Of a stretch of DNA of 64,000 bases, positions 1 to 64,000 are shown in pieces. A program made the translations under genes and the position numbers. The stretch comes from Spirilliplanes yamanashiensis. GTDB taxonomy: Bacteria; Actinomycetota; Actinomycetes; Mycobacteriales; Micromonosporaceae. The stretch covers positions 1-64,000 of the forward strand of contig NZ_BOOY01000010.1 of the NCBI RefSeq assembly GCF_016863475.1. The letters run 5' to 3'. The notes beneath the pieces are model-generated. The model had not been told where the DNA came from, did no database searches, and worked only from the letters and a program-made list of their open reading frames with translations. Positions within the stretch are counted from its first letter, which is position 1. Each line of letters begins with the position of its first letter.

Positions 1-183
1 GGGAGCCGCAGACCCGGAAGCCACAGACCGCGAGGCGGACGGCGCGGAGGCGGAAGGCGCAGGCCGCGAGATGGAAGGCCCGGAAGTCGAAGCCGCAGGC
101 CGCGACGCGGAAGGCCAGGAAGCGGAAGGCGCCGGCGTCGGCGGAGTGGGTGCCGGCGGCGGGGTGGGGTGCTGGTCAGGCAT
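1..183 (-). CDS. Pro/Ala/Ser-rich protein, N-terminal part only
   Basis: An ATG at 183 opens a frame that stays open to the window edge (61 codons). It begins MPDQHPTPPPAPTPP and continues as a proline, alanine and serine-rich stretch with loosely repeated PSASRPA-like units. The ATG lies upstream of and overlaps the stop of the flippase gene by 8 bases, the same coupling seen between the other genes of this leftward operon. This supports it as the next cistron. The low-complexity start gives no family. It could be the disordered head of another glycan-assembly protein. The true function lies outside the window. Confidence 0.5.
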   Translation of the reverse strand, partial: MPDQHPTPPPAPTPPTPAPSASWPSASRPAASTSGPSISRPAPSASAPSASRSVASGSAAP

Positions 184-1579
184 GGCGCACCTCCGCGGGT
201 TCCTTCGCCGGCCTCGCCGCCGCGTCATCCACCACGTCACCCGTCACGTCACCCGCCACGTCACCCGCCACGCCATCCTCCGGGTCGCCCGAAGCGTCCG
301 AGGTGGAGGGTTTGGGTGGGCGGCGGCGCAGGCGGTAGCCCGCCGCGGCCGCCACGCGGGGCCACATCGCCGCCGCCTGGAGCACGGTGGCCAGCAGGAA
401 GCCCGTGGCCACCCCGGTGACGCCCCACCGCGCGCCCGCCGCCCCCAGAGCTATCTCGAGTGCGGACCCCGCCAGGACGCTGCCCGCGGCGAGGCGCAGG
501 CGGCCCTGGACGCGGCACACGGCGATGTACAGGGCCTTCACCGCGGACGGCAGGGAGGCGGCGAACAGCAGGGTGAGGGCAGGGGCGGCGGGGACGTACG
601 CGGGGCCGAGGATGCCCAGGGCCCAGCTTCCCAGCAGGAGGCTGCCCGCCACGCCGGCCGCGGTGACGAGCAGGGAGACGCGCATGGCGACGAGGAGTTC
701 GCGGCGGAGGCGGCCGGTGTCGCCGGCGGAGACGGCGAACAGGGCGGTGGACAGGTGGACGGACACCGCCCAGGCGAAGCCGGCGATCTGCAGGGCCAGG
801 TAGAAGCCGGCGTTGTCGACGGGGTGCAGCACCGTCGCCACGATCATGGGCAGGACCAGGGACGGGGCGTGCGCGGAGACGTTGATGACGTGGTGGCCGG
901 CGGCCTGGCCGCCGAGGCCGCGCAAAGCGGACGGGCCGGCGGGCGGGCGCAGCCAGCGGCGGGGGCGGGTGCTGCGGGCGAGGACGGCGCCGACGGACAG
1001 GACGGTGCCGGCGAGCCAGGCGGCGTAGATCCAGCTCGCGGACAGGCCGGCGACGGCGGCGCCGACGGGCAGCAGGGCGAGTTTGGCGACGGCGAAGACG
1101 GTGTTGCGCAGCAGCTGGCGGCCGGACAGGCGGGCGCCGACGAGGGCCAGGTCGAGCACGGAGGTGGCGGCGTGGCCGGCGACGCCGAGGGCGAACAGCA
1201 GCTGCCCGGCCCAGGTGGTGAACAGGGGTCCGCCGACGCCGAGCAGGCCGCCCGCGACGGCGGCGAGGGCGTAGGCGAGGGCGAAGCCGGCGACGGTGCT
1301 GACGGCGAGGCTGGCGCTGACGACGCGGACGGCGCCGGCGGGGCGGCGGGCGAGTTCGGCGATGAGCAGGCTGCCGAGGCCGAACGTGCAGAACGAGCCG
1401 ACGAGCTGCATGGCGGAGATGGCGGCCGCGGCGGAGCCGACCTCGGCGGGCGAGGTGAGCCGGGCGGCGACGGCCCAGAACGCGAAGCCGAGGCCGGCGG
1501 TGACGACGGTGGAGCCGTACAGGGCGGCGGCGGAGCGCAGCACGGAGCTGTCGCGCAGGGCGGTGAGCAGCCGGTTCAC
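176..1579 (-). CDS. Wzx-type polysaccharide flippase (MATE/MVF-like membrane protein)
   Basis: The 467-residue protein is almost entirely hydrophobic, with about 12 to 14 predicted membrane segments. Its N-terminus (SVLRSAAALYGSTVVTAGLG) is typical of lipopolysaccharide biosynthesis flippases of the polysaccharide transporter family. Such proteins move lipid-linked glycan units from the inner to the outer face of the membrane. The GTG start at 1579 overlaps the stop of the upstream gene in a GTGA arrangement, which fixes the start. The cytoplasmic tail is acidic (DASGDPEDGVAGDVAGDV). Its place at the end of a glycosyltransferase operon supports export of the glycan made by the neighbours. The substrate is unknown. 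Confidence 0.85.
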   Translation of the reverse strand: MNRLLTALRDSSVLRSAAALYGSTVVTAGLGFAFWAVAARLTSPAEVGSAAAAISAMQLVGSFCTFGLGSLLIAELARRPAGAVRVVSASLAVSTVAGFALAYALAAVAGGLLGVGGPLFTTWAGQLLFALGVAGHAATSVLDLALVGARLSGRQLLRNTVFAVAKLALLPVGAAVAGLSASWIYAAWLAGTVLSVGAVLARSTRPRRWLRPPAGPSALRGLGGQAAGHHVINVSAHAPSLVLPMIVATVLHPVDNAGFYLALQIAGFAWAVSVHLSTALFAVSAGDTGRLRRELLVAMRVSLLVTAAGVAGSLLLGSWALGILGPAYVPAAPALTLLFAASLPSAVKALYIAVCRVQGRLRLAAGSVLAGSALEIALGAAGARWGVTGVATGFLLATVLQAAAMWPRVAAAAGYRLRRRPPKPSTSDASGDPEDGVAGDVAGDVTGDVVDDAAARPAKEPAEVRHA

Positions 1580-2337
1580 AGCACGACCGCCCGCACGGTC
1601 CGGTGGGAGGCGGGGGTGTCGCTGCTGCCGCCGTGGACGGTGACCTCGAGGGTGCCCTTGGCGACCACGACGACGACCTGGCTCCAGGTGGCGCCGTCGG
1701 CGAGGGTGACGGGCACGACCCGCCGGTCGGCGGACGGGGACTCGATGACGACCCGGTACGCGGTGCCGGCGCCCTCGCGGTTGGTGACGCTGACGGTGAA
1801 CGCGCGCTGCGTGCCGGTGACGGGCACGAGACCGACCTGGGTGAACGACCGGGCGGCGGCGGCGCGTTCGGTGTGCGCGGAGATGCCCCAGGCGGCCCCG
1901 GCGAGGGTGACGGTGACGACGCCGGCGAGCACGGGCGCGACCAGCGGGCGCAGCGGCGTGGCGGGCACCGGCCAGGAGCCGGGCGAGCGGAGCCGGCGCA
2001 GCGCGGCGGCGGGCGGGGTGTCGCGGACCAGGTCGGCGACGACCAGCGCGGCGGTGAGCCCGGCGACGAGCGTGCCGACGGCGCCGGCGGTGGACGGCAC
2101 CCCGAACAGTTCCAGCACCAGCAGCGACGCCAGGGCCAGGGCGAACGAGACGCCCGCGGCCAGGACGAGCCGGTACCACCCGGCGAGCGGGGCGCGGCCG
2201 AGGCGCAGCACCAGCCAGCCGGGCGCGAGGAAGATCAGCACGAGGCCGGCCGGCACCCGCAGCTCGGGCAGGTCGAGCAGCGCGCCGAGGGCGAACGCGG
2301 CGACCGCGAGCGGCGGCCAGATCCGGTCACCACGCAT
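1576..2337 (-). CDS. DUF1616-like membrane protein
   Basis: This 253-residue protein starts with two closely spaced hydrophobic hairpins. They include a conserved-looking FLAPGWLVLRLG segment near residues 35-46, as found in the N-terminus of DUF1616 proteins. Two more membrane segments follow, and then about 100 residues of probably extracytoplasmic beta-rich sequence (residues 150-253). The ATG at 2337 overlaps the end of the GT-C-like gene by 11 bases. DUF1616 proteins often sit in surface-glycan clusters, but their activity is not established. An accessory role in glycan assembly is inferred from context only. Confidence 0.6.
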   Translation of the reverse strand: MRGDRIWPPLAVAAFALGALLDLPELRVPAGLVLIFLAPGWLVLRLGRAPLAGWYRLVLAAGVSFALALASLLVLELFGVPSTAGAVGTLVAGLTAALVVADLVRDTPPAAALRRLRSPGSWPVPATPLRPLVAPVLAGVVTVTLAGAAWGISAHTERAAAARSFTQVGLVPVTGTQRAFTVSVTNREGAGTAYRVVIESPSADRRVVPVTLADGATWSQVVVVVAKGTLEVTVHGGSSDTPASHRTVRAVVL

Positions 2338-4141
2338 AGCGGCTGTTCCTGAGGTCGTACACGCGGATCACCCCGTCGTCGAAGACGACGCCCATGCCGT
2401 CGGTGGTGTCGAACTTGGTCAGTGACCCGGCCGGGAACGGCCCGCTGGTGTCGAGGCCGTCCGGGTGGTCGCCGATGAAGAAGGTGCCGCGCACGGGCGG
2501 CTGGGTGACGATGCGCCGGTCGACGACGACGTACCGGATGGACAGCGCCTGCACCATGGACCGGTCGCCCCAGTCGAAGCCGGGGCGGTAGAACATCTCC
2601 ACGGGGCTGTTGACGGGGTCGAGGCCGCCGATGGTGCCGAGCACGTTCTGGTTGCCGAAGTCGGCGAGGAACCGGCCGCCGGTGGGCAGGTGCTCGCGGG
2701 ACCACCAGCCGAGCTGGAGGGTGTGCGCGTCGACGGACGCCTCGTACCCGGCGGCGTAGTAGGTGCCGGGCAGGCGCAGCCAGTACGGCGGCCAGCCCGC
2801 GGTGATGCCGCCGACGAACAGCACGAGCAGCGCCAGCCCGGCGCCGAGGTGCCACCGCGCGCCGCGCAGGGCGACGCCGAGCCGGGCCAGGCCGAGCGCG
2901 ACGACCAGGGCGACGAGCAGCGTCACGTACGCGGGCGAGCGCCCGGCCAGCTCCTCGCCGCGGGGGCTGACCACCCGGATGATCACGATGGCGGCCTCGA
3001 GCGCGGCGACGCCGATGAGCAGGGTGGCGACCCACCACTGGCGGCGGCGCAGGGCGAGCAGGCCGAGCAGCCCGGCCGCGCCGCCCAGCACGAGGATCGC
3101 GGACACGCTGAGCAGCGTCTCGGTGAGCGGCTTGGTGGACGCGGCGGCCGCCTGCCCGGGCCGGGCCGCGCCGAGGTGCGCGAACGTCTCCAGCAGGGCG
3201 AGCAGCGGCCCGCCGAGGTAGCCGACGGCGGCGGGCGCGACGAACGCGACCCACGCGGCGGTCATCGCGCACACGCCGAGCCACAGCGCGCCGAGCGCCC
3301 GGGCCGCGCGCCGGAACACCACGGCGGCGAGCGCGGCGGCGGTCAGCAGCGCCACGCACACCACCATCGTGAGGTGGTGGGTGACGAGCACGCCGCCGCT
3401 GAACAGCAGGCCGAGCAGCACCCGGCCGGCCGGCCGATCGGGCCGCCGCAGCAGGCTCACCACCTGGGTCAGCGCGAGGGCGAGCAGCGGCAGCGCCGGG
3501 GTGGTGTAGAGGAACATCGAGGTGAAGAACCCGTGGTTGGGGTTCGTCAGGTAGATCAGGGTGGCCAGCGCGACGACGTCCCAGCGGGGCGTGACCTGCC
3601 GCACGAGGGCGAGCACGCCGGCGGTGAGCAGCATCGTGGACGCCAGGCACACCAGCATCGCGGCGGGGAAGAACGCCAGCCCGGTGACCCGCATGACGAC
3701 GACGGTGAGCACCTCGAGGCCGGGGAAGACCGGGCTGATGGGCAGGCTGTAGTTCGTCGGGAACAGCCGGTCGGCGTCGAGCATGCCGAGCGTGGTCTGC
3801 CAGTGCTGCAGCTCGTCGGCGAACTTCACGTTCACCGGGGAGTAGGCGACCTTGATGCCGAACTGCGCGGCCGTGAACGCGAACAGCGTGCCGACGCGCA
3901 CGGCCGGGGTGAGCCGCGGCAGCAGGCACGCCAGCCCGGCCACGCCGACGAGCAGCAGCTGACCGGCCCAGTACACCTCGGTGGCCCAACCGGCCTGCGC
4001 CCGCCCACCGGCGAACGCGACGGCCACCAGCAGGAACGCGAGCGCGGTGGCCGGGCCCGCCGTCAGGGCGAAGGTGCGGCGGGCCGGGGGCGGCGCGGGG
4101 GCCGCCACGGCGACCGGCCGCACGAGCGTGTCAACGGCCAC
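2327..4141 (-). CDS. GT-C-like polytopic membrane glycosyltransferase
   Basis: The protein has 604 residues. It has a run of about 11 to 13 membrane segments, followed by a soluble C-terminal region of about 150 residues. An acidic DELQHW motif in the first large external loop resembles the catalytic acidic loop of GT-C enzymes that use polyprenyl-phosphate sugars. The chosen GTG (4141) overlaps the end of the upstream GT2 by 11 bases. A longer frame further upstream is only antisense-like reading through that gene. The donor and acceptor cannot be read from sequence. It probably adds a sugar on the outer membrane face during the pathway encoded by this operon. Confidence 0.65.
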   Translation of the reverse strand: MAVDTLVRPVAVAAPAPPPARRTFALTAGPATALAFLLVAVAFAGGRAQAGWATEVYWAGQLLLVGVAGLACLLPRLTPAVRVGTLFAFTAAQFGIKVAYSPVNVKFADELQHWQTTLGMLDADRLFPTNYSLPISPVFPGLEVLTVVVMRVTGLAFFPAAMLVCLASTMLLTAGVLALVRQVTPRWDVVALATLIYLTNPNHGFFTSMFLYTTPALPLLALALTQVVSLLRRPDRPAGRVLLGLLFSGGVLVTHHLTMVVCVALLTAAALAAVVFRRAARALGALWLGVCAMTAAWVAFVAPAAVGYLGGPLLALLETFAHLGAARPGQAAAASTKPLTETLLSVSAILVLGGAAGLLGLLALRRRQWWVATLLIGVAALEAAIVIIRVVSPRGEELAGRSPAYVTLLVALVVALGLARLGVALRGARWHLGAGLALLVLFVGGITAGWPPYWLRLPGTYYAAGYEASVDAHTLQLGWWSREHLPTGGRFLADFGNQNVLGTIGGLDPVNSPVEMFYRPGFDWGDRSMVQALSIRYVVVDRRIVTQPPVRGTFFIGDHPDGLDTSGPFPAGSLTKFDTTDGMGVVFDDGVIRVYDLRNSRYAW

Positions 4142-5327
4142 GCTTGCTCCGCCACCAGGCGCGCACGTACCGGGCGGGACCGGCGAGCATGCCGCGCCGG
4201 TTGAGCGCCATGAATTCGGCCGGCATGCCGTCGCGCAGGCCGACGTTGCGCAGGCTGTCGGCGCTGCGCAGGTCGCGCAGGGCGGCCGGGGCGAGCCGCA
4301 GCAGGCGCACCAGCAGCCACGGCCGGTGCAGCACCAGGCTGGTGTAGAAGGCGGTGAGCGCGACACCGTACCCGCGCATCTGGGCCGCGAGGCCCGCGGT
4401 CTCGCGGCGGTGGAAGTGCCGGGTCAGCGCGGCGGGCCGGTACATCAGCGGGCGGCCGGCGAGCAGCAGCCGGGTCAGGATGAGCGTGTCCTCGCCGCCC
4501 TCGGCGAGCGTGCCCGCGCCGAGCGCGGTGTCGAAGCCGCCGACGGCGCGCAGGTCGGCGGTGCGGAACGCCATGTTGGCGCCGACCCCGAACGGCGGCA
4601 GCGGGTAGAGCGGGCTCTGCGTCATCGCGCCGGGAGTGAAGTCGGCGGCGGTGAAGCCGCGGCCCTTGCTGTGCCCGCCGAACGCCTCGTACCAGGCCTG
4701 GGCGGGGGTCTCGATCTCGCCGGGGACGACCACGCCGGACAGTCCGGCGGCGTCGGGGCGGTCCAGGAACGCGCGGGCGATCTCGGTGAGCCAGGACGGG
4801 TCGGCGGTCTCGTCGTCGTCGATCCAGGCGACCAGCTCGGTGCCGACCTCGGCGAGGGCCCGGTTGCGGGCGCGGGACAGCCCGGGCCGCGGCTCGGTCA
4901 CGTACCGGACCGACGGGAACCCGGCCACGACGCGGCGGGTGGCGTCGGTGGTGGGCGCGTTGTCGACGACGAGGATCGACGCGTGCGGGTAGTCCTGCGC
5001 GACCAGCGACGCCAGGCAGCGGCGCAGCGCCTCCGGGCGTTCCCGGGTGCAGACGACGGCGGTGACGGCGGCGCCCTCGCGGCGGGCCCGTGCGCGGGCG
5101 GCGCGCAGCGCGGCGGGGTCGGCCACGCGCTGCCCGGTGAACGCGGCGGCGATCTCGCCGGCGGACGCCGGCAGGTCGACGGTGAGCATGCCGACCGGCA
5201 GGCCGTGGTCGCGCACGACCACCCAGGCGCGGCCGCCGTCGCCCGGCAGGCCGGCGGGCGCCGCCAGGTCGACGTCCACCACCGGCTCCGGGGTGAACGC
5301 CGGGGTGCGGATCGCCACGTCGGTCAT
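4131..5327 (-). CDS. Family 2 glycosyltransferase
   Basis: The protein has 398 residues. The GT-A core begins near residue 90 with VTAVVCTRERPEALRRCLAS. The nucleotide-binding region contains VVDNAP, and the metal-binding motif reads WIDDDE. A later EGGEDT motif matches the catalytic ED region of inverting GT2 enzymes. The first 85 residues form an extra N-terminal domain of unknown role. The ATG at 5327 overlaps the stop of the preceding GT4 gene as ATGA, so translation is likely coupled. It should transfer a sugar from a nucleotide donor to a lipid-linked or polymer acceptor on the cytoplasmic side. Confidence 0.85.
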   Translation of the reverse strand: MTDVAIRTPAFTPEPVVDVDLAAPAGLPGDGGRAWVVVRDHGLPVGMLTVDLPASAGEIAAAFTGQRVADPAALRAARARARREGAAVTAVVCTRERPEALRRCLASLVAQDYPHASILVVDNAPTTDATRRVVAGFPSVRYVTEPRPGLSRARNRALAEVGTELVAWIDDDETADPSWLTEIARAFLDRPDAAGLSGVVVPGEIETPAQAWYEAFGGHSKGRGFTAADFTPGAMTQSPLYPLPPFGVGANMAFRTADLRAVGGFDTALGAGTLAEGGEDTLILTRLLLAGRPLMYRPAALTRHFHRRETAGLAAQMRGYGVALTAFYTSLVLHRPWLLVRLLRLAPAALRDLRSADSLRNVGLRDGMPAEFMALNRRGMLAGPARYVRAWWRSKRGR

Positions 5328-6472
5328 GCCGGCACCCGCTCGGCGCCGCCGGCCAGCGACAGGTAGCCGTCGACGACGTCGTCCCAGCTGCGCACGTCGG
5401 CGTACCGCTCGCCGCGCAGCGCCGTGACCCGGGTGATGGCCGCGGCCAGCGCCGCCGGGTCGGCCGGCGGCACGTGCAGGGCGCCCGCGTAGCCGTCGGC
5501 CGCCTCGCGCAGGCCGCCCACGTCGGACACGATCACCGGCAGCCCGGCGGACATGGCGATGTGCAGCGGCCCCGAGGACGACGACCGCCGGTACGGCAGC
5601 ACGACCGCGTCCGCGGCGGCGAAGAAACCGGCCACCTCGGCGTCGGCGACGTAGCGGTTGACGACCGTGATGCGGTCGCGGTGGCGGGACGCGGCGACGG
5701 CCTGCAGCGGCGCGTGCCAGCCCTCCCACGTCTCGCCGACGATGGTGAGCCGCAGCCCGGCCGCCTGCTCGTCGGTCAGCGAGTCGAACGCGGCGACCAG
5801 GTCCTCCAGCCCCTTGTACGGCCGGATCACGCCGAAGTAGAGCAGGTGGAACGCGTCGTCGCCGCGCTCGGCCGGGGCGGCCGCGTGGTGGTCGTACGGG
5901 CCGTGCGGGACGACGACGTGCCGGGCGCCGTCCAGCGGGTAGTTCTGCTCCAGCAGCCGGCGGTCGAACTCGCTGTGGATGACGTGGCCGTCGGCGAGCC
6001 GGATGAGCCGGCCGACCAGCGCGCGGGCGTAGCGCTGCACGCCGGGGACGCGGGCCTCGCCGGTGTCCTGCACCTCGTGCCACTCGATGACGACGCGGGC
6101 GCCCCGGCGGCGCGCGTACCAGGCCAGCACCAGGTACGAGTGCAGCACCGCGGCCGTCCACCACTGCAGGACGACCAGCTCGGGCGCCTGCCGCCGGACG
6201 AACCGCAGCGCCCGGACCAGCGACGGCAGCCAGTACCAGTCGACGCCGTCGTGGACGGTCACGGCCGGGTCGTACCGCAGCTCGTGGACCGTCGTGCCGA
6301 CCCGGCGGCGCCCCGGGTACAGGAACCGGGGGATCAGCCGGCGCATCAGCAGCACGCTGGTGCCGGCGCGGCCGCTGAGGGCGTTCGCCACCCGGCACGT
6401 GTAGTAGCTGATGCCGGACGTGAAGCGGAAGCCGGAGCCGACGACCAGCACCCGGGCGGGGGGTTGGGACAT
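5324..6472 (-). CDS. Family 4 (group 1) glycosyltransferase
   Basis: The 382-residue protein starts MSQPPARVLVVGSGFRFTSG, a GT-B N-terminal Rossmann lobe with a glycine-rich loop. The C-terminal lobe has YFGVIRPYKGLEDLV, the donor-binding region AADAVVLPYRRSSSSG, and the E-containing end of the EX7E-type segment modified to SSSSGPLHIAM. The ATG at 6472 lies 2 bases after the stop of the upstream gene. It is one of three soluble glycosyltransferases in this operon and probably extends the same glycan. Confidence 0.85.
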   Translation of the reverse strand: MSQPPARVLVVGSGFRFTSGISYYTCRVANALSGRAGTSVLLMRRLIPRFLYPGRRRVGTTVHELRYDPAVTVHDGVDWYWLPSLVRALRFVRRQAPELVVLQWWTAAVLHSYLVLAWYARRRGARVVIEWHEVQDTGEARVPGVQRYARALVGRLIRLADGHVIHSEFDRRLLEQNYPLDGARHVVVPHGPYDHHAAAPAERGDDAFHLLYFGVIRPYKGLEDLVAAFDSLTDEQAAGLRLTIVGETWEGWHAPLQAVAASRHRDRITVVNRYVADAEVAGFFAAADAVVLPYRRSSSSGPLHIAMSAGLPVIVSDVGGLREAADGYAGALHVPPADPAALAAAITRVTALRGERYADVRSWDDVVDGYLSLAGGAERVPA

Positions 6473-6474
6473 GA

Positions 6475-7332
6475 TCAGACGGTCGCCTCGTCGAGCGCGG
6501 CGCCGGCCGGGACCGGCTCGTGGTGCGGGCGCGGCACCGGCACGAGGTCGGGGATGACGTGCGGGGCGGCCTGCACGGCGCGCGCGATCGCCCGGTTCTG
6601 CCGGGCGGATGTGCGTTCGGTGAGGATGGTCCGGAGCACGCGCAGCCCGTCGCGGACGGCGGACAGGTTGCTGACGCCGTGGATGCGGGACAGCTCGACG
6701 CTGGGCACCTCGCGCACCGTCAGCCCGGCCACCGCCACCCGGCAGTTGAGCACGGTCTCGATCTCGAAGCCGTCGCCCCAGCGCATCACGTCGCCAGCCG
6801 GGTGCGGGCTGGGCAGCGCCAGGCTGGGCAGCACGTCGCGCCAGAACGCGTTGTAGCCGTAGCACAGGTCGCTGTAGCGGGTGCGGAACAGCCGGTTGGT
6901 GAACCACGTCAGCGCACGGTTGCCGAGGCCGCGCAGGACGGTGATGTCCTCGCTGCCGCCGCCCGGCATGACCCGGCTGCCCTTGGCCACGTCGGCGCCC
7001 TCGGTCAGCACGGCCACGAACCGCGCGATCTCCTCCGGGTCGGCGGACCCGTCGGCGTCGAACATGACGATGATGTCGCCGGTGGCCTCGGCGAAACCGC
7101 AGGCCAGGGCGTTGCCCTTGCCGCGGCGGGTCTGGGTGACGATGCGGGCCGCGGGCATCACCCGGCGCACGGTCTCGACAGTGCCGTCGACCGAGTTGCC
7201 GTCCACCACGACGACCTCGTGCACCTGGGGCAGGCGCGGGAGGACCTCGGCGAGGTTGCGGGCCTCGTTGCGGGCGGGGATCACCACCGTCACGGTGGGC
7301 TGGCCGGCGGGGCGGGGGCGCAAGGGCTGCAA
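6475..7332 (-). CDS. Family 2 glycosyltransferase, dolichol-phosphate mannosyltransferase-like; first gene of operon
   Basis: The 285-residue enzyme has TVVIPARNEARNLAEVLPRL at its N-terminus, VVVDGNSVDGT, and the metal-binding FDADGSADP. It shows the compact layout of polyprenyl-phosphate hexose synthases without clear membrane helices. Such enzymes make the lipid-linked sugar that GT-C enzymes use, which fits the GT-C-like protein three genes on. The start is a TTG at 7332 preceded by a perfect AGGAGG six bases away. No ATG or GTG nearby is as well placed. It heads a run of at least seven coupled leftward genes. Confidence 0.8.
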   Translation of the reverse strand: MQPLRPRPAGQPTVTVVIPARNEARNLAEVLPRLPQVHEVVVVDGNSVDGTVETVRRVMPAARIVTQTRRGKGNALACGFAEATGDIIVMFDADGSADPEEIARFVAVLTEGADVAKGSRVMPGGGSEDITVLRGLGNRALTWFTNRLFRTRYSDLCYGYNAFWRDVLPSLALPSPHPAGDVMRWGDGFEIETVLNCRVAVAGLTVREVPSVELSRIHGVSNLSAVRDGLRVLRTILTERTSARQNRAIARAVQAAPHVIPDLVPVPRPHHEPVPAGAALDEATV

Positions 7333-7338
7333 CGGGGG

Positions 7339-7344
7339 CCTCCT
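7339..7344 (-). promoter_or_regulatory. Ribosome binding site fixing a TTG start
   Basis: On the minus strand AGGAGG is followed by the spacer CCCCCG and then TTG at 7332. This strong site is the reason to accept the rare start codon. Confidence 0.7.
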
Positions 7345-7417
7345 GGTGGGTCGTGCAGCGCGATGTCGTCGATGGGTGACGCTAGAGAGCGAGAGTTACG
7401 CGAGTGCTACGAAACTA

Positions 7418-7432
7418 CGTCCTATGAGGACG
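7418..7432. promoter_or_regulatory. Perfect palindrome upstream of the glycan operon
   Basis: CGTCCTATGAGGACG is a 6-bp perfect inverted repeat around a 3-base centre. It lies about 90 bases upstream of the TTG start of the leftward glycan operon and downstream of the propeller gene stop. It could be an operator for a dimeric regulator or a short hairpin. No regulator is known for it. Confidence 0.3.
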
Positions 7433-7491
7433 GACACACTGCGCGGGCACGGGCGGCACTTTTCCGGCGCACCGCCCGTGCCTCCGCCACG

Positions 7492-8544
7492 TCAGAGCCG
7501 GTCGAGCTGGAAGACGGAGCCCTCGGTCTGGCTGCTCGCGTAGACGGCGCCGCTGCGCACGTCGACGGCGAGGCCCAGGGCGGCCGTGCGCACGCGCAGC
7601 CGGGTGACGGCGTGCGTGACGTCGTCGACGACGGTCACGGCGCCCTTCTGCTCGAAGTTGGTCACGTAGACCTTCTTGGTCACCGGGTTGTACTCGACGC
7701 CGGTCGGGCTGCCGCCCACGTACGCCTTGCCGACGACGCCGAGCGTGCGGCCGTCGAGGACGGTCAGCGTCTCGCTGGTGTAGTTCGAGACGTAGACCCG
7801 GTCGTCGGCGGCGTTGACCGCGATGCCGAGCGCGTACCGGTCGACCGGCACGGTGGCGGTGATGCGGTTGGTGGCGCCGTCGATGACCGTGACGGAGCTG
7901 TCGGTGCCGCGGCGGTTGGCGTTGGACACGTACACCGTGTTCGTGCGGGAGTTGACCGCGACCTTGGCGGGCTCGATCGGGCCGATCTCGATGGTGGCCT
8001 CGACGGCGAGGGTCGCGCCGTCGAGCACGACGACCCGGCCCTGGTTGGTCAGGGTCACGTAGAGCTTGTTCGTCGCGGTGTTGACGGCCAGGCCGCGGGG
8101 CTCGCCGCCGACGTCGGCCGTGGCGGTGACCCGGTTCGTCCGGCCGTCGATGCGGTAGACGAGCTTGGAGAACACCTGGTCGCCCGCGTACAGGACGTCG
8201 GTCTCGGGGTTGGCGGTCAGGCCGAAGGGGCTGCCGGCCGCACCGAGGTCGATCTCGCCGACCACCGCGTCGGCGGCCGCGTTGATCACCTTGACGGTGT
8301 GCCGCGGGCGGCGGTCGGCGGTGCCGGTCCACGGGTTGGCGGCGTAGACCCGGCCGAGGTTCGGCAGGGCGGCCAGCTCGTACAGCCAGGAGCCGTCGGT
8401 GACGGCCTGCACCAGGTTGCCGTAGCCCCACCAGCCGGCGGCCGCGGCGGGCGAGGCGGCCGCGACGCCGGTGGCGGAGACGGCGGCGACAGCGCCCGCG
8501 CCGGCGATGAGGGAGCGCCGGCTGATACCGCGGCGACCGGACAT
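7492..8544 (-). CDS. Tat-exported YVTN-type beta-propeller protein, iron-box controlled
   Basis: The 350-residue protein starts MSGRRGISRRSLIAGAG, a twin-arginine signal, followed by an AAASPAAAAG cleavage region. The mature part repeats a roughly 42-residue unit with motifs such as VYVSN, LYVTL and VYAGD followed by VxVIDGxTxxVxATV. This is a seven-bladed YVTN/40-residue propeller like surface-layer or c-type NirF/quinoprotein-like repeats. No catalytic residues stand out. The ATG at 8544 has GGAGG seven bases upstream. An iron box 49 bases upstream of the start, independent of the sortase operon, suggests iron-repressed expression. A surface binding or scaffold role is inferred. Confidence 0.8.
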   Translation of the reverse strand: MSGRRGISRRSLIAGAGAVAAVSATGVAAASPAAAAGWWGYGNLVQAVTDGSWLYELAALPNLGRVYAANPWTGTADRRPRHTVKVINAAADAVVGEIDLGAAGSPFGLTANPETDVLYAGDQVFSKLVYRIDGRTNRVTATADVGGEPRGLAVNTATNKLYVTLTNQGRVVVLDGATLAVEATIEIGPIEPAKVAVNSRTNTVYVSNANRRGTDSSVTVIDGATNRITATVPVDRYALGIAVNAADDRVYVSNYTSETLTVLDGRTLGVVGKAYVGGSPTGVEYNPVTKKVYVTNFEQKGAVTVVDDVTHAVTRLRVRTAALGLAVDVRSGAVYASSQTEGSVFQLDRL

Positions 8545-8592
8545 GTGGGTTCCTCCGAAAGAGACGGGGGTCGAAGTGACTCGCCGCTGAAG

Positions 8593-8611
8593 TTAACTAA
8601 GGCTTACCTAA
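8593..8611. promoter_or_regulatory. Iron box (IdeR/DmdR-type operator)
   Basis: TTAACTAAGGCTTACCTAA matches the actinobacterial iron-box consensus TTAGGTTAGGCTAACCTAA at 15 of 19 positions. It lies between the stop of the sortase gene (8639) and the start of the propeller gene (8544), so it should repress the propeller gene when iron is sufficient. Confidence 0.7.
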
Positions 8612-8638
8612 ATATCAATGCGTTGCGTGACTGATCAC

Positions 8639-10126
8639 TTATCCCAGCGCGGCCGGACGGCGACCCTCCGCCTTGGACACCGACTCCTCGAGGACCGAGA
8701 AGGACACGTACCGCTGCCGCGACGAGTACCGCGGGTGGCAGGCCGTCAGCGTCAGCATCGCCCTGGTCGCAGCCACTCCCGGCCGCTCCGGCGTCTCCGC
8801 CACCACGTCCACCCGGTCCGGCGTGACGACCACGTGCCGCTCCACCCGGTACACGTGCCACGCGACGGCGGTCTCCACCACGACCGGGTCACCCGGGCGC
8901 AGCCGGTCGATGTCGTTGAACGGCTCGCCGACCGGCCCGCGGTGCCCGGCGACCGCCATGTTGCCCACCTGGCCCGGCAGCGCCGTCCCCGGGTAGTGGC
9001 CCGGGCCCTTGCGCAGGTCGGCCGTCCGCACGCCCTCGACCACGGTGTAGTGCGCCCGCCACCGCGGCACGTGCAGCACCGACATCGGCTCGCCGGCGGC
9101 CGGCGCGGGCGGCGCGGCGTCCAGGCTGGTCGTCGTCACGCCCTCCGCCGGGGCGGTCCACTGTGCGCGCACCTCGGCGTCCAGCGCGGCCTGCGCGCTC
9201 GCCGTCTCCCGGCCGGGCGCCAGCGTCTGCACCGCCAGCACCGCCGCGCACGCCGCCCCCGCCGTGATCAGCGTGCCGGCGCCCAGCCGCAGCGGCGACG
9301 GCCGCGCCCGCGCGACCGCCCGCAGGCCCACCAAGAACAGGACGAACGCCGGCAGCGCCACCGGCAGCAGCCACGGCCAGGCGCTCGTGCGCGCCGCGAA
9401 CGTGACGGTGGCGTCCGCGCCGTCCACGCGCCCGGCCAGGTCGTACGCGCCCACCGCGGGCGCCGCGACGGTGAACGGCACCTCCACCGCGCGCGCCTCC
9501 CCCGGCTGCAGCGCGGCCACCCGCACCGGGGCGGGCGACGCGCCGCCCGCGGCCCGGCCCAGGTCGAGCGACAGCTCCGGGACCACGGCGGCGGTGCCGG
9601 TGTTGCGCAGCTGCACCCGCAGCGTCCGGTCGGCCGGGCCGCCGAGCAGCGCGCCCAGGCTCCACCGCCCGGACACGCGCACCGCGTCCACGGCCAGCGT
9701 GCGGGTGCCGCCCGCCCCCGGGCGGGTGAGCGACACCGTGGCGTTGTCCGGCACGTCCTCGACGTCGATCGCGGCGGTCGCGGTGACCGCGCCGGTCGCG
9801 GTGGCCGCGCGCACGACGCACGGGCAGCCGACCGGCGGGGCGGCCAGCCGCAGCGCCACCGACGCGCCGCCGCCCGCGGGCACCCCGGCTGCGGACGAGG
9901 CCGCCACGGCGCAGTCGGCGGAACCGCCGCGCGCCTCGTTGCCGCACAGCGCCACCGTCACCACGCCCGCCGGCCAGCCGGTGAGCCGCGCGGTCACCGT
10001 CTCGCCGAGCCGCGCGGTGCGCACCGACACGGCGACGGCCGGGTCCGCCTTCGCCTGGGCGGGAACCGGGGCGGCGCCGGCCAGCGCGGCGACGACGGCC
10101 AGGACCGCCCAGGCGCGGCGCCTCAC
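8639..10126 (-). CDS. Sortase with an N-terminal cysteine-rich extracellular domain
   Basis: The 495-residue protein has a signal-like start, then a beta-rich domain (about 28-120). This carries paired cysteines in CGNEARGGSADC and GCPC, a pattern like neocarzinostatin-fold proteins. A second beta domain (about 125-245) and two membrane segments (about 251-272 and 285-303) follow. The C-terminal sortase domain (about 345-480) has the catalytic His395 in AGHR, Cys463 in LTACHP and Arg472 in SSRQRY. Class E-like sortases join LPxTG-type proteins to peptidoglycan. The GTG at 10126 overlaps the DUF916 stop as GTGA. The likely client is the LPKTG protein encoded at 13487-14056. Confidence 0.85.
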   Translation of the reverse strand: MRRRAWAVLAVVAALAGAAPVPAQAKADPAVAVSVRTARLGETVTARLTGWPAGVVTVALCGNEARGGSADCAVAASSAAGVPAGGGASVALRLAAPPVGCPCVVRAATATGAVTATAAIDVEDVPDNATVSLTRPGAGGTRTLAVDAVRVSGRWSLGALLGGPADRTLRVQLRNTGTAAVVPELSLDLGRAAGGASPAPVRVAALQPGEARAVEVPFTVAAPAVGAYDLAGRVDGADATVTFAARTSAWPWLLPVALPAFVLFLVGLRAVARARPSPLRLGAGTLITAGAACAAVLAVQTLAPGRETASAQAALDAEVRAQWTAPAEGVTTTSLDAAPPAPAAGEPMSVLHVPRWRAHYTVVEGVRTADLRKGPGHYPGTALPGQVGNMAVAGHRGPVGEPFNDIDRLRPGDPVVVETAVAWHVYRVERHVVVTPDRVDVVAETPERPGVAATRAMLTLTACHPRYSSRQRYVSFSVLEESVSKAEGRRPAALG

Positions 10127-11103
10127 CGGGCGGCCGCCGGCTGCCGGGCGGGCGCCGCGGTCCCCGGCGGCGTCGCGCGGCGGCGCCGGCGGCGCACCAG
10201 CAGCACCACCGCGCCGGCGACGAGCAGCAGCGGCAGCGCGTACCACCAGCTCAGCGCCCACGTGCCGGCCGTCGAGCGGGTGTGGCCCGCCAGCGACACG
10301 GCGGCGCTGAGCCGCACCAGCGCCGGGACGTCCTCCAGCACGACCGTGCGCTCGACCGCCGCGCCGGGCAGCAGCTCCGGCAGCGGCTCCAGGGCGCGCT
10401 CGCCCGCGGGCAGGCCGAACAGGCCCTCGACCCGCGCGGTCTGGCCCGCGCCGAGCCGCACGTTGCCGGTGTTGCGCGCCGTGTACGTCAGCGTCAGGCG
10501 GCCGGCGAACGGCGTCCAGCCCGGGGCGAACGCGGCGCGCAGCCCGTCCACCCGCAGGCCGGGGTTGAGCGCGCCGTTGACGCGCAGGTAGATGCGCGCG
10601 CCGACGCGCTGCTCCAGCCGGGTGGAGTGGCCGGAGGCGTCGGCGGCGGTGCTGGTGACGCTCGCGACGATGCCGCCCGCGTGGTCGCCGGGGCTCGCGT
10701 TCGCGGGCGCGGTCAGGGTGAACGGGATGTCGGCGCGCGACCGGGGCGGCACGGTCACAGTGGTGCGGGCCAGCCGCAGCCAGCTCCCCACGTCCACCGG
10801 CGGCCGGTCGGCGGGCAGCAGGTCGTACCCGCCGGCGGGGGTGGTGAACGCGTCGCTGCCGTAGACGTTCAGGGTGAGCGGCGCGGACCCCAGGTTCGTG
10901 ACGCCCACGTAGTCGGTGACGGTGCCGCCGGGCGCCAGGTCGTAGGCGAAGAACGGCCGGTTGCCGGGGCCGGTGCGGCTCGACGGCTGCACGGACCAGG
11001 CGGCGCCGCCGGTCGCCGGGGCGGGCGCGGCGGCGACCGGGGCCGGGACGAGCAGCACGAGGGCCGCCGCGGCGGCGGCGATCGTACGCGGGGGTGCGTG
11101 CAC
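10123..11103 (-). CDS. DUF916-like (WxLIP) membrane-anchored surface protein
   Basis: The 326-residue protein has a signal peptide (1-25). The mature start, WSVQPSSRTGPGNRPFFAYD, is followed by LAPGGTVTDYVGVTNLGSAP, typical of the DUF916 peptidoglycan-binding domain found beside WxL proteins. A second Ig-like domain ends in a membrane segment near residues 283-303, and then a positively charged tail (RRRRRR). In Firmicutes such proteins hold WxL proteins on the wall. Here it lies between a WxL-like protein gene and a sortase gene, in the same order and direction. The GTG start at 11103 has GAAGG eight bases upstream. Confidence 0.75.
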   Translation of the reverse strand: MHAPPRTIAAAAAALVLLVPAPVAAAPAPATGGAAWSVQPSSRTGPGNRPFFAYDLAPGGTVTDYVGVTNLGSAPLTLNVYGSDAFTTPAGGYDLLPADRPPVDVGSWLRLARTTVTVPPRSRADIPFTLTAPANASPGDHAGGIVASVTSTAADASGHSTRLEQRVGARIYLRVNGALNPGLRVDGLRAAFAPGWTPFAGRLTLTYTARNTGNVRLGAGQTARVEGLFGLPAGERALEPLPELLPGAAVERTVVLEDVPALVRLSAAVSLAGHTRSTAGTWALSWWYALPLLLVAGAVVLLVRRRRRRATPPGTAAPARQPAAAR

Positions 11104-11177
11104 TGTGGAGACCTTCGAGGGGGTGGACCGGCGATCCGCCGGGACGCCACGCGGGCGCCCCGGCGGGGTGCCGCGCG

Positions 11178-12356
11178 TCAGATCGCGGTCAGGGTGAGCG
11201 TCGCCGTGTAGGAGCCCGGCAGGGTGGTGGTGGGCAGGCGCAGCTGCAGGTCGGCGCCCAGGGTGGCGGTGCCCCGGCCCTTGCCGGCGGCGGCCGTCGC
11301 CAGCGGCGCGGCCGCCTTGAGGCCCGTGCCGGCCGGCACCGCGCCGCCCGCCGCGACCGTCTGGCCGGTGGCGGTGGTGAGCACCTTCGGCGTCCAGCCG
11401 AGGAACCGGCCGTCGATCGTCCCGGCCGCCCCGGTGAAGTCGCCGATCTGGCCCGAGACGGTCCAGCCGGCGTCGACGCCGCGCAGGTCGGAGACCGTGA
11501 CCGTGGGCAGCGCGCCGGTGGCCACCAGGGCGTCCAGCTCGGGCGTGACCTGCGGGGTGGACAGGGCGACGGTGGTCGCGCCGACCTTGATCGCGAGGGC
11601 GCCCGTGTCCGGCACCGACGTGGTGATCGTGACGGCGGCGGTGGGGGCGTCCGGGTCGGGCGCGGCCGCGACGGTGAACGGCACCGCGACGCTGACCCCG
11701 CCCGCGGCGAGGAAGTTCAGCGTGTGCGGGCCCGCGGCGGCGCTAGCCGGGACGGCGATCCCGCGGTCGGCGAAGCTGCCGTCGGCGCCGCTGGTGAACG
11801 TGGTCAGCGTGGCGGCGCGGTCGAGCTTGACCGTCACGGTCGCGGCGGGCGGGAAGTTCACGCCGGACGCGGCGAGCGTGCCGCCGGCCTCCACCGTGGA
11901 TCCGGCGAGCGTGACCGCGGCGACCTTCGGGGCCTCGACGGCGAACAGCGCGGTGTGCAGGCTGCGCACCTCGTCGGGGGCGCCGGTGAGCATGCGTAGC
12001 CAGTGGCCGGCGCCGGTGACCCCGGCGGGCAGCGTGACGGTGCCGCTGACGGCGCCGGTGGTGTCGGCCGCCTTGACCTCGGCGAAGATGTCGCCGCCGT
12101 CGGCCTTGCGCACCTGGCCGTCGTCGACCTTGACGACGACGTTCGAACCGGTGCCGTCGGCGTTGACGAAACCGGTGCCGGTGAACGCGAGGGTGCCGCC
12201 GGGCGCGACGGTCGACGCGGCGATCGCGACGGTGGCGCCCTTCGGGTTGTCGGGGCGGGGGTCCGCCGCGTGGGCCGGGGCGGCGACGGCGAGCACCGTC
12301 GCGCCGGCGAGCGCGGCGATCAGTCCACCGGAGAGGCGGTGGAGGGGGTTCGGCAC
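11178..12356 (-). CDS. Secreted WxL-like surface protein with duplicated Ig-like domains
   Basis: The start chosen is the GTG at 12356, because GGAAGGA lies six bases upstream. A longer start at 12392 is possible. The 392-residue protein has a signal peptide to about residue 30. Domain A (about 33-142) ends in GHWLRMLTG and is clearly similar to the LPKTG protein encoded across the divergent promoter. A second Ig-like domain covers about 143-231. The last 150 residues look like a degenerate WxL domain, with GWTVSG near 297 and a terminal YTATLTLTAI where classic members have tryptophans. It is the first gene of the leftward iron-box unit with DUF916 and sortase. Confidence 0.7.
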   Translation of the reverse strand: MPNPLHRLSGGLIAALAGATVLAVAAPAHAADPRPDNPKGATVAIAASTVAPGGTLAFTGTGFVNADGTGSNVVVKVDDGQVRKADGGDIFAEVKAADTTGAVSGTVTLPAGVTGAGHWLRMLTGAPDEVRSLHTALFAVEAPKVAAVTLAGSTVEAGGTLAASGVNFPPAATVTVKLDRAATLTTFTSGADGSFADRGIAVPASAAAGPHTLNFLAAGGVSVAVPFTVAAAPDPDAPTAAVTITTSVPDTGALAIKVGATTVALSTPQVTPELDALVATGALPTVTVSDLRGVDAGWTVSGQIGDFTGAAGTIDGRFLGWTPKVLTTATGQTVAAGGAVPAGTGLKAAAPLATAAAGKGRGTATLGADLQLRLPTTTLPGSYTATLTLTAI

Positions 12357-12414
12357 GGCGGGTCCTTCCGAGTCGGATCGATCACGGACCATCGGGCTCC
12401 GTCCATGACCGACG

Positions 12415-12433
12415 CCAGGTTAGGCTAACCTAA
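12415..12433. promoter_or_regulatory. Iron box in divergent promoter
   Basis: CCAGGTTAGGCTAACCTAA matches 17 of 19 positions of the IdeR/DmdR consensus and is the best box in the window. It sits between the WxL-like gene (minus) and the siderophore-binding lipoprotein gene (plus), so one operator can control both arms. Confidence 0.85.
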
Positions 12434-12488
12434 TGCCGCCCTGGGAAGACAGGGTGCTCAATGTCATCTCGGGAAGGCGACGACGCGC

Positions 12489-13478
12489 GTGAAGCTCCGC
12501 CCCGCCGCTGCCGCGGCGCTCCTGCTGCTCGGCCTGGCCGCCTGCACCAACGACGCACCAGCCGCCACCGACGGCGGGCGCACCGTCACCGACGGCCGGG
12601 GACAGCAGGTCAGCGTGCCCGCCGCCCCGGCGCGCGTGGTGACCCTCAGCGAGCCCACCCTGGACGGCGCCCTCGCCCTCGGCGTCACCGTCGTCGGCAC
12701 CACCAGCGGGCGCGGCCAGGGCGCCGTGTCGGCCTACCTGGCGGACCGGGCGGCCGGCATCCCGATCGTCGCCTCGGTCGCCGGGCCCAACCTCGAGCAG
12801 ATCCTCACGCTCCAGCCCGACCTCATCGTCACCGACGGCACCGTCACCGCCGACGACTCCGTGCTCGGCAAGCTGGCCGCCATCGCCCCCACCGTCTACG
12901 TCAGCCCCACCGGCGCGGACTGGAAGGCGGCGTTCACCACCCTCGGCGAGGTGCTCGGCAAGCAGGCCGAGGCGCAGCAGGTGCTCGCCGGCTACCAGTC
13001 CCGGGTGGACGAGACGAAGGCCGAGCTCGGCGACCGCGCCGACGACACCGTCAGCATCGTGCGGTGGGGCCTCGGCCAGCCGTCGCTGCTGCTGCGCGAG
13101 CTGCCGCCCAGCAAGGTCCTCGCCGACCTGGGGCTGCGCCGCCCGCCCGCGCAGGACCGCGACGGCCCCGGCCACTCGTCGCCCGTCAGCCGCGAGAACC
13201 TCGACCAGCTCGACGCCGACTGGATGTTCTTCGGCACCCTCGGCGGCGCCACCAACCCCGCCGGCGGCAACACCGGCGACGCCGCCGCCGTCGGGCGCGC
13301 GGCCAGCCAGACCATGCTCGACGACGACGCCGTCGCCACCCCCGGCTTCACCGCGCTGACCGCGTACCGCAACCGGCAGGTCGTGCCGGTGGACGGTTCC
13401 GCCTGGACCAGCTCGGGCGGCCCGTTGGCCGCCACCGTGATCCTCGGCGACGTCGCCGAGGCCATGACCGCCTCCTAG
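12489..13478 (+). CDS. Iron-siderophore ABC transporter substrate-binding lipoprotein (FecB/FepB type)
   Basis: The 329-residue protein has a lipobox LGLAAC at about residues 12-17. The mature Cys is followed by TNDAPAATDGGRTVTDGRGQ. The two-lobe periplasmic-binding fold of the class III family is seen in VPAAPARVVTLSEPTLDGALALGV and the QILTLQPDLIVTDGT segment. It should bind a ferric siderophore outside the membrane and hand it to the two permeases encoded 0.6 kb downstream. The GTG start at 12489 lies 56 bases after the iron box, giving a short leader. It is the first gene of a four-gene rightward unit. Confidence 0.88.
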   Translation: MKLRPAAAAALLLLGLAACTNDAPAATDGGRTVTDGRGQQVSVPAAPARVVTLSEPTLDGALALGVTVVGTTSGRGQGAVSAYLADRAAGIPIVASVAGPNLEQILTLQPDLIVTDGTVTADDSVLGKLAAIAPTVYVSPTGADWKAAFTTLGEVLGKQAEAQQVLAGYQSRVDETKAELGDRADDTVSIVRWGLGQPSLLLRELPPSKVLADLGLRRPPAQDRDGPGHSSPVSRENLDQLDADWMFFGTLGGATNPAGGNTGDAAAVGRAASQTMLDDDAVATPGFTALTAYRNRQVVPVDGSAWTSSGGPLAATVILGDVAEAMTAS

Positions 13479-13486
13479 GAGTCACC

Positions 13487-14056
13487 GTGATCCGTCGCCT
13501 CGCCGCCTCCGTCGCCGCGCTCGCCGTCGCCGCGCTCGCCGTCGGCTCACCCGCGGCCGCCGCCCCGCGCCCGTCGAACCCGCAGGGCGCGACCGTCTCG
13601 CTCGCCGCGTCCACCGCCCGGGCGGGCGCCACGCTGCGCTTCTCCGGCACAGGCTGGAAGAACCAGGCCGGCCGCGGCCAGGTCGTCACGATCAAGCTGG
13701 ACGACGTCGACATCCTGCGCGACGTCACCGCCAGCGACAGCGGCGCGATCTCCGGCTCGGTGACGATCCCGGCCCGCACCGGCACCGGCCAGCACTGGCT
13801 GCGGTTCCTCGCCGGCTCCGGCGCCGAGAACGACGGGCCCGCCCGCAGCCTGGCCAGCGCCATGTTGACGGTCACCGCCGGGTCGTCCGGCGGCGCCACC
13901 CCGACGGCCACCGGCACCGCCGCGCCGTCGACCGGCGGCACCCTGCCGAAGACCGGCATCGACGCGGGCGGCTGGCTCGCCGGCGCGCTGCTGCTGCCCG
14001 CCGCGGGCGCCGCGCTGCTCGTCGCCGACCGGCGCCGCCGACGCAGCGCCGCGTGA
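13487..14056 (+). CDS. Small LPKTG-anchored cell-wall protein, iron-regulated
   Basis: The 189-residue protein has a signal peptide (1-26) and one Ig-like domain (about 27-131). It ends with a Ser/Thr/Pro spacer, the sorting motif LPKTG at 153-157, a hydrophobic helix (about 162-180) and the tail DRRRRR. This is a complete cell-wall sorting signal. The domain (PRPSNPQGATVSLAAST to GQHWLRFLAG) closely resembles domain A of the WxL-like protein. The GTG at 13487 is preceded by AGGAG, and the stop overlaps the next GTG as GTGA. Lying between a siderophore-binding protein and its permeases, it probably displays a binding or docking domain on the wall. Confidence 0.85.
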   Translation: MIRRLAASVAALAVAALAVGSPAAAAPRPSNPQGATVSLAASTARAGATLRFSGTGWKNQAGRGQVVTIKLDDVDILRDVTASDSGAISGSVTIPARTGTGQHWLRFLAGSGAENDGPARSLASAMLTVTAGSSGGATPTATGTAAPSTGGTLPKTGIDAGGWLAGALLLPAAGAALLVADRRRRRSAA

Positions 14057-15063
14057 TCGGTACCGCCACCCGGCGCCGCACCTCCGTCCGGGTCGCGGGC
14101 CTCGGCGTCGCGCTGGTCCTGCTGCTGCTCGCGGTGCTGGCCAGCGTGGCGCTGGGCGCGCGCGCCGTCGCCCTGCCGGACGTGTGGGCGGCGCTGACCG
14201 CGTACGACGGCTCCGCCGACGCCATCGCCGTGCGCGACCTGCGGCTGCCCCGCACGGTGCTGGGCATCGCGGTCGGCGCGGCGCTCGGGCTGGCGGGCGC
14301 GCTCATGCAGGCGCTGACCCGCAACCCGCTCGCCGAGCCGGGCATCCTCGGCGTCAACGCCGGGGCCGCGGCCGCCATCGTCACCGCGATGAGCCTGCTC
14401 GGGGTGACCGCGCCCGGGGCGTACGTGTGGTTCGCGCTGCTCGGCGCGGGCGGCGCGTTCGTGCTGGTGTACCTGCTGGGCGGCACCGATGCCTCGCCCG
14501 CCCGGCTCGCCGTCGCCGGCACCGCGGTCGCCGCCGCGCTGACCGCGTTCACGTCCGCCGTGGTGCTGTTCGACTCCGGCGCCTTCGACCAGTTCCGGTT
14601 CTGGGCGGTCGGCTCGCTCGCCGACCGGGGCCTGCCCGTGTTCTGGCAGGTCGGGCCGTTCCTGCTGGTCGGGGCCGTGATCGCCGGGCTGCTCGGCCCG
14701 GGCCTGAACGCGGTGGCGCTCGGCGACGACGCCGGCCGCGCGCTGGGCGCCAACCCGGCCCTGGTCCGCGGCGCGGCCGCCGTCGCCGCCGTCGCCCTGT
14801 GCGCGGGCGCGACCGCCGCCGCCGGCCCGATCGCGTTCGTCGGGCTGGCCGTGCCGCACGCCGCCCGCGCGGTCGTCGGGCCCGACGTGCGCTGGGTGCT
14901 GGCGTACTCAGCGGTGCTCGCGCCGGCGCTGCTGCTGGCCAGCGACGTGGCGGGCCGCCTGCTCGGCCGCCCCGGCGAACTGGAGGCCGGCGTGGTGACG
15001 GCGCTGGTCGGCGCGCCGCTGTTCATCGCCATCGTCCGCCGCATCGGGATCGCGCGCCTGTGA
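14053..15063 (+). CDS. FecCD-family iron-siderophore ABC permease, first subunit
   Basis: The 336-residue membrane protein has about ten predicted membrane segments. It shows the family signature LRLPRTVLGIAVGAALGLAGALMQALTRNPLAEPGILG (residues about 59-97). The GPIAFVGLAVPHAARAVVG segment corresponds to the loop that contacts the ATPase. GTG 14053 overlaps the preceding stop. It should form a heterodimeric channel with the next gene product and receive ferric siderophore from the lipoprotein encoded at 12489. Confidence 0.92.
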   Translation: MIGTATRRRTSVRVAGLGVALVLLLLAVLASVALGARAVALPDVWAALTAYDGSADAIAVRDLRLPRTVLGIAVGAALGLAGALMQALTRNPLAEPGILGVNAGAAAAIVTAMSLLGVTAPGAYVWFALLGAGGAFVLVYLLGGTDASPARLAVAGTAVAAALTAFTSAVVLFDSGAFDQFRFWAVGSLADRGLPVFWQVGPFLLVGAVIAGLLGPGLNAVALGDDAGRALGANPALVRGAAAVAAVALCAGATAAAGPIAFVGLAVPHAARAVVGPDVRWVLAYSAVLAPALLLASDVAGRLLGRPGELEAGVVTALVGAPLFIAIVRRIGIARL

Positions 15064-16088
15064 CCGCCGTCCGCCTCGGGTCGCTGTCGGCCCGCGTCAC
15101 GCCCCGCGCCGTCACCGTCGGCGCCGTGCTCGCGCTGGTCGCCGCCGGCACCGCCGTCGTCAGCCTCACCATCGGCGACTACGCCCTGACCGTGCCCGAG
15201 GTGCTGCGCACCCTCACCGGCGGCGGCACCCGGGCGGGCGAGTTCGCCGTCTACTCGCTGCGCCTGCCGCGGGTGCTGACGGCGCTGCTGGTCGGCATGG
15301 CGTTCGGGGTGGCGGGGGCGCTGTTCCAGAACCTGTCGCGCAACCCGCTCGGCTCCCCCGACATCATCGGCTTCACCACCGGCTCCGCGACGGGCGCCCT
15401 CATCGGCGTCATCCTGCTCGGCGGCGGCACGGCCGTCGTCGGCGGCGGCGCCGTCGTGGGCGGCCTGGCGGCCGCGGTGCTGGTGTACGTGCTGGCCGTG
15501 CACCGCGGCGTCGTCCGCCCGCACCAGCTGGTGCTGGTCGGCATCGGCGTCAGCGCGGTCCTGGCCTCGGTCAACGGCTACCTGCTGACGCGCGCCCGCC
15601 TCGGCGACGCCATGCAGGCGGCGGTCTGGCTCACCGGCAGCCTCAACGGCCGCGGCTGGGAGCACGTCGTCCCGGTGGGCGTCGCCGTCGCCGTGCTCGT
15701 GCCGCTGCTGCTGGTGCTGGCCCGGCCACTGTCCACCCTGGCCCTCGGCGACGACACCGCCTCCGCCCTGGGCGTGCCGGTGGAACGCACCCGCCGCGGC
15801 CTGCTCATCGCTGCCGTCGCCCTGACCGCGGTCGCCACGGCGTCGGCCGGGCCGGTGCCGTTCGTCGCGCTGGCCGCCCCGCAGGTCGCCCGCCGCCTCA
15901 CCGGCTCCGCCGGGGCCAACCTGGTGACGGCGGGCCTGACCGGCGCGGCCCTGCTCGCGCTGGCCGACCTGGGCGCCCAGCGGCTCCTCGCCCCGACCCA
16001 GCTCCCGGTCGGGGTCCTGACCGGCGCGCTCGGCGGCGTCTACCTGGTCTGGCTACTGGCGAGCCGCCGGCGCACCGGCCGCTGGTGA
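15060..16088 (+). CDS. FecCD-family iron-siderophore ABC permease, second subunit
   Basis: The 342-residue protein again shows the family hallmarks LRLPRVLTALLVGMAFGVAGALFQNLSRNPLGSPDIIG and GPVPFVALAAPQVARRL, with about ten membrane segments. GTG 15060 overlaps the stop of the first permease as GTGA. The unit stops here with no ATP-binding gene: the next gene is on the opposite strand and its 3' end overlaps this one by 36 bases. The ATPase must be encoded elsewhere or shared with another transporter. Confidence 0.92.
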   Translation: MTAVRLGSLSARVTPRAVTVGAVLALVAAGTAVVSLTIGDYALTVPEVLRTLTGGGTRAGEFAVYSLRLPRVLTALLVGMAFGVAGALFQNLSRNPLGSPDIIGFTTGSATGALIGVILLGGGTAVVGGGAVVGGLAAAVLVYVLAVHRGVVRPHQLVLVGIGVSAVLASVNGYLLTRARLGDAMQAAVWLTGSLNGRGWEHVVPVGVAVAVLVPLLLVLARPLSTLALGDDTASALGVPVERTRRGLLIAAVALTAVATASAGPVPFVALAAPQVARRLTGSAGANLVTAGLTGAALLALADLGAQRLLAPTQLPVGVLTGALGGVYLVWLLASRRRTGRW

Positions 16089-17207
16089 GCCGAGGTCCGC
16101 GATCGTCCAGGCCAGGGCGATCGCGGGCAGCACGTACGCGGTGTACGGGTCGGTGATCCGGAACGACGCCGCGTGGTTGACGCCCGTGACGCCGCCGTGG
16201 GTCGGGTGCAGCACCGGCATGAGGGCGCTCAGGTCGCCCGCGTCCGTCGAGGCCGTGGACACCTCGTCCTCGGCCCAGCCCGCGCCGAGCGCCTGCGCGT
16301 TCGCCGCGAACAGCGCGCCGAGGCGGCGGTCGACGGTCAGCGGCGCGTAGCCCGGCGTGGTGGTGACGTCCACGGTGGCGCCCAGGGCCAGCGCGCCCGC
16401 CCGGAACGAGCGCTCCACCCGTTCCGCGGCGGCCGCGATGTCGGCGGTGGTGAGGCCGCGGACCATGGTCTCCACCTCGGCGCGGTCGGCGATGACGTTG
16501 AGGGCGGTGTCGGCGCGCAGCACCGGGTGCACGCGCACGTGGTCGGCGAACGCCTCGCGCTGCGCGTCGACGGCGTGCAGGGCCACGGTGGCGGCGGCCA
16601 GCGCGTTGACGCCGTGCTGCGGGGCGGCCGCGGCGTGCGCCGCCCGGCCGTGGAACACCGCGCCGAGCTGGGTGAACCCGGTGTGCCGCCACGTCATGCC
16701 CAGCGGGGCGCCGTCGCCGCGGGCGTGCACCATCATGGCCAGGTCGACGCCGGCGAACTCGCCCGCGGCGATCAGCTCCTGCTTGCCGCCGGGGCGCCCG
16801 GACCACTCCTCGGCGGGCACCGCGAACAGCACCACGTCGCCCGGCGGCGGGGTCTCCACCAGCGCGCGGGCCACGCCGATCAGGTGCGCGACCTGGGCGT
16901 GGTGGCCGCAGGCGTGGGCGTAGCCGGTGGCCGGGTCGGCGTCGGGGTGGTCGGGCACCCGCACCGCGTCGAGCTCGGCGAGGACGCAGGCCACGGGCCC
17001 GCCGCCGGTGCCGCGCACGCGGGCACGCACGCCGGTGCCGGCCAGGCCCTCCTCGACGGTCAGGCCCAGGGCGCGCAGCTCGCGGGCGACCAGGGCGGCG
17101 GTGCGGTGCTCGGCGTACGCGGGCTCGGGGTGGGCGAACACGTCGGCGCCGAGCGCCATGAGGTGGCCGGCGTGGCGCTCGACGGTGGCGCGCAGCGCGG
17201 CCTTCAC
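16053..17207 (-). CDS. M20-family amidohydrolase/peptidase
   Basis: The 384-residue enzyme carries the M20 metal-ligand motifs: GYAHACGHHAQVAHLIG near residues 91-107, the catalytic acidic pair EEW near 132-134, and HTG/HGRAAHAAAAPQHGVNAL in the dimerisation lid. Relatives hydrolyse N-acyl amino acids or peptides such as hippurate, IAA-amino acids or N-acyl aminobenzoate. GTG 17207 overlaps the stop of the Fes-like esterase, so it is in the iron-controlled operon. A role in cleaving amide bonds of the siderophore or its breakdown products is a reasonable inference. Its 3' end overlaps the convergent permease gene. Confidence 0.82.
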   Translation of the reverse strand: MKAALRATVERHAGHLMALGADVFAHPEPAYAEHRTAALVARELRALGLTVEEGLAGTGVRARVRGTGGGPVACVLAELDAVRVPDHPDADPATGYAHACGHHAQVAHLIGVARALVETPPPGDVVLFAVPAEEWSGRPGGKQELIAAGEFAGVDLAMMVHARGDGAPLGMTWRHTGFTQLGAVFHGRAAHAAAAPQHGVNALAAATVALHAVDAQREAFADHVRVHPVLRADTALNVIADRAEVETMVRGLTTADIAAAAERVERSFRAGALALGATVDVTTTPGYAPLTVDRRLGALFAANAQALGAGWAEDEVSTASTDAGDLSALMPVLHPTHGGVTGVNHAASFRITDPYTAYVLPAIALAWTIADLGSPAAGAPAARQ

Positions 17208-18394
17208 GCGTACAGCCCGATCAGGGCGGCGGGCAGGCGCTCGCGCCAGCAGGCCCGGTCGTGGCCGCCCGCGAACTCGGCGTACGTGACCGGGTAGCCG
17301 CCCTCGACGAGGATGTCGCGCAGCCGCCGGTTCGGGCCGACGTTGACCCACTCGTCGAGGCCGACCTCCAGGTGGAAGCGCAGGTCGCGGCGGTCGACGA
17401 CGGCGTACGAGCGGGTCAGGCGCTCGGGCTCGCCGGTGCTGGGCCACCAGAACGCGCCGGACTGGGCCAGCACGGCGCCGAACCGCCACGGCGCCAGCAG
17501 CCCGGCGAACGCGGCCATCAGCCCGCCGAGGCTCTGCCCGGCCACGACGGTGCGGGCCGGGTCGGCGGTGACGTTCAGCCCGCACAGGACGGGCAGCCGG
17601 CAGAGGAACTCCACGGTGGACGCCTGGCAGGCGTACTCGGTGAAGCGGGTGGGCCGGTCGACGCTGTCGGGCAGCAGCGCGACCAGCGGCGGCAGCAGGC
17701 CCGCGGCGATGAGGTTGTCGAGCATGGGCGCGACCGGCAGCGCGGGGCCCCAGACGTCGCCGTCGAGGAGCACGAGCAGGGGGTACGGCCCGGCGGCGGC
17801 GTCGTAGCCGGGCGGGGCGTACCGCCACACGCGCCGGTCGTCGACGGTGACGGTGTCGAGGGCGCCGGCGGGGGTGCCGGGGCGGGGCCGCCACCACTCG
17901 GGCCGGTCGGCGCCGGGGGCGGCGGCGACGGACCTGGCGGGCGGCAGCCGGTCGGGGTTGCGCGGGTCGGGGATGCCGCGCGCGGCCAGGTCGCGCAGGT
18001 CGGCGGGCGTGTCGCCCTCGTCGGGGGCGAGCTGGTAGCTGCCCAGCCAGTCGTCGCGCACCCGGTACGTCAGGTGCCACACGCCGGTGCCGGGCACCCG
18101 CGCCATGCTGCTGGCGGCCAGGTCGTGCCGGTCGGTGAGCTTGTTGACCAGGGCGAGCACGGCGTGGGTGGGGCGGCGTTCGCGCCACAGGAAGGTGAGC
18201 AGGACGTCGCCGTCGGGCCCGGGCTCGACCAGGGGGGTGGCCGGGACGCCGGCCCAGAAGTCGTCCACGGTGGACGGGTCGGCGCGCAGCGCCTCGACGC
18301 GGGGGCTGACGGCGAGCGGTGCGGGCGTGGGGCGCGGGATGCGCGGCGGGACCGACGACCGCGGCACGGACCCTTCGTCGACCGTCGATGTCAC
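17204..18394 (-). CDS. Fes-like ferric siderophore esterase
   Basis: The 396-residue protein has an N-terminal beta-sandwich domain (about 40-180) with FLWR and WHLTYRV segments, as in enterochelin esterase. An alpha/beta hydrolase domain follows, with LLVLLDGDVWG, the nucleophile elbow GQSLGG and a terminal GGHDRACWRERL. Fes enzymes cut the tri-serine lactone of imported ferric enterobactin so iron can be released in the cytoplasm. No signal peptide is seen, as expected. The GTG at 18394 directly touches the iron box. A later GTG near 18367 is an alternative start. It faces the EntF-like NRPS, the matching biosynthetic partner. Confidence 0.88.
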   Translation of the reverse strand: MTSTVDEGSVPRSSVPPRIPRPTPAPLAVSPRVEALRADPSTVDDFWAGVPATPLVEPGPDGDVLLTFLWRERRPTHAVLALVNKLTDRHDLAASSMARVPGTGVWHLTYRVRDDWLGSYQLAPDEGDTPADLRDLAARGIPDPRNPDRLPPARSVAAAPGADRPEWWRPRPGTPAGALDTVTVDDRRVWRYAPPGYDAAAGPYPLLVLLDGDVWGPALPVAPMLDNLIAAGLLPPLVALLPDSVDRPTRFTEYACQASTVEFLCRLPVLCGLNVTADPARTVVAGQSLGGLMAAFAGLLAPWRFGAVLAQSGAFWWPSTGEPERLTRSYAVVDRRDLRFHLEVGLDEWVNVGPNRRLRDILVEGGYPVTYAEFAGGHDRACWRERLPAALIGLYA

Positions 18395-18413
18395 ACCGGT
18401 TAGCCTAACCTAA
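18395..18413. promoter_or_regulatory. Iron box squeezed between two divergent start codons
   Basis: ACCGGTTAGCCTAACCTAA matches 16 of 19 positions of the iron-box consensus. It fills nearly all of the 21-base gap between the Fes-like GTG (18394) and the NRPS ATG (18416). Repressor binding here would block both transcripts. The -10 regions must lie in or next to the box, so leaderless transcripts are likely. Confidence 0.8.
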
Positions 18414-18415
18414 CT

Positions 18416-22216
<3,801 letters not shown>

Positions 22217-22233
22217 GGCTTCAACCTTTAGGG

Positions 22234-22252
22234 TCGGTTTAGGCAACCCTAA
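22234..22252. promoter_or_regulatory. Probable iron box upstream of doxX-like gene
   Basis: TCGGTTTAGGCAACCCTAA matches the iron-box consensus at 14 of 19 positions and ends 16 bases before the DoxX ATG. It lies within a larger inverted repeat, TTAGGGT (22228-22234) and ACCCTAA (22246-22252), which is unusual for an IdeR site. It could mark another regulator. Confidence 0.5.
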
Positions 22253-22268
22253 CCAAAGGAGCCCCTCC

Positions 22269-22715
22269 ATGACCTCGCAGCGCTACGCCGGGCCCGTCTG
22301 GTCCCTGTTCCGCATCGTCGTCGGCCTGCTGTTCACCTGCCACGGCCTCGCCAGCCTGTTCGGCCTCTTCGGCGGCAACCGCGGCACCGGCGAGGCCATC
22401 CCCGTGGGCACCTGGCCCAACTGGTACGCCGCCGTCATCCAGCTCGTCTGCGGCGGCCTCGTCCTCATCGGACTGTTCGCCCGCCCCGCCGCGGTCCTCG
22501 CCTCCGGCTCCATGGCGTACGCCTACTTCGTCGTCCACCAGCAGAACGGCCTGCTCCCCATCGAGAACGGCGGCGTGACCGTCGCCCTGTACGCCTGGTC
22601 GTTCCTCGCCGTCGCGGTGCTGGGCGCCGGCCCGTGGTCCCTCGACGCCCTGCTGGCCCGGCGCCGCACCCCGGCCGCGAAGCAGGCGCCCGAACCGGCG
22701 CCCGCCACCGCCTGA
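22269..22715 (+). CDS. DoxX-family membrane protein
   Basis: The 148-residue protein has four membrane segments. It has the DoxX start LFRIVVGLLFTCHGLASLFG and the segment IQLVCGGLVLIGLFARPAA. The ATG at 22269 has AAAGGAG seven bases upstream. DoxX proteins are small inner-membrane proteins linked to redox homeostasis and thiosulfate oxidation complexes in some bacteria. The exact role here is unknown. It lies just after the NRPS with its own probable iron box, so it may belong to the iron-limitation response. Confidence 0.8.
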   Translation: MTSQRYAGPVWSLFRIVVGLLFTCHGLASLFGLFGGNRGTGEAIPVGTWPNWYAAVIQLVCGGLVLIGLFARPAAVLASGSMAYAYFVVHQQNGLLPIENGGVTVALYAWSFLAVAVLGAGPWSLDALLARRRTPAAKQAPEPAPATA

Positions 22716-22727
22716 CGGACCCCGGCC

Positions 22728-22751
22728 GCGGGAACCAGCGCCGCTTCCCGC
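22728..22751. terminator. Weak hairpin between convergent genes
   Basis: GCGGGAA (22728-22734) pairs with TTCCCGC (22745-22751) across a 10-base loop. It sits between the DoxX stop and the SDR stop. There is no T-run, so it is only a candidate bidirectional terminator. Confidence 0.3.
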
Positions 22752-23500
22752 TACCCGGCCGCCCGGCCGATCAGCTGCTCGCTCGCCGCCCACAGCGCGT
22801 CGGCCCGCGCCGCCGAGACCCGCGCCGGGACCCGCAGCCGCCGGCACCCCGGCCCGTAGAACCCGCCGGGCAGCGACGCGTCGGTCGCCAGCCGCGCCGG
22901 CGTCGCCGCCGCCACCGCCGGGTCCGCGCCGAACCGCCGCTGCACCGCCGCCGCCACCGACCGCACCGCGCCGGGCACCCCGCGCGCGTCCCGGAACACC
23001 CCCGTCGCCACCAGGCCCGGAAACACACAGCTCACGGCATGCGGGGTACGGGCGGCCAGCGCCACGGCCAGCAGGTCGTTGGCGAACTGGGTGCGCCCCG
23101 ACACCGCCAGGCCCCGCCCCACCGGTTCGCCCAGCCGGGACAGGTCCAGCGTGTCGCGGTATTTGCCCGCGTTCGCGACCAGCACGATCCGGCCCGCCGG
23201 GGCCAGCCGCGGCAACAGTCGGCCGACCAGCATGTGCCGCGACAGGTGGTTGAGGACCATCGCCCGGTCCAGGCCCTCCGCCGTCGGCTCCGCGACCGTC
23301 GACAGGCCACCCGCGCAGCACACGATCGCGTCGAGCGGACCGGGCACCGCCGCGGCCGCGCGCGCCGTGTCCGCCAGCAGCGACAGGTCGGCCCGGACGT
23401 CGCCCGCCCGGCCCACCGTCAGCACGTCGAGGCCCCGCCCGCGCAGCGCCGCCGCCACCGCCCCGCCGATGCCCGTGGACCCCGTCACCAGAATCGTCAT
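22751..23500 (-). CDS. Short-chain dehydrogenase/reductase
   Basis: The 249-residue protein starts MTILVTGSTGIGGAVAAAL, an SDR glycine-rich cofactor loop. Later motifs are CCAGG (in place of NNAG), VLNHLSRHMLVGRLLP, and the catalytic region VANAGKYRDT with Arg/Gln replacing parts of the classical YxxxK (RTQFANDLLAV). The usual Tyr appears to be missing, so this may be an atypical or NAD(P)-binding-only member, as in WW-domain-oxidoreductase-like SDRs. A divergent AraC regulator 38 bases away may control it. Substrate unknown. Confidence 0.75.
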   Translation of the reverse strand: MTILVTGSTGIGGAVAAALRGRGLDVLTVGRAGDVRADLSLLADTARAAAAVPGPLDAIVCCAGGLSTVAEPTAEGLDRAMVLNHLSRHMLVGRLLPRLAPAGRIVLVANAGKYRDTLDLSRLGEPVGRGLAVSGRTQFANDLLAVALAARTPHAVSCVFPGLVATGVFRDARGVPGAVRSVAAAVQRRFGADPAVAAATPARLATDASLPGGFYGPGCRRLRVPARVSAARADALWAASEQLIGRAAG

Positions 23501-23538
23501 GGCTCGACCGTAGGAACGGCCGGCGGGACAATCCATGG

Positions 23539-24459
23539 GTGTCCGTCCCGCAGAGCACACCGGACGTCCTGGGCGACGTGCTGCGCGAGCTGCGGTTCTC
23601 CAGCGCCGCGTACCGGTGGATCGAGCTGGGCCGGCCGTTCCGCATCGGCTTCGCCCAGCCCGGCGTCTGCGGCGTGCACATCATCGCCGAGGGCGCGTGC
23701 GAGCTGGTCACCGGCGGCGACGTCCAGCCGCTCGCCGCCGGCGACACGGTGCTCCTGCCGCGCGGCGACGCGCACGAGCTGCGGGCGGGCACCACCCGGC
23801 ACCTGATCAGCGGGTACGAGCTGGCGGCGCGTACCACCGGGTCGCGGCTCAGCGGCGGCGGACCCGGCGCCCGGACGGTCGTGGTGTGCGGCGTGTTCCG
23901 GGCCGGCGAGCCCGCGCACCCGGCGCTGCGCGGCCTGCCCCGGGTGCTGACCGTGCCGGGCGCCGACGGCCGCAGCCCCGCCTGGCTCACCCCGTACGTC
24001 GAGGCGCTGCGCGCCGAGGCGTTCGAGGGCGGCCCCGGCAGCGACGTCGTGATGGCCCGGCTGTCGGACGCGCTGCTCGCCCGCGTCATCCGCCACCACG
24101 GCGAGGTCACCGACCGGCCCGGCTGGCTGGCCGGGCTGCGCGACCCGCACGTGGCGGCGGCGCTGGCCGCGCTGCACGGCGACCCGGCGCGGCCGTGGAC
24201 GCTGGCGTCGCTCGCCGCCACCGTCGGCCTGTCCCGGACCCGGCTGGCGGCCCGGTTCACCGGCCGGGTCGGGCAGCCGCCGATGGCGTACCTGCTGGAC
24301 CTGCGCATGCAGCGGGCCCGCACCCTGCTGCGCGACGAACGCCTGACGGTCGCCGCCGTCGCCGGCCGGGTCGGCTACACGTCCGACGTGGCGTTCGCGG
24401 CGGCGTTCCGCCGCGAGGTCGGCGCACCACCGGCGGCGTGGCGGCGCGCGCAGCCCTGA
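23539..24459 (+). CDS. AraC-family transcriptional regulator (cupin-type sensor)
   Basis: The 306-residue protein has an N-terminal cupin domain (AraC_binding type) with GVHIIAEGACELVTGG and LAAGDTVLLPRGDAHEL. A C-terminal double helix-turn-helix (about 205-303) has WTLASLAATVGLSRTRLAARF and LTVAAVAGRVGYTSDVAFAAAFRREVG. Such regulators usually control the gene next to them, here the divergent SDR gene. The GTG start at 23539 leaves a 38-base intergenic region for both promoters. Histidines in the cupin part could bind a metal, as in RclR-like sensors, but this is a guess. Confidence 0.85.
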   Translation: MSVPQSTPDVLGDVLRELRFSSAAYRWIELGRPFRIGFAQPGVCGVHIIAEGACELVTGGDVQPLAAGDTVLLPRGDAHELRAGTTRHLISGYELAARTTGSRLSGGGPGARTVVVCGVFRAGEPAHPALRGLPRVLTVPGADGRSPAWLTPYVEALRAEAFEGGPGSDVVMARLSDALLARVIRHHGEVTDRPGWLAGLRDPHVAAALAALHGDPARPWTLASLAATVGLSRTRLAARFTGRVGQPPMAYLLDLRMQRARTLLRDERLTVAAVAGRVGYTSDVAFAAAFRREVGAPPAAWRRAQP

Positions 24460-24465
24460 CCGGCG

Positions 24466-26091
24466 CTATAGCCGGTCCGGGGTGGCCACCCCGAGCAGGT
24501 CCAGGCCGGTGCGCAGCGTGTCCGCGGCGAGCGTGCACAGCGCCAGCCGGTTCGCCCGCACGTCGGCGGGCGCCCGCAGCACCGGGCACGTCTCCACGAA
24601 CGCCGTCACCGCCTGCGCCAGCCCCGACAGGTACCCGCAGAGCCGGTGCGGCTCGTACCCGGCGGCGACCTCGCCCAGCGCCGCCGCGAACCCGTCCAGC
24701 CGCAGGATCAGCCGCCGCTCCACGGGTTCCAGCGCCACCGGCGTCACGGCGGGCGTGGCGCCGGCCCGGCGCAGGATGGACCGCAGCCGGGCGTGCGCGA
24801 ACTGCACGTACACCCCCGTGTCGCCGGTCAGCGCCACCATCCGGTCCACGTCGAACACGTAGTCCCGGGTCCGCCCGGTGGACAGGTCCGCGTACTTCAC
24901 GGCGCCGATGCCGACCTGCCGCGCCCGCTCCGCCAGCTCCTCCCCGCCGAGTCCGGGGTTCTTGGCGGAGACGACGTCCCGGGCGGCGGCGACGGCCGCG
25001 TCGAGCAGGTCGGTGAGCCGCACCGTCTCGCCCGACCGGGTCCTGAACGGCCGCCCGTCGTCGCCGAGCACCGTCCCGAACGGCACGTGCACCGCCTGCC
25101 CGCCCAGCCACCCGGCCCGCCGCGCCGCCGCGAACACCTGCCGGAAGTGCAGCGCCTGCCGGGCGTCCACGACGTACAGGATCCGGTCGGCGCCCAGCAC
25201 GCCCACCCGGTGCCGCAGGGCGGCCAGGTCGGTGGCGGCGTACCCGAACCCGCCGTCGCTCTTGCGCACGATCAGCGGCGACGCCTCCTCGCCGAACACG
25301 CACAGCGCCCCGTCGCTGACCACCGCGACGCCCGCCGCCTCCAGGTCCGCCGCCACCTGCGGCAACGCCGCGTTGTAGAAGCTCTCGCCCACCGCGTCGG
25401 CCGGCCGCAGCCGCACCCCGAGCCGGTCGTACACGTCGGTGAAATGCTCGAACGACGCCGCCACCAGCCGCCGCCACACGGCGACACTGGCCGGATCGCC
25501 CGCCTGCAACGCCACCACCCGCCGCCGCGACCGCTCCGCGAACGCCGTGTCCGCCTCGAACAGCGCCCGCGCCGCCCGGTAGTCGCCGTCGCCGCGCTCG
25601 TGCAGAAACTGGATCAGCATCCCGAACTGGGTGCCCCAGTCGCCGATGTGGTTCTGCCGCAGCACCGTCCCGCCGAGGTGCTCCAGCACCCGCACCAGCG
25701 CGTCCCCGATGATCGTCGACCGCAGGTGCCCGACGTGCATCTCCTTGGCGATGTTGGGCTGCGAGTAGTCCACGACGGTCGTCGTCCCGGCCTCCGGCAG
25801 CCCCACCCCGAGCCGCCCGTCGGCGAGCCGCAGCGCCACCTGCCCCCGCAAGACGTCCTCGGGCACGGTGAGATTCACGAACCCGGGCCCGGCCGCCACC
25901 GCCCCGGGAATCCGTCCCGCCACCACCCCGGCCAGCCGCTGCGGATCCTCCCCCCGCCGGCGCGCCAGCGCCAGCAACCCGTCGGCCTGCAGATCAGCCC
26001 GCCCGGACGACCGGACGGCGGGCTCGACCAGGCCGGGGACGGCGGCCCGCAGGGCACGGTCGAAGGACTCGGCGATCGAGGGTACGGACAC
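24466..26091 (-). CDS. argS: Arginyl-tRNA synthetase
   Basis: The 541-residue class I synthetase has SQPNIAKEMHVGHLRSTIIGD, the HIGH-type signature as HVGH. DIGDWGTQFGMLI appears as HIGDWGTQFG. A typical C-terminal DALR anticodon-binding domain has VQFAHARLRSILRR. Like most arginyl enzymes it lacks a clear KMSKS. It attaches arginine to tRNA-Arg, and a tRNA-Arg(ACG) lies in this window. Length is near the lower end for the family. Streptomycetes and relatives can carry a second argS, so it could be a paralogue. Its isolated position gives no decision. Confidence 0.93.
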   Translation of the reverse strand: MSVPSIAESFDRALRAAVPGLVEPAVRSSGRADLQADGLLALARRRGEDPQRLAGVVAGRIPGAVAAGPGFVNLTVPEDVLRGQVALRLADGRLGVGLPEAGTTTVVDYSQPNIAKEMHVGHLRSTIIGDALVRVLEHLGGTVLRQNHIGDWGTQFGMLIQFLHERGDGDYRAARALFEADTAFAERSRRRVVALQAGDPASVAVWRRLVAASFEHFTDVYDRLGVRLRPADAVGESFYNAALPQVAADLEAAGVAVVSDGALCVFGEEASPLIVRKSDGGFGYAATDLAALRHRVGVLGADRILYVVDARQALHFRQVFAAARRAGWLGGQAVHVPFGTVLGDDGRPFRTRSGETVRLTDLLDAAVAAARDVVSAKNPGLGGEELAERARQVGIGAVKYADLSTGRTRDYVFDVDRMVALTGDTGVYVQFAHARLRSILRRAGATPAVTPVALEPVERRLILRLDGFAAALGEVAAGYEPHRLCGYLSGLAQAVTAFVETCPVLRAPADVRANRLALCTLAADTLRTGLDLLGVATPDRL

Positions 26092-26232
26092 GGCGACGCG
26101 CTCCAGACAGGGTTCGACGACAGGGGTACGGGCGGGGTCAGCGGCCCTGTCGTCGTCGCGTCACGCCGGTCACGCTAGCGGCCTGCCGGTGGCCGGGCGT
26201 ACCGAATATCGGCCTGCCCTGGGCCGTCCGGG

Positions 26233-26979
26233 TCAGGGTTTGCGGTACACCGAGATGTGGTCGCGGCTGTCCGGCCCGAACGGCGCCCGGTCCCAGCTCG
26301 CGTACCGGGCCTCCAGCCGCAACCCGGCCTGGGCGGCGAGCGCGTCGATCTGGTCCGGCCAGCGGTAGTGCATGCCGAAGGGCTGGAGGCGGACGCCGCC
26401 GTCGGTGAACGTCACGGTCTGGCGGACGAACGTCTGGGCCTGCCGGTCGTACCTGTGCAGGCGGATGGTGACTGACTCCTCGGTGACGTCGCGGATCTGC
26501 ACCTGCTGTTCTTCGCGGTCCATGTCGGCCGGGTCGGGCACGTACGCCTCGACGACGAAGGCGCCGCCGGGGGCGAGGACGCGGGCGACGTTGCGGAAGC
26601 AGTCCTCCTGCCGGCCCTCGCCGGTGAGGTTGAACAGGGTGTTGAAGACCAGGTAGACCAGCGGGTACGGGCCGTCGACGGCGACGTCGGCCATGTCGCC
26701 GACCACGACGGGCAGGTCGGCGCCGCCGGGCTTGGCGCGCAGCAGGTCGATCATGTCCTGGGACGCCTCGATGCCCTCGACGGCGACGCCGCGCCGGGTG
26801 AGGGGCAGGGCGACGCGGCCGCTGCCGATGGCGAGTTCCAGGGCCGGGCCGGCGCCCGCGAGGCCGGCGAGGAAGTCGGCGGCGGGCTCGGGGTCGGGGT
26901 TGCCGGGGTGGTCGTAGGTGGCGGCCCACTGGCGGCCGAACAGGGCGGGGTCATCCAGCAGCGACATGTCCGTCACCAC
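26233..26979 (-). CDS. Class I SAM-dependent methyltransferase
   Basis: The 248-residue protein has the SAM-binding motif I as [18 protein letters not shown] (about 47-64), motif [17 protein letters not shown], and a post-motif [11 protein letters not shown]. Relatives include methyltransferase type 12/25 proteins often linked to secondary metabolism. The GTG codons at 26979 and 26976 both overlap the stop of the small upstream gene. ATG 26967 ([11 protein letters not shown]) is a third choice. The target substrate is not known. Confidence 0.82.
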
Positions 26980-27293
26980 ATCAGACGCCCGCGGCGCCCG
27001 GCAATCGATGAGCCGTCGGCGGACGGGGTGCCGGCGTCGCGGATCGCCTGCCGGACCTCGTCGGACGGCACCTGGTGGTTGCGGTACGCCTCGGCGGCGG
27101 CGCGCTCGGCGGCGGCGAGGCGGCGTTCCCGTTCGGCGTGTTCGGCGGCGCCGGGCTCGTGGTCGGCCATGGCGTCGTGCACCTCGGCGCTCCGGTCGGC
27201 GGTGCGGGCCACCGCGTCGGCCAGGCCGGCCAGGCGCTCGAAGCTGTCCGCCGCCCGCTGGGTGGCCGGCTCGCGCCGTTCGTCGTCTGCCAT
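26973..27293 (-). CDS. Small charged helical protein
   Basis: The 106-residue protein starts at ATG 27293 ([20 protein letters not shown]). It is rich in Ala, Glu and Arg, with a long predicted helix or coiled coil through [31 protein letters not shown]. No family is recognised. Its stop overlaps the start of the methyltransferase (GTGGTGA), suggesting coupling. Confidence 0.55.
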
Positions 27294-27331
27294 GACCGGC
27301 GCATTCCCCGATTTCGCGGGGTCCACGCGTG

Positions 27332-27499
27332 CTAGCGCCTGCGGCGGGCGTACCGCAGGCCGTAGTAGGCGATGACGCCGACGACGAGCGCCACGCCGAT
27401 GGCCTGCAGGCCCGGGGAGTCGTCGGACTCCCCGTACACGACGGCGGCGGCGCCGACCGCGACCGCGACCAGCGCGGCGAGGGCGATGAGGTACTTCAC
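27332..27499 (-). CDS. 55-residue membrane protein
   Basis: This starts at GTG 27499 ([23 protein letters not shown]), overlapping the XRE regulator stop as GTGA. It has two membrane helices separated by [10 protein letters not shown], and a tail RYARRRR. It is the third gene of a DUF2975-XRE group. It may be a small partner of the DUF2975 protein. No function is known. Confidence 0.6.
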
Positions 27500-27732
27500 G
27501 GGCTCTCCCCTCCGGGGCCGGCGTCCTGGTCGTCGACCCATTCCAGCAGGTCACCGGGCTGGCAGCCGAGCACCCGGCACATCGCTTCCAGGGTGCTGAA
27601 CCGGACCGCCTTCGCACGGCCGTTCTTCAGCACCGCCACGTTCGCCGGCGTGAGGCCGACCCGTTCGGCGAACTCTCCCACGCTCATCTTGCGCCGGGCC
27701 AGCTCGACGTCGATGCGCACGACGATGGGCAT
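27496..27732 (-). CDS. XRE-family regulator of the YozG type
   Basis: The 78-residue protein starts at ATG 27732, sharing a base with the preceding stop. Nearly the whole chain is a Cro/C1 helix-turn-helix ([52 protein letters not shown]). The [23 protein letters not shown] ending is typical of the small regulators that accompany DUF2975 genes. It probably regulates this three-gene unit and perhaps others. Confidence 0.88.
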
Positions 27733-28211
27733 CAGATCACCGCTTGCATGTCGGTCCGCAGGGTCGTGGCCTGCCGCAGCAAAGCGCGCATCACGACCAT
27801 GAGCAGCCCGAGCACGGCGACGCCGACGAGCGCGAGGAACAGCAGCAGCGGCAGGCCGGGGTCCGGCCACCTGATCACGACGGTGAGGAACACGCCCAAC
27901 AGCATCACCCAGGCGGCGCCGATCGCCCAGACGATGGCGTTGACCCAGCCCAGCGAGGCGTCGCTAAAGATGGTGTCGTTCGCGACGAGGGTCAGCAGCC
28001 GCCAGATGGACACGATGACCACCTGCACGCACAGCAGGCCGGCGATCGACCCGGCGGTCATCAGCAACCGCACGCCGGCGAAGTCGGCGGACCGCTCGGC
28101 GAGCCGCGCGAACTCGCCCGGCAGCCACGCCGCCTGGAACCCGACCAGGATCACGAACAGCAGCACGAGGAACACCTTGAGGACGGCCACCACCCGCTGC
28201 TCCGTGATCAC
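27732..28211 (-). CDS. DUF2975 membrane protein
   Basis: The 159-residue protein has four membrane segments. The DUF2975 pattern is seen in LLTLVANDTIFSDASLGWVNAIVWAIGAAWV. DUF2975 plus a short XRE gene is a recurrent pair in Firmicutes and Actinobacteria. It is thought to act in membrane sensing or signalling, with no defined biochemical role. It is the first gene of the coupled group, with an upstream region of 122 bases shared with the divergent DUF2382 gene. Confidence 0.8.
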   Translation of the reverse strand: MITEQRVVAVLKVFLVLLFVILVGFQAAWLPGEFARLAERSADFAGVRLLMTAGSIAGLLCVQVVIVSIWRLLTLVANDTIFSDASLGWVNAIVWAIGAAWVMLLGVFLTVVIRWPDPGLPLLLFLALVGVAVLGLLMVVMRALLRQATTLRTDMQAVI

Positions 28212-28333
28212 CGATCGAGTCTCACTCGCATCCTATCGACTGTCAATAGACACGACCGGGTACGGGTAGGCGCCCGCCGAACGGGTAGCCCTACGGCTCA
28301 AGGACACGCCGCACCGAGCTCCGGGAGGGCCCC

Positions 28334-28864
28334 GTGAACGCCGCAGACCTCGAGGCCATGACGACAGACCAGCTGCACGAGCACGCCCGCAGCCGCGGCA
28401 TCCTGGGCGCGGACAGCATCGGCCGCGACGAGCTCATCGCCGTCCTCACCGACACCGCCATGACCCGCTCCGAGGAACGCCTGGTCGCGAGCACCGAACT
28501 GTACGAGATCGGCCGCGTCCGGCTCAGCAAGCGCGTCATCACCGAGGACGTGCAGATCACCGTCCCGCTGCGCCGCGAGGAGATCCTCGTCGAACGCATC
28601 CCGATCACCGAGGCGAGCACCCCGCCGGTCGAGGACCCGGACGTCTTCGGCGACCCGGCCGTCTTCACCCGCGATCAGGGCGGCGTCATCTACGAGGTGA
28701 CCCTGCACCAGGAACGCCCGCTCGTCACCACGGAGATCGTCCCGATGGAACGGGTGCGGCTGACGAAGGTCGTCCACACCGACGAGCGGATGGTCGTCGG
28801 CGAGGTGCGCAAGGAACGCCTCGAGGTCGAACTGCCGGGCGAACGCCCTCGCCCCGTCGACTGA
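28334..28864 (+). CDS. DUF2382/YsnF-like stress protein with a Rho_N-like head
   Basis: The 176-residue protein starts at GTG 28334 with GGAGGG upstream. Residues 1-40 (LEAMTTDQLHEHARSRGILG) look like a SAP/Rho N-terminal DNA or RNA-binding helix pair. The rest (about 45-170) is DUF2382-like, with repeated units such as VRLSKRVITEDVQITVPLRREEILVER and VRLTKVVHTDERMVVGEVRKERLEVE. YsnF-type proteins respond to general stress. The combination of the two domains is seen in other actinomycetes, but the function is open. Confidence 0.72.
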   Translation: MNAADLEAMTTDQLHEHARSRGILGADSIGRDELIAVLTDTAMTRSEERLVASTELYEIGRVRLSKRVITEDVQITVPLRREEILVERIPITEASTPPVEDPDVFGDPAVFTRDQGGVIYEVTLHQERPLVTTEIVPMERVRLTKVVHTDERMVVGEVRKERLEVELPGERPRPVD

Positions 28865-28869
28865 CGCGG

Positions 28870-30123
28870 CTACGGGTACGGCAGGAACGGCATGAGCGTC
28901 GCCCGGTGGTCGTCGATGTAGCGGGACGGGTCGGCGTCCAGGACCGACGACAGGGCGGTGGCGACGACGTCCCGGAAGTCGGTGGTCGCCTTGAGGTCGC
29001 CGTCGTCCAGGTCGGTCAGGCTCGGCTGCTCGCCGTAGAAGCCGCCCGCCACGTGGTGGCCGAGGACGAACACCGGCCCGGCCGTCCCGTGGTCGGTGCC
29101 GTCCGAGGCGTTGGCGCGCACCCGGCGGCCGAACTCGCTGTAGACGACCACCGCGACCCGCCGGCCGGCCTCGGTCTTCGCCATCCGGTCGGCGAACGCG
29201 GTGAGCGCGCCGTCGAGCTCGCCGAGCAGCATCTCCTGGCCGTCCAGCTCGTCGGCGTGGGTGTCGAAGCCGCCGAGGCTGACCGAGTAGACTCGGGTCG
29301 GCACGCCGGCCTCGACGCACCGGGCGACGAGGGACAGCTGGGCGCCGAGCGCGTTGTCGCCGCCGGTGCCGGTGGCCGTGCTCATCGGCATGTCGGCGCC
29401 GATGGCCGGCGCCGGGTCGGGGCCCGCGACGACCTCGCCCATGCGCAGCAGGTCGGCGTACGCGACGGCGGCCCGGGCCTGCATCTCCGTGTCCCCGGGG
29501 GACGGCCGGCCGAGCGCGGTGACGACGGCGGGGTCGATCCACGACGGCAGCGCCAGGCCGGTGTAGCTGACGCAGGCGCCGATGCGATGCCGGCCGACGA
29601 GCAGCGGCGGCAGCACGGGCTCGAAGCTGACCGCCGCCTCCACCCCGGCGCCGGTGCCGTCCAGCCAGCGGCCCACCCAGCCGGTGGTGGCCGGGGCGGC
29701 CGGGGCGGCGGTCTGCCAGATGTCCATCGACCGGAAGTGGCTGCGGTCCGGCCGGGGGTACCCGACGCCGAGCACGACGGCGAGGCGCCGGTCGTCCCAG
29801 AGCCGCTTGAAGCCGCGCAGCTTCGGGTTGAGGCCCAGCGCGTCGTCCAGCCGGAGCACCGTCTCGGGCGCGTACGCCAGCTCGGGCCGCGCCGAGTGGT
29901 ACGCCGGGTCGGCGTACGGGATCACCGTGTTGAGCCCGTCGTTGCCGCCGTAGAGGGTGACCAGCACCAGCGTGCTCGCCCTGTCCCCGGCGGGCTCCGG
30001 CCCCGGCCGGTCCGCGGTCTGCAGCAGCTCCGCCAGGCCCAGGGCGCCCGCGCCCATCGCCAGGGCGCCCGCGCCGGCGACGCCCGAGGCGATCAGGAAC
30101 CTGCGCCGCGTCGTGAGGTCCAT
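28870..30123 (-). CDS. Tat-exported DUF1501 protein
   Basis: The 417-residue protein starts MDLTTRRRFLIASGVAGAG, a twin-arginine signal. The mature protein has the DUF1501 features LVLVTLYGGNDGLNTVIPYAD, SHFRSMDIWQTA, and VVVYSEFGRRVRANASDGTDHGTAGPVFVLG, resembling sulfatase/alkaline phosphatase-like metal sites. It starts one base after the stop of the DUF1800 gene. The DUF1800-DUF1501 pair is widespread and thought to act outside the cytoplasm in polymer handling, without a proven reaction. Confidence 0.85.
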   Translation of the reverse strand: MDLTTRRRFLIASGVAGAGALAMGAGALGLAELLQTADRPGPEPAGDRASTLVLVTLYGGNDGLNTVIPYADPAYHSARPELAYAPETVLRLDDALGLNPKLRGFKRLWDDRRLAVVLGVGYPRPDRSHFRSMDIWQTAAPAAPATTGWVGRWLDGTGAGVEAAVSFEPVLPPLLVGRHRIGACVSYTGLALPSWIDPAVVTALGRPSPGDTEMQARAAVAYADLLRMGEVVAGPDPAPAIGADMPMSTATGTGGDNALGAQLSLVARCVEAGVPTRVYSVSLGGFDTHADELDGQEMLLGELDGALTAFADRMAKTEAGRRVAVVVYSEFGRRVRANASDGTDHGTAGPVFVLGHHVAGGFYGEQPSLTDLDDGDLKATTDFRDVVATALSSVLDADPSRYIDDHRATLMPFLPYP

Positions 30124-30124
30124 G

Positions 30125-31393
30125 TCAGGTCACCACGTATTCGGGGCTCACCAGGCCGAGGGCCAGCATGAGCCGGGGGTTCGACGCCGTGCGCAGCACG
30201 GCGAGGGTGCGGTCGGACCAGCCGTCCACACAGAGCAGCCCCGCCACCTGCTCCGGGGTCAGGCCGCGGGTCTCCACCAGGCCCGCGAGCTTGCCGGCGA
30301 CGGCGAGGCGCAGCTGCGCGGCGGCCGACGTCAGCCACGCCGCGCCCGACGTCCACCCGCCGACGCTCGGCGGCCGGAACGGCCGCTGGCCCAGCCCCGC
30401 CATGTGCTGCAGGACCGACGTGAACGTCTCGGGCGGCATCGCGGACGGGCGCAGGCCCAGCTGCCGCATCGCGCCGACCAGCCACTCGACGGGCTGCTTG
30501 GCCATGGTGCCCCGGGTAGCGGCGAACGCGGGCGAGGCCAGCATGGCCCGCAGCATCGCCGTCGGCGACGGGAACGCCGCCACCATCGCGTCCCGGACGC
30601 CGGCCGGCAGGGGCTGCGCCGACGACGCGTACCGGAACCACATCCGCGACGCGATGAACCCGGGGCAGCCGGGCTGGTCGAGCACGAGGGTGACCAGCGA
30701 CGACGCGTCGAACCGGCCGGTCGCGCCGAGGATCGTCTTGACGCCGCCGTCGTGCAGCTCGCGCCGGAACACCAGCCGCTCGTTGCGGCGGTCGAGCTGC
30801 CAGCCGGTGAGCGCCCGCCCGGCCTGCTTGACGTCCGCCTCGCCGTACCGTCCGATGCCGAGCAGGAACAGCTCGAGCAGCTCGCGGCCCAGGTTCTCGT
30901 TGGGGGCGGCCCGGGTGTTCAGCTGACCGTCCAGCCAGTACACCAGCGCGGGGTCGACGATCATGCGGTGCGCCATGTCGCGGATATCGCGGGCGGTGCG
31001 CATGGTCAGGTGCTGCCGGAGCATCAGCTGCGGGCTCTTGACCTTGTCGATCGAGGTGGCCCAGTGGCCGTGCCAGAAGAAGTGCAGCTTCTCCAGGGCC
31101 TGCTGGTTGGCGACGGTCATCCGGTCCAGCCACCACCGGCTGATCAGCTCCGTCTGCCGGGCCCGCTGCCGGTCGGCGGCCGCGCGCCGGGCCGCCGACG
31201 GGTTCGGCTCGGCCGCGTACGGGTCCGGCCCCAGGTCCGGCACAGGCGCCCGGCCTGCCCCGACGTCGGGCCCGGGCGGGTCGAGCAGGCCGGCCAGCGT
31301 GCCCGCGTACCCCGTCTGCCGGGCGGCCGTCAGCTCCGCCGCGGTGGGGCCGAAGCCCGCACGCCGAAGCAGGAGCGCGACGTCGTCGGTCAT
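30125..31393 (-). CDS. DUF1800 protein
   Basis: The 422-residue protein starts MTDDVALLLRRAGFGPTAAEL. It has the DUF1800 landmarks KLHFFWHGHWATSIDKV, APNENLGRELLELFLLGIG, LTGWQLDRRN and PFRPPSVGGWTSGAAWL. No signal peptide is visible, so it may travel with its Tat partner DUF1501. ATG 31393 was chosen (GTG 31396 is adjacent). It is divergent from the glycosyltransferase cluster with a 135-base intergenic region. Confidence 0.85.
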   Translation of the reverse strand: MTDDVALLLRRAGFGPTAAELTAARQTGYAGTLAGLLDPPGPDVGAGRAPVPDLGPDPYAAEPNPSAARRAAADRQRARQTELISRWWLDRMTVANQQALEKLHFFWHGHWATSIDKVKSPQLMLRQHLTMRTARDIRDMAHRMIVDPALVYWLDGQLNTRAAPNENLGRELLELFLLGIGRYGEADVKQAGRALTGWQLDRRNERLVFRRELHDGGVKTILGATGRFDASSLVTLVLDQPGCPGFIASRMWFRYASSAQPLPAGVRDAMVAAFPSPTAMLRAMLASPAFAATRGTMAKQPVEWLVGAMRQLGLRPSAMPPETFTSVLQHMAGLGQRPFRPPSVGGWTSGAAWLTSAAAQLRLAVAGKLAGLVETRGLTPEQVAGLLCVDGWSDRTLAVLRTASNPRLMLALGLVSPEYVVT

Positions 31394-31528
31394 CACCGAA
31401 ACATAGGCGAGAGTCGGTGCGCGCGTGAGCCCGCTCCCCGTCGTCGGGTATGCGAGGGCGCTTCGCACTCCTGTAGCATCGCCGCTTGCGCCGCGGGGAC
31501 GGCGTGGTCGAATCCGGGGAGCTGTGCG

Positions 31529-32704
31529 ATGACGGTGGGAGCGTCTCCTTCGGATCATCGCCCGCTGAACGTCCTGCACGTGAGCCACACCGCGCACCGC
31601 GGCGGCGCCGAGCTCGCCCTGGCCCGCCTGCTGTCCGCCGCGCCGGCGTGGACCGCCTCGGTCGTCAGCCCCGCCGACGGGGACGCCTTCGCGGGACTGG
31701 CCGGCCACGGCGTCGGCCTCGACCCCCGCCTGCCCGGCCTGCCGACCGGCGGCACCCGCAGCCGCAACCCGGCGCTGGCCGCGCGCTACCTGGCCGCCCT
31801 GCGGGCCGGCGCCGCCGCGTTGCGCCGCAGCGAACGGTTCCGCGCGGCCGACGTGCTGCACGCCAACACCGCCGCCGCGGCGATCGTCAGCGCCCTCGCC
31901 AACCGGTCGGCGCGCAAGCCGCTCGTCGTGCACCTGCGTGACCTGGTGACGCCCGAGAGCCTGGGCCGCTTCGGGCACGCGGCGTTCACCCGGCTCGGCC
32001 TGCGGCACGCCCACGGCGTCATCGCCAACTCCGCGTCGACGCTGCGGTCCGCCGCCGGCCAGCACGGCTCCGATGTGCCCGGTGCGGTCATCCAGAGCCC
32101 GGCCGGCATCACCCGCCGGGTCGCCGAGCCCGCCACCCGGCCGGCGGTGCGCCGCGTCGGCATGGTCGGCCGGCTCCAGCACTGGAAGGGCCAGCACGTC
32201 TTCCTGGACGCGTTCGCCACGGCGTTCGCCGGCACGGACGTCGAGGCGCACCTCGCCGGCGCGCCCCTGTTCGGTGAGGAGGCGTACCTGCGGGGCCTGC
32301 ACCGGCAGGCGGCGGCGCTGGGGATCGCCGGGCAGGTGCGGTTCCACGGCCACGTCGACGACGTCGCCGCCTTCGTCGAGTCGGTCGACGTCCTGGTGCA
32401 CGCCTCGATCCGGCCCGAGCCGCTGGGCCAGACCGTCCTGCAGGGACTCGCGTACGGCCGGCCGGTCGTGGCGACGGACGGCGGCGGGCCCGCCGAGTGG
32501 ATCACCCCGGGCGTCAACGGCCTGCTCGTCGCCCCGGACCGGCCGGACGAGCTGGCCGCGGCGCTGCGGTCGCTGGCCGGGTCGGCCGAGCTGCGCGCCG
32601 CCCTGGCGGCGGGGGCCGCCCGTACGCCCGGCGTCCGCACCGACGCCGAGTGCGCCGCCGCGCACGCCGACTTCTTCCGCCGGGTGTGGAGCGCGCAGCG
32701 ATGA
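31529..32704 (+). CDS. Family 4 glycosyltransferase (first of cluster)
   Basis: The 391-residue GT-B enzyme has an N-lobe LNVLHVSHTAHRGGAELALARLL, a hinge motif VGRLQHWKGQHVFLDAF, and the donor region SVDVLVHASIRPEPLGQTVLQGLAYGRPVVAT, which contains the EPLG...E-type segment. It starts at ATG 31529 with GGGGAG upstream. It is the first of four coupled rightward genes leading into the Wzx-Wzy fusion, so it likely builds the repeat unit on the membrane lipid. Confidence 0.9.
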   Translation: MTVGASPSDHRPLNVLHVSHTAHRGGAELALARLLSAAPAWTASVVSPADGDAFAGLAGHGVGLDPRLPGLPTGGTRSRNPALAARYLAALRAGAAALRRSERFRAADVLHANTAAAAIVSALANRSARKPLVVHLRDLVTPESLGRFGHAAFTRLGLRHAHGVIANSASTLRSAAGQHGSDVPGAVIQSPAGITRRVAEPATRPAVRRVGMVGRLQHWKGQHVFLDAFATAFAGTDVEAHLAGAPLFGEEAYLRGLHRQAAALGIAGQVRFHGHVDDVAAFVESVDVLVHASIRPEPLGQTVLQGLAYGRPVVATDGGGPAEWITPGVNGLLVAPDRPDELAAALRSLAGSAELRAALAAGAARTPGVRTDAECAAAHADFFRRVWSAQR

Positions 32705-33876
32705 CGACCGGCACCCCGGCGCCCCGCGTCGCCTACGTCCTGCTGCACGAGCCGCGGTACAGCGAAACCTTCATCACCTCGGAGATCCGGGCCGTCCGCG
32801 ACGCCGGGGCCGTCGTCGAGGTCTTCGCCGCCCGCGGCGGCGCGGGCCGCCTCGGCGAGGCCGGGCAGGTCGCCGCCGCCGCGCTGCGCCACCCGGTGCG
32901 GCTGGTGCGGCACCTGCGTGCGCTCGGCCTGTCGGACCTGCCGCGCGCGGTCCTCGCCGCCGCCTTCGCCGTCCGGCTGTCGCGCCGGGTCGCCGCCTTC
33001 CGGCCGGACGTCGTGCACACGCACTTCGTCAACCTGCCCACGGCGGTCGCCGCCCTGGTCGCCCGCGAGCTGGGCCGGCCCGCCACTGCGCTGGCCCACG
33101 CCGCCGACTTCCTCCTCGACACCGACCCCGCCGGGCTGGACCGCCGGCTGCGGCTGCTGTCGCACCTGTTCGTCATCTCGGACGCGGCCGCCCGGCAGCT
33201 GACCGAGCGGGGCGCCGACCTGCGCCGGATCCCGCACTCGGTCGTCCGGGCCGCGTTCGACGGCGCGCAGCACGACCGGGCCGCGCGGCCGGCGGGCGGC
33301 GCCACGACGCTCGTCACGGTGGCGCGCCTGATCGCCAAGAAGGGCGTCGACACCGCCGTCGACGCGGTGGCCCGGCTCGCCGCCGCCGGCGTGGACGTCC
33401 GCTACGAGGTGTACGGCGACGGCCCGCTGCTCGACGACCTGCGGCGCCGCGCCGACCGGGGCGGCGTGGCCGGCCGGGTGCGCTTCCACGGGGCGGTGCC
33501 GCACGAGGTGGCGACGCGGGCGCTGGCCGCCGCGGACGTCGCCGTGCTGCCCTGCCGGCGCGCCCCCGACGGCGACCTGGACGGCATCCCGGTGTTCCTG
33601 ATGGAGGCGGCGAGCCGCGGCGTCCCCGTCGTCACCACGGCCGTCTCCGGCATCCCCGAGCTGGTGGGCGCCGACGGCGGCTGGCTGGTGCCGCCGGACG
33701 ACCCCGCCGCCCTGGCCGCCGCGATCCGGGAGATCACCGCCGACCCCGCCGCGCAGGACCGGCGCACCCGGATGCTGCGGGCCCGCATCCAGGACGAGTT
33801 CTCGCCCGCGTTGCAGGCGCAGCGGCTGCTGCGGCACTGGCGGGCCCTGTGCGGGGACACGCCGGCGTGGCACTGA
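32701..33876 (+). CDS. Family 4 glycosyltransferase (second of cluster)
   Basis: The 391-residue protein begins at ATG 32701 overlapping the previous stop as ATGA. It has VAYVLLHEPRYSETFITSEIRA, which resembles colanic-acid-type WcaL enzymes. The C-lobe reads LVTVARLIAKKGVDTAVDAV and PDGDLDGIPVFLMEAASRGVPVVTT. The DGIPVFLMEA segment is typical of that subgroup. It acts on the cytoplasmic face on a lipid-linked acceptor. The sugar is not predictable. Confidence 0.9.
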   Translation: MTTGTPAPRVAYVLLHEPRYSETFITSEIRAVRDAGAVVEVFAARGGAGRLGEAGQVAAAALRHPVRLVRHLRALGLSDLPRAVLAAAFAVRLSRRVAAFRPDVVHTHFVNLPTAVAALVARELGRPATALAHAADFLLDTDPAGLDRRLRLLSHLFVISDAAARQLTERGADLRRIPHSVVRAAFDGAQHDRAARPAGGATTLVTVARLIAKKGVDTAVDAVARLAAAGVDVRYEVYGDGPLLDDLRRRADRGGVAGRVRFHGAVPHEVATRALAAADVAVLPCRRAPDGDLDGIPVFLMEAASRGVPVVTTAVSGIPELVGADGGWLVPPDDPAALAAAIREITADPAAQDRRTRMLRARIQDEFSPALQAQRLLRHWRALCGDTPAWH

Positions 33877-35063
33877 CCATCGTCTCCACCTTCTTCCCGC
33901 TCCCCCAGGACCGGGGAGACCCGGTGCGCGTCCTCATGCTGCTGCGGGCCGTCGCCGCCGTCCGCGGGTACACGCTGCTCGCGGTGCGCCGGCCGGAGAC
34001 CACCGACGCCGAGGTCGAGCAGCTGCGCGGGCTGCTGCCCGGGGTGGAGGTCCGGGACCACCGGGCCACCCCGTACCGGCTGAACCGGCTCGGGCCGCTC
34101 GGGCGCCACCAGGAGGCGCTGCTGGCCGGCCTGCCCGCCTGGGTCCGCACCCGGTACAGCGGCACCCTGCACGCCGACCTGGCGGGCCGCGGCGGCGCCG
34201 CCGTCGCGATCGGCGAGGCGGCCGCCGCCTACTTCCCCGGCACCACGCTCGACTGGCACTGGGACAAGGCGAACGTGCTCGCGGCCAGCACCCGGCAGGA
34301 CGCCGCGGAGGCGACGACCGCCCCGCACCGCCTGCGGGCGCGGTTCCTGACCGCGGTGTCCACCCGCTTCGAGGGCACCGCCCTGGCCCGCTGCCGGACG
34401 GTGTCGGTGACCAGCGCCGACGAGGACGCCCGGCTGCTGGCGGCGCACGGCCGGCGGGCCGACTTCGTCGTGCCGAGCTGCGTGCCGCTGCCCGACGGCC
34501 ACCGGCCGCGCCCCGTGCCGCGCCGGCTGGTCTGGCTCAGCAGCTTCTCGTACCGGTCGAACCTGCTCGGGCTGCTGCGCTTCCTCGACGAGGGGTGGCC
34601 GGCGCTGCGGGCGGCCGGGCACACCCTGGCCCTGGTCGGCTCCGGCCTCACCGGCGACGTCCGGGCGCGGCTGGCGGCGTACGACGGCCTGGAGGTGCTG
34701 GGGTTCGCCGACGACCTGCGGCCGGTGCTGGCCAGCGCCCGGGCCGGGGTCGTGCCACTGTGGAGCGGCGCCGGCGTGAAGCTCAAGACACTGACGCTGC
34801 TCGCGCACTCCGTGCCCGTCTTCAGCACCCCGGTCGGCGCCGAGGGGGTGCCGCCCACCGACGCGGTGGCCGTGGCGGACACCCCGGCGGCGATGGCGCG
34901 GCAGATCCTCGACACGTCCGGCGCCGAGCTGGACCGGCGCGCCGCGGTCGCGCACCGGCTGGTCGCGGAGCAGTTCTCGGCGGCCCGCTTCGGCAGCGCC
35001 ATGATCGGGGCGCTGGCGCGGCACGGCTACCTCGATCCCGACGGCACCCGCGCGGGCAGCTGA
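33867..35063 (+). CDS. Family 4-like glycosyltransferase (third of cluster)
   Basis: The 398-residue protein starts at GTG 33867, a 10-base overlap with the preceding gene. The opening VALTIVSTFFPLPQDRGDPVRVLMLLRAVA is the GT-B glycan-cluster start with the PxxxGxxxR pattern. The C-lobe includes RLVWLSSFSYRSNLLGLLRFL and SARAGVVPLWSGAGVKLKTLTLLAHSVPVFSTPVGAEG, the TuaH/GT1_WlbH-like signature with GAGxKxK. The stop shares one base with the start of the Wzx-Wzy fusion (TGATG). Confidence 0.88.
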   Translation: MALTIVSTFFPLPQDRGDPVRVLMLLRAVAAVRGYTLLAVRRPETTDAEVEQLRGLLPGVEVRDHRATPYRLNRLGPLGRHQEALLAGLPAWVRTRYSGTLHADLAGRGGAAVAIGEAAAAYFPGTTLDWHWDKANVLAASTRQDAAEATTAPHRLRARFLTAVSTRFEGTALARCRTVSVTSADEDARLLAAHGRRADFVVPSCVPLPDGHRPRPVPRRLVWLSSFSYRSNLLGLLRFLDEGWPALRAAGHTLALVGSGLTGDVRARLAAYDGLEVLGFADDLRPVLASARAGVVPLWSGAGVKLKTLTLLAHSVPVFSTPVGAEGVPPTDAVAVADTPAAMARQILDTSGAELDRRAAVAHRLVAEQFSAARFGSAMIGALARHGYLDPDGTRAGS

Positions 35064-37732
35064 TGTCCGCCCGCAGGCTGGTCTCGGCGTCCGCGGCGAA
35101 CCTGCTGATCCCGATCAGCGGGCTGCTCGTCAGCCCGTTCCTGTCCCGCGAGCTGGGCCCGGACGGCCGCGGCCTGTACGCCGCGCTGACCCTGCCGATC
35201 GTGATCTGCGGCTGGTTCGGCACCTTCGGGCTGCAGGACTCGCTGAGCTACCACCTGCGCCACCACCGGCTGACCCGGTGGACCGCCGCCAAGGTGAGCC
35301 TCGCCGCGACCGTGCCGCTCGGCCTGGTCGGCGTGGGCGTGCTGGTGCCGGCGGGCCTGGTCGTCGTGCCCCCCGACCACTATCGCGAGTTCGTGCTGCT
35401 CAGCCTGCTGGCGCCGCTGCACATCCTGGCCAACCTGTTCATCGGCGTGCTCACCGGGTCGTCGGACATCACCGGGCTGAACCTGGTCAAGGTCGTCCCC
35501 GCGCTGCTGCGCACGGCCGTGGTCATCGCCGCCTGCCTGCTGTTCGACCTCAGCGCGTACGCCGCCGCCGGGCTGTTCCTCGCCTCGCTGAGCCTGGCCG
35601 TCGTCGTCGGCCTGGTCCGGCTCCGCCGCCGCCCCGCGCCGGAGGCGGAGCCGGTCGAAGGAGCGCCCGTGCGGTCGCTGGTCCGGTACTCGCTGGTCTG
35701 CCTGCCGGGCGTGCTGGCCGCCATCTCCAGCGCCCGCCTCGACCAGATGATCGGGGCGCCCGTCATCGGCCTGGAGCAGCTCGGCTACTACGCCGTCGCG
35801 GTCAGCGTCGCCGAGATCCCGATGGTGGTCGCCACGGCGGCGCGCAGCGTGCTCATGGGCCGGCCGGACACCGGTGACCCGCGCCGCAGCGCGGCCCCGG
35901 GCCGGCTGGCGGTCGCCGGGTCCGTCGTCGTCTGCGGGCTGCTGGCCGCCGCAGCGCCGGTCGCGGTGCCGCTGGTGTTCGGTGCGCCGTTCGCCCCGGC
36001 GGTGCGGCCCACCGTCATCCTGTGCCTGGCCACGGTGCTGTTCACCGCCATGGTCATCCTCAGTGCCGCGCTGCTGGCCGACGGCCGCGCCGGCGCCTCG
36101 TCCCGGGCCCTGGTGACCGGCAGCGTCGTGTCGATCGGGCTGCTGTTCCTGCTGGCCCGCTGGGGTGCGGTGGGCGCCGCGTGCGCCAGCCTCGCCGGTT
36201 ACGCGGTGTCGGCGGCGATGTGCGCCGCGGCGGTCCGCCGGATGGCGGGCCCGTGGAGCGTGCGGATGCTGACGGTGCTCTACCGCGACGACGTCGCGGC
36301 CCTGCGGGCCCGGCTGCGCCGCAAGCGGGGCGGCACCCCGGACGAGCCGCCCACCGAGGTCCTCGCCCGGCCCGCTCAGGGGCGCGCGCCCGCCACCGGC
36401 CACCGGCGCCCGGAGAGCGTCGCCGACCGCGTCGCCGCCGCCGTGGCCCGCTGGACCGGCGACGGCCTCGCCACGGCGGCCGTGAGCCTGCTGTTCGTGC
36501 TCGCCTGGCTGCGGCTGCAGCTGCCCCAGCTCATCCAGCTGTTCAGCACGGGCCGGCCGGAGTTCAACTCCCGCGAGGACGTGGCCCCGCCGGTGAGCGA
36601 GCTGCTCGGCGACGCGCTCAGCCTCGGGTTCCTGCTGGTGGCGGCGGCGCTGGCCGTCCGCGGCGTGCTGCGCCGGGAGCGGGCGGGGCTGCCCTGGCTC
36701 GCCCTCGCGCTCGCCCCGCTGCTGGCGCTGGAGGTGGCCGGGGTCGTCGGCGGCCGCATGCCGGGGCTGGTCTCGGTCGCGCTGCCGCTGGCCGCCGTGG
36801 CGGTCTGGCTGCAGCCGCCGCGGCGCGACGTGCTCGGCACGGCCGGCGTCCTCGGCGGGATCACGGCGGCGGTGTCCATGCTGCTCGCGGTGGTGTGGCC
36901 CGAGGTCGGGATGCTGACCGGCGACAGCGCGGGCGCGAAGGCGGTGTTCCTGGGCGGGCTGCTCGCCGGCCCGTTCCTGCACTCCAACGTGCTGGGCATC
37001 GTCCTGGCGCTGAGCCTGCCGTTCGTCTTCTGCGTCCGCCGCGTGCTGGTGCGGCGCGCCGCCCTCGTGCTGATCCTCGCCGCCCTGTTCTGGACCGGGT
37101 CGCGGACCGCGCAGTTCGCCGGCGCGGCCGTGCTCGGCACGTACGCGCTGGTGCGGCTGTCGCGCACCTGGCGCCGGCTGCAGGGCGACCGCCGCGCGTG
37201 GGGCCGCACCCAGCAGCTCCTGCTGGCCGCCCCGGCCGCGGCCGGGGTGGTGCTGCTGGTCCTCACGCCGCTGCTGACCACCGACCCGGCGGCGTTCACG
37301 CGGCGGGGCCAGATCTGGGAGGCGCTGCTGGACCGGTTCGCCGACCGGCCGGTGCTCGGCCACGGCCCGGACCTGTTCCAGGACCCCGGCCTGGCGGCCG
37401 ACCTGGGTGGACAGTTCGGGCACGCGCACAACGGCCTGGTGCAGTTCCTCGTCACCGGCGGCGTGTGCGCGACCGTCCTGTTCGCCGTCCTGGCCGCGGT
37501 GGTGTGGCGCGGAGCGGTGCGCGCGGCCCGCGACGGCTGGCTGCCCGGCGCGCTGTTCCTCGTCGCGCTCGCCTGGACCTCCTGGCTGGAGGCCTCGCAC
37601 CTCGCCACCACCCTGGCCGGGTACCTGGCCTGGCTGCCGCTGTTCGTACTGGCCCGGCTCGCGTACGACACCGCGGCCGATCCGGCGGCGCGGGCCGGCG
37701 CCGCTCAGAAGATGAGCGTGTCCCGCAGGTAG
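35063..37732 (+). CDS. Single-chain Wzx-Wzy fusion: flippase plus O-antigen polymerase/ligase domain
   Basis: The 889-residue protein is a single uninterrupted frame. The N-terminal half (about 1-405) is a flippase with LVSASAANLLIPISGLLVSPFLSRELGPDGRG and 12 to 13 membrane segments. After a charged, disordered linker (about 410-460, RRKRGGTPDEPPTEVL), the C-terminal half is a polymerase or ligase of the Wzy/WaaL family. It has 10 or more segments and the family motif FGHAHNGLVQFLVTGG near residue 784. Normally these are separate genes. Fusion would tie repeat-unit flipping to polymerisation. Its 3' end overlaps the convergent gene by 28 bases. Confidence 0.85.
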   Translation: MSARRLVSASAANLLIPISGLLVSPFLSRELGPDGRGLYAALTLPIVICGWFGTFGLQDSLSYHLRHHRLTRWTAAKVSLAATVPLGLVGVGVLVPAGLVVVPPDHYREFVLLSLLAPLHILANLFIGVLTGSSDITGLNLVKVVPALLRTAVVIAACLLFDLSAYAAAGLFLASLSLAVVVGLVRLRRRPAPEAEPVEGAPVRSLVRYSLVCLPGVLAAISSARLDQMIGAPVIGLEQLGYYAVAVSVAEIPMVVATAARSVLMGRPDTGDPRRSAAPGRLAVAGSVVVCGLLAAAAPVAVPLVFGAPFAPAVRPTVILCLATVLFTAMVILSAALLADGRAGASSRALVTGSVVSIGLLFLLARWGAVGAACASLAGYAVSAAMCAAAVRRMAGPWSVRMLTVLYRDDVAALRARLRRKRGGTPDEPPTEVLARPAQGRAPATGHRRPESVADRVAAAVARWTGDGLATAAVSLLFVLAWLRLQLPQLIQLFSTGRPEFNSREDVAPPVSELLGDALSLGFLLVAAALAVRGVLRRERAGLPWLALALAPLLALEVAGVVGGRMPGLVSVALPLAAVAVWLQPPRRDVLGTAGVLGGITAAVSMLLAVVWPEVGMLTGDSAGAKAVFLGGLLAGPFLHSNVLGIVLALSLPFVFCVRRVLVRRAALVLILAALFWTGSRTAQFAGAAVLGTYALVRLSRTWRRLQGDRRAWGRTQQLLLAAPAAAGVVLLVLTPLLTTDPAAFTRRGQIWEALLDRFADRPVLGHGPDLFQDPGLAADLGGQFGHAHNGLVQFLVTGGVCATVLFAVLAAVVWRGAVRAARDGWLPGALFLVALAWTSWLEASHLATTLAGYLAWLPLFVLARLAYDTAADPAARAGAAQKMSVSRR

Positions 37733-38940
37733 TTCGCCACCCGGCGCACGGTGTTCGCCTTGTCGGGGTGCGCCGTCATCCGCAGGACCAGCTGCCGATC
37801 GATCGTGCCGGCGGCGCCGCTGCGGTAGTACGCGACGACCACCAGCCCGTACATGGTGCGGCCGTCGACCTGGACGGCGTTGCTCTCGACGATGAACGAG
37901 CTGGGACCCGCCTTCGACCACCGCAGCCCCCACGCCTCCTCGGCCCGGCGCATCTCCGCCTGGCGCTGGCCGTGGCACGGCTGGGCGCAGTCCCGGACGA
38001 TCAGCTCGCCGCCGGCCTCGACGTCGCCGGCCGGCGACATGCCGCACGTGTACTTGGCGAAGCCCGGCGACTGACCGGCCGGGGCGCACTTCCAGTCGTG
38101 CGGCACCTTGACGGTGAAGCCGAGGCCGGGGAGGTCCGTGAGGGTGCTGATGTTGTCGGACGGCACGAACGACACCCACTGCCGGGGCCACTCGCCCGCC
38201 TTCGGCGGCTCCGCGCCCGGCTGGGACGGCGGCGCGGCGGGCAGCGCCACGGTGGCGGGCGCCGACGGGACGCCGGTGGGGCCGGGCGTCGGCGCCACCA
38301 CCGGGTCGTCGCCGCCGGGGAGGAACCGCCACACGACGAGCCCGCCCACGGCGAGCAGCACGACGACGAGCGCGCCGATGCCCACGAGCAGGCCGGTGCG
38401 GCGCTTGGGCGGCGGCGACGGCGGGATGCGCCGCGCGAACGGCGACTGGTCCGGCGGGCCCGAGACCTGGAACATGTCCGGCGCCGCGGCCCACTGCTGG
38501 TCCGGCGGGGCGGACGACTGCCGCGGGTCCGGCGCCGCGGACGTCGGCTCCGGCCACGCCAGGGCGCCGTCACCCGGCCCCGCCGGCGAGGACGGGAAGG
38601 ACGACGGCTCCGCCGCGGGGTCGCCCGACACGGGCTGGTAGTCCATGCCCAGCCGGCGGAACACGCCCTCCGCGCCGGGACCGGCCGACGGCACGTACGC
38701 CACCCACGGCGCGGGCGCCGCGAAGTCGGCCGCGTGGTACGGGATGCTGCCGCCCTCGGGCCCGGCCATCGCGGCCGCGGTCGATGCGAACCCGTCGCGC
38801 CACTGCGGGTCGACGGCGACCCGCGGGTCGAGCGTGGCGACGGTGAGACCGCGGCCCAGCTCGTCGGTGGCCCACCAGACGGTGCCCACCTGGCACGAGC
38901 CGAGCGCCCGGACGACGCGGTACGGACCGACCGACTGCAT
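37705..38940 (-). CDS. Membrane protein with a vestigial protein-kinase N-lobe
   Basis: The 411-residue protein starts MQSVGPYRVVRALGSCQVGTVWWATDELG, which copies the glycine loop and start of a Ser/Thr kinase N-lobe. It lacks the catalytic core and continues with a Pro/Ser/Asp-rich linker (about 100-180). One membrane helix (about 184-206) precedes a proline-rich stalk and an extracellular domain (about 255-411) with cysteines in CAPAGQ, YTCGM and RDCAQPCHG. It is thus a transmembrane protein without kinase activity. ATG 38940 was chosen. A surface-sensing or glycan-linked role is inferred from context only. Confidence 0.6.
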   Translation of the reverse strand: MQSVGPYRVVRALGSCQVGTVWWATDELGRGLTVATLDPRVAVDPQWRDGFASTAAAMAGPEGGSIPYHAADFAAPAPWVAYVPSAGPGAEGVFRRLGMDYQPVSGDPAAEPSSFPSSPAGPGDGALAWPEPTSAAPDPRQSSAPPDQQWAAAPDMFQVSGPPDQSPFARRIPPSPPPKRRTGLLVGIGALVVVLLAVGGLVVWRFLPGGDDPVVAPTPGPTGVPSAPATVALPAAPPSQPGAEPPKAGEWPRQWVSFVPSDNISTLTDLPGLGFTVKVPHDWKCAPAGQSPGFAKYTCGMSPAGDVEAGGELIVRDCAQPCHGQRQAEMRRAEEAWGLRWSKAGPSSFIVESNAVQVDGRTMYGLVVVAYYRSGAAGTIDRQLVLRMTAHPDKANTVRRVANYLRDTLIF

Positions 38941-39066
38941 TCCCGTGCCTCCCCCGAAAACTTCTCGGGTGTGGATAGTAGTGGCCGTGCGCCCGTGCCC
39001 ACCGCCCCGCCCGGCGCCGCCCGCACGGGGCAGCGCGCCACTGCCTGCCCCGATACGATCCCGGCC

Positions 39067-40566
39067 GTGAAGGATCTCCGGGTGCGCATGAGGACGGTCA
39101 CGGTCGCCGCCGTCGCGGCGACGGCAGTCGTGACGGCTCTGGCGGGCGGCGTCGCCCGGCCCCGGCAGGCACACGCCGACGCGCCGTTCCCGTTCACCCT
39201 GGAGTCCGCGGCGTCCCAGCCGGCGACGGGCACGCCGGTGCCGCCGTCCGGCCGGCACGCGGCGCTGGTGCGCAACACGAGCGTCGCGACCACCACGGTC
39301 GAGGGCTCCGGCCGGGTCGTCATCGGCGCGACCGGCTCGCACTGCGAGGGCTGGCCGAAGCTGCGCGTCACCGTGGACGGCACGGTCCTCGGCACCGTCT
39401 CGGTCGAGCACCCGACGCAGTACGGCGCCCACACCGTCGGTCCCGCGGTGGGCCCCGGCCGGCACACCGTCCGCATCGCGTTCGTCAACGACCACATGAC
39501 GAAGACCTGCGACCGCAACGCCTTCGTCGCGTCGGCGCAGCTGGAGTACCCGCCGTCGGCCGAGTTCGGCTCGGCCGTGTTCCTCACCAACAGCCGGATC
39601 GCCGCGCTGAAGGAGCGGGTGGCCGCCGGCACGCAACCGACCCGGGCCGGATGGAACGCCCTGCTGGCGGCCGCGGACAAGGACCTGGACCGTGAGCCGA
39701 CCGTGCCCGGGACGTGGCTGGTGCCCTGGTACTACGACGACCCGGCCGGCCACAACGCGATGCTCGGGATGCTGCGCGGCCAGGCCAACGCCGCCTACCG
39801 GCTCGCCCTGGTCCACCGCATCACGGGCGACGAGCGCTACGCCGCCGCGGCCGCACGGCAGATCACCACGTGGATCGACGGGGTCCGCACGTACAGCACC
39901 GCGGAGGACTCCACGCTGGCGTTCTCGAACTCGTTCCCGCTGATGACGTTCGCGGCGCACCTGCTGAGGTCGTCGCCGTCCTTCCCGGCCGCCACCCAGG
40001 AGGCGTTCGCGCAGTTCCTCCGCACCCGGGCGCTCGGCATGAGCACGATGAGCCACCAGAACAACTGGGGCAACTGGGGCCTGGTGCTGGAGGTCTCGAC
40101 GGCCGCCTACCTCGGTGACCGCATGCTGTTCGACCGCGCCGCCACCCGGTGGAAGCAGTTCGTCGAGCAGCAGATCGCCGCCGACGGCCACCTTCCGCTG
40201 GAGGTCCACCGGGCCGACGGCCTGTCCGGCATCCTCTACTCCAACTTCGCGCTGCACCCGCAGACCCTGGCCGCCGAGATCATGCGCGCCAACGGCCTCG
40301 ACCTGTACGACTACCGCGCGCCGAACGGCCGCACCCTCCGGCTGGCCTTCGACCGCATCGCCGGCTGGGTGCACGACCCGGCGACGTACCCGTACCGGAA
40401 GGACCCGGCCGCGACCCCGAACTACATGTACAACGTCGGCTACTGGGAGGTGCTGCACATGCGCTGGCCCAACCCGGCCGCCGGCGCGGTGCTCGCGTCG
40501 CGCCGCCCGGTCAAGGACGACCCGATGTCGATCGGCATGACGTTCACCCACGGCGGCCTGCTCTGA
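39067..40566 (+). CDS. Secreted alginate-lyase-family protein with a carbohydrate-binding-like domain
   Basis: The 499-residue protein (GTG 39067; ATG 39088 is alternative) has a signal peptide ending near QAHA. A beta-sandwich domain (about 60-165) with GSHCEGWPKLRVTVDG and YGAHTVGPAVGPGRHTVRI resembles CBM35/60-type modules. The C-terminal alpha/alpha toroid (about 180-490) has SHQNNWGNWGLVLEVSTAAYLGD and LPLEVHRADGLSGILYSNFALHP, the PL5-like alginate lyase fold. It may cut or trim a uronate polymer made by the neighbours or taken from the environment. The substrate is not proven. Confidence 0.82.
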   Translation: MKDLRVRMRTVTVAAVAATAVVTALAGGVARPRQAHADAPFPFTLESAASQPATGTPVPPSGRHAALVRNTSVATTTVEGSGRVVIGATGSHCEGWPKLRVTVDGTVLGTVSVEHPTQYGAHTVGPAVGPGRHTVRIAFVNDHMTKTCDRNAFVASAQLEYPPSAEFGSAVFLTNSRIAALKERVAAGTQPTRAGWNALLAAADKDLDREPTVPGTWLVPWYYDDPAGHNAMLGMLRGQANAAYRLALVHRITGDERYAAAAARQITTWIDGVRTYSTAEDSTLAFSNSFPLMTFAAHLLRSSPSFPAATQEAFAQFLRTRALGMSTMSHQNNWGNWGLVLEVSTAAYLGDRMLFDRAATRWKQFVEQQIAADGHLPLEVHRADGLSGILYSNFALHPQTLAAEIMRANGLDLYDYRAPNGRTLRLAFDRIAGWVHDPATYPYRKDPAATPNYMYNVGYWEVLHMRWPNPAAGAVLASRRPVKDDPMSIGMTFTHGGLL

Positions 40567-40603
40567 GCAGCGGGGCGCCGCCCACCGGACGGCGCCCCGC
40601 TGC
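40567..40603. terminator. Perfect 14-bp hairpin terminator between convergent genes
   Basis: GCAGCGGGGCGCCG (40567-40580) pairs perfectly with CGGCGCCCCGCTGC (40590-40603) around a 9-base loop. It begins one base after the stop of the alginate-lyase gene and precedes the stop of the convergent sugar dehydrogenase. It probably serves both strands. Confidence 0.75.
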
Positions 40604-40612
40604 CCCTGCCCG

Positions 40613-42745
40613 TCAGCCCATCGGCATCGGGGCGGTGGGCACCAGCACCACCTCGTCGGAGCCGCTGAGCGGCGGCAGCCCGCCCTCCGGCTCGTCGGTG
40701 TAGCTGGCGACGAAGACGCCGCGCAGGTTGCTCGCGCCGGCGTGGCCGGTGTCCACGAAGGTCTGGATGGTGCCGGAGCAGCCCGCCGTGGAGCTGAGCG
40801 GGTGCCCGTGTTCGTCGTGGCCGAGGACGTAGGCGACGGTGACCCGCGCGCAGTCGACCGGGGCGTCGTCCTGGACCGTCACCGTGTACGTGACGACGTC
40901 GCCGAACTGGAACGTGCCGCCCGCGGGCTCGGCGGTGAGCGTCACCACCGGGATGGTGTTGCCCACGACGATCCGCACGGACGCCCACGCGCGCCGGCCG
41001 GTGGCGTCGGTGACGATCAGGGTGGCCTCGTAGACGCCGTTCTCGGTGTACGTGAACGACGGGTTCTGCGCCCGGGAGTCGATCCGGCCGTCGGCGTCGA
41101 AGTCCCACGCGTACCGCAGGGCGTCGCCGTCGGCGTCCGCCGTTCCCGCGCTGGAGAACCGCACGGTGAGCGGGGCCAGGCCGGCCTCGGTGTCCGCCGC
41201 CACGACCGGCACCGGGGTGCGGTTGCCGCGGGTCCAGTCGATCCGCGCCAGTTGCGCCTCGGGCAGTTCGGCGAAGTAGCCGGTGCCGTACTCCAGCAGG
41301 TAGAGCGCCCCGTCGGGGCCGAACTCCATGTCCATCGGGTTGTCGAACACGATGTCCGGTGCGACGTCCTCGATGCGGGTGACCTCGCCGTGTGTCAGGG
41401 TGAACGCCTTGATGTAGTCGCGGGTCCACTCGTAGAACAGCGGTTTGCCCTCGAACTGCCGCGGCCACTTGACCCGCGACCGGTTGCGCGCCGACCAGTC
41501 GTACGCCGGGCCGGCCATCGGGCCGATGCCGCCCTCGGCGTCCAGCTCGGGGAACTGCGGGGACTCGTCGTACGAGTAGTAGACCTCGGGCTGCTCCACC
41601 GGCGGCAGCACCCGGCGGCCGGTGTTGTGGCGGGAGTCGTTCACCGGTGCGGCGCAGTCGAACGCCGGCCCCGACGTCTCGGTGGCGAAGTCGTAGTCGC
41701 GGTACGGCATGTCCGGGGTGACGCAGAACGGCCAGCCGTAGTTGCCGGGTTCGTCGATGACCATCCAGCGGCCGTGGCCCGCCGGCCCGCGCTCCGGGTC
41801 GGGGTGGTCGGCGTCCGGCGAGTAGTCGGCCAGGTAGACCCGGTCGGTCCGGGGGTCGACGTCGAAGCGGAACGGGTTGCGCAGCCCCATCGCGTAGATC
41901 TCGGGCCGGGTCCGGGGCGTGCCGGGCGCGAACAGGTTGCCGCGCGGGATCGTGTACCCGCCGCCGGGCCTGACCCTGATGCGCAGCAGCTTGCCGCGCA
42001 GGTCGTTGGTGTTGCCGGAGCTGCGGCGCGCGTCGAACGCCGGGTTGCGGCCGGGGCGGTCGTCCAGCGGCGTGTACCCGTCCGACTCGAACGGGTTGGT
42101 GTCGTCACCGGTCGACAGGTACAGGTTGCCCCGGCTGTCGAAGTCGATCTGCCCGCCGACGTGGCAGCAGATGCCGCGGTCCACCGGCACGTCGATGATC
42201 CGCTGCTCGGTGCGCAGGTCGAGGGTGTTGCCACGCAGCTTGAACCGGGACAGCCGCAGCACGCCCCGGAACCGGTCCCAGTCGGCCTGGGTGCCGGTGA
42301 CCGGCGCGTCGCCCTCGTTCACGTCGGGGGTGTCCGGGTCGTCGACCGGGGTGCTGCCCGGCGGCGAGTAGTACAGGTAGACCCAGTTGTTGCGCCGGAA
42401 GTCGGGGTCGATCGCGACGCCCTGGAGCCCCTCCTCGTCGTGCTGGTAGATGGGGACGTCGGCGGCGAGCGGGTTCAGCCCCGTCCGCGGGTCGTTGATC
42501 CGCACCTGGCCGGTGCGGGCGGTGTGCAGCACCCGCAGGTCGGGCAGCACGGCCAGGCTCATCGGTTCGCCCGGCCGGTCGTTCAGGGTCACCTTCTGGA
42601 ACGGCGACTGGTCGGCGGGCACCGGCGCCGGCTCGTGGCCGGGGTGTGCGCCGGCGGGCGCGGGCGTCAGGCCCGCGAGCCCGGCGAACGTGGCGGTCAG
42701 CACGGCGACGGTGGTGCGGCGCCGCGTGGTTCGGCGGTCGGCCAT
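40613..42745 (-). CDS. Secreted PQQ-type glucose/sorbosone dehydrogenase with PKD domain
   Basis: The 710-residue protein has a signal peptide (about 1-33). A six-bladed GSDH-like propeller (about 45-500) has DEEGLQGVAIDPDF, CCHVGGQIDFDSRGNLYLSTGDDTNP, MGLRNPFRFDVDPRT and DNPMDMEFGPDGALYLLEYG. A PKD/Ig-like region (about 515-600) follows with YAWDFDADGRIDSRAQNPSFTYTENGVYEATLIVTD, and then a last beta domain. Such proteins are extracellular sugar oxidoreductases or binding proteins, often found with ThuA-type proteins. The sugar isomerase downstream on the same strand suggests a joint carbohydrate role. Confidence 0.87.
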   Translation of the reverse strand: MADRRTTRRRTTVAVLTATFAGLAGLTPAPAGAHPGHEPAPVPADQSPFQKVTLNDRPGEPMSLAVLPDLRVLHTARTGQVRINDPRTGLNPLAADVPIYQHDEEGLQGVAIDPDFRRNNWVYLYYSPPGSTPVDDPDTPDVNEGDAPVTGTQADWDRFRGVLRLSRFKLRGNTLDLRTEQRIIDVPVDRGICCHVGGQIDFDSRGNLYLSTGDDTNPFESDGYTPLDDRPGRNPAFDARRSSGNTNDLRGKLLRIRVRPGGGYTIPRGNLFAPGTPRTRPEIYAMGLRNPFRFDVDPRTDRVYLADYSPDADHPDPERGPAGHGRWMVIDEPGNYGWPFCVTPDMPYRDYDFATETSGPAFDCAAPVNDSRHNTGRRVLPPVEQPEVYYSYDESPQFPELDAEGGIGPMAGPAYDWSARNRSRVKWPRQFEGKPLFYEWTRDYIKAFTLTHGEVTRIEDVAPDIVFDNPMDMEFGPDGALYLLEYGTGYFAELPEAQLARIDWTRGNRTPVPVVAADTEAGLAPLTVRFSSAGTADADGDALRYAWDFDADGRIDSRAQNPSFTYTENGVYEATLIVTDATGRRAWASVRIVVGNTIPVVTLTAEPAGGTFQFGDVVTYTVTVQDDAPVDCARVTVAYVLGHDEHGHPLSSTAGCSGTIQTFVDTGHAGASNLRGVFVASYTDEPEGGLPPLSGSDEVVLVPTAPMPMG

Positions 42746-42754
42746 GGCCGTCGC

Positions 42755-43699
42755 CTAGAACCGGATGGAACGTAAGAACCGGTACCCGACGGCGGCGGTG
42801 TCCAGGGCGTCCTCCGGCTCCCGGTCACCGGTGCCGGCGTCGTCGCGCTCGACGATGTACTCCTGCACCCCGGCCGTCCGGGAGTGCGCGAAGATGCGCC
42901 GGAAGTCGATCAGCCCGGTGCCCAGGTCGGCGAACCCGCTGTCGACGTTCATGTCCTTGCAGTGGAACTGCAGCACCCGGCCGCAGTGCGCGCGGATCAC
43001 GTCCACCGGGTCGGCGGCGCCGCGCCACGACCAGTACAGATCGAGCTCCAGGTGAACGAGACGCCGGTCGGCGACCGCCATGAGCAGGTCGAACGCGGTC
43101 CGCCCCGACCCGTCGGCCAGCGGCAGGAACTCGAGCTGGTGGTTGTGGTACCCGAACCGGAACCCCGCCTGCCGGGCCATGGCACCGGCCCGGTTCAGGT
43201 CCTGCGCGAACGCCCGCCACACGGCGGCGTCGCGGATCGGCCCGCCCTGACCCGCGCCGAAGAACGGGTGCACCACATACTGGCAGCCCAGGGTACGGGC
43301 GTCGGCGAGCGTCGCCCGCCACGCGGCCTCGTCGAACGGCTGCGGAATCGAGAAGTGCCCCGAGGTGGCGCGGATCCCGTTCGCGTCGAGCAGCGCCCGG
43401 AACGCGGCCGCCGTCAGCCCGGCCGTCCCGGCCAGCTCCACCCGCCGGTACCCGATGCGCGCCAGCGCCGCGATCGTGCCGGCCGGGTCGGCCGCGAGCA
43501 CGTCCCGCACGGTGTACAGCTGAATGCTGATCCGGTCGACCGGCACCCGCCGCCGGCCCGGAGACCCGGACCGGTCGTCCGGCGCGGCCTCGGCCGGCGT
43601 GGCGATGACGCCCGCGGTGCCGGCGGCCGCGGCCACCACGGCACCGGAACGCAGGAGCGCGCGGCGGCTGAGCGGCCCGTCGGTGTGATCGGTGAACAT
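42755..43699 (-). CDS. Tat-exported sugar phosphate isomerase/epimerase-like TIM barrel
   Basis: The 314-residue protein has a twin-arginine signal (SRRALLRSGAVVAAAAG). A xylose-isomerase-like TIM barrel follows, with ISIQLYTVRDVLAADPAGTIAALARIGYRRVEL, FRFGYHNHQLEFLPL, VHLELDLYWSWRGAADPVDVI and LQFHCKDMN. Metal ligands (E, D, H, E) are in place. The ATG at 43699 was chosen because AAGGAG lies six bases upstream. The ATG at 43705 touches the SD. It may act on sugars outside the cell together with the adjacent GSDH protein. Confidence 0.83.
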   Translation of the reverse strand: MFTDHTDGPLSRRALLRSGAVVAAAAGTAGVIATPAEAAPDDRSGSPGRRRVPVDRISIQLYTVRDVLAADPAGTIAALARIGYRRVELAGTAGLTAAAFRALLDANGIRATSGHFSIPQPFDEAAWRATLADARTLGCQYVVHPFFGAGQGGPIRDAAVWRAFAQDLNRAGAMARQAGFRFGYHNHQLEFLPLADGSGRTAFDLLMAVADRRLVHLELDLYWSWRGAADPVDVIRAHCGRVLQFHCKDMNVDSGFADLGTGLIDFRRIFAHSRTAGVQEYIVERDDAGTGDREPEDALDTAAVGYRFLRSIRF

Positions 43700-43949
43700 G
43701 AGCATCTCCTTCCCGGCCCGCGAAAGGGCGGACCGCGACGACGTCGGCGCTGCGGTCTGGAGGGTGCGTGAGAAGCGTTCAGCGACGATCGGTGCGACGC
43801 TGAGTCACGTGTGAGCTAACCACCGTTGCGAATGCCTGGGAAGGCGGCACCGATCGCGCCGCTGATCCTTTCACAGTGGATGAGCAGGGTGACCTATCCG
43901 GACAGACGCCGATTCCCGGCCCGCTTCCCGGTCTCATTGCCGGACCGCC

Positions 43950-44470
43950 TCAATCGGCCCGCGCGGGCCGCCCCCGGTCGCGCTCGCTGCGGGCGGCCTC
44001 GCGGTCGACGTGCGCCTGATCCCGCTCGAACCCCCGCCCGGTGTCCGTCAACGACGCGGCACTGCGATCCACCTTGGCCCGCGACCGGTCGACGGCCTCC
44101 CGCCCCCGCTCGATGGCCTCGGACGTCTCGGCGACCCGGTCGGCGACCCGCGCCCCCAGCGACCGCCCCCGCATGTAGAGCCGCTGTTCCAGGGAGTCCA
44201 GGCGCTCCTCCCGCCGCCCGGCCTCGGCGTCCCGATCATGGGAGATCCGGTCCCGCTCGTCGGCGACCCGATCCCGCTCGTCCGCCAGCAGATCCCGCTC
44301 GTCGGCGATCCGGTCCCGCTCATCGGCGATCCGCTCCCGCCGGTCGGCAACCGGTCCCGCTCGTCGGCGGCCTCATCCCGCAGGTCAGCGACCTGCTCGC
44401 GGTCGAGGTGCGCATCGTGCGGGCCCGGTCCGCCCCGGCCCGGCACCGCTGCCCCATCGCCTCCGCCCAT
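43950..44470 (-). pseudogene. ADERDR-repeat protein broken by a one-base frameshift
   Basis: ATG 44470 starts MGGGDGAAVPGRGG and reads DREQVADLRDEAADERDR to about 44351. The same frame then loses sense. At GCC 44348, one frame over, the repeat resumes (ADRRERIADERDRIADERD, LLADERDRVADERDRIS). It continues with a helical C-terminus, VADRVAETSEAIERGREAVDRSRAKV, ending at 43950. Only two bases (TT at 44349-44350) stand where a codon is expected, so one base was lost or misread. The intact product would be about 173 residues, a coiled-coil protein of a type common in actinomycetes. It is either a pseudogene or a sequencing error. Confidence 0.65.
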
Positions 44471-44560
44471 ACGCCAAACGGTACGCCGCCGGCCCGGCCA
44501 CGAATCAGCACCAGCCGCATCCATCAGGCCGCTTGGGTTCATTCCGCCGCGCCACTCGAG

Positions 44561-44920
44561 TCATGGCCGGCTGTGCAGGAACCAGGCGTCACCGGTCGCC
44601 AGGGCGAACGCGAGCTGCCACTGTGTCAGGCCCATCATGAGGCTCTGCCCGAGCGCCATGTGCTGGCCGGCCAGTTCCCACGCCCGCTCGCCTGGCGGTG
44701 GTTGCCGACTGACCACGAACTGCAGCATCGTGCCCCAGGCGGCGACCAGTTCGGCACCCCAACGGCGCTGCCACTGCCGCATCGCGGCGGCCCATGCCCC
44801 GTAGCCGTCACGGTCGGGCGTGCTGGCGCCGTAGTAGCTGACCCAGGCGGGATGCCTTGGGACAGCGTGCAGCTGGTACTGCTTCCCACCGCCAAACAGT
44901 GGTTGGCTCCCGGCTGTCAC
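44561..44920 (-). CDS. DUF4253-like protein, probably truncated
   Basis: The 119-residue reading from GTG 44920 carries a DUF4253-like C-terminal half: AMRQWQRRWGAELVAAWGTMLQFVVSRQPPPGERAWELAGQHMA and a tryptophan-containing end, WFLHSRP. Coding-like sequence in the same frame (DHLITVGGDHYGALHDGEIKR) continues upstream of the GTG to a TAG at 44996-44998 without any start codon. The gene therefore seems to have lost its N-terminus. It lies beside the frameshifted repeat gene and the two tRNAs. Function unknown. Confidence 0.45.
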   Translation of the reverse strand: MTAGSQPLFGGGKQYQLHAVPRHPAWVSYYGASTPDRDGYGAWAAAMRQWQRRWGAELVAAWGTMLQFVVSRQPPPGERAWELAGQHMALGQSLMMGLTQWQLAFALATGDAWFLHSRP

Positions 44921-45145
44921 CCGCTTGATCTCGCCGTCATGCAGCGCACCGTAATGGTCACCTCCGACAGTGATCAGGTGATCGCCGCGGCCGCTCTACG
45001 ACCAGAGGGGGTTCGGTAGAACGCATCGACGGCGCGCTTGGACACACCAATCCCACGAACATCACGTCGATCCAGCCGTAAGCCACTCGGCGTGCATCGA
45101 AACGCCGCGGATCGGTCCGGCTCAGCTGTGGGGTCCAGATGCACG

Positions 45146-45178
45146 AAGGCCGGTCACCCGAAACGGGAGACCGGCCTT
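45146..45178 (-). terminator. Hairpin downstream of the tRNA pair
   Basis: AAGGCCGGTC (45146-45155) pairs with GACCGGCCTT (45169-45178). On the minus strand it lies 11 bases after the tRNA-Arg 3' end. It is the likely terminator of the tRNA transcript. Confidence 0.65.
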
Positions 45179-45188
45179 TGACCTGCTG

Positions 45189-45261
45189 TGCGCCCGAAGG
45201 GACTCGAACCCCTAACCTTCTGATCCGTAGTCAGATGCTCTATCCATTGAGCTACGGGCGC
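45189..45261 (-). tRNA. tRNA-Arg(ACG)
   Basis: The 73-nt cloverleaf has acceptor GCGCCCG pairing with CGGGCGC, discriminator A, D-arm GCTCAATGGATAGAGC, anticodon stem TCTGA/TCAGA with loop CTACGGA (anticodon ACG), and T-arm with GGTTCGAGTCC. The 3' CCA is not encoded. It lies 36 bases downstream of tRNA-Ser on the same strand. Confidence 0.95.
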
Positions 45262-45297
45262 TCAGTGCTCCGCCAGCATACACACCGGCTCGACACG

Positions 45298-45388
45298 CGG
45301 AGACTCCGGGATTCGAACCCGGGAGGGGCTGTAAGACCCCAACCGCATTAGCAGTGCGGCGCCATAGACCGGACTAGGCGAAGTCTCC
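45298..45388 (-). tRNA. tRNA-Ser(GCT)
   Basis: The 91-nt class II tRNA has acceptor GGAGACT pairing with AGTCTCC, discriminator G, anticodon stem CCGCA/TGCGG with loop CTGCTAA (anticodon GCT), and a long variable arm with GGGGTCTTACAGCCCC. CCA is not encoded. It is the first of two tRNAs on this transcript. Confidence 0.95.
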
Positions 45389-45416
45389 CCGGCGGCCCAG
45401 GGACCACCGACGGTTG

Positions 45417-45446
45417 AGGATACCGTGCCCCCCACACCGTCAGCAA
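45417..45446 (-). promoter_or_regulatory. Likely sigma70-type promoter of the tRNA pair
   Basis: On the minus strand TTGCTG (45441-45446) and TATCCT (45417-45422) are separated by 18 bases. The -10 lies 29 bases before the tRNA-Ser 5' end, as expected for a short leader removed by RNase P. Confidence 0.5.
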
Positions 45447-45669
45447 AGAGACTAACCTCCTGCTCCCGAAGATCGGTGACGGGGGCGTCGTCGGCGTGGT
45501 GAGCTGCTACGTTGCGCGCTCCCGCGCCCGGCGATGCCGGGACCCGGCCGCCCGTCGATGTCACCGTCCGCGCAGGGTCACCCACCTGCGGTCGCCGAGA
45601 TCACCGATGTCGGCGACCCGAGGGCTTTCAACAGGAAGAACGGCGATCTCCGGGCTAGGCTCCGTCGGC

Positions 45670-47499
45670 ATGGAGGCAGACCGGTCCACGGACGACAGCC
45701 GCGCCGAGAACCGGCGCGAGGTGCCCCGTTCCCGCACCCCGAAGGCCACGTTCAGCAGCGCGGAACCCACGGCAGGCGACGACCGCCCGGGCCCCCCGGC
45801 CCGGCCGCCGGCGGTCGCCTTCCGGCAACCTCACAACCGCGACGCTACGGGCGCTCCGGGCACTTCTGACGTTTCCTCGCCCGACGGCCCCGAGCCGAAG
45901 CCCGCCGCCCGCCCCACCACCGGAGCCCCGCAGCCCGGGGCGACGGCGGCGCCGTCCGGCAAGCCACCGCGGCCGAAGGCACCGGCCAAGCAGGCGCCCG
46001 CCAAGCAGCAGCGCCCCAAGCCCACCCCGCCGAAGAAGGCGAAGCCCCAGCCCCCGGCCCCGGAGCCCTCGGCCGGACCCACTGCCGCAGCGGCCACACC
46101 GGCGGCGGCGCCCGAGGCGACCGGCCCCGCCCCCCAGGCCGCACCGCCGAAGACCACTCCGCCCAAGGCGGCACCGCCGAAGGCCACCCAGCCCAAGGCC
46201 GCCCCGCGGAAGGCCACCCCGGCCCAGGCCACACCGCTGAAGGCAGCGGCTCAGACCACTCCATCCAAGGCAGCCTCGCTCGAGGCCGCGGCCCAGACCG
46301 CCCCGCCCAAGGCAGCCCCGCTGGAGGCCGCGGCTCAGGCCGCGCCGGCCAAGGCCAACCCGCCGAAGGCGGCCGAGCCCAAGGCAGGCCCGACGGAGGC
46401 CACGATTCCGGCCGCGCCGACCAAGGCCGACCTGACCAAGGCCGACCCGACTAAGGCGGCCGAGCCCAAGGCAGGCCCGACGGGCGCCGCGGCCCCGGCC
46501 GCGCCGACCAAGGCCACGCAGCAGGGGACCACCCCGCCGAAGGCACCGACCCAGGCCACGCCGCTCGAGGCCACGGTCACCCCGTCGGAGGCTGTGGCCC
46601 CCGCCGGCGACGCCAAGCCCACGCCCCCGGCAAAGGCCGCAAAGCCCGCCAAGGCCGCCAAGGCCGGCCGCCCGCTAGCGGTCCCCCCGCTTCCGCAGGT
46701 CCAGCCCACCACCGCGGCCAAGCAATCCCCGGCCGAGCAGCGCCCCGCCGCCCGCCAGGCCCCCGTCGGCAAGGACGACCCCGTCACCCCGGCCGGCCCC
46801 CAGCAGCCGGCGCCGCAGGCGGCGGAGACCGCCACGACCGGGCAGGCGACCCTCAAGCACCCGAAGACCCTCGCCGACCAGCGCCCCAAGCCCCCCGCCG
46901 AGCGCACCGACCCGGTGCCCCGCCGGCACGCCACCCTGAGCGCGCAGCCGGCCGAGAGCGCCAACGGCGGGCTGTGGGGGCGGCTCGCCGCCGATCCCGC
47001 GCACGCCCCCGAGACCCTCGCCGAGGCGGCCGTGGCCGCGCTCGGGCCGAAGGCGGCCGCGTGGGTGCGGGTGACGCGGGAGGCGTATCCGCACGCGGAC
47101 CAGGATGCGGTCGCGCGGCTGGCTGTCGAGCGGGCTCGGCGGCACGGGGCCGTCGGTGGGGCGGTCGCGGCGCTGTCCGGCGGGGCGGCGGTGTTGACCG
47201 GGGCGGCCGCGAGCGCGTACGCCCAATCCTTGCTGGTCCTGTCGGTGGCGGCCGCTTACGGGCACGATCCGGCGGCGCCGGAGCGGGTCGCGGAGTTGGT
47301 GCGGCTCACCGGGGTGCGGCCGGAGTCGGACGGGCCGGTGGAGCGGCTGGCGATGCCGCTGGTCGGGCAGGCGGTGACGTGGTTCGCGCTGCGGACCGTG
47401 AACCGGCTGCTGCCGGGGGCGGCGCTCGTCGCGGCGACGCTGGGGGCGCGGGCGTCGGTGGAGAAGCTGGGGGCCAAGGCGGTGGCGCACTACCGCTAG
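45670..47499 (+). CDS. EcsC-family protein with a giant Pro/Ala/Lys/Thr-rich N-terminus
   Basis: The 609-residue protein (ATG 45670) has about 420 residues of low complexity. They are built from tandem PPKAAP, PTKA and QATPLKA-like units, almost free of aromatic residues and strongly basic. The C-terminal about 180 residues (from GLWGRLAADPAHAPETLAEAAVAALG) form an EcsC domain with ALGPKAAAWVRVTREAYPHADQDAVARLAVERARRHGAVGGAVAA and QSLLVLSVAAAYGHDP. EcsC proteins are membrane-associated and of unknown function. The disordered head could bind DNA, RNA or acidic polymers. Its TAG overlaps the convergent stop in a CTAG. Confidence 0.75.
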   Translation: MEADRSTDDSRAENRREVPRSRTPKATFSSAEPTAGDDRPGPPARPPAVAFRQPHNRDATGAPGTSDVSSPDGPEPKPAARPTTGAPQPGATAAPSGKPPRPKAPAKQAPAKQQRPKPTPPKKAKPQPPAPEPSAGPTAAAATPAAAPEATGPAPQAAPPKTTPPKAAPPKATQPKAAPRKATPAQATPLKAAAQTTPSKAASLEAAAQTAPPKAAPLEAAAQAAPAKANPPKAAEPKAGPTEATIPAAPTKADLTKADPTKAAEPKAGPTGAAAPAAPTKATQQGTTPPKAPTQATPLEATVTPSEAVAPAGDAKPTPPAKAAKPAKAAKAGRPLAVPPLPQVQPTTAAKQSPAEQRPAARQAPVGKDDPVTPAGPQQPAPQAAETATTGQATLKHPKTLADQRPKPPAERTDPVPRRHATLSAQPAESANGGLWGRLAADPAHAPETLAEAAVAALGPKAAAWVRVTREAYPHADQDAVARLAVERARRHGAVGGAVAALSGGAAVLTGAAASAYAQSLLVLSVAAAYGHDPAAPERVAELVRLTGVRPESDGPVERLAMPLVGQAVTWFALRTVNRLLPGAALVAATLGARASVEKLGAKAVAHYR

Positions 47500-48293
47500 A
47501 CCCAGGACAGCCACTCCTTCGGCAGCAGGGTGTAGCCGACGAACGCGAACACGTCGAGCAGCAGGTGCGCGAGGATCAGCGGCAGCACCCGCTTCGTCCG
47601 GAGGAAGAACAGGGCGAAGACGACGCCCATGACGGCGTTGCCGACGAACGCGCCGAAGCCCTGGTAGAGGTGGTACGAGCCGCGCAGGGCGGCGGACACG
47701 GCGATGATCACCGGGGTGCGGTAGGCGAGGTCGCGCAGCCGGGTCATGAGGTAGCCGACGACGATGACCTCTTCGAGGATGGCGTTCTCGGCGGCGGCGA
47801 GGATGAGCACGGGCACGGCCCACCACAGGTCGGGCAGGGCGGCGGGCACCAGGTTGGCGTTGATGCCGAGCAGGCCGGCGACGTACACCAGGGCCAGGCC
47901 GGGCAGCCCGATGAGGGCGGCCAGGGCGGCGCCGCGGGCCAGGTCCTGCATCGGGGTGCGGCGGTCGATGCCGAGCGACAGGGTGGGGTGGTCGCGGCGC
48001 AGCAGGTGGACGGCGAGCAGCACCGGCACGATCGCGAAGGCGATGCCGAGGAGCTGGTAGGTGAGGTCGAGCCAGGGCCGCGGTGAGGCGGACGTGTTCA
48101 TGGCGACGGTCTGGTCGCCGAGGCGCTGTTCGGCGGTGAGTTTCGCGGTGAGCGAGACGATCGCGTAGACGGCGGACTGGCCGAGCGACAGGCCGAGCAC
48201 GAGCAGGATCTCGGCGTGCACGGCGCCGCGGCCGGCGGGCGGGCGGGCCCAGCCGGGTAGGACCGGCGGGGAGGGCGATGCGTCGGCTGCCAC
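47496..48293 (-). CDS. CPBP intramembrane metalloprotease
   Basis: The 265-residue membrane protein has about eight segments. The CPBP/Abi motifs are ENAILEEVIVVGYLMTRL (EExxxxR type), RGSYHLYQGFG and LILAHLLLDVFAFVGYTLL. Related enzymes cleave membrane-embedded substrates or prenylated peptides. The ATG at 48293 faces the flavohaemoglobin gene across 240 bases. Substrate unknown. Confidence 0.88.
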   Translation of the reverse strand: MAADASPSPPVLPGWARPPAGRGAVHAEILLVLGLSLGQSAVYAIVSLTAKLTAEQRLGDQTVAMNTSASPRPWLDLTYQLLGIAFAIVPVLLAVHLLRRDHPTLSLGIDRRTPMQDLARGAALAALIGLPGLALVYVAGLLGINANLVPAALPDLWWAVPVLILAAAENAILEEVIVVGYLMTRLRDLAYRTPVIIAVSAALRGSYHLYQGFGAFVGNAVMGVVFALFFLRTKRVLPLILAHLLLDVFAFVGYTLLPKEWLSWV

Positions 48294-48443
48294 CCGACCA
48301 CTGTGCCATCCGGGGGCCGCCGTACCGAAGGCGATCGGGTGAGCGACGCACCGCCACGCGGGTGCGGCGAATGTCGCACTCGGGGCCGTCCGCGCAGGTC
48401 ATCGACCGCCGCCGCACTCAGACACAGAGCGTGATGGATGGTT

Positions 48444-48462
48444 GTCGCACAGTTGGTGCGAC
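48444..48462. promoter_or_regulatory. Inverted repeat upstream of the flavohaemoglobin gene
   Basis: GTCGCAC (48444-48450) and GTGCGAC (48456-48462) form a perfect repeat around AGTTG. A second TGTCGCAC lies at 48372-48379, facing GTGCG at 48362. This pair of related half-sites in the divergent region between the protease and globin genes could be operators, for example for a nitrosative-stress regulator. Confidence 0.4.
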
Positions 48463-48533
48463 GGCGGTCAGTGCGGGGCGGGCACCGTGAATTGGTCAGA
48501 CGTACACCGTCCGCCACTTCCGGAGAGGCCTCG

Positions 48534-49640
48534 ATGGGTAACCTCGCACGGCTGTTGAAGGAGAGCTGGACTCTCGTCGAGGACCAGCAGGACAAGGTCG
48601 CCGGCTACTTCTACGCGAGGATGTTCCTGTCCCACCCGGACCTGCGGGACCTGTTCCCGGTGCAGATGGACGTGCAGCGCGCCCGCCTGCTCAACGCGAT
48701 CGTCACGGCGGTGCAGACGCTCGAGGACCCGGAGGTCTTCGACGAGTACCTGAAGGCGCTGGGCCGCGACCACCGCAAGTTCCACGTCAGCCCCGAGCAC
48801 TACGACGTGGTGGGCGGCGCGCTGATCGAGGCGATGCGGGCGTTCGCGGGCGAGCAGTGGAGCATCGAGTACGACCAGGCGTGGGCGGACGCGTACGGCG
48901 TGATCGCCGCGAAGATGCTGGCCGGCGCGGACGCGGACACGAACCCGCCGTACTGGCACGCGGAGGTGATCGCGCACGAGCGGCGCAGCACCGACATCGC
49001 CACGTTCACGGTGGCGCCGATGCAGCCGATCGACTACCGGGCGGGCCAGTACCTGTCGGTGGAGGTGCCGAAGTACCAGCCGCGGATGTGGCGCACGTAC
49101 TCGCCGGCGAACGCCCCGCGCAAGGACAACACCCTGGACTTCCACGTGCGCGCGATCGGCGCGGGCTGGGTGTCGAGCGCGCTGGTGCGCCGGTTGAAGC
49201 CGGGCGACATGGTGCGGCTGGCCGCGCCGATGGGCTCGATGACGCTGGACCGCCGGTCGACCCGCGACGTGGTGTTCGTGGCGGGCGGCACGGGCCTGGC
49301 GCCGATCAAGGCGCTGGTGGAGGAGCTGACCCGGTACAACCGGACCCGCTGGGTGCACGTGTTCTTCGGCGCCCGCAACCGCGACGACCTGTACGACCTG
49401 GCGGAGCTGAACAAGCTGGCGGCCCGCTACCCGTGGCTGTCGCTGGTGCCGGCGTGCAGCGAGGACGAGACGTTCCCCGGTGAGCAGGGGCTGATCTCCG
49501 AGGTGGTGGCCCGGTACGGGCCGTGGTCGGAGCACGACTTCTTCGTCTCCGGTTCGGGCACGATGGTGAAGGCGACGCTGCGCACGCTGGCGGAGCTGCA
49601 GGTGCCGTCGATGCGCATCCGCTACGACACCTTCAACTAG
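48534..49640 (+). CDS. Flavohaemoglobin-type globin-reductase
   Basis: The 368-residue protein (ATG 48534, GGAGAGG upstream) has a globin domain (about 1-130) with VAGYFYARMFLSHPDLRDLFP, containing the B10 Tyr, and the proximal His in HVSPEHYDVV. The FAD domain has MWRTYSPANAP, and the NAD(P)H domain has VVFVAGGTGLAPIKALVEEL and FFVSGSGTMVKATLRTLAEL. Flavohaemoglobins turn nitric oxide plus oxygen into nitrate using NAD(P)H. The order of domains and length are near normal (about 400). An NO-defence or oxygen-related role is likely. Confidence 0.9.
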   Translation: MGNLARLLKESWTLVEDQQDKVAGYFYARMFLSHPDLRDLFPVQMDVQRARLLNAIVTAVQTLEDPEVFDEYLKALGRDHRKFHVSPEHYDVVGGALIEAMRAFAGEQWSIEYDQAWADAYGVIAAKMLAGADADTNPPYWHAEVIAHERRSTDIATFTVAPMQPIDYRAGQYLSVEVPKYQPRMWRTYSPANAPRKDNTLDFHVRAIGAGWVSSALVRRLKPGDMVRLAAPMGSMTLDRRSTRDVVFVAGGTGLAPIKALVEELTRYNRTRWVHVFFGARNRDDLYDLAELNKLAARYPWLSLVPACSEDETFPGEQGLISEVVARYGPWSEHDFFVSGSGTMVKATLRTLAELQVPSMRIRYDTFN

Positions 49641-51136
49641 TACGCCCAGGGGCTGCCGGTCTGCCGGTACTCCTCGACCGGCAGCAGGGGTTCGCCGGCG
49701 GGCATCCGGTCGACGTACAGCCGGCCCTCCAGGTGGTCGATCTCGTGGGCGACGAGCCGGGCCATGGCCCGTTCGAAGAACGTGATGACGCGGGTGCCGT
49801 CGTACCGGGAGTGCTCGACCTCGATCCGCAGCGGCCGGCTGACCAGGCCGCGGTGGTCGAAGAAGGACAGGCAGCCCTCGTAGCGCTCGTCGGTGGCGTC
49901 GCTCTCGCCGACGACGCGCGGGTTGACCAGGACGATGCTGTCGGCGCCGCGCTCGGGCGGCCGCACGACGGCGATCGCGGACGGCAGGCCGATCTGCGGC
50001 GCGGCCAGCCCGACGCCCTTGCGGAACACGTGCAGCTCGTCGAGCTTGTCGAGGGTGGCGCGCAGCCGCACGGCGGCGTCGCGCGCGGCGGCCTCCTCGC
50101 GCGGCAGGTCGTACGGCCGGGCGCGGCGGCGCAGCAGGTCGTCGCCGCGCTGCACGATGCCGGCGTCGGCCATCCGGGCGCTGGCCCGGCCCTCCGAGGG
50201 CGCGGCGGTGGCGGCGGCGCTGCCGCGGAAGCGCCATTCGAGCCGGTACCGCGCGTTGAGGGCGGGGGTGTCGGTGTGCCACTCGAACGTGGACCGTTCG
50301 GCGTCGGCGTGCCGCTCCAGCGGGGTGCGGACGGGCGCCTCGGCGGCGAGGGAGTCCTCGACGCCCCACACCTGGGCCTCGAACTCCAGCGGGAAGCTGA
50401 GCCGGACGGTGAGGTGCCGGGTGGGCAGGCGGACGGCCCGCTGGAACCACTGCCCCCACTTCTCCTGCCCGACGGTGTACTCGTACTCGATGGTGGTGCG
50501 CTCGCCCGGGTAGAGCGGGAAGCGGCCGCGTTCGTTCTCGAACAGCAGCCAGACCTCCTTGAAGTTGTCCCGGTCCTGCTTGCTGCGCCACTCCATCCGC
50601 TCGTCCTCGCAGCGGGCCTGGATGTCGAGCTCCGCGTAGGTGAGCGGGTGGTCGCGGTGGTGCCGGTTGGAGCGCTCGGAGTCCTGCGGGTACCGGTCGA
50701 CGGCGATCCGCACCAGGTAGCGGGTGACGGGCTCGTTGCCGGCGTTGTAGAGGTCGCGGCGCACCTTGCACCGGTACACGCCGTCGGTGTACGTCAGCTC
50801 GGCGATCTCCTGGTCGACGATGAGCCCGGTGCCGGGCGGCATCCACTGCTCGGGCACGGGCGGGTCGCGGTGCACGGAGTTGCGGGAGTGCCGCAGCTCG
50901 TCGTACTCCTGGAACTTCTGCCAGATGGCGCCGCCGGCGCCGAGGACGGCCTCGGCGCGGCGGGCGAAGTCCTCGGTGGGGCGGTGCCGGCGCCCCTCCA
51001 CGTGGCTGACGTACGACGGGTCGAAGCCCATCAGCGCGGCGAGCTGCTTCTTGGTCATGCCGCGATCGACCCGCCACTGCGCGAGCAGGGCCGCGAACGT
51101 CTCAGCGGCTCGCTCGACGGGCGAGGTGGTCATCAC
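49637..51136 (-). CDS. XRE helix-turn-helix fused to a peptide deformylase
   Basis: The 499-residue protein begins with an XRE helix-turn-helix (about 15-65, RGMTKKQLAALMGFDPSYVSHVEG). A middle region (about 100-305) is beta-rich with an unassigned fold, including VDRYPQDSERSNRHHRDHPL. A complete C-terminal peptide deformylase (about 320-480) has all three motifs: GVGLAAPQ (374-381), EGCLS with Cys422, and HEIDHLEG with His464, Glu465 and His468. The metal site is therefore intact. Stand-alone deformylases remove formyl from new proteins. Fused to a DNA-binding domain, a regulatory or specialised role is more likely. GTG 51136 or ATG 51133 may start it. Confidence 0.88.
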   Translation of the reverse strand: MMTTSPVERAAETFAALLAQWRVDRGMTKKQLAALMGFDPSYVSHVEGRRHRPTEDFARRAEAVLGAGGAIWQKFQEYDELRHSRNSVHRDPPVPEQWMPPGTGLIVDQEIAELTYTDGVYRCKVRRDLYNAGNEPVTRYLVRIAVDRYPQDSERSNRHHRDHPLTYAELDIQARCEDERMEWRSKQDRDNFKEVWLLFENERGRFPLYPGERTTIEYEYTVGQEKWGQWFQRAVRLPTRHLTVRLSFPLEFEAQVWGVEDSLAAEAPVRTPLERHADAERSTFEWHTDTPALNARYRLEWRFRGSAAATAAPSEGRASARMADAGIVQRGDDLLRRRARPYDLPREEAAARDAAVRLRATLDKLDELHVFRKGVGLAAPQIGLPSAIAVVRPPERGADSIVLVNPRVVGESDATDERYEGCLSFFDHRGLVSRPLRIEVEHSRYDGTRVITFFERAMARLVAHEIDHLEGRLYVDRMPAGEPLLPVEEYRQTGSPWAY

Positions 51137-51336
51137 GGTTGTCCCCTTCGTGCCGGGAATTCCCAGTCTCCGTTCCCGTGGTCCACGCCGCTAACCGACT
51201 AGCGCGTTGCCGACAGATGGCTTGACGATTCCCCAACCCCGTATCCACGGGTTAGGTCACACTGACCCCGGTCAGTCACTCTCCGGTGATCTTCACGGCC
51301 GGGAAACGGACGGTCGGTGTGATGATCCCCCGAGCC

Positions 51337-51355
51337 TATGGTTAGGCTTGCCTTA
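51337..51355. promoter_or_regulatory. Iron box upstream of FhuF-like gene
   Basis: TATGGTTAGGCTTGCCTTA matches 14 of 19 iron-box positions, with an intact GGTTAGGCT half. It ends 40 bases before the FhuF-like start and is far from the divergent deformylase start (51136). Confidence 0.6.
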
Positions 51356-51394
51356 GGGAGCTAGGCTGACGCGTCCGGCTCGGAGTGGAGCCAC

Positions 51395-52219
51395 GTGCAG
51401 AGGGAGGTGACCGGCCCGGCGATGACCACCGCACTCGACCGCGGCGCCGCCGCCGCCCAGCCCCTCGCCCCCGTCACCGCCACGCTGCGCGCCATGTTCG
51501 GCACCGCCACCGACCTGCCCGGCCTGGCCCCCGGCCTCACCGTGCACGACCGGGCCGGCTGGCGCACCGCGAGCGACCTCATCGCCTGCCACCTGCCCGA
51601 GCTGCTGCGCGCCGCCGAACGCCGCTGGGACGCCCAGCCGCACGCGGCCGCCGCCCTGGCGTGGAAGACCTACACCTACTGGCTGGCGCTGCCCGCCGTG
51701 CTCGGCTGGGCGTCCGCCCGCCGGGTGCCGCTGCTGCGCGCCGAGGACGTGCTCGTCCACTTCGAGGACCACCGCCCGCTGGTCACCCTCGGCCTCGACC
51801 GCGACATCACCGTCGCCGTCCTGCCGTCCGACCCGATCGCCGCCCTCGCCCTACCCAACGTGCGCGTGGTGGCCGACGAGGCGGCGCTGCTGGCCGAGCT
51901 GCGCGCGAGCCTGCTCACCGCCCACCTCGAGCCGATGCTCGACGCGCTGCACGCCCACCGGGTCCGCCTGGGCGCGCGCACCCTGCTCGGCTCCCTGGCC
52001 TCCGGCGTCGCGCACGCGGTGCTGCGCTCCGCCGACGTGGTGCCCGGCTCCACCGCCCAGACCATCCACACCCTGCTGGCCACGCTCGGCGTCGACGACC
52101 TCGTCGAGCTGGTGCCGGGCCCCGGCGGCCAGCTCACCGTGCAGCGCCGGACGTGCTGCCTGGCGTTCACCCTGCCGAAGCCGAAGGTCTGCACCGGCTG
52201 CTGCATCCGCACCGCCTGA
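51395..52219 (+). CDS. FhuF-like ferric siderophore reductase
   Basis: The 274-residue protein (GTG 51395; ATG 51422 possible) ends in RRTCCLAFTLPKPKVCTGCC. Cys255, Cys266 and Cys269 give the C-x10-C-x2-C pattern of FhuF-type [2Fe-2S] proteins, and extra cysteines at 254 and 270 make CC pairs. FhuF reduces ferric siderophore in the cytoplasm so the iron can be used. The iron box upstream supports a part in the same regulon as the siderophore genes at 12-22 kb. The N-terminal part (Ala/Leu-rich) matches actinobacterial (2Fe-2S)-binding siderophore reductases. Confidence 0.85.
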   Translation: MQREVTGPAMTTALDRGAAAAQPLAPVTATLRAMFGTATDLPGLAPGLTVHDRAGWRTASDLIACHLPELLRAAERRWDAQPHAAAALAWKTYTYWLALPAVLGWASARRVPLLRAEDVLVHFEDHRPLVTLGLDRDITVAVLPSDPIAALALPNVRVVADEAALLAELRASLLTAHLEPMLDALHAHRVRLGARTLLGSLASGVAHAVLRSADVVPGSTAQTIHTLLATLGVDDLVELVPGPGGQLTVQRRTCCLAFTLPKPKVCTGCCIRTA

Positions 52220-52239
52220 CCCCCGCACCCCGACACGAC

Positions 52240-52270
52240 GAAGGCCGGACCCCGACGGGGCCCGGCCTTC
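52240..52270. terminator. Bidirectional hairpin terminator
   Basis: GAAGGCCGG (52240-52248) pairs with CCGGCCTTC (52262-52270), with an inner CCCC/GGGG pairing around GAC. It lies 21 bases after the FhuF-like stop and before the convergent GT-C-like stop. Confidence 0.7.
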
Positions 52271-52282
52271 CTGTCGTCGTCG

Positions 52283-54241
52283 CTACGGGCTGGCGGTCGT
52301 GATGCTGGCCGACGGGTCGTCGACGAGGGCGCGCACGTCCCACATCCACACGTCGCCCGTCCAGGTCGGCTGGAAGCCGATGATCTCGCTCATCGCCCGC
52401 CGCATCTCGATGTCGCGGTCCTGCGGGGTCAGCACGACCACGCCCGCCTTCCAGAAGCGCAGGTCGGCGAGGGTCATCTCGCGCCGCGCGTCGGTCAGCT
52501 GCGGGGTCGGGTAACCGGCCTTGATGGACGCGAACAGGCCGCTGGTCGGCCGCCAGCCCCCCTCGAACTGGCCGGTGCGGTCGCTCGGGTTCATCGGGTT
52601 CTGCGCCGGGAACAGGCCGTACCCGCGGGCGATGCGCAGGTCGTTCTTCGTGTACGCCGCCCACCGCAGCGGATCCGGGTAGGAGCTGTTGGGCAGCGGC
52701 AGGGCCACGAGCGAGTGCTGGTCGTCGACGTAGCCGCGCCACTGGTCCGAGGTGATGAACGAGGGCACCGGGTCCATCGGGCGGCTCGGCAGCGGCGTCG
52801 GGAACAGCGGCACCAGGGCCATCGCGACGGCGGTGCAGATGGCCAGGCGCAGCGGGCCGCGGGCGGCGGGCTGGCGGCGGCCCAGCTCGACGGCGCGCTG
52901 GCAGCCCAGGGCGAGCACGATCGCGATGACGGGCGCGATGGCCATCGCCCACCGGGTCGGCACCGCCGAGTTGAGCACCGGCACGCTGTGCAGGTACGCC
53001 CACAGGCCGGCGACGCCGGTCGGGCGGCCGTTCAGGTAGATCTGCGGGCCGAGGGACATGGCCGCGAAGAACACGGCGACCCCGGCGGCGGCGAGCACGG
53101 CGACGCTGCGCCGCATCCACACGACCAGGCCGGCGAAGAGGATGACCAGGCCCCAGCCGAAGAACGCGTTCTCCTCGGCGGCGTTCTGCGCCAGCCGGGA
53201 GGCGGTGGCGTCGTCGCCGGCGATGGACCGGCGGGCGTACGCGGTGAACGAGCCCAGGTCGGCGCCGAAGTAGCGGACGAACTCCGACAGCCCGTGGTAC
53301 GCCTGCGGCCCGAAGAACTGCACGTACAACGGGTACGCGAGGGCGGCCAGCGAGATGGCGGCGGTGACCCCGAGGCCCTTGAGGACGGTGGCCCGCTCGG
53401 CGGTGTCGCGGCGGCGCTGGATCGCCATCACGCCGCAGAACAGGCCCACCCCGACGGCCGTCATGAACAGCACCTCGAGGTTGATGAACGCCTGCCACAC
53501 CACGACGCCGGCGAGGATGGCGCCGTTGCGCACGGCCCGGCCGGGGCGGCGCAGTTCGAGGGTGCGCCAGATGAGCACGGGCACCAGGAACTGCGAGACG
53601 ATGTTGGGGTGGCCGCCGGCGTGCGACACCATGCTCGGCGCGAAGGTCGCGAAGATCGCGCCCACCCACGCCGCTGTGCGCGACGTCACAAACTTCCGGG
53701 AAAGCACCAGGTACCACGCGATACCGGTGACGGCCAAGGCGAGTGTGAGGAACACGTTGAACGCGACGTGCGGGCCGAACAGGAGAGTGACGGGCGTCAA
53801 CGGTAACGAGATGGCCAACACCGATGTGTTGGCCATCATGTTCATCCCGTCGGGGTAATTCAGCCGGTCGGAGAAGAACGGTGACACTCCGTCGGTGAGC
53901 ACGCGCGCACCGTGCGCCAGCATCCACTCGAAGAATGCCTGATCTTGCGGATCCTCACGCAACTCGTGATCGAGGTTGAGCCACAGCGGGCTCGTGAGGA
54001 ACAGCGCCATCGCGACCATGCTGAGCATCGCGGCGACGTCCACGCGCGTCAGCGAGCGCCACAGCGGCTGCTTGACCTGCGGTTCCGGGTCGACGTCCGG
54101 CTCGGTGGCGAGCGGCCGGTCGACAGTCGTGGACAGCGTGCGCAGTTCGGCGTCGAGGTCGTCCACCGCACTGCTGTCGCGAGGATGGGGTGCAGCCCCA
54201 CCGACCGATGCGCCTGTCGTGTCAATACCCGTAATCGTCAT
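52283..54241 (-). CDS. GT-C-like polytopic membrane protein
   Basis: The 652-residue protein (ATG 54241; a longer start at 54343 is possible) has a disordered cytoplasmic head, then about 11 membrane segments. The first extracytoplasmic loop has DHELREDPQDQAFFEWMLAHGARVL, typical of GT-C enzymes with an acidic DQ/DE loop. A soluble tail (about 500-652) follows. It probably transfers a polyprenyl-phosphate sugar on the outside. A methyltransferase gene lies divergently, 250 bases away. Confidence 0.65.
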   Translation of the reverse strand: MTITGIDTTGASVGGAAPHPRDSSAVDDLDAELRTLSTTVDRPLATEPDVDPEPQVKQPLWRSLTRVDVAAMLSMVAMALFLTSPLWLNLDHELREDPQDQAFFEWMLAHGARVLTDGVSPFFSDRLNYPDGMNMMANTSVLAISLPLTPVTLLFGPHVAFNVFLTLALAVTGIAWYLVLSRKFVTSRTAAWVGAIFATFAPSMVSHAGGHPNIVSQFLVPVLIWRTLELRRPGRAVRNGAILAGVVVWQAFINLEVLFMTAVGVGLFCGVMAIQRRRDTAERATVLKGLGVTAAISLAALAYPLYVQFFGPQAYHGLSEFVRYFGADLGSFTAYARRSIAGDDATASRLAQNAAEENAFFGWGLVILFAGLVVWMRRSVAVLAAAGVAVFFAAMSLGPQIYLNGRPTGVAGLWAYLHSVPVLNSAVPTRWAMAIAPVIAIVLALGCQRAVELGRRQPAARGPLRLAICTAVAMALVPLFPTPLPSRPMDPVPSFITSDQWRGYVDDQHSLVALPLPNSSYPDPLRWAAYTKNDLRIARGYGLFPAQNPMNPSDRTGQFEGGWRPTSGLFASIKAGYPTPQLTDARREMTLADLRFWKAGVVVLTPQDRDIEMRRAMSEIIGFQPTWTGDVWMWDVRALVDDPSASITTASP

Positions 54242-54491
54242 AGCACCGGCGAGCCTAACCGAGGTTGGTAACGTGAACGTGACGAGCGACCGCAGCGTGA
54301 TCGAGCCGAGACGAACAAGTTTCATGGTCGGCCGAACCCGCACCGGGTCAACGATCCGGATCGGTGCACGTAGGTATCAATCAGGCCAAGGATTGACGGG
54401 ACGACCTTGGTCAACTCGCGGTTCACAGCGGCGAGTGGTTAACTCTTGCGGTCCCGCCTGTCACCAGATCGGCAAGACGAGGAACCCACCT

Positions 54492-55202
54492 ATGGCAGAC
54501 ATCACTGGAGACCAGCGGATCCAGTCCGAAGTGCTCGAGGGCCTGGCGACGGCCGTCAACCACCGGCGCTGGTTCATCGAGCTCGCCGTCCCCTATCTCG
54601 GTGAGAACCCGATCGAGATCGGCAGTGGCCTCGGCGACTACGCCCTCGAGTGGGCTCCGCACGTCCCCCGGTTCACCGCGACCGAGGCCGACCCCGACCG
54701 GCTCGTCCTGCTCAAGGAGCGGATGGCTGCCGAGCCGAAGATCGAGGTGCGGCAGATGCTCCTGCCGACCACCGAGACGGCCGACCACAGCGCCCTCGTG
54801 TCGTACAACGTGCTCGAGCACATCGAGGACCACGTCGGTGCGCTGCGCAGCATGGCGCAGCTGGTCCGCCCCGGCGGCCGCATCATCCTCATCGTCCCGG
54901 CCTTCATGTTCGCCATGAGCCAGGTCGACATCGCGACGGGCCACGTCCGCCGCTACACGAAGAAGACGATGCGGGCGGCCATGACCGAGGCCGGCCTGGA
55001 GATCGAGAAGCTGCACTACGCGAACGCGCTCGGCCTCATCGGCTACTACATGGCCACGAGCGTCTTCAAGCTGGCCCCGAAGGAGGGGCCGATGGTGAAG
55101 ATCTACGACACCACCGTGCTCCCGGTGACGAAGGCGATGGAGAAGGTCGTCCGGCCGCCGTTCGGCCAGTCGGTCTTCGTGGTCGCGCGCACCCCCAGCT
55201 GA
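54492..55202 (+). CDS. Class I SAM-dependent methyltransferase
   Basis: The 236-residue protein (ATG 54492) has the motif I region PIEIGSGLGDYALEWAPHV, followed by FTATEADPDRLVLLKERM, SYNVLEHIEDHVGALRSMAQLVRPGGRIILIVPA and a YTKKTMRAAMTEAGLEIEKLHYAN segment. Relatives are found in glycan and lipid clusters. With the divergent GT-C-like protein it may modify a lipid-linked sugar. The substrate is not identified. Confidence 0.85.
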   Translation: MADITGDQRIQSEVLEGLATAVNHRRWFIELAVPYLGENPIEIGSGLGDYALEWAPHVPRFTATEADPDRLVLLKERMAAEPKIEVRQMLLPTTETADHSALVSYNVLEHIEDHVGALRSMAQLVRPGGRIILIVPAFMFAMSQVDIATGHVRRYTKKTMRAAMTEAGLEIEKLHYANALGLIGYYMATSVFKLAPKEGPMVKIYDTTVLPVTKAMEKVVRPPFGQSVFVVARTPS

Positions 55203-55218
55203 TTCACAGCGAATCGTC

Positions 55219-55249
55219 ACCCCGGCGGCCGCCACGCGGCCGCCGGGGT
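55219..55249. terminator. Strong convergent terminator hairpin
   Basis: ACCCCGGCGGCC (55219-55230) pairs perfectly with GGCCGCCGGGGT (55238-55249) across GCCACGC. It lies between the methyltransferase and PEBP stops and fits termination of both. Confidence 0.75.
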
Positions 55250-55258
55250 TCTGCTTTC

Positions 55259-55789
55259 TCACGCCCGCACCTGGAACGTCGGCCGCAACGTCGCCCGCGC
55301 CAGCGTGTGGAACGTCAGGTTGAAGCCGACGTACGCCGGCGACGCGTCCGGCGTCACGTCGAGGGCGTCGACGTCCAGCGCGTGCACCGCGAAGACGTAC
55401 CGGTGCACCCGGTCGCCGGGCGGCGGCGCGGCCCCGCCGTACGCGGCGTCGCCGTAGTCGTTGCGCACGCAGAACGCGCCGCCCGGCAGGTCGCCCGCGC
55501 CGCGCTCCAGTGAGGTCACCGACGCCGGCAGGTTGACCAGCGACCAGTGCCAGAACCCGCTGCCCGTGGGGGCGTCCGGGTCGAAGCACGTCACGGCGAA
55601 GCCGCGGGTGCGCTCCGGGAAGCCGGACCAGGACAGCTGCGGCGACGTGTTCTTGCCGCCGGCGCTACCGTGCACGAACAGCTCGTCGAGCGGCTCGCCG
55701 TCGTGGACGTCCGTGCTGTCCAGGGTGAACGACGGGACGGCCGGCAGGATGTCGTACGGGTCCGGGGCGAGCTCGCGGTCCAGGCTCAT
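55259..55789 (-). CDS. YbhB/YbcL-family PEBP-like protein
   Basis: The 176-residue protein has the phosphatidylethanolamine-binding fold with [45 protein letters not shown] and [15 protein letters not shown]. The DPDAP and GxxHW motifs form the anion-binding pocket. Such bacterial proteins are cytoplasmic or periplasmic, with kinase-inhibitor-like or ligand-binding roles not proven. No signal peptide is seen. Confidence 0.92.
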
Positions 55790-55906
55790 GCGGGATCCTC
55801 CTCCAGATGGCGGGACGGTCGGTGACCGTTACCCCGCTCGCCCCGTCGCAATCGCGCGGCGAGGGGCGCGCCGTGACCGGCGCGCCCCTACCGTCCGTCG
55901 GCCCGA

Positions 55907-56500
55907 TCAGGCCTGGGCCTCCCACGTGAACGGCATCGACGCCGTCTTGCCGTTGGCGGCGTTGTTGTCGACCAGCGTGTAGGTGAACTTGAAGACCCGC
56001 GTCTGGCCGGTGCCGGTCGGGGTCCACGTGGTCAGGCCGTTCGCCCAGCCGGTCGCGGTCCAGGTGCTCATGAGCGCGTCCGGGAAGATGTCCGCGACGG
56101 TCTCGGTCCAGCCGGTGCAGCTGCCGAAGCCGCCGCCGGTGCCCATCTCGACCTTCAGGCGCAGGTAGCCGGCGAGACCGGTGCCGCCGGGGACGGCGCC
56201 GTACAGCTTCACCGGGGCGGTGGCGCTGCCGTTGTAGGTGACGGCGATGCACTTCTCGCCGGTGCTGACGCCGGTGGGGGTGAGCCCGGAGACGTTGAAC
56301 ATGGCCGCCTCGGAGTCGTCGTCGACCAGCGCCACGGAGCCCGCCGCCCAGTTGTTCGTGGGGTTCGCCGTGGTGGCGGTGAACGCCGCCTCGGACGCCT
56401 TCCACACCATCACGCCGCTGCCGAGCACGCCGGCCAGCACGGCGACGACCGCGGTCGGCACCATCCAGCCGCCGATCCGGCCCTTCTTCCTGCCTGCCAT
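55907..56500 (-). CDS. TasA/camelysin-like SipW-dependent secreted protein
   Basis: The 197-residue protein (ATG 56500, GGAGG upstream) has a basic N-terminus MAGRKKGRIGG, a membrane segment with VLGSGVMVWKASEAAFTATTANPTNNW, and then a beta-rich mature domain with GSVALVDDDSEAAMF and GEKCIAVTYNG. The A-rich cleavage site followed by FTATTANPTN is typical of proteins processed by SipW-type peptidases. The matching peptidase lies divergently next door. It may form surface fibres or a matrix component. Confidence 0.8.
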   Translation of the reverse strand: MAGRKKGRIGGWMVPTAVVAVLAGVLGSGVMVWKASEAAFTATTANPTNNWAAGSVALVDDDSEAAMFNVSGLTPTGVSTGEKCIAVTYNGSATAPVKLYGAVPGGTGLAGYLRLKVEMGTGGGFGSCTGWTETVADIFPDALMSTWTATGWANGLTTWTPTGTGQTRVFKFTYTLVDNNAANGKTASMPFTWEAQA

Positions 56501-56647
56501 CTCTCGCCTCCTCCTGCTTACCGGGCCGTGTTCGGCACCACGTCGGATCTGTGCCCTGTCCATCGGCACCTGGCGGCCGACCTCAAGGAATGTGGCGCGC
56601 GGCACGCCGGCACTCAATCCGGCGCCGAAACGGTCGAAGAGGACGAC

Positions 56648-57364
56648 GTGACCCGTGCGCAGCAGCGGCCCCGGTACGTGGCCCGGCACGCCGCGCCGCG
56701 CGGACCCGTCCTGACGCGCGGTGAGACGGCCGTGCTCACCGTGCGGCTGGTGCTGTCCGCGGCGGTGCTGACGGCCAGCACCGCCGTGCTGAGCCTGTTC
56801 GTCTGGACGCTGCTGCCGCTGGCGGTGGGCTGGTCGCCGTCGGTGGTGCTGACCGGGTCGATGCTGCCGTCGATCCAGCCGGGCGACATCGTCGTGGCCG
56901 CCCCGCTGGACGAGGGCGAGCAGGCGGCGCCGGGGCACGTGCTGCGCTTCGTCGACCCGTCCCGGCCGTCGCGGTACCTGCTGCACCGGGTGGTGCGGGT
57001 GAACGAGGACGGCACGTACGTGACCCGCGGCGACGCGAACCGGTCGGAGGACACCGCGCCGGTGCCGCCGGCGAACGTCACCGGCATCGCCCGGCTGCGG
57101 GTGCCCCTGGTGGGCCTGCCGGTGGTGTGGCTGCACGAGCGGGACTACCTGCCGCTGGGCCTGGCCGTCGTCGCGCTGTTCGCCGCCGCCCAGCTGTTCG
57201 CGGGACTGCGCACGCTGACCGACGAGCCGGACGACCCGGACGATCCGGACAGTGAATCGGACTTCTCGGACGAAGAACCCCTCGGGTGCGACCCGGCGTC
57301 CGACGAGGCCGACGACGATCTTGACGCGCCGCAGGTCAGACGGCTGATCGCCGCGACGAGGTGA
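56648..57364 (+). CDS. SipW-type signal peptidase I
   Basis: The 238-residue protein (GTG 56648, AGAGG upstream; GTG 56528 gives a longer form) has two membrane segments. The catalytic serine is in VLTGSMLPSIQPGDIVV, and a His in RYLLHRVVRVNEDGTYVTRGDANRSEDTAPVP replaces the bacterial Lys. This is the ER/SipW type with a Ser-His mechanism. An acidic tail (DEPDDPDDPDSESDFSDEE) follows. It probably processes the adjacent TasA-like protein. Confidence 0.88.
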   Translation: MTRAQQRPRYVARHAAPRGPVLTRGETAVLTVRLVLSAAVLTASTAVLSLFVWTLLPLAVGWSPSVVLTGSMLPSIQPGDIVVAAPLDEGEQAAPGHVLRFVDPSRPSRYLLHRVVRVNEDGTYVTRGDANRSEDTAPVPPANVTGIARLRVPLVGLPVVWLHERDYLPLGLAVVALFAAAQLFAGLRTLTDEPDDPDDPDSESDFSDEEPLGCDPASDEADDDLDAPQVRRLIAATR

Positions 57365-57499
57365 CGGGCGCTTCGACGCCTGCGAAACTCTTCAGACCCG
57401 GCGCTGCTGCGCCGATGAGCCAACCAGGCGTCGGAGCGGCGCCGTGCGGCCCCGCCCCGCCCCCGGGCCGCACACCATCCGACGGACGGGAGGGCGCAC

Positions 57500-59788
57500 G
57501 TGGACCAGCGAATCCGCGCGTTCCCGCTCTGGTGCCGCCGGAACCGGCCGACCCTGATCGCCGCCGCCGTCGCCGTCGTCGCGAGCGCTCTGTTCCTGCT
57601 CAACGAGCTCGGGCCCACCGTGCCCGTCGGGCTCATCTGGCTGTCCGCGCCCGTCTCCGCCGTCCTGGCCACCGCGTACTGCGCCCGCACCTCCCGGCAG
57701 CCCTTCCTGACGGCGCAGGCCCGCGCGTACTGGCGCACGGTCACCGGCGCCGTCGCGATGGTCGGCGTCGGGGCCCTGTCCGGCGCCGCCGACGCCGTGC
57801 TCAACCCGCACATGACCGTCCGCCAGCCGCCGCTGCCGGCCCTCGCCAGCTACTCCGTGGCGCTGTTCCTGCTGCTCTGGGCGCTGTACCGGATCCCGGT
57901 CAACGCCGGCAGCAACGGCGAGCGCCTGCGGGTGTGGCTCGACGCGGCCACCGTCGCCCTCGGCACCGGCGTCTTCCTGTGGCACTTCTTCACCAACACC
58001 GGCGTGCCGGGCAGCGGCGACGCCAACGCCGAGTTCTGGATGCTGGCGATGGTGCTCATCGGCATCGGCGCCGTCGCCAAGGTGGCCCTGTCCAACGACG
58101 GCGTCATCGACCGCGGCTCGCTGCGCCTGATGGCGGCCGCGCTGATCGCCGGCTCGCTCGGCACGGTGCCCCAGCGGCTGCTCATCGAGCAGCCGAAGTA
58201 CAACGCCATCCTGTACGTCATCCCGGTCGTCCTGTTCTACGTCGTCTGGTCGGCGGAGCAGCAGCGCCGGGCCGGGCCCGTGACCGCGCTGCCGGGCCGG
58301 CGCAACCCGTTCAGCGTGCTGCCGTACCTGGCCGTCGTGGCCGTCGACGCGCTGCTGCTGTCGCTGGTCGCCGCGCGCCAGACCGCCCACCTGCCGCCCG
58401 TCGCCACAGGTGCGGTGCTGCTCACCGCGCTCGTGGTGATCCGGCAGGTCACCGCGTACCGGGAGAACCGCAGCCTGCTCGACCGGCTGGAGCACGGCGC
58501 CACCCACGACGCGCTGACCCAGCTGCCGAACCGCGCGTACTTCGCCGAGCGGCTCCAGCACGCGCTCGCCAACAACAACGGCCGGCCGCTCAGCGTCGCC
58601 CTCATCGACCTGGACAGCTTCAAGACGATCAACGACACGCTCGGCCACGGCACCGGCGACGCCCTGCTCGTCGCGGTCGGCCGCCGGCTCGCCGCGCAGC
58701 TGACCGAGCACGACACCGTGGCCCGGCTCGGCGGCGACGAGTTCGTCGTCGTCCTCGACGGCACCGACCCCACCGGCGCCGACATCGCCGTGCAGCGCAT
58801 GCTCGACTCGCTGTCGTCGCCGTTCTGGGCGGACGGCCACGAGCTGCTCGTCAGCGCCAGCATCGGCGTCGCCGACGGCCGCGACGGCGACAACGCCAGC
58901 GAGCTGCTGCGCCAGGCCGACGTCGCCATGTACGCGGCGAAGCGCCAGGGCGGCGCCAGCCACCTGCACTACCGCCCCGACATGGGCGGCAGCTCCAACG
59001 ACCACGCCCACCTGGGCGCCGAGCTGCGCGCGGCCCTCGGCACCGACCAGCTGTTCCTGCTGTACCAGCCGCTGGTCAGCCTCGACGACGCCAGCATGGT
59101 CGGCGTGGAGGCGCTCATCCGGTGGAAGCACCCGGAGCGCGGCCTCGTCTCGCCCGCCGACTTCATCCCGCTCGCCGAGCGCACCGGCCTCATCCTGCCG
59201 CTGGGCCGCTGGGTGCTGGCCCGGGCCTGCCGCCAGGCTGTCACCTGGACCGAGCGCTACGGCGACGCCGCCCCGCAGGTCATCAACGTCAACGTGTCGG
59301 CCCGCGAGCTGCGCGAGGCCACCTTCCCCGACCAGGTCGCCGAGATCCTCGCCGAGACCGGCCTGCCGCCGCACCGCCTGGTCCTGGAGATCACCGAGAC
59401 CACGGTGCTGACCCTGGGCGCTTCGGTGACGAACCTGCACGCGCTGCGCGAGATGGGCATCCGGGTGGCCCTCGACGACTTCGGCACCGGCCAGTCCACG
59501 CTCACCCTGCTGCACGACTGCCCCGTCGACGAGCTGAAGCTGGACCGCTCCTTCACCCAGTCCGACGCCGGTGACCGCCGCGACACGATGGCCGTCGCCG
59601 TCATCCAGCTCGCCCGCGCGCTGGGCCTGGACACGGTCGCGGAGGGCGTCGAGACCGCCCAGCAGGCCGACCGGCTGCGCGCCCTCGGCTACGAGGTGGT
59701 GCAGGGCTTCTACTTCGCCCGCCCGCTGTCGGTCGAGCAGGTCGAGGGCGAGCTCGCCGCCGCGCACACCCCGGCCCGGGTGGCCTGA
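57500..59788 (+). CDS. Membrane-bound GGDEF-EAL cyclic-di-GMP enzyme
   Basis: The 762-residue protein has about eight to nine membrane helices (1-315), a GGDEF domain (about 325-495) with GGDEF at 411-415, and an EAL domain (about 505-755). The EAL site is intact: EALIR 537-541, Asn598, Glu633, the DD of LDDFGTG at 659-660, Lys680, Glu715. The product-inhibition I-site RxxD five residues before GGDEF reads TEHD, so it is lost. It may make or degrade c-di-GMP or act as a switch, controlled by the membrane sensor. Confidence 0.9.
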   Translation: MDQRIRAFPLWCRRNRPTLIAAAVAVVASALFLLNELGPTVPVGLIWLSAPVSAVLATAYCARTSRQPFLTAQARAYWRTVTGAVAMVGVGALSGAADAVLNPHMTVRQPPLPALASYSVALFLLLWALYRIPVNAGSNGERLRVWLDAATVALGTGVFLWHFFTNTGVPGSGDANAEFWMLAMVLIGIGAVAKVALSNDGVIDRGSLRLMAAALIAGSLGTVPQRLLIEQPKYNAILYVIPVVLFYVVWSAEQQRRAGPVTALPGRRNPFSVLPYLAVVAVDALLLSLVAARQTAHLPPVATGAVLLTALVVIRQVTAYRENRSLLDRLEHGATHDALTQLPNRAYFAERLQHALANNNGRPLSVALIDLDSFKTINDTLGHGTGDALLVAVGRRLAAQLTEHDTVARLGGDEFVVVLDGTDPTGADIAVQRMLDSLSSPFWADGHELLVSASIGVADGRDGDNASELLRQADVAMYAAKRQGGASHLHYRPDMGGSSNDHAHLGAELRAALGTDQLFLLYQPLVSLDDASMVGVEALIRWKHPERGLVSPADFIPLAERTGLILPLGRWVLARACRQAVTWTERYGDAAPQVINVNVSARELREATFPDQVAEILAETGLPPHRLVLEITETTVLTLGASVTNLHALREMGIRVALDDFGTGQSTLTLLHDCPVDELKLDRSFTQSDAGDRRDTMAVAVIQLARALGLDTVAEGVETAQQADRLRALGYEVVQGFYFARPLSVEQVEGELAAAHTPARVA

Positions 59789-59858
59789 ACCCCTCACCCC
59801 GGCCCCCGGCCGGTCGATGGTGACCTGCGACACGGTACGACCATCCGACGGGGGAACC

Positions 59859-60560
59859 ATGACCACCGAGACGCCGTACGGCACCGAGCCGGCCCGCCCG
59901 CTGCCGGGCTTCCTGACGCCCGACGCGGACCCGGCCCCGCCCGGCTACCTCGGCGCGCCCCCGCCGGCCTACCCCCCGACGCCCGCGGCGGCCCACCCGC
60001 CGGCCTACGCGCCCACCTGGGCCCCGGCGCCGGCCTACGCGCCGGCACCCGCGCCGGCACCCGCGCCGGCACCCGCGCCGGCCGCCTATGCGCACGCCTG
60101 GGCCCCGGCCCCAGCCGCGCCGCCCGTCCCCGCCTACACCGCCGCCCACGCGCCCGCCGGGAAGGCGCCCGGGGTCGGCTGGGTGGTCGTCACGACGCTC
60201 GTGCTGGGCGCGCTCGGCGCGATCTCGGCCGCGCTGCGCGCAGGCAAGGCCCGGGCCGCCGGGCACAGCACCCGCCGGTACTGGGTCGCGTTCTGGGTGC
60301 CGTTCGTGCCGTACGCGGTCTTCTGGACGGCCTGGCTCGCCACCTCCGGCCCCGAGTACGACGCCACGACGGTCGAGCAGGCCGTGCTGAGCGACACCGG
60401 CGCCGGCCGGCCCGCCGCGGCCGCCTGCGCCGCCGAGCTGGTCGACTCCGACGGCGTGGGCACGTACTCGTGCCTGCTCACGGCCGCCGACGGCCGGCAG
60501 GGCACGTTCCGGATCGTGGTGTCGGGCGACGGCCGGTGGGTCGCCCAGCAGACCTCCTGA
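59859..60560 (+). CDS. Proline/alanine-rich membrane protein
   Basis: The 233-residue protein (ATG 59859) has a Pro/Ala/Tyr-rich N-terminus (about 20-105) with APAP repeats, then two membrane segments (about 109-128 and 148-165). A short extracellular C-terminal domain has YDATTVEQAVLSDTG and TYSCLLTAADGRQGTFRIVVSGDG, as in DUF4333-like proteins. Function unknown. Its membrane and C-terminal part resembles small cell-surface proteins of actinomycetes. Confidence 0.7.
   Translation: MTTETPYGTEPARPLPGFLTPDADPAPPGYLGAPPPAYPPTPAAAHPPAYAPTWAPAPAYAPAPAPAPAPAPAPAAYAHAWAPAPAAPPVPAYTAAHAPAGKAPGVGWVVVTTLVLGALGAISAALRAGKARAAGHSTRRYWVAFWVPFVPYAVFWTAWLATSGPEYDATTVEQAVLSDTGAGRPAAAACAAELVDSDGVGTYSCLLTAADGRQGTFRIVVSGDGRWVAQQTS
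60039..60074 (+). repeat. Three perfect copies of a 12-bp repeat
   Basis: GCGCCGGCACCC occurs three times in tandem, with a partial fourth copy, inside the Pro/Ala-rich coding region. It encodes APAP units and could expand or contract by slippage without breaking the frame. Confidence 0.8.
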
Positions 60561-60569
60561 CCGAGCGCG

Positions 60570-60618
60570 GCACGGCCGCGGCCCGCTCCCCACGCAGGGG
60601 AACGGGCCGCGGCCGTGC
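60570..60618. terminator. Perfect 16-bp hairpin between convergent genes
   Basis: GCACGGCCGCGGCCCG (60570-60585) pairs fully with CGGGCCGCGGCCGTGC (60603-60618). It lies between the stops at 60560 and 60628 and should terminate both transcripts. Confidence 0.8.
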
Positions 60619-60627
60619 TGTCCCAGC

Positions 60628-61272
60628 TCAGTTCGGGCTCTCGCCGCCCGCCATCTTGGCGACGGTCGGGCTGTGCTGGGCCGACGACGTCTGGTCCTTC
60701 TCGTCCGGGACGGACGAGAGGGTGGCCGTCCGGGCCGGCTCCGGGGTCATCGCGGCCGGGATGGTCTCCTGGCCGACGGCCCCGATGGGCTGGCTCGGGT
60801 CGTACTCGTCCCACTGCTCCTGCTGCCGCTTGCGCAGCACCATGGCGCCGATCGCACCGACCGCGAGGCCGGCGATGCCGAGGCCGAGGAGCTTGCCCTT
60901 GCTGCTCGACTGCTTGCGCCCCACCATCTTGCGGGCCTTGCGGTCGAGCTTCTTGGCCTGCTTGCCGCCGGCCTTGCGGGTGGTCTTGCCCGCCTTGTCG
61001 GTCTTGCGACCGGCCTGCCGCGCGCCCTCGGTCGCCGCGGCGGCGAGCGGCGCGAGGGTCGCCAGGGCGGTGCCCCAGCCGCTGGAGGCCACGTCGCGGA
61101 CCTTGCCGGCAGCGGGCTGCACCCGGCCGCGGGCCGACTCCAGCTTCGGGCCGACCGTGGCACCCGTGCCGCGGGCCGCATGGGTCGCCGCCGCCCTGAA
61201 GTGCTCCACGCCCTGACCGAACTCACTGCGCGCCATCAGTCCATGGCTCTTGCGCCGCACGATTCCGAACAC
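60628..61272 (-). CDS. Basic, lysine/alanine-rich protein with one membrane segment
   Basis: The 214-residue protein starts at GTG 61272, nine bases after AGGAGG. The middle is strongly basic (TDKAGKTTRKAGGKQAKKLDRKARKMVGRKQ), followed by a single hydrophobic helix LLGLGIAGLAVGAIGAMVLRKR and an acidic or neutral tail. No family is recognised. The arrangement suggests a protein tied to the membrane with a nucleic-acid or polymer-binding region. Confidence 0.6.
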   Translation of the reverse strand: MFGIVRRKSHGLMARSEFGQGVEHFRAAATHAARGTGATVGPKLESARGRVQPAAGKVRDVASSGWGTALATLAPLAAAATEGARQAGRKTDKAGKTTRKAGGKQAKKLDRKARKMVGRKQSSSKGKLLGLGIAGLAVGAIGAMVLRKRQQEQWDEYDPSQPIGAVGQETIPAAMTPEPARTATLSSVPDEKDQTSSAQHSPTVAKMAGGESPN

Positions 61273-61431
61273 CAGTGCCCACCTCCTGTGGTTCCGTCTC
61301 CTGCATCCTCCCCCGTCAGGTACCCCCGTACACCCGGAACGGGCACATGGGAGTATCCGTATGGAAAGAACTGTCTGCGCCGATCCGCCCACGTGGACGG
61401 GCCGGCGACCGTAACGACGACAGGAGTACCC

Positions 61432-61953
61432 GTGGCTGAGGCTGTCTACGCCACCCTGCACACGAACCATGGCCCGATCCGCCTTCAGCTGTTCCCGGAC
61501 CACGCGCCGAAGACGGTGCGCAACTTCGTGGAACTGGCGCAGGGCACCAAGGAGTACACGGACCCCCGGACCGGGCAGAAGGGCAGCGGCCCCTACTACG
61601 ACGGCACGATCTCGCACCGGGTGATCGCCGGCTTCATGGTCCAGATGGGCGACCCGACCGGCACCGGCCGCGGCGGCCCGGGCTTCCAGTTCGCCGACGA
61701 GTTCCACCCCGACCTGGTGTTCGACCGGCCGTACCTGCTGGCGATGGCCAACGCCGGGCCCGGCACGAACGGCTCGCAGTTCTTCATCACCGTGGGCCCG
61801 ACCCCGCACCTGAACCGCCGTCACACCATCTTCGGCCAGGTGGCCGACGACCAGTCCGCGAAGGTCGTGGACTCGATCGCGAACACGCCGACCGGCCCGC
61901 AGGACCGGCCGCGCGAGGACGTGGTCATCGAGCGCGTGGAGATCGAGAGCTGA
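61432..61953 (+). CDS. ppiA: Cytoplasmic peptidyl-prolyl cis-trans isomerase (cyclophilin)
   Basis: The 173-residue enzyme starts at GTG 61432 with AGGAG upstream. It has the cyclophilin core: APKTVRNFVELAQG, YYDGTISHRVIAGFMVQMGDPTGTGRGGPGF (the FMxQxGD motif), LAMANAGPGTNGSQFFITVGPTPHLNRRHTIFGQV. Active-site Arg, Phe and His positions are present. It speeds proline isomerisation during folding. It is followed by a rhomboid and a PH-domain gene, an order like that near the origin in many actinobacteria. Confidence 0.93.
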   Translation: MAEAVYATLHTNHGPIRLQLFPDHAPKTVRNFVELAQGTKEYTDPRTGQKGSGPYYDGTISHRVIAGFMVQMGDPTGTGRGGPGFQFADEFHPDLVFDRPYLLAMANAGPGTNGSQFFITVGPTPHLNRRHTIFGQVADDQSAKVVDSIANTPTGPQDRPREDVVIERVEIES

Positions 61954-61978
61954 TCTTCCCGCCGGGTACATTCGAAAC

Positions 61979-62902
61979 ATGAGTGCGCCGACGACCCCGG
62001 TCTGTTACCGCCATCCGTCGCGGGAGACCGGGGTCCGGTGCGTCCGGTGCGACCGGCCCATCTGCCCGGACTGCATGAACCCGGCGTCGGTGGGCTTCCA
62101 GTGCCCCGAGTGCGTGGCCGAGGGCCGCCGCACGCAGCGCCAGGCCCGCACCGCGTTCGGCGGCAGCCTGTCCGGCCAGGCCGGGTACGTGACGAAGGCG
62201 CTCATCGGCCTCAACCTGCTGGCGGCCGTGATCGGCGTCGTGATCGCGGGCATCCCGACGCTGATCGGCAACGGGCTGTTCACGGGGGTCACGGCCTACC
62301 AGGCGATGGGCGCCGTCACGCCGTTCTCGTTCACGCTGGCCGCCACGGGCGAGCTGTACCAGGGGGCGGTGCCGGGCATCGGCACGGTGTTCCCCGGCAT
62401 CGACGACGGCGGCTTCTACCGCCTGGTCACGGCGATGTTCATCCACTACGGCCTCGTGCACCTGCTGTTCAACATGTATGCGCTGTGGCAGCTGGGCCGG
62501 CAGCTGGAGACGGTGCTCGGCCCGGCCCGCTTCGCCGCGCTGTACCTGATCGCCGGGCTGGGCGGCAACGTCGCGGTGTACCTGCTCGACCCGGGCGGCC
62601 TGGGCGCGGGCGCGTCGACGGCGCTCTTCGGCCTGTTCGCGGGCTTCTTCGTGATCCTGCGGCGGCTGGGCCGCGACACGTCGGGCATCGTGGCGCTGCT
62701 GGTGATGAACGTGATCATCACGTTCCTGATCCCGAACCTGTCGTGGGAGGGCCACATCGGCGGCCTGGTGACGGGCGGGGTGGTGGCGGCCGCGCTGGCC
62801 TACGCCCCGCGCGAGCGCCGCACGCCGGTCCAGGTGGCCGGCTGCGCCGCCGTGGTGCTGCTGCTGGTCGTGGTGACGGCGGCCCGCGCGCTCACGGCTT
62901 AG
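61979..62902 (+). CDS. Rhomboid-family intramembrane protease with a zinc-ribbon head
   Basis: The 307-residue protein has an N-terminal B-box/zinc-ribbon-like head with CYRHPSRETGVRCVRCDRPICPDCM and CPEC, eight potential ligands. A rhomboid domain with six or seven membrane segments follows: RLVTAMFIHYGLVHLLFNMYALWQLG, GLGAGASTALFGLFAG with the catalytic Ser, and GHIGGLVTG with the His. It cleaves transmembrane helices. Substrate unknown. Its stop overlaps the convergent PH-domain gene by 11 bases. Confidence 0.92.
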   Translation: MSAPTTPVCYRHPSRETGVRCVRCDRPICPDCMNPASVGFQCPECVAEGRRTQRQARTAFGGSLSGQAGYVTKALIGLNLLAAVIGVVIAGIPTLIGNGLFTGVTAYQAMGAVTPFSFTLAATGELYQGAVPGIGTVFPGIDDGGFYRLVTAMFIHYGLVHLLFNMYALWQLGRQLETVLGPARFAALYLIAGLGGNVAVYLLDPGGLGAGASTALFGLFAGFFVILRRLGRDTSGIVALLVMNVIITFLIPNLSWEGHIGGLVTGGVVAAALAYAPRERRTPVQVAGCAAVVLLLVVVTAARALTA

Positions 62903-63314
62903 CGCCGGTCCGCAGCGCGGCGAGGGCGGCGGCGACGTCCTCGGGCGCGGTGCCCAGGTCGTACTGGCTGAACAGGTGCAGCTGGTCGCCGGTGTCCAGC
63001 TCCAGCATCTCGCTGGACAGGCCCACGCGTTCCCGGCGGTCGACGCGTACCCGCTCGATCTGCTCCCAGGCGAGCCGGCGGCGGCGCGACCAGCCGGACA
63101 CGACGGTGACCCCGCCGGTGTCGGCGCTCAGGCGCACCGGCACGAGCAGGTCGCGGGCGGCCCAGGCGGCGAGGCCGGCGGCGCTGACGCCGGCGAGCAC
63201 CCAGACGACGACGTCGTCGGGCCGGATCAGCCACGCCAGCAGGGGCAGCAGGACCACGCCGGCGAGCTTCGCGGCGGGCAGCTTCGGGGGAACGCGCCAG
63301 GCCATCTCGTGCAC
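62892..63314 (-). CDS. PH-domain membrane protein
   Basis: The 140-residue protein (GTG 63314, or ATG 63305) has two membrane segments (KLAGVVLLPLLAWLIR and VVVWVLAGVSAAGLAAWA). A bacterial PH-like domain follows with GVTVVSGWSRRRRLAWEQIERVRVDRRERVGLSSEMLELDTGDQLHLFSQYDLG. Relatives are small actinobacterial proteins of unknown role, like the Rv0010c type. An ATG at 63338 is also in frame but would overlap the thiolase start. Confidence 0.8.
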   Translation of the reverse strand: MHEMAWRVPPKLPAAKLAGVVLLPLLAWLIRPDDVVVWVLAGVSAAGLAAWAARDLLVPVRLSADTGGVTVVSGWSRRRRLAWEQIERVRVDRRERVGLSSEMLELDTGDQLHLFSQYDLGTAPEDVAAALAALRTGAKP

Positions 63315-63336
63315 CGGACGAGCGTACGGTGAAGTC

Positions 63337-64000
63337 ATGCGTGACGCGGTGATCGTGGGCGCCGTCCGGACCCCGCTGGGCCGGCGCGGCGGCGGCCTGT
63401 CCGGGGTGCACCCGGTCGACCTGTCGGGGCACGTGCTGCGGGCGCTGGCCGAGCGCACCGGCCTCGACCCGGCGGACGTGGACGACGTGCAGTGGGGCTG
63501 CGTGAGCCAGGTCGGCGAGCAGTCGTGGAACGTGGGCCGCAACGCGGTGCTGGCGGCGGGCTGGCCGGAGTCGGTGCCGGGCGCGACGATCGACCGGCAG
63601 TGCGGGTCGAGCCAGCAGGCGCTGCACGTGGCGGCCGCCGCGGTGATCGCCGGGCAGGCGGACGTGGTGGTGGCGGGCGGCGTCGAGTCGATGAGCCGGG
63701 TGCCGATGGGCTCGTCGGCGACCGTGTCGGGGGTGCCGTACGGGCCGGCGGTGCGGGAGCGCTACGCGGGCGTGCCGGGCTTCGGCGACGGCGAGCCGGT
63801 GCCGTTCAACCAGGGCGTCGGCGCGGAGATGATCGCCGCCCGCTGGGGCTTCACCCGCGGCCGGCTCGACGAGTACGCGCTGGCCAGCCACGCCAGGGCG
63901 GCCGCCGCCGACTACTCGGCCGAGATCACGCCGGTGGGCGGGGCGAAGGAGGACGAGGGCATCCGCCGGGACACGACGCTGGAGAAGCTGGGCGCGCTGA
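63337..64000 (+). CDS. Acetyl-CoA acetyltransferase (thiolase), 5' part
   Basis: The frame is open to the window edge (221 codons). It starts MRDAVIVGAVRTPLGRRGGG. The acyl-accepting cysteine lies in DRQCGSSQQALHVAAAAV, and GGVESMSRVPMG follows, as in thiolase II/FadA. It condenses or cleaves acyl-CoA with CoA in fatty-acid breakdown or in polyketide or isoprenoid precursor supply. The C-terminal half with the second Cys and His is outside the window. Confidence 0.92.
   Translation, partial: MRDAVIVGAVRTPLGRRGGGLSGVHPVDLSGHVLRALAERTGLDPADVDDVQWGCVSQVGEQSWNVGRNAVLAAGWPESVPGATIDRQCGSSQQALHVAAAAVIAGQADVVVAGGVESMSRVPMGSSATVSGVPYGPAVRERYAGVPGFGDGEPVPFNQGVGAEMIAARWGFTRGRLDEYALASHARAAAADYSAEITPVGGAKEDEGIRRDTTLEKLGAL

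Follow-up and report, generated by a model that had tools for sequence, protein, structure and literature searches.

Bacterial peptide deformylases (PDF) are Fe(II) enzymes which act on formyl groups. A helix-turn-helix (HTH) combined with an HExxH hydrolase at the regulatory junction of a mobile element is known from the ImmR-ImmA and IrrE systems. A deformylase can also be encoded within a biosynthetic gene cluster, like LydA in the lydiamycin cluster (PMC12130866). In searches of open-access papers a description of an HTH-deformylase protein was not found. Here we describe such a protein in the window, the whole stretch of 64,000 nucleotides from Spirilliplanes yamanashiensis that was analyzed. 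In our preferred reading, to which we give a probability of about 0.45, the fusion protein would be an autoregulating transcription factor with its middle region (MID) and PDF as input and with an N-formylated peptide or a formyl-Met-like compound as ligand.

Domain layout and active site of the fusion protein

A preliminary description of the locus had reported an HTH, a middle region and a deformylase with three intact motifs in a single 499-residue protein. This layout was confirmed on the minus strand, and all three motifs were found.

49637..51136, minus: HTH-MID-PDF fusion gene, uninterrupted 499-aa ORF
50927..51097, minus: helix-turn-helix HTH_31, residues 14-70 (Pfam; AF2 helices 6-24, 29-36, 40-47, 55-65)
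50216..50848, minus: MID beta-sandwich, residues about 97-307 (fold of AF2 model 1)
49700..50158, minus: peptide deformylase domain, residues 327-479 (Pfam and structure match)
49994..50017, minus: deformylase motif I GVGLAAPQ, residues 374-381
49865..49879, minus: deformylase motif II EGCLS, residues 420-424
49733..49747, minus: core HEIDH of deformylase motif III, residues 464-468 (HEIDHLEG in full)

The gene starts with GTG and the following codon is ATG. In the Pfam analysis the window protein matched HTH_31 with 46.8 bits (cut-off 27), HTH_3 with 26.8 bits (cut-off 23) and Pep_deformylase PF01327 with 113.4 bits (gathering cut-off 22.8). No Pfam family was found between HTH and deformylase at E 0.1, and at the same threshold the protein matched neither TPR nor any ImmA/IrrE-type peptidase, its hydrolase domain being a deformylase. 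A PADLOC scan gave nothing beyond weak HTH matches. An artefact or frameshift fusion, raised in the preliminary description as a possible objection, is ruled out. The same domain order recurs in 13 Micromonosporaceae loci with 68-76% identity to the window protein, as well as in one Streptomyces locus and 11 phage-like contigs with 46-52% identity, so the fusion is the product of neither chance nor a frameshift.

The middle region, described at first only as beta-rich, was modelled as a beta-sandwich of about 210 residues which has no Pfam match in the window protein. AF2 model 2, based on 26 rows, reached a mean pLDDT of 82.9 with a pTM of 0.49, which makes the individual domains fairly reliable, though not the way they are arranged. 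The mean pLDDT of model 1 was 63, with ten-residue means of 46-91 inside MID and poor values in the deformylase. The deformylase domain matched 6jes_A in Foldseek (E 6.4e-12) and 3m6q in VIA (Z 19.2, 3.4 A across 156 residues). For MID, model 1 gave a VIA Z of 15.1 to 7oci_A (2.4 A, 167 residues), a Z of about 12 to M1 enzymes and a Foldseek E of 1.6e-6. As modelled, MID resembles the beta-sandwich of the M1-aminopeptidase N-domain and of ribophorin I (OST1), a fold match taken from the weaker model 1 because deformylases filled the VIA list of model 2. DUF3857 was weakly matched by 6 of 26 MID sequences, that of the window not being among the six (best E 1.2e-4). A MID profile search against the sequences of solved structures gave just two weak matches, the Ig-like chains dIG14 and scIg12.

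In the window protein, GxGxAAxQ, EGCxS and HExxH are present with the metal ligands C, H and H and the catalytic E. Conservation was analyzed in 84 distinct fused-type deformylases, at least 40% identical to that of the window; they come from 114 loci, some of which overlap. All 83 distinct sequences that cover these positions have the same Gln, Glu and Cys in motifs I and II and the same first His and Glu in HExxH, and the last His is invariant in all 82 sequences covering it. Among the 84 sequences, single deviations within the motifs affect one Ala, one Leu and one Ser position. The intact deformylase site joined to an HTH, as first described, is kept across lineages, with ligands and catalytic Glu unchanged. 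Each of the other three deformylases encoded in the genome has a Gln ahead of HExxH; in the fused type this Gln is replaced in 81 of 83 sequences, and EGCL is followed by SFFDxRG in at least 71 of 84. With 88.7 bits, the window protein misses the TIGR00079 equivalog cut-off of 103.95 (NCBI profile). Judged by sequence, the fused-type deformylases are a distinct subfamily with an intact site.

One of the three further deformylases of the genome is located beside fmt, and the fusion is therefore unlikely to be the housekeeping enzyme. The third stand-alone-type deformylase (L003:1462-2067, minus) scores below the PRK00150 and TIGR00079 cut-offs. A 519-codon frame of L003 was considered as a second fusion and rejected, since only residues matching positions 356-479 of the query aligned. 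The conserved catalytic residues of the fusion could equally fit a plain enzyme, a point against a regulator. A dedicated or back-up deformylase would mature particular proteins or give inhibitor resistance, with the HTH merely setting its dose, and it would account for the unchanged active site; the cluster-borne LydA (PMC12130866) is a precedent. We consider this unlikely, as the genome has three other deformylases, the annotated clusters near plasmid copies are diverse, the enzyme is missing from some orthologues with HTH-MID, and the protein has its own subfamily signature with a score below the TIGR00079 cut-off.

Chromosomal neighbourhood and upstream elements

The neighbouring genes and the intergenic elements of the window locus are as follows.

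51395..52219, plus: FhuF-like ferric reductase with a CC-x10-C-x2-C end, divergent neighbour
48534..49640, plus: flavohaemoglobin-like gene, convergent, 4-bp overlap with the stop of the fusion gene
47496..48221, minus: CPBP (Rce1-like) membrane protease gene, conserved neighbour
51207..51226, minus: TGTC element, here GTCAAG-n-TGTCGG, 71-90 bp upstream of the fusion start
51337..51355, no strand assigned: iron-box-like site, in the part of the intergenic region nearer to FhuF

The window locus was compared with L035-L047. In all 14 of these loci the fusion gene is divergent from the FhuF-like gene, in 13 it is convergent with the flavohaemoglobin-like gene, and the CPBP protease gene is next in order. 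All 14 FhuF-like proteins matched FhuF and FhuF_C at E up to 10; that of the window reached 23.0 and 14.9 bits, just below the cut-offs of 25.2 and 20.5.

The intergenic region between FhuF and fusion gene contains two conserved blocks. An iron-box-like block, which we take to be a DtxR/IdeR-type iron box in the window, lies on the FhuF side, and TGTCAAG-n-TGTCGG is located mostly 80-150 bp ahead of the fusion gene in Micromonosporaceae. The TGTC element was found in 34 of 40 Micromonosporaceae rows compared with 1 of 134 other genes (L035-L047), and the iron box in 27 of 40 compared with 0 of 134; among the 40 rows that of L028 is doubtful and two genome pairs are apparently duplicated. These two patterns, like the TCAYTCA pattern described below, were chosen after inspection of the alignments; since the copies are also related to one another, significance is overstated by the counts. 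The TGTC element of the window is a candidate operator or promoter element. With up to 2 mismatches allowed, it was found once in the own genome, which favours control of the fusion gene over a wide regulon. In many loci an iron box belongs to FhuF itself, which may therefore not be a target; FhuF as sole target is weakened by this. Among the intergenic alignment rows listed, a short conserved ORF that could encode a signal peptide or propeptide was not noticed.

The conserved place between the FhuF and flavohaemoglobin genes (14/14 and 13/14), the iron box nearby and the Fe(II) of bacterial deformylases would suit a metal or redox sensor. Here the Fe(II) site of PDF would read iron, oxygen or NO, and the HTH would adjust FhuF and flavohaemoglobin. 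Such a sensor is improbable, however: PDF is missing in 6 of 25 FhuF-linked orthologues, plasmid and phage-like copies adjoin unrelated genes, and, allowing up to 2 mismatches, a second TGTC copy was not found in the own genome, so there is none before the flavohaemoglobin gene.

Elsewhere in the window, a Peripla_BP_2 binding protein and an NRPS gene (condensation-adenylation-carrier-thioesterase) are located at 12489-13478 and 18416-22216. Iron-box-like sites were found in this region at 8593, 12415, 18395 and 22239, and it is probably an iron-regulated siderophore region. A GGDEF-EAL protein is encoded at 57500-59788.

Distribution, orthologues without deformylase and mobile copies

The order HTH-MID-PDF was found in Micromonosporaceae chromosomes, actinobacterial plasmids and 12 phage-like contigs. 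A sample of 61 genomes was analyzed, consisting of the own genome, 36 of the same family and 24 of the same order. Near-full-length matches to the query at 62-73% identity occur in 15 other family genomes, and others have partial, split or more distant ones. As deformylases are general, every one of the 61 genomes gives some match to the query. A further fourteen loci were taken from GTDB contigs, of which L039 and L047 apparently repeat genomes already sampled. Coverage of at least 80% of the query was reached in 13 plasmid records and in no record of the annotated phage collection. MID was present in 23 of 394 class genomes, own included, when searched with the protein, and in 3 of 396 phylum genomes when searched with a MID profile (at most 7 candidates scored per genome among the rows listed), and both searches may miss members. 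The 23 class genomes point to a patchy distribution outside the family.

In some genomes HTH-MID and PDF are separate neighbouring genes, so the fusion is the common state but not the sole one. The split form in L078 (G048) has an opposite-strand HAD-like gene between the two. In L013 the protein extends about 290 residues beyond the deformylase, and this tail without match is probably an assembly frameshift. Most fusion-type genes on plasmids are annotated simply as peptide deformylase, so that a likely regulator family is easily overlooked.

Six of 25 FhuF-linked family genomes lack PDF and keep HTH-MID (L022, L025, L027, L030, L032 and L087, the last highly diverged with a MID identity of 34% and unsure in its placement). 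In G005 (L032) a piece of a fused-type deformylase is located on another contig; in the other five a second fused-type match is absent among the matches listed. The HTH-MID tree needs 5 state changes, 3 of them forced by well-supported branches, while 15 of 31 inner branches are open. As few as 5 changes were also needed in 149 of 500 shuffles, so the PDF-less label is scattered. Repeated loss of PDF is the simplest reading. With HTH-MID kept, these losses indicate that HTH-MID is the core of the locus and that PDF adds something which is dispensable in some lineages and not needed for the role of the gene there. The same six orthologues speak against an essential maturation enzyme at the FhuF-linked locus; a maturation enzyme had been one of the first suggestions. 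Some of them have long branches (L030 0.70; L032 0.63 compared with 0.30 for its sister L018), which reads as if MID and PDF were coupled. The branch of L022 is not long (0.14, no longer than those of its neighbours with 0.12 and 0.08), a point against such coupling.

The TGTC element is kept in 3 of the 6 PDF-less loci (L022, L025 and L087). HTH-MID without PDF at the same locus and with the same upstream element would be expected if MID alone were the receptor and PDF an accessory or structural module, and one genome encodes two large proteins that contain MID but no PDF. A structural role of PDF would leave the unchanged catalytic residues unexplained, and we regard this possibility as quite improbable. 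The two large proteins (L079:6444-9200 and 11477-13828, minus) show a weak STAND or TPR match before MID, and one of them ends in a strong inositol monophosphatase domain.

A second HTH type can also precede MID-PDF. In L125 its HTH_31 match reaches 26.8 bits (cut-off 27), and in L132 it is located just ahead of MID-PDF, the stretch between consisting of N. The second type also occurs on Streptomyces plasmids with 36-47% identity (L138-L141, where four proteins of 404-441 aa were analyzed). Weak TPR matches, all below the Pfam cut-offs, are present in three of these proteins, and three of the four genes are transcribed divergently from small enzyme clusters. In these varied architectures MID behaves like a connector that joins a front-end module to what is often an enzyme.

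Of 20 listed plasmid loci 14 were analyzed, and in 13 of these the gene upstream is transcribed divergently. Biosynthesis-type genes are located on the divergent side in 11 of 14, the exceptions being L056, L057 and L060. The divergent sets are QueD-QueE-FolE (3 loci), ketosynthase/AMP-binding (2 loci), amino acid racemase with NRPS, radical SAM with creatininase and glycosyltransferase, dTDP-glucose dehydratase with ATP-grasp and aminotransferase, D-Ala-D-Ala-ligase-like with peptidases, and glycosyltransferases (2 loci, one behind an IS element). These neighbour clusters are diverse and include the 7-deazaguanine type. A link to actinonin or other deformylase inhibitors, which had been proposed, is not supported, given this diversity and the three other deformylases of the genome. 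Of that first interpretation, the intact deformylase-HTH fusion stands, as a gene with its own conserved upstream elements, and the inhibitor link lacks support.

Phage-like contigs whose members were tested with Pfam encode FtsK/SpoIIIE-like and DnaB-like proteins and, in L072, an integrase. Six of 12 distinct phage-like loci, namely L048 (the same as L066), L063, L067, L069, L070 and L073, have a downstream ORF that shares 4 bp with the fusion gene. Among those scanned, the overlapping ORFs were T5orf172 (L048, L067) and GIY-YIG (L070); that of L073 was grouped by BLAST with a NUDIX protein. The pattern TCAYTCA is present within 100 bp upstream of 18 of 23 phage-like and plasmid genes compared with 1 of 471 other genes in these loci. 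Of the five genes without it, three are the Nocardia copies and one is the copy that follows the IS element. These 5 of 23 and the 6 of 40 rows without TGTC are a point against a regulator.

The position of the gene at or near a divergent junction of phage-like or integrative elements, the FtsK-like, DnaB-like and integrase genes of the tested members and the joining of an HTH to an HExxH hydrolase recall a repressor with a built-in hydrolase like ImmR/ImmA or IrrE. Upon a signal, HExxH would act on the repressor or a partner and the promoter would be freed. This is very unlikely, since the fold is that of a deformylase, no ImmA/IrrE-type family matched at E 0.1, and deformylases act on formyl groups.

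Proposed function and comparison with known systems

Gene order, gene-specific upstream elements and the apparent exchange of the C-terminal module point to a regulator with MID-PDF as input. In the autoregulating factor we prefer, the N-terminal HTH would bind the conserved element upstream of its own gene. By this it would control the fusion gene and, in many copies, also the divergent neighbour gene or cluster. The metal-containing deformylase site would bind an N-formylated peptide or a formyl-Met-like ligand and possibly hydrolyse it, and the aminopeptidase-N-like MID would relay the ligand state to the HTH. The intact fusion, the unchanged catalytic residues, the upstream elements, the divergent order and MID-PDF behind a second HTH type can be read directly from the genes. 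From these we infer DNA binding, autoregulation, the input role of MID-PDF and, above all, the ligand. With the deformylase site intact, a formyl peptide is the most economical guess, and sensing of formylated peptides by the fusion is compatible with the sequence data. The occurrence of the fusion in many actinobacteria and their mobile DNA suggests that a housekeeping enzyme was turned into the sensing part of a gene regulator.

A more specific version is rather doubtful. It would make the repurposed, MID-coupled deformylase an intracellular N-formyl-peptide receptor which directly controls transcription in actinobacteria, phage-like elements and plasmids, with deformylation ending the signal. 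If true, this would be a bacterial family of formyl-peptide-sensing regulators. In general, the members of this family probably regulate mobile elements and small biosynthetic clusters. Should the deformylase site act as the input, formyl peptides or the formylation status would be a new type of signal for bacterial transcription, and deformylase-inhibitor antibiotics would hit an unexpected regulatory target in actinobacteria.

The fusion shares the fold and all three motifs with class I bacterial deformylases (PF01327). It differs from them by the position of the domain behind HTH and MID, by SFFDxRG, by the replaced Gln and by a score below the TIGR00079 cut-off. XRE-TPR (RRNPP-like) regulators, including HTH proteins of Streptomyces plasmids, have a similar HTH_31-type N-terminus, divergent clusters and an association with mobile elements, whereas the fusion has MID-PDF in place of TPR and an adjacent propeptide was not noticed among the intergenic alignment rows listed. 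In contrast to ImmR-ImmA and IrrE, its hydrolase has another fold and chemistry and is mostly part of a single polypeptide. MID of AF2 model 1 is similar in fold to the N-domain of M1 aminopeptidases, ribophorin I (OST1) and DUF3857; unlike M1 aminopeptidases, the MID protein has no M1 catalytic domain, and the identity is 6-13% among the matches listed.
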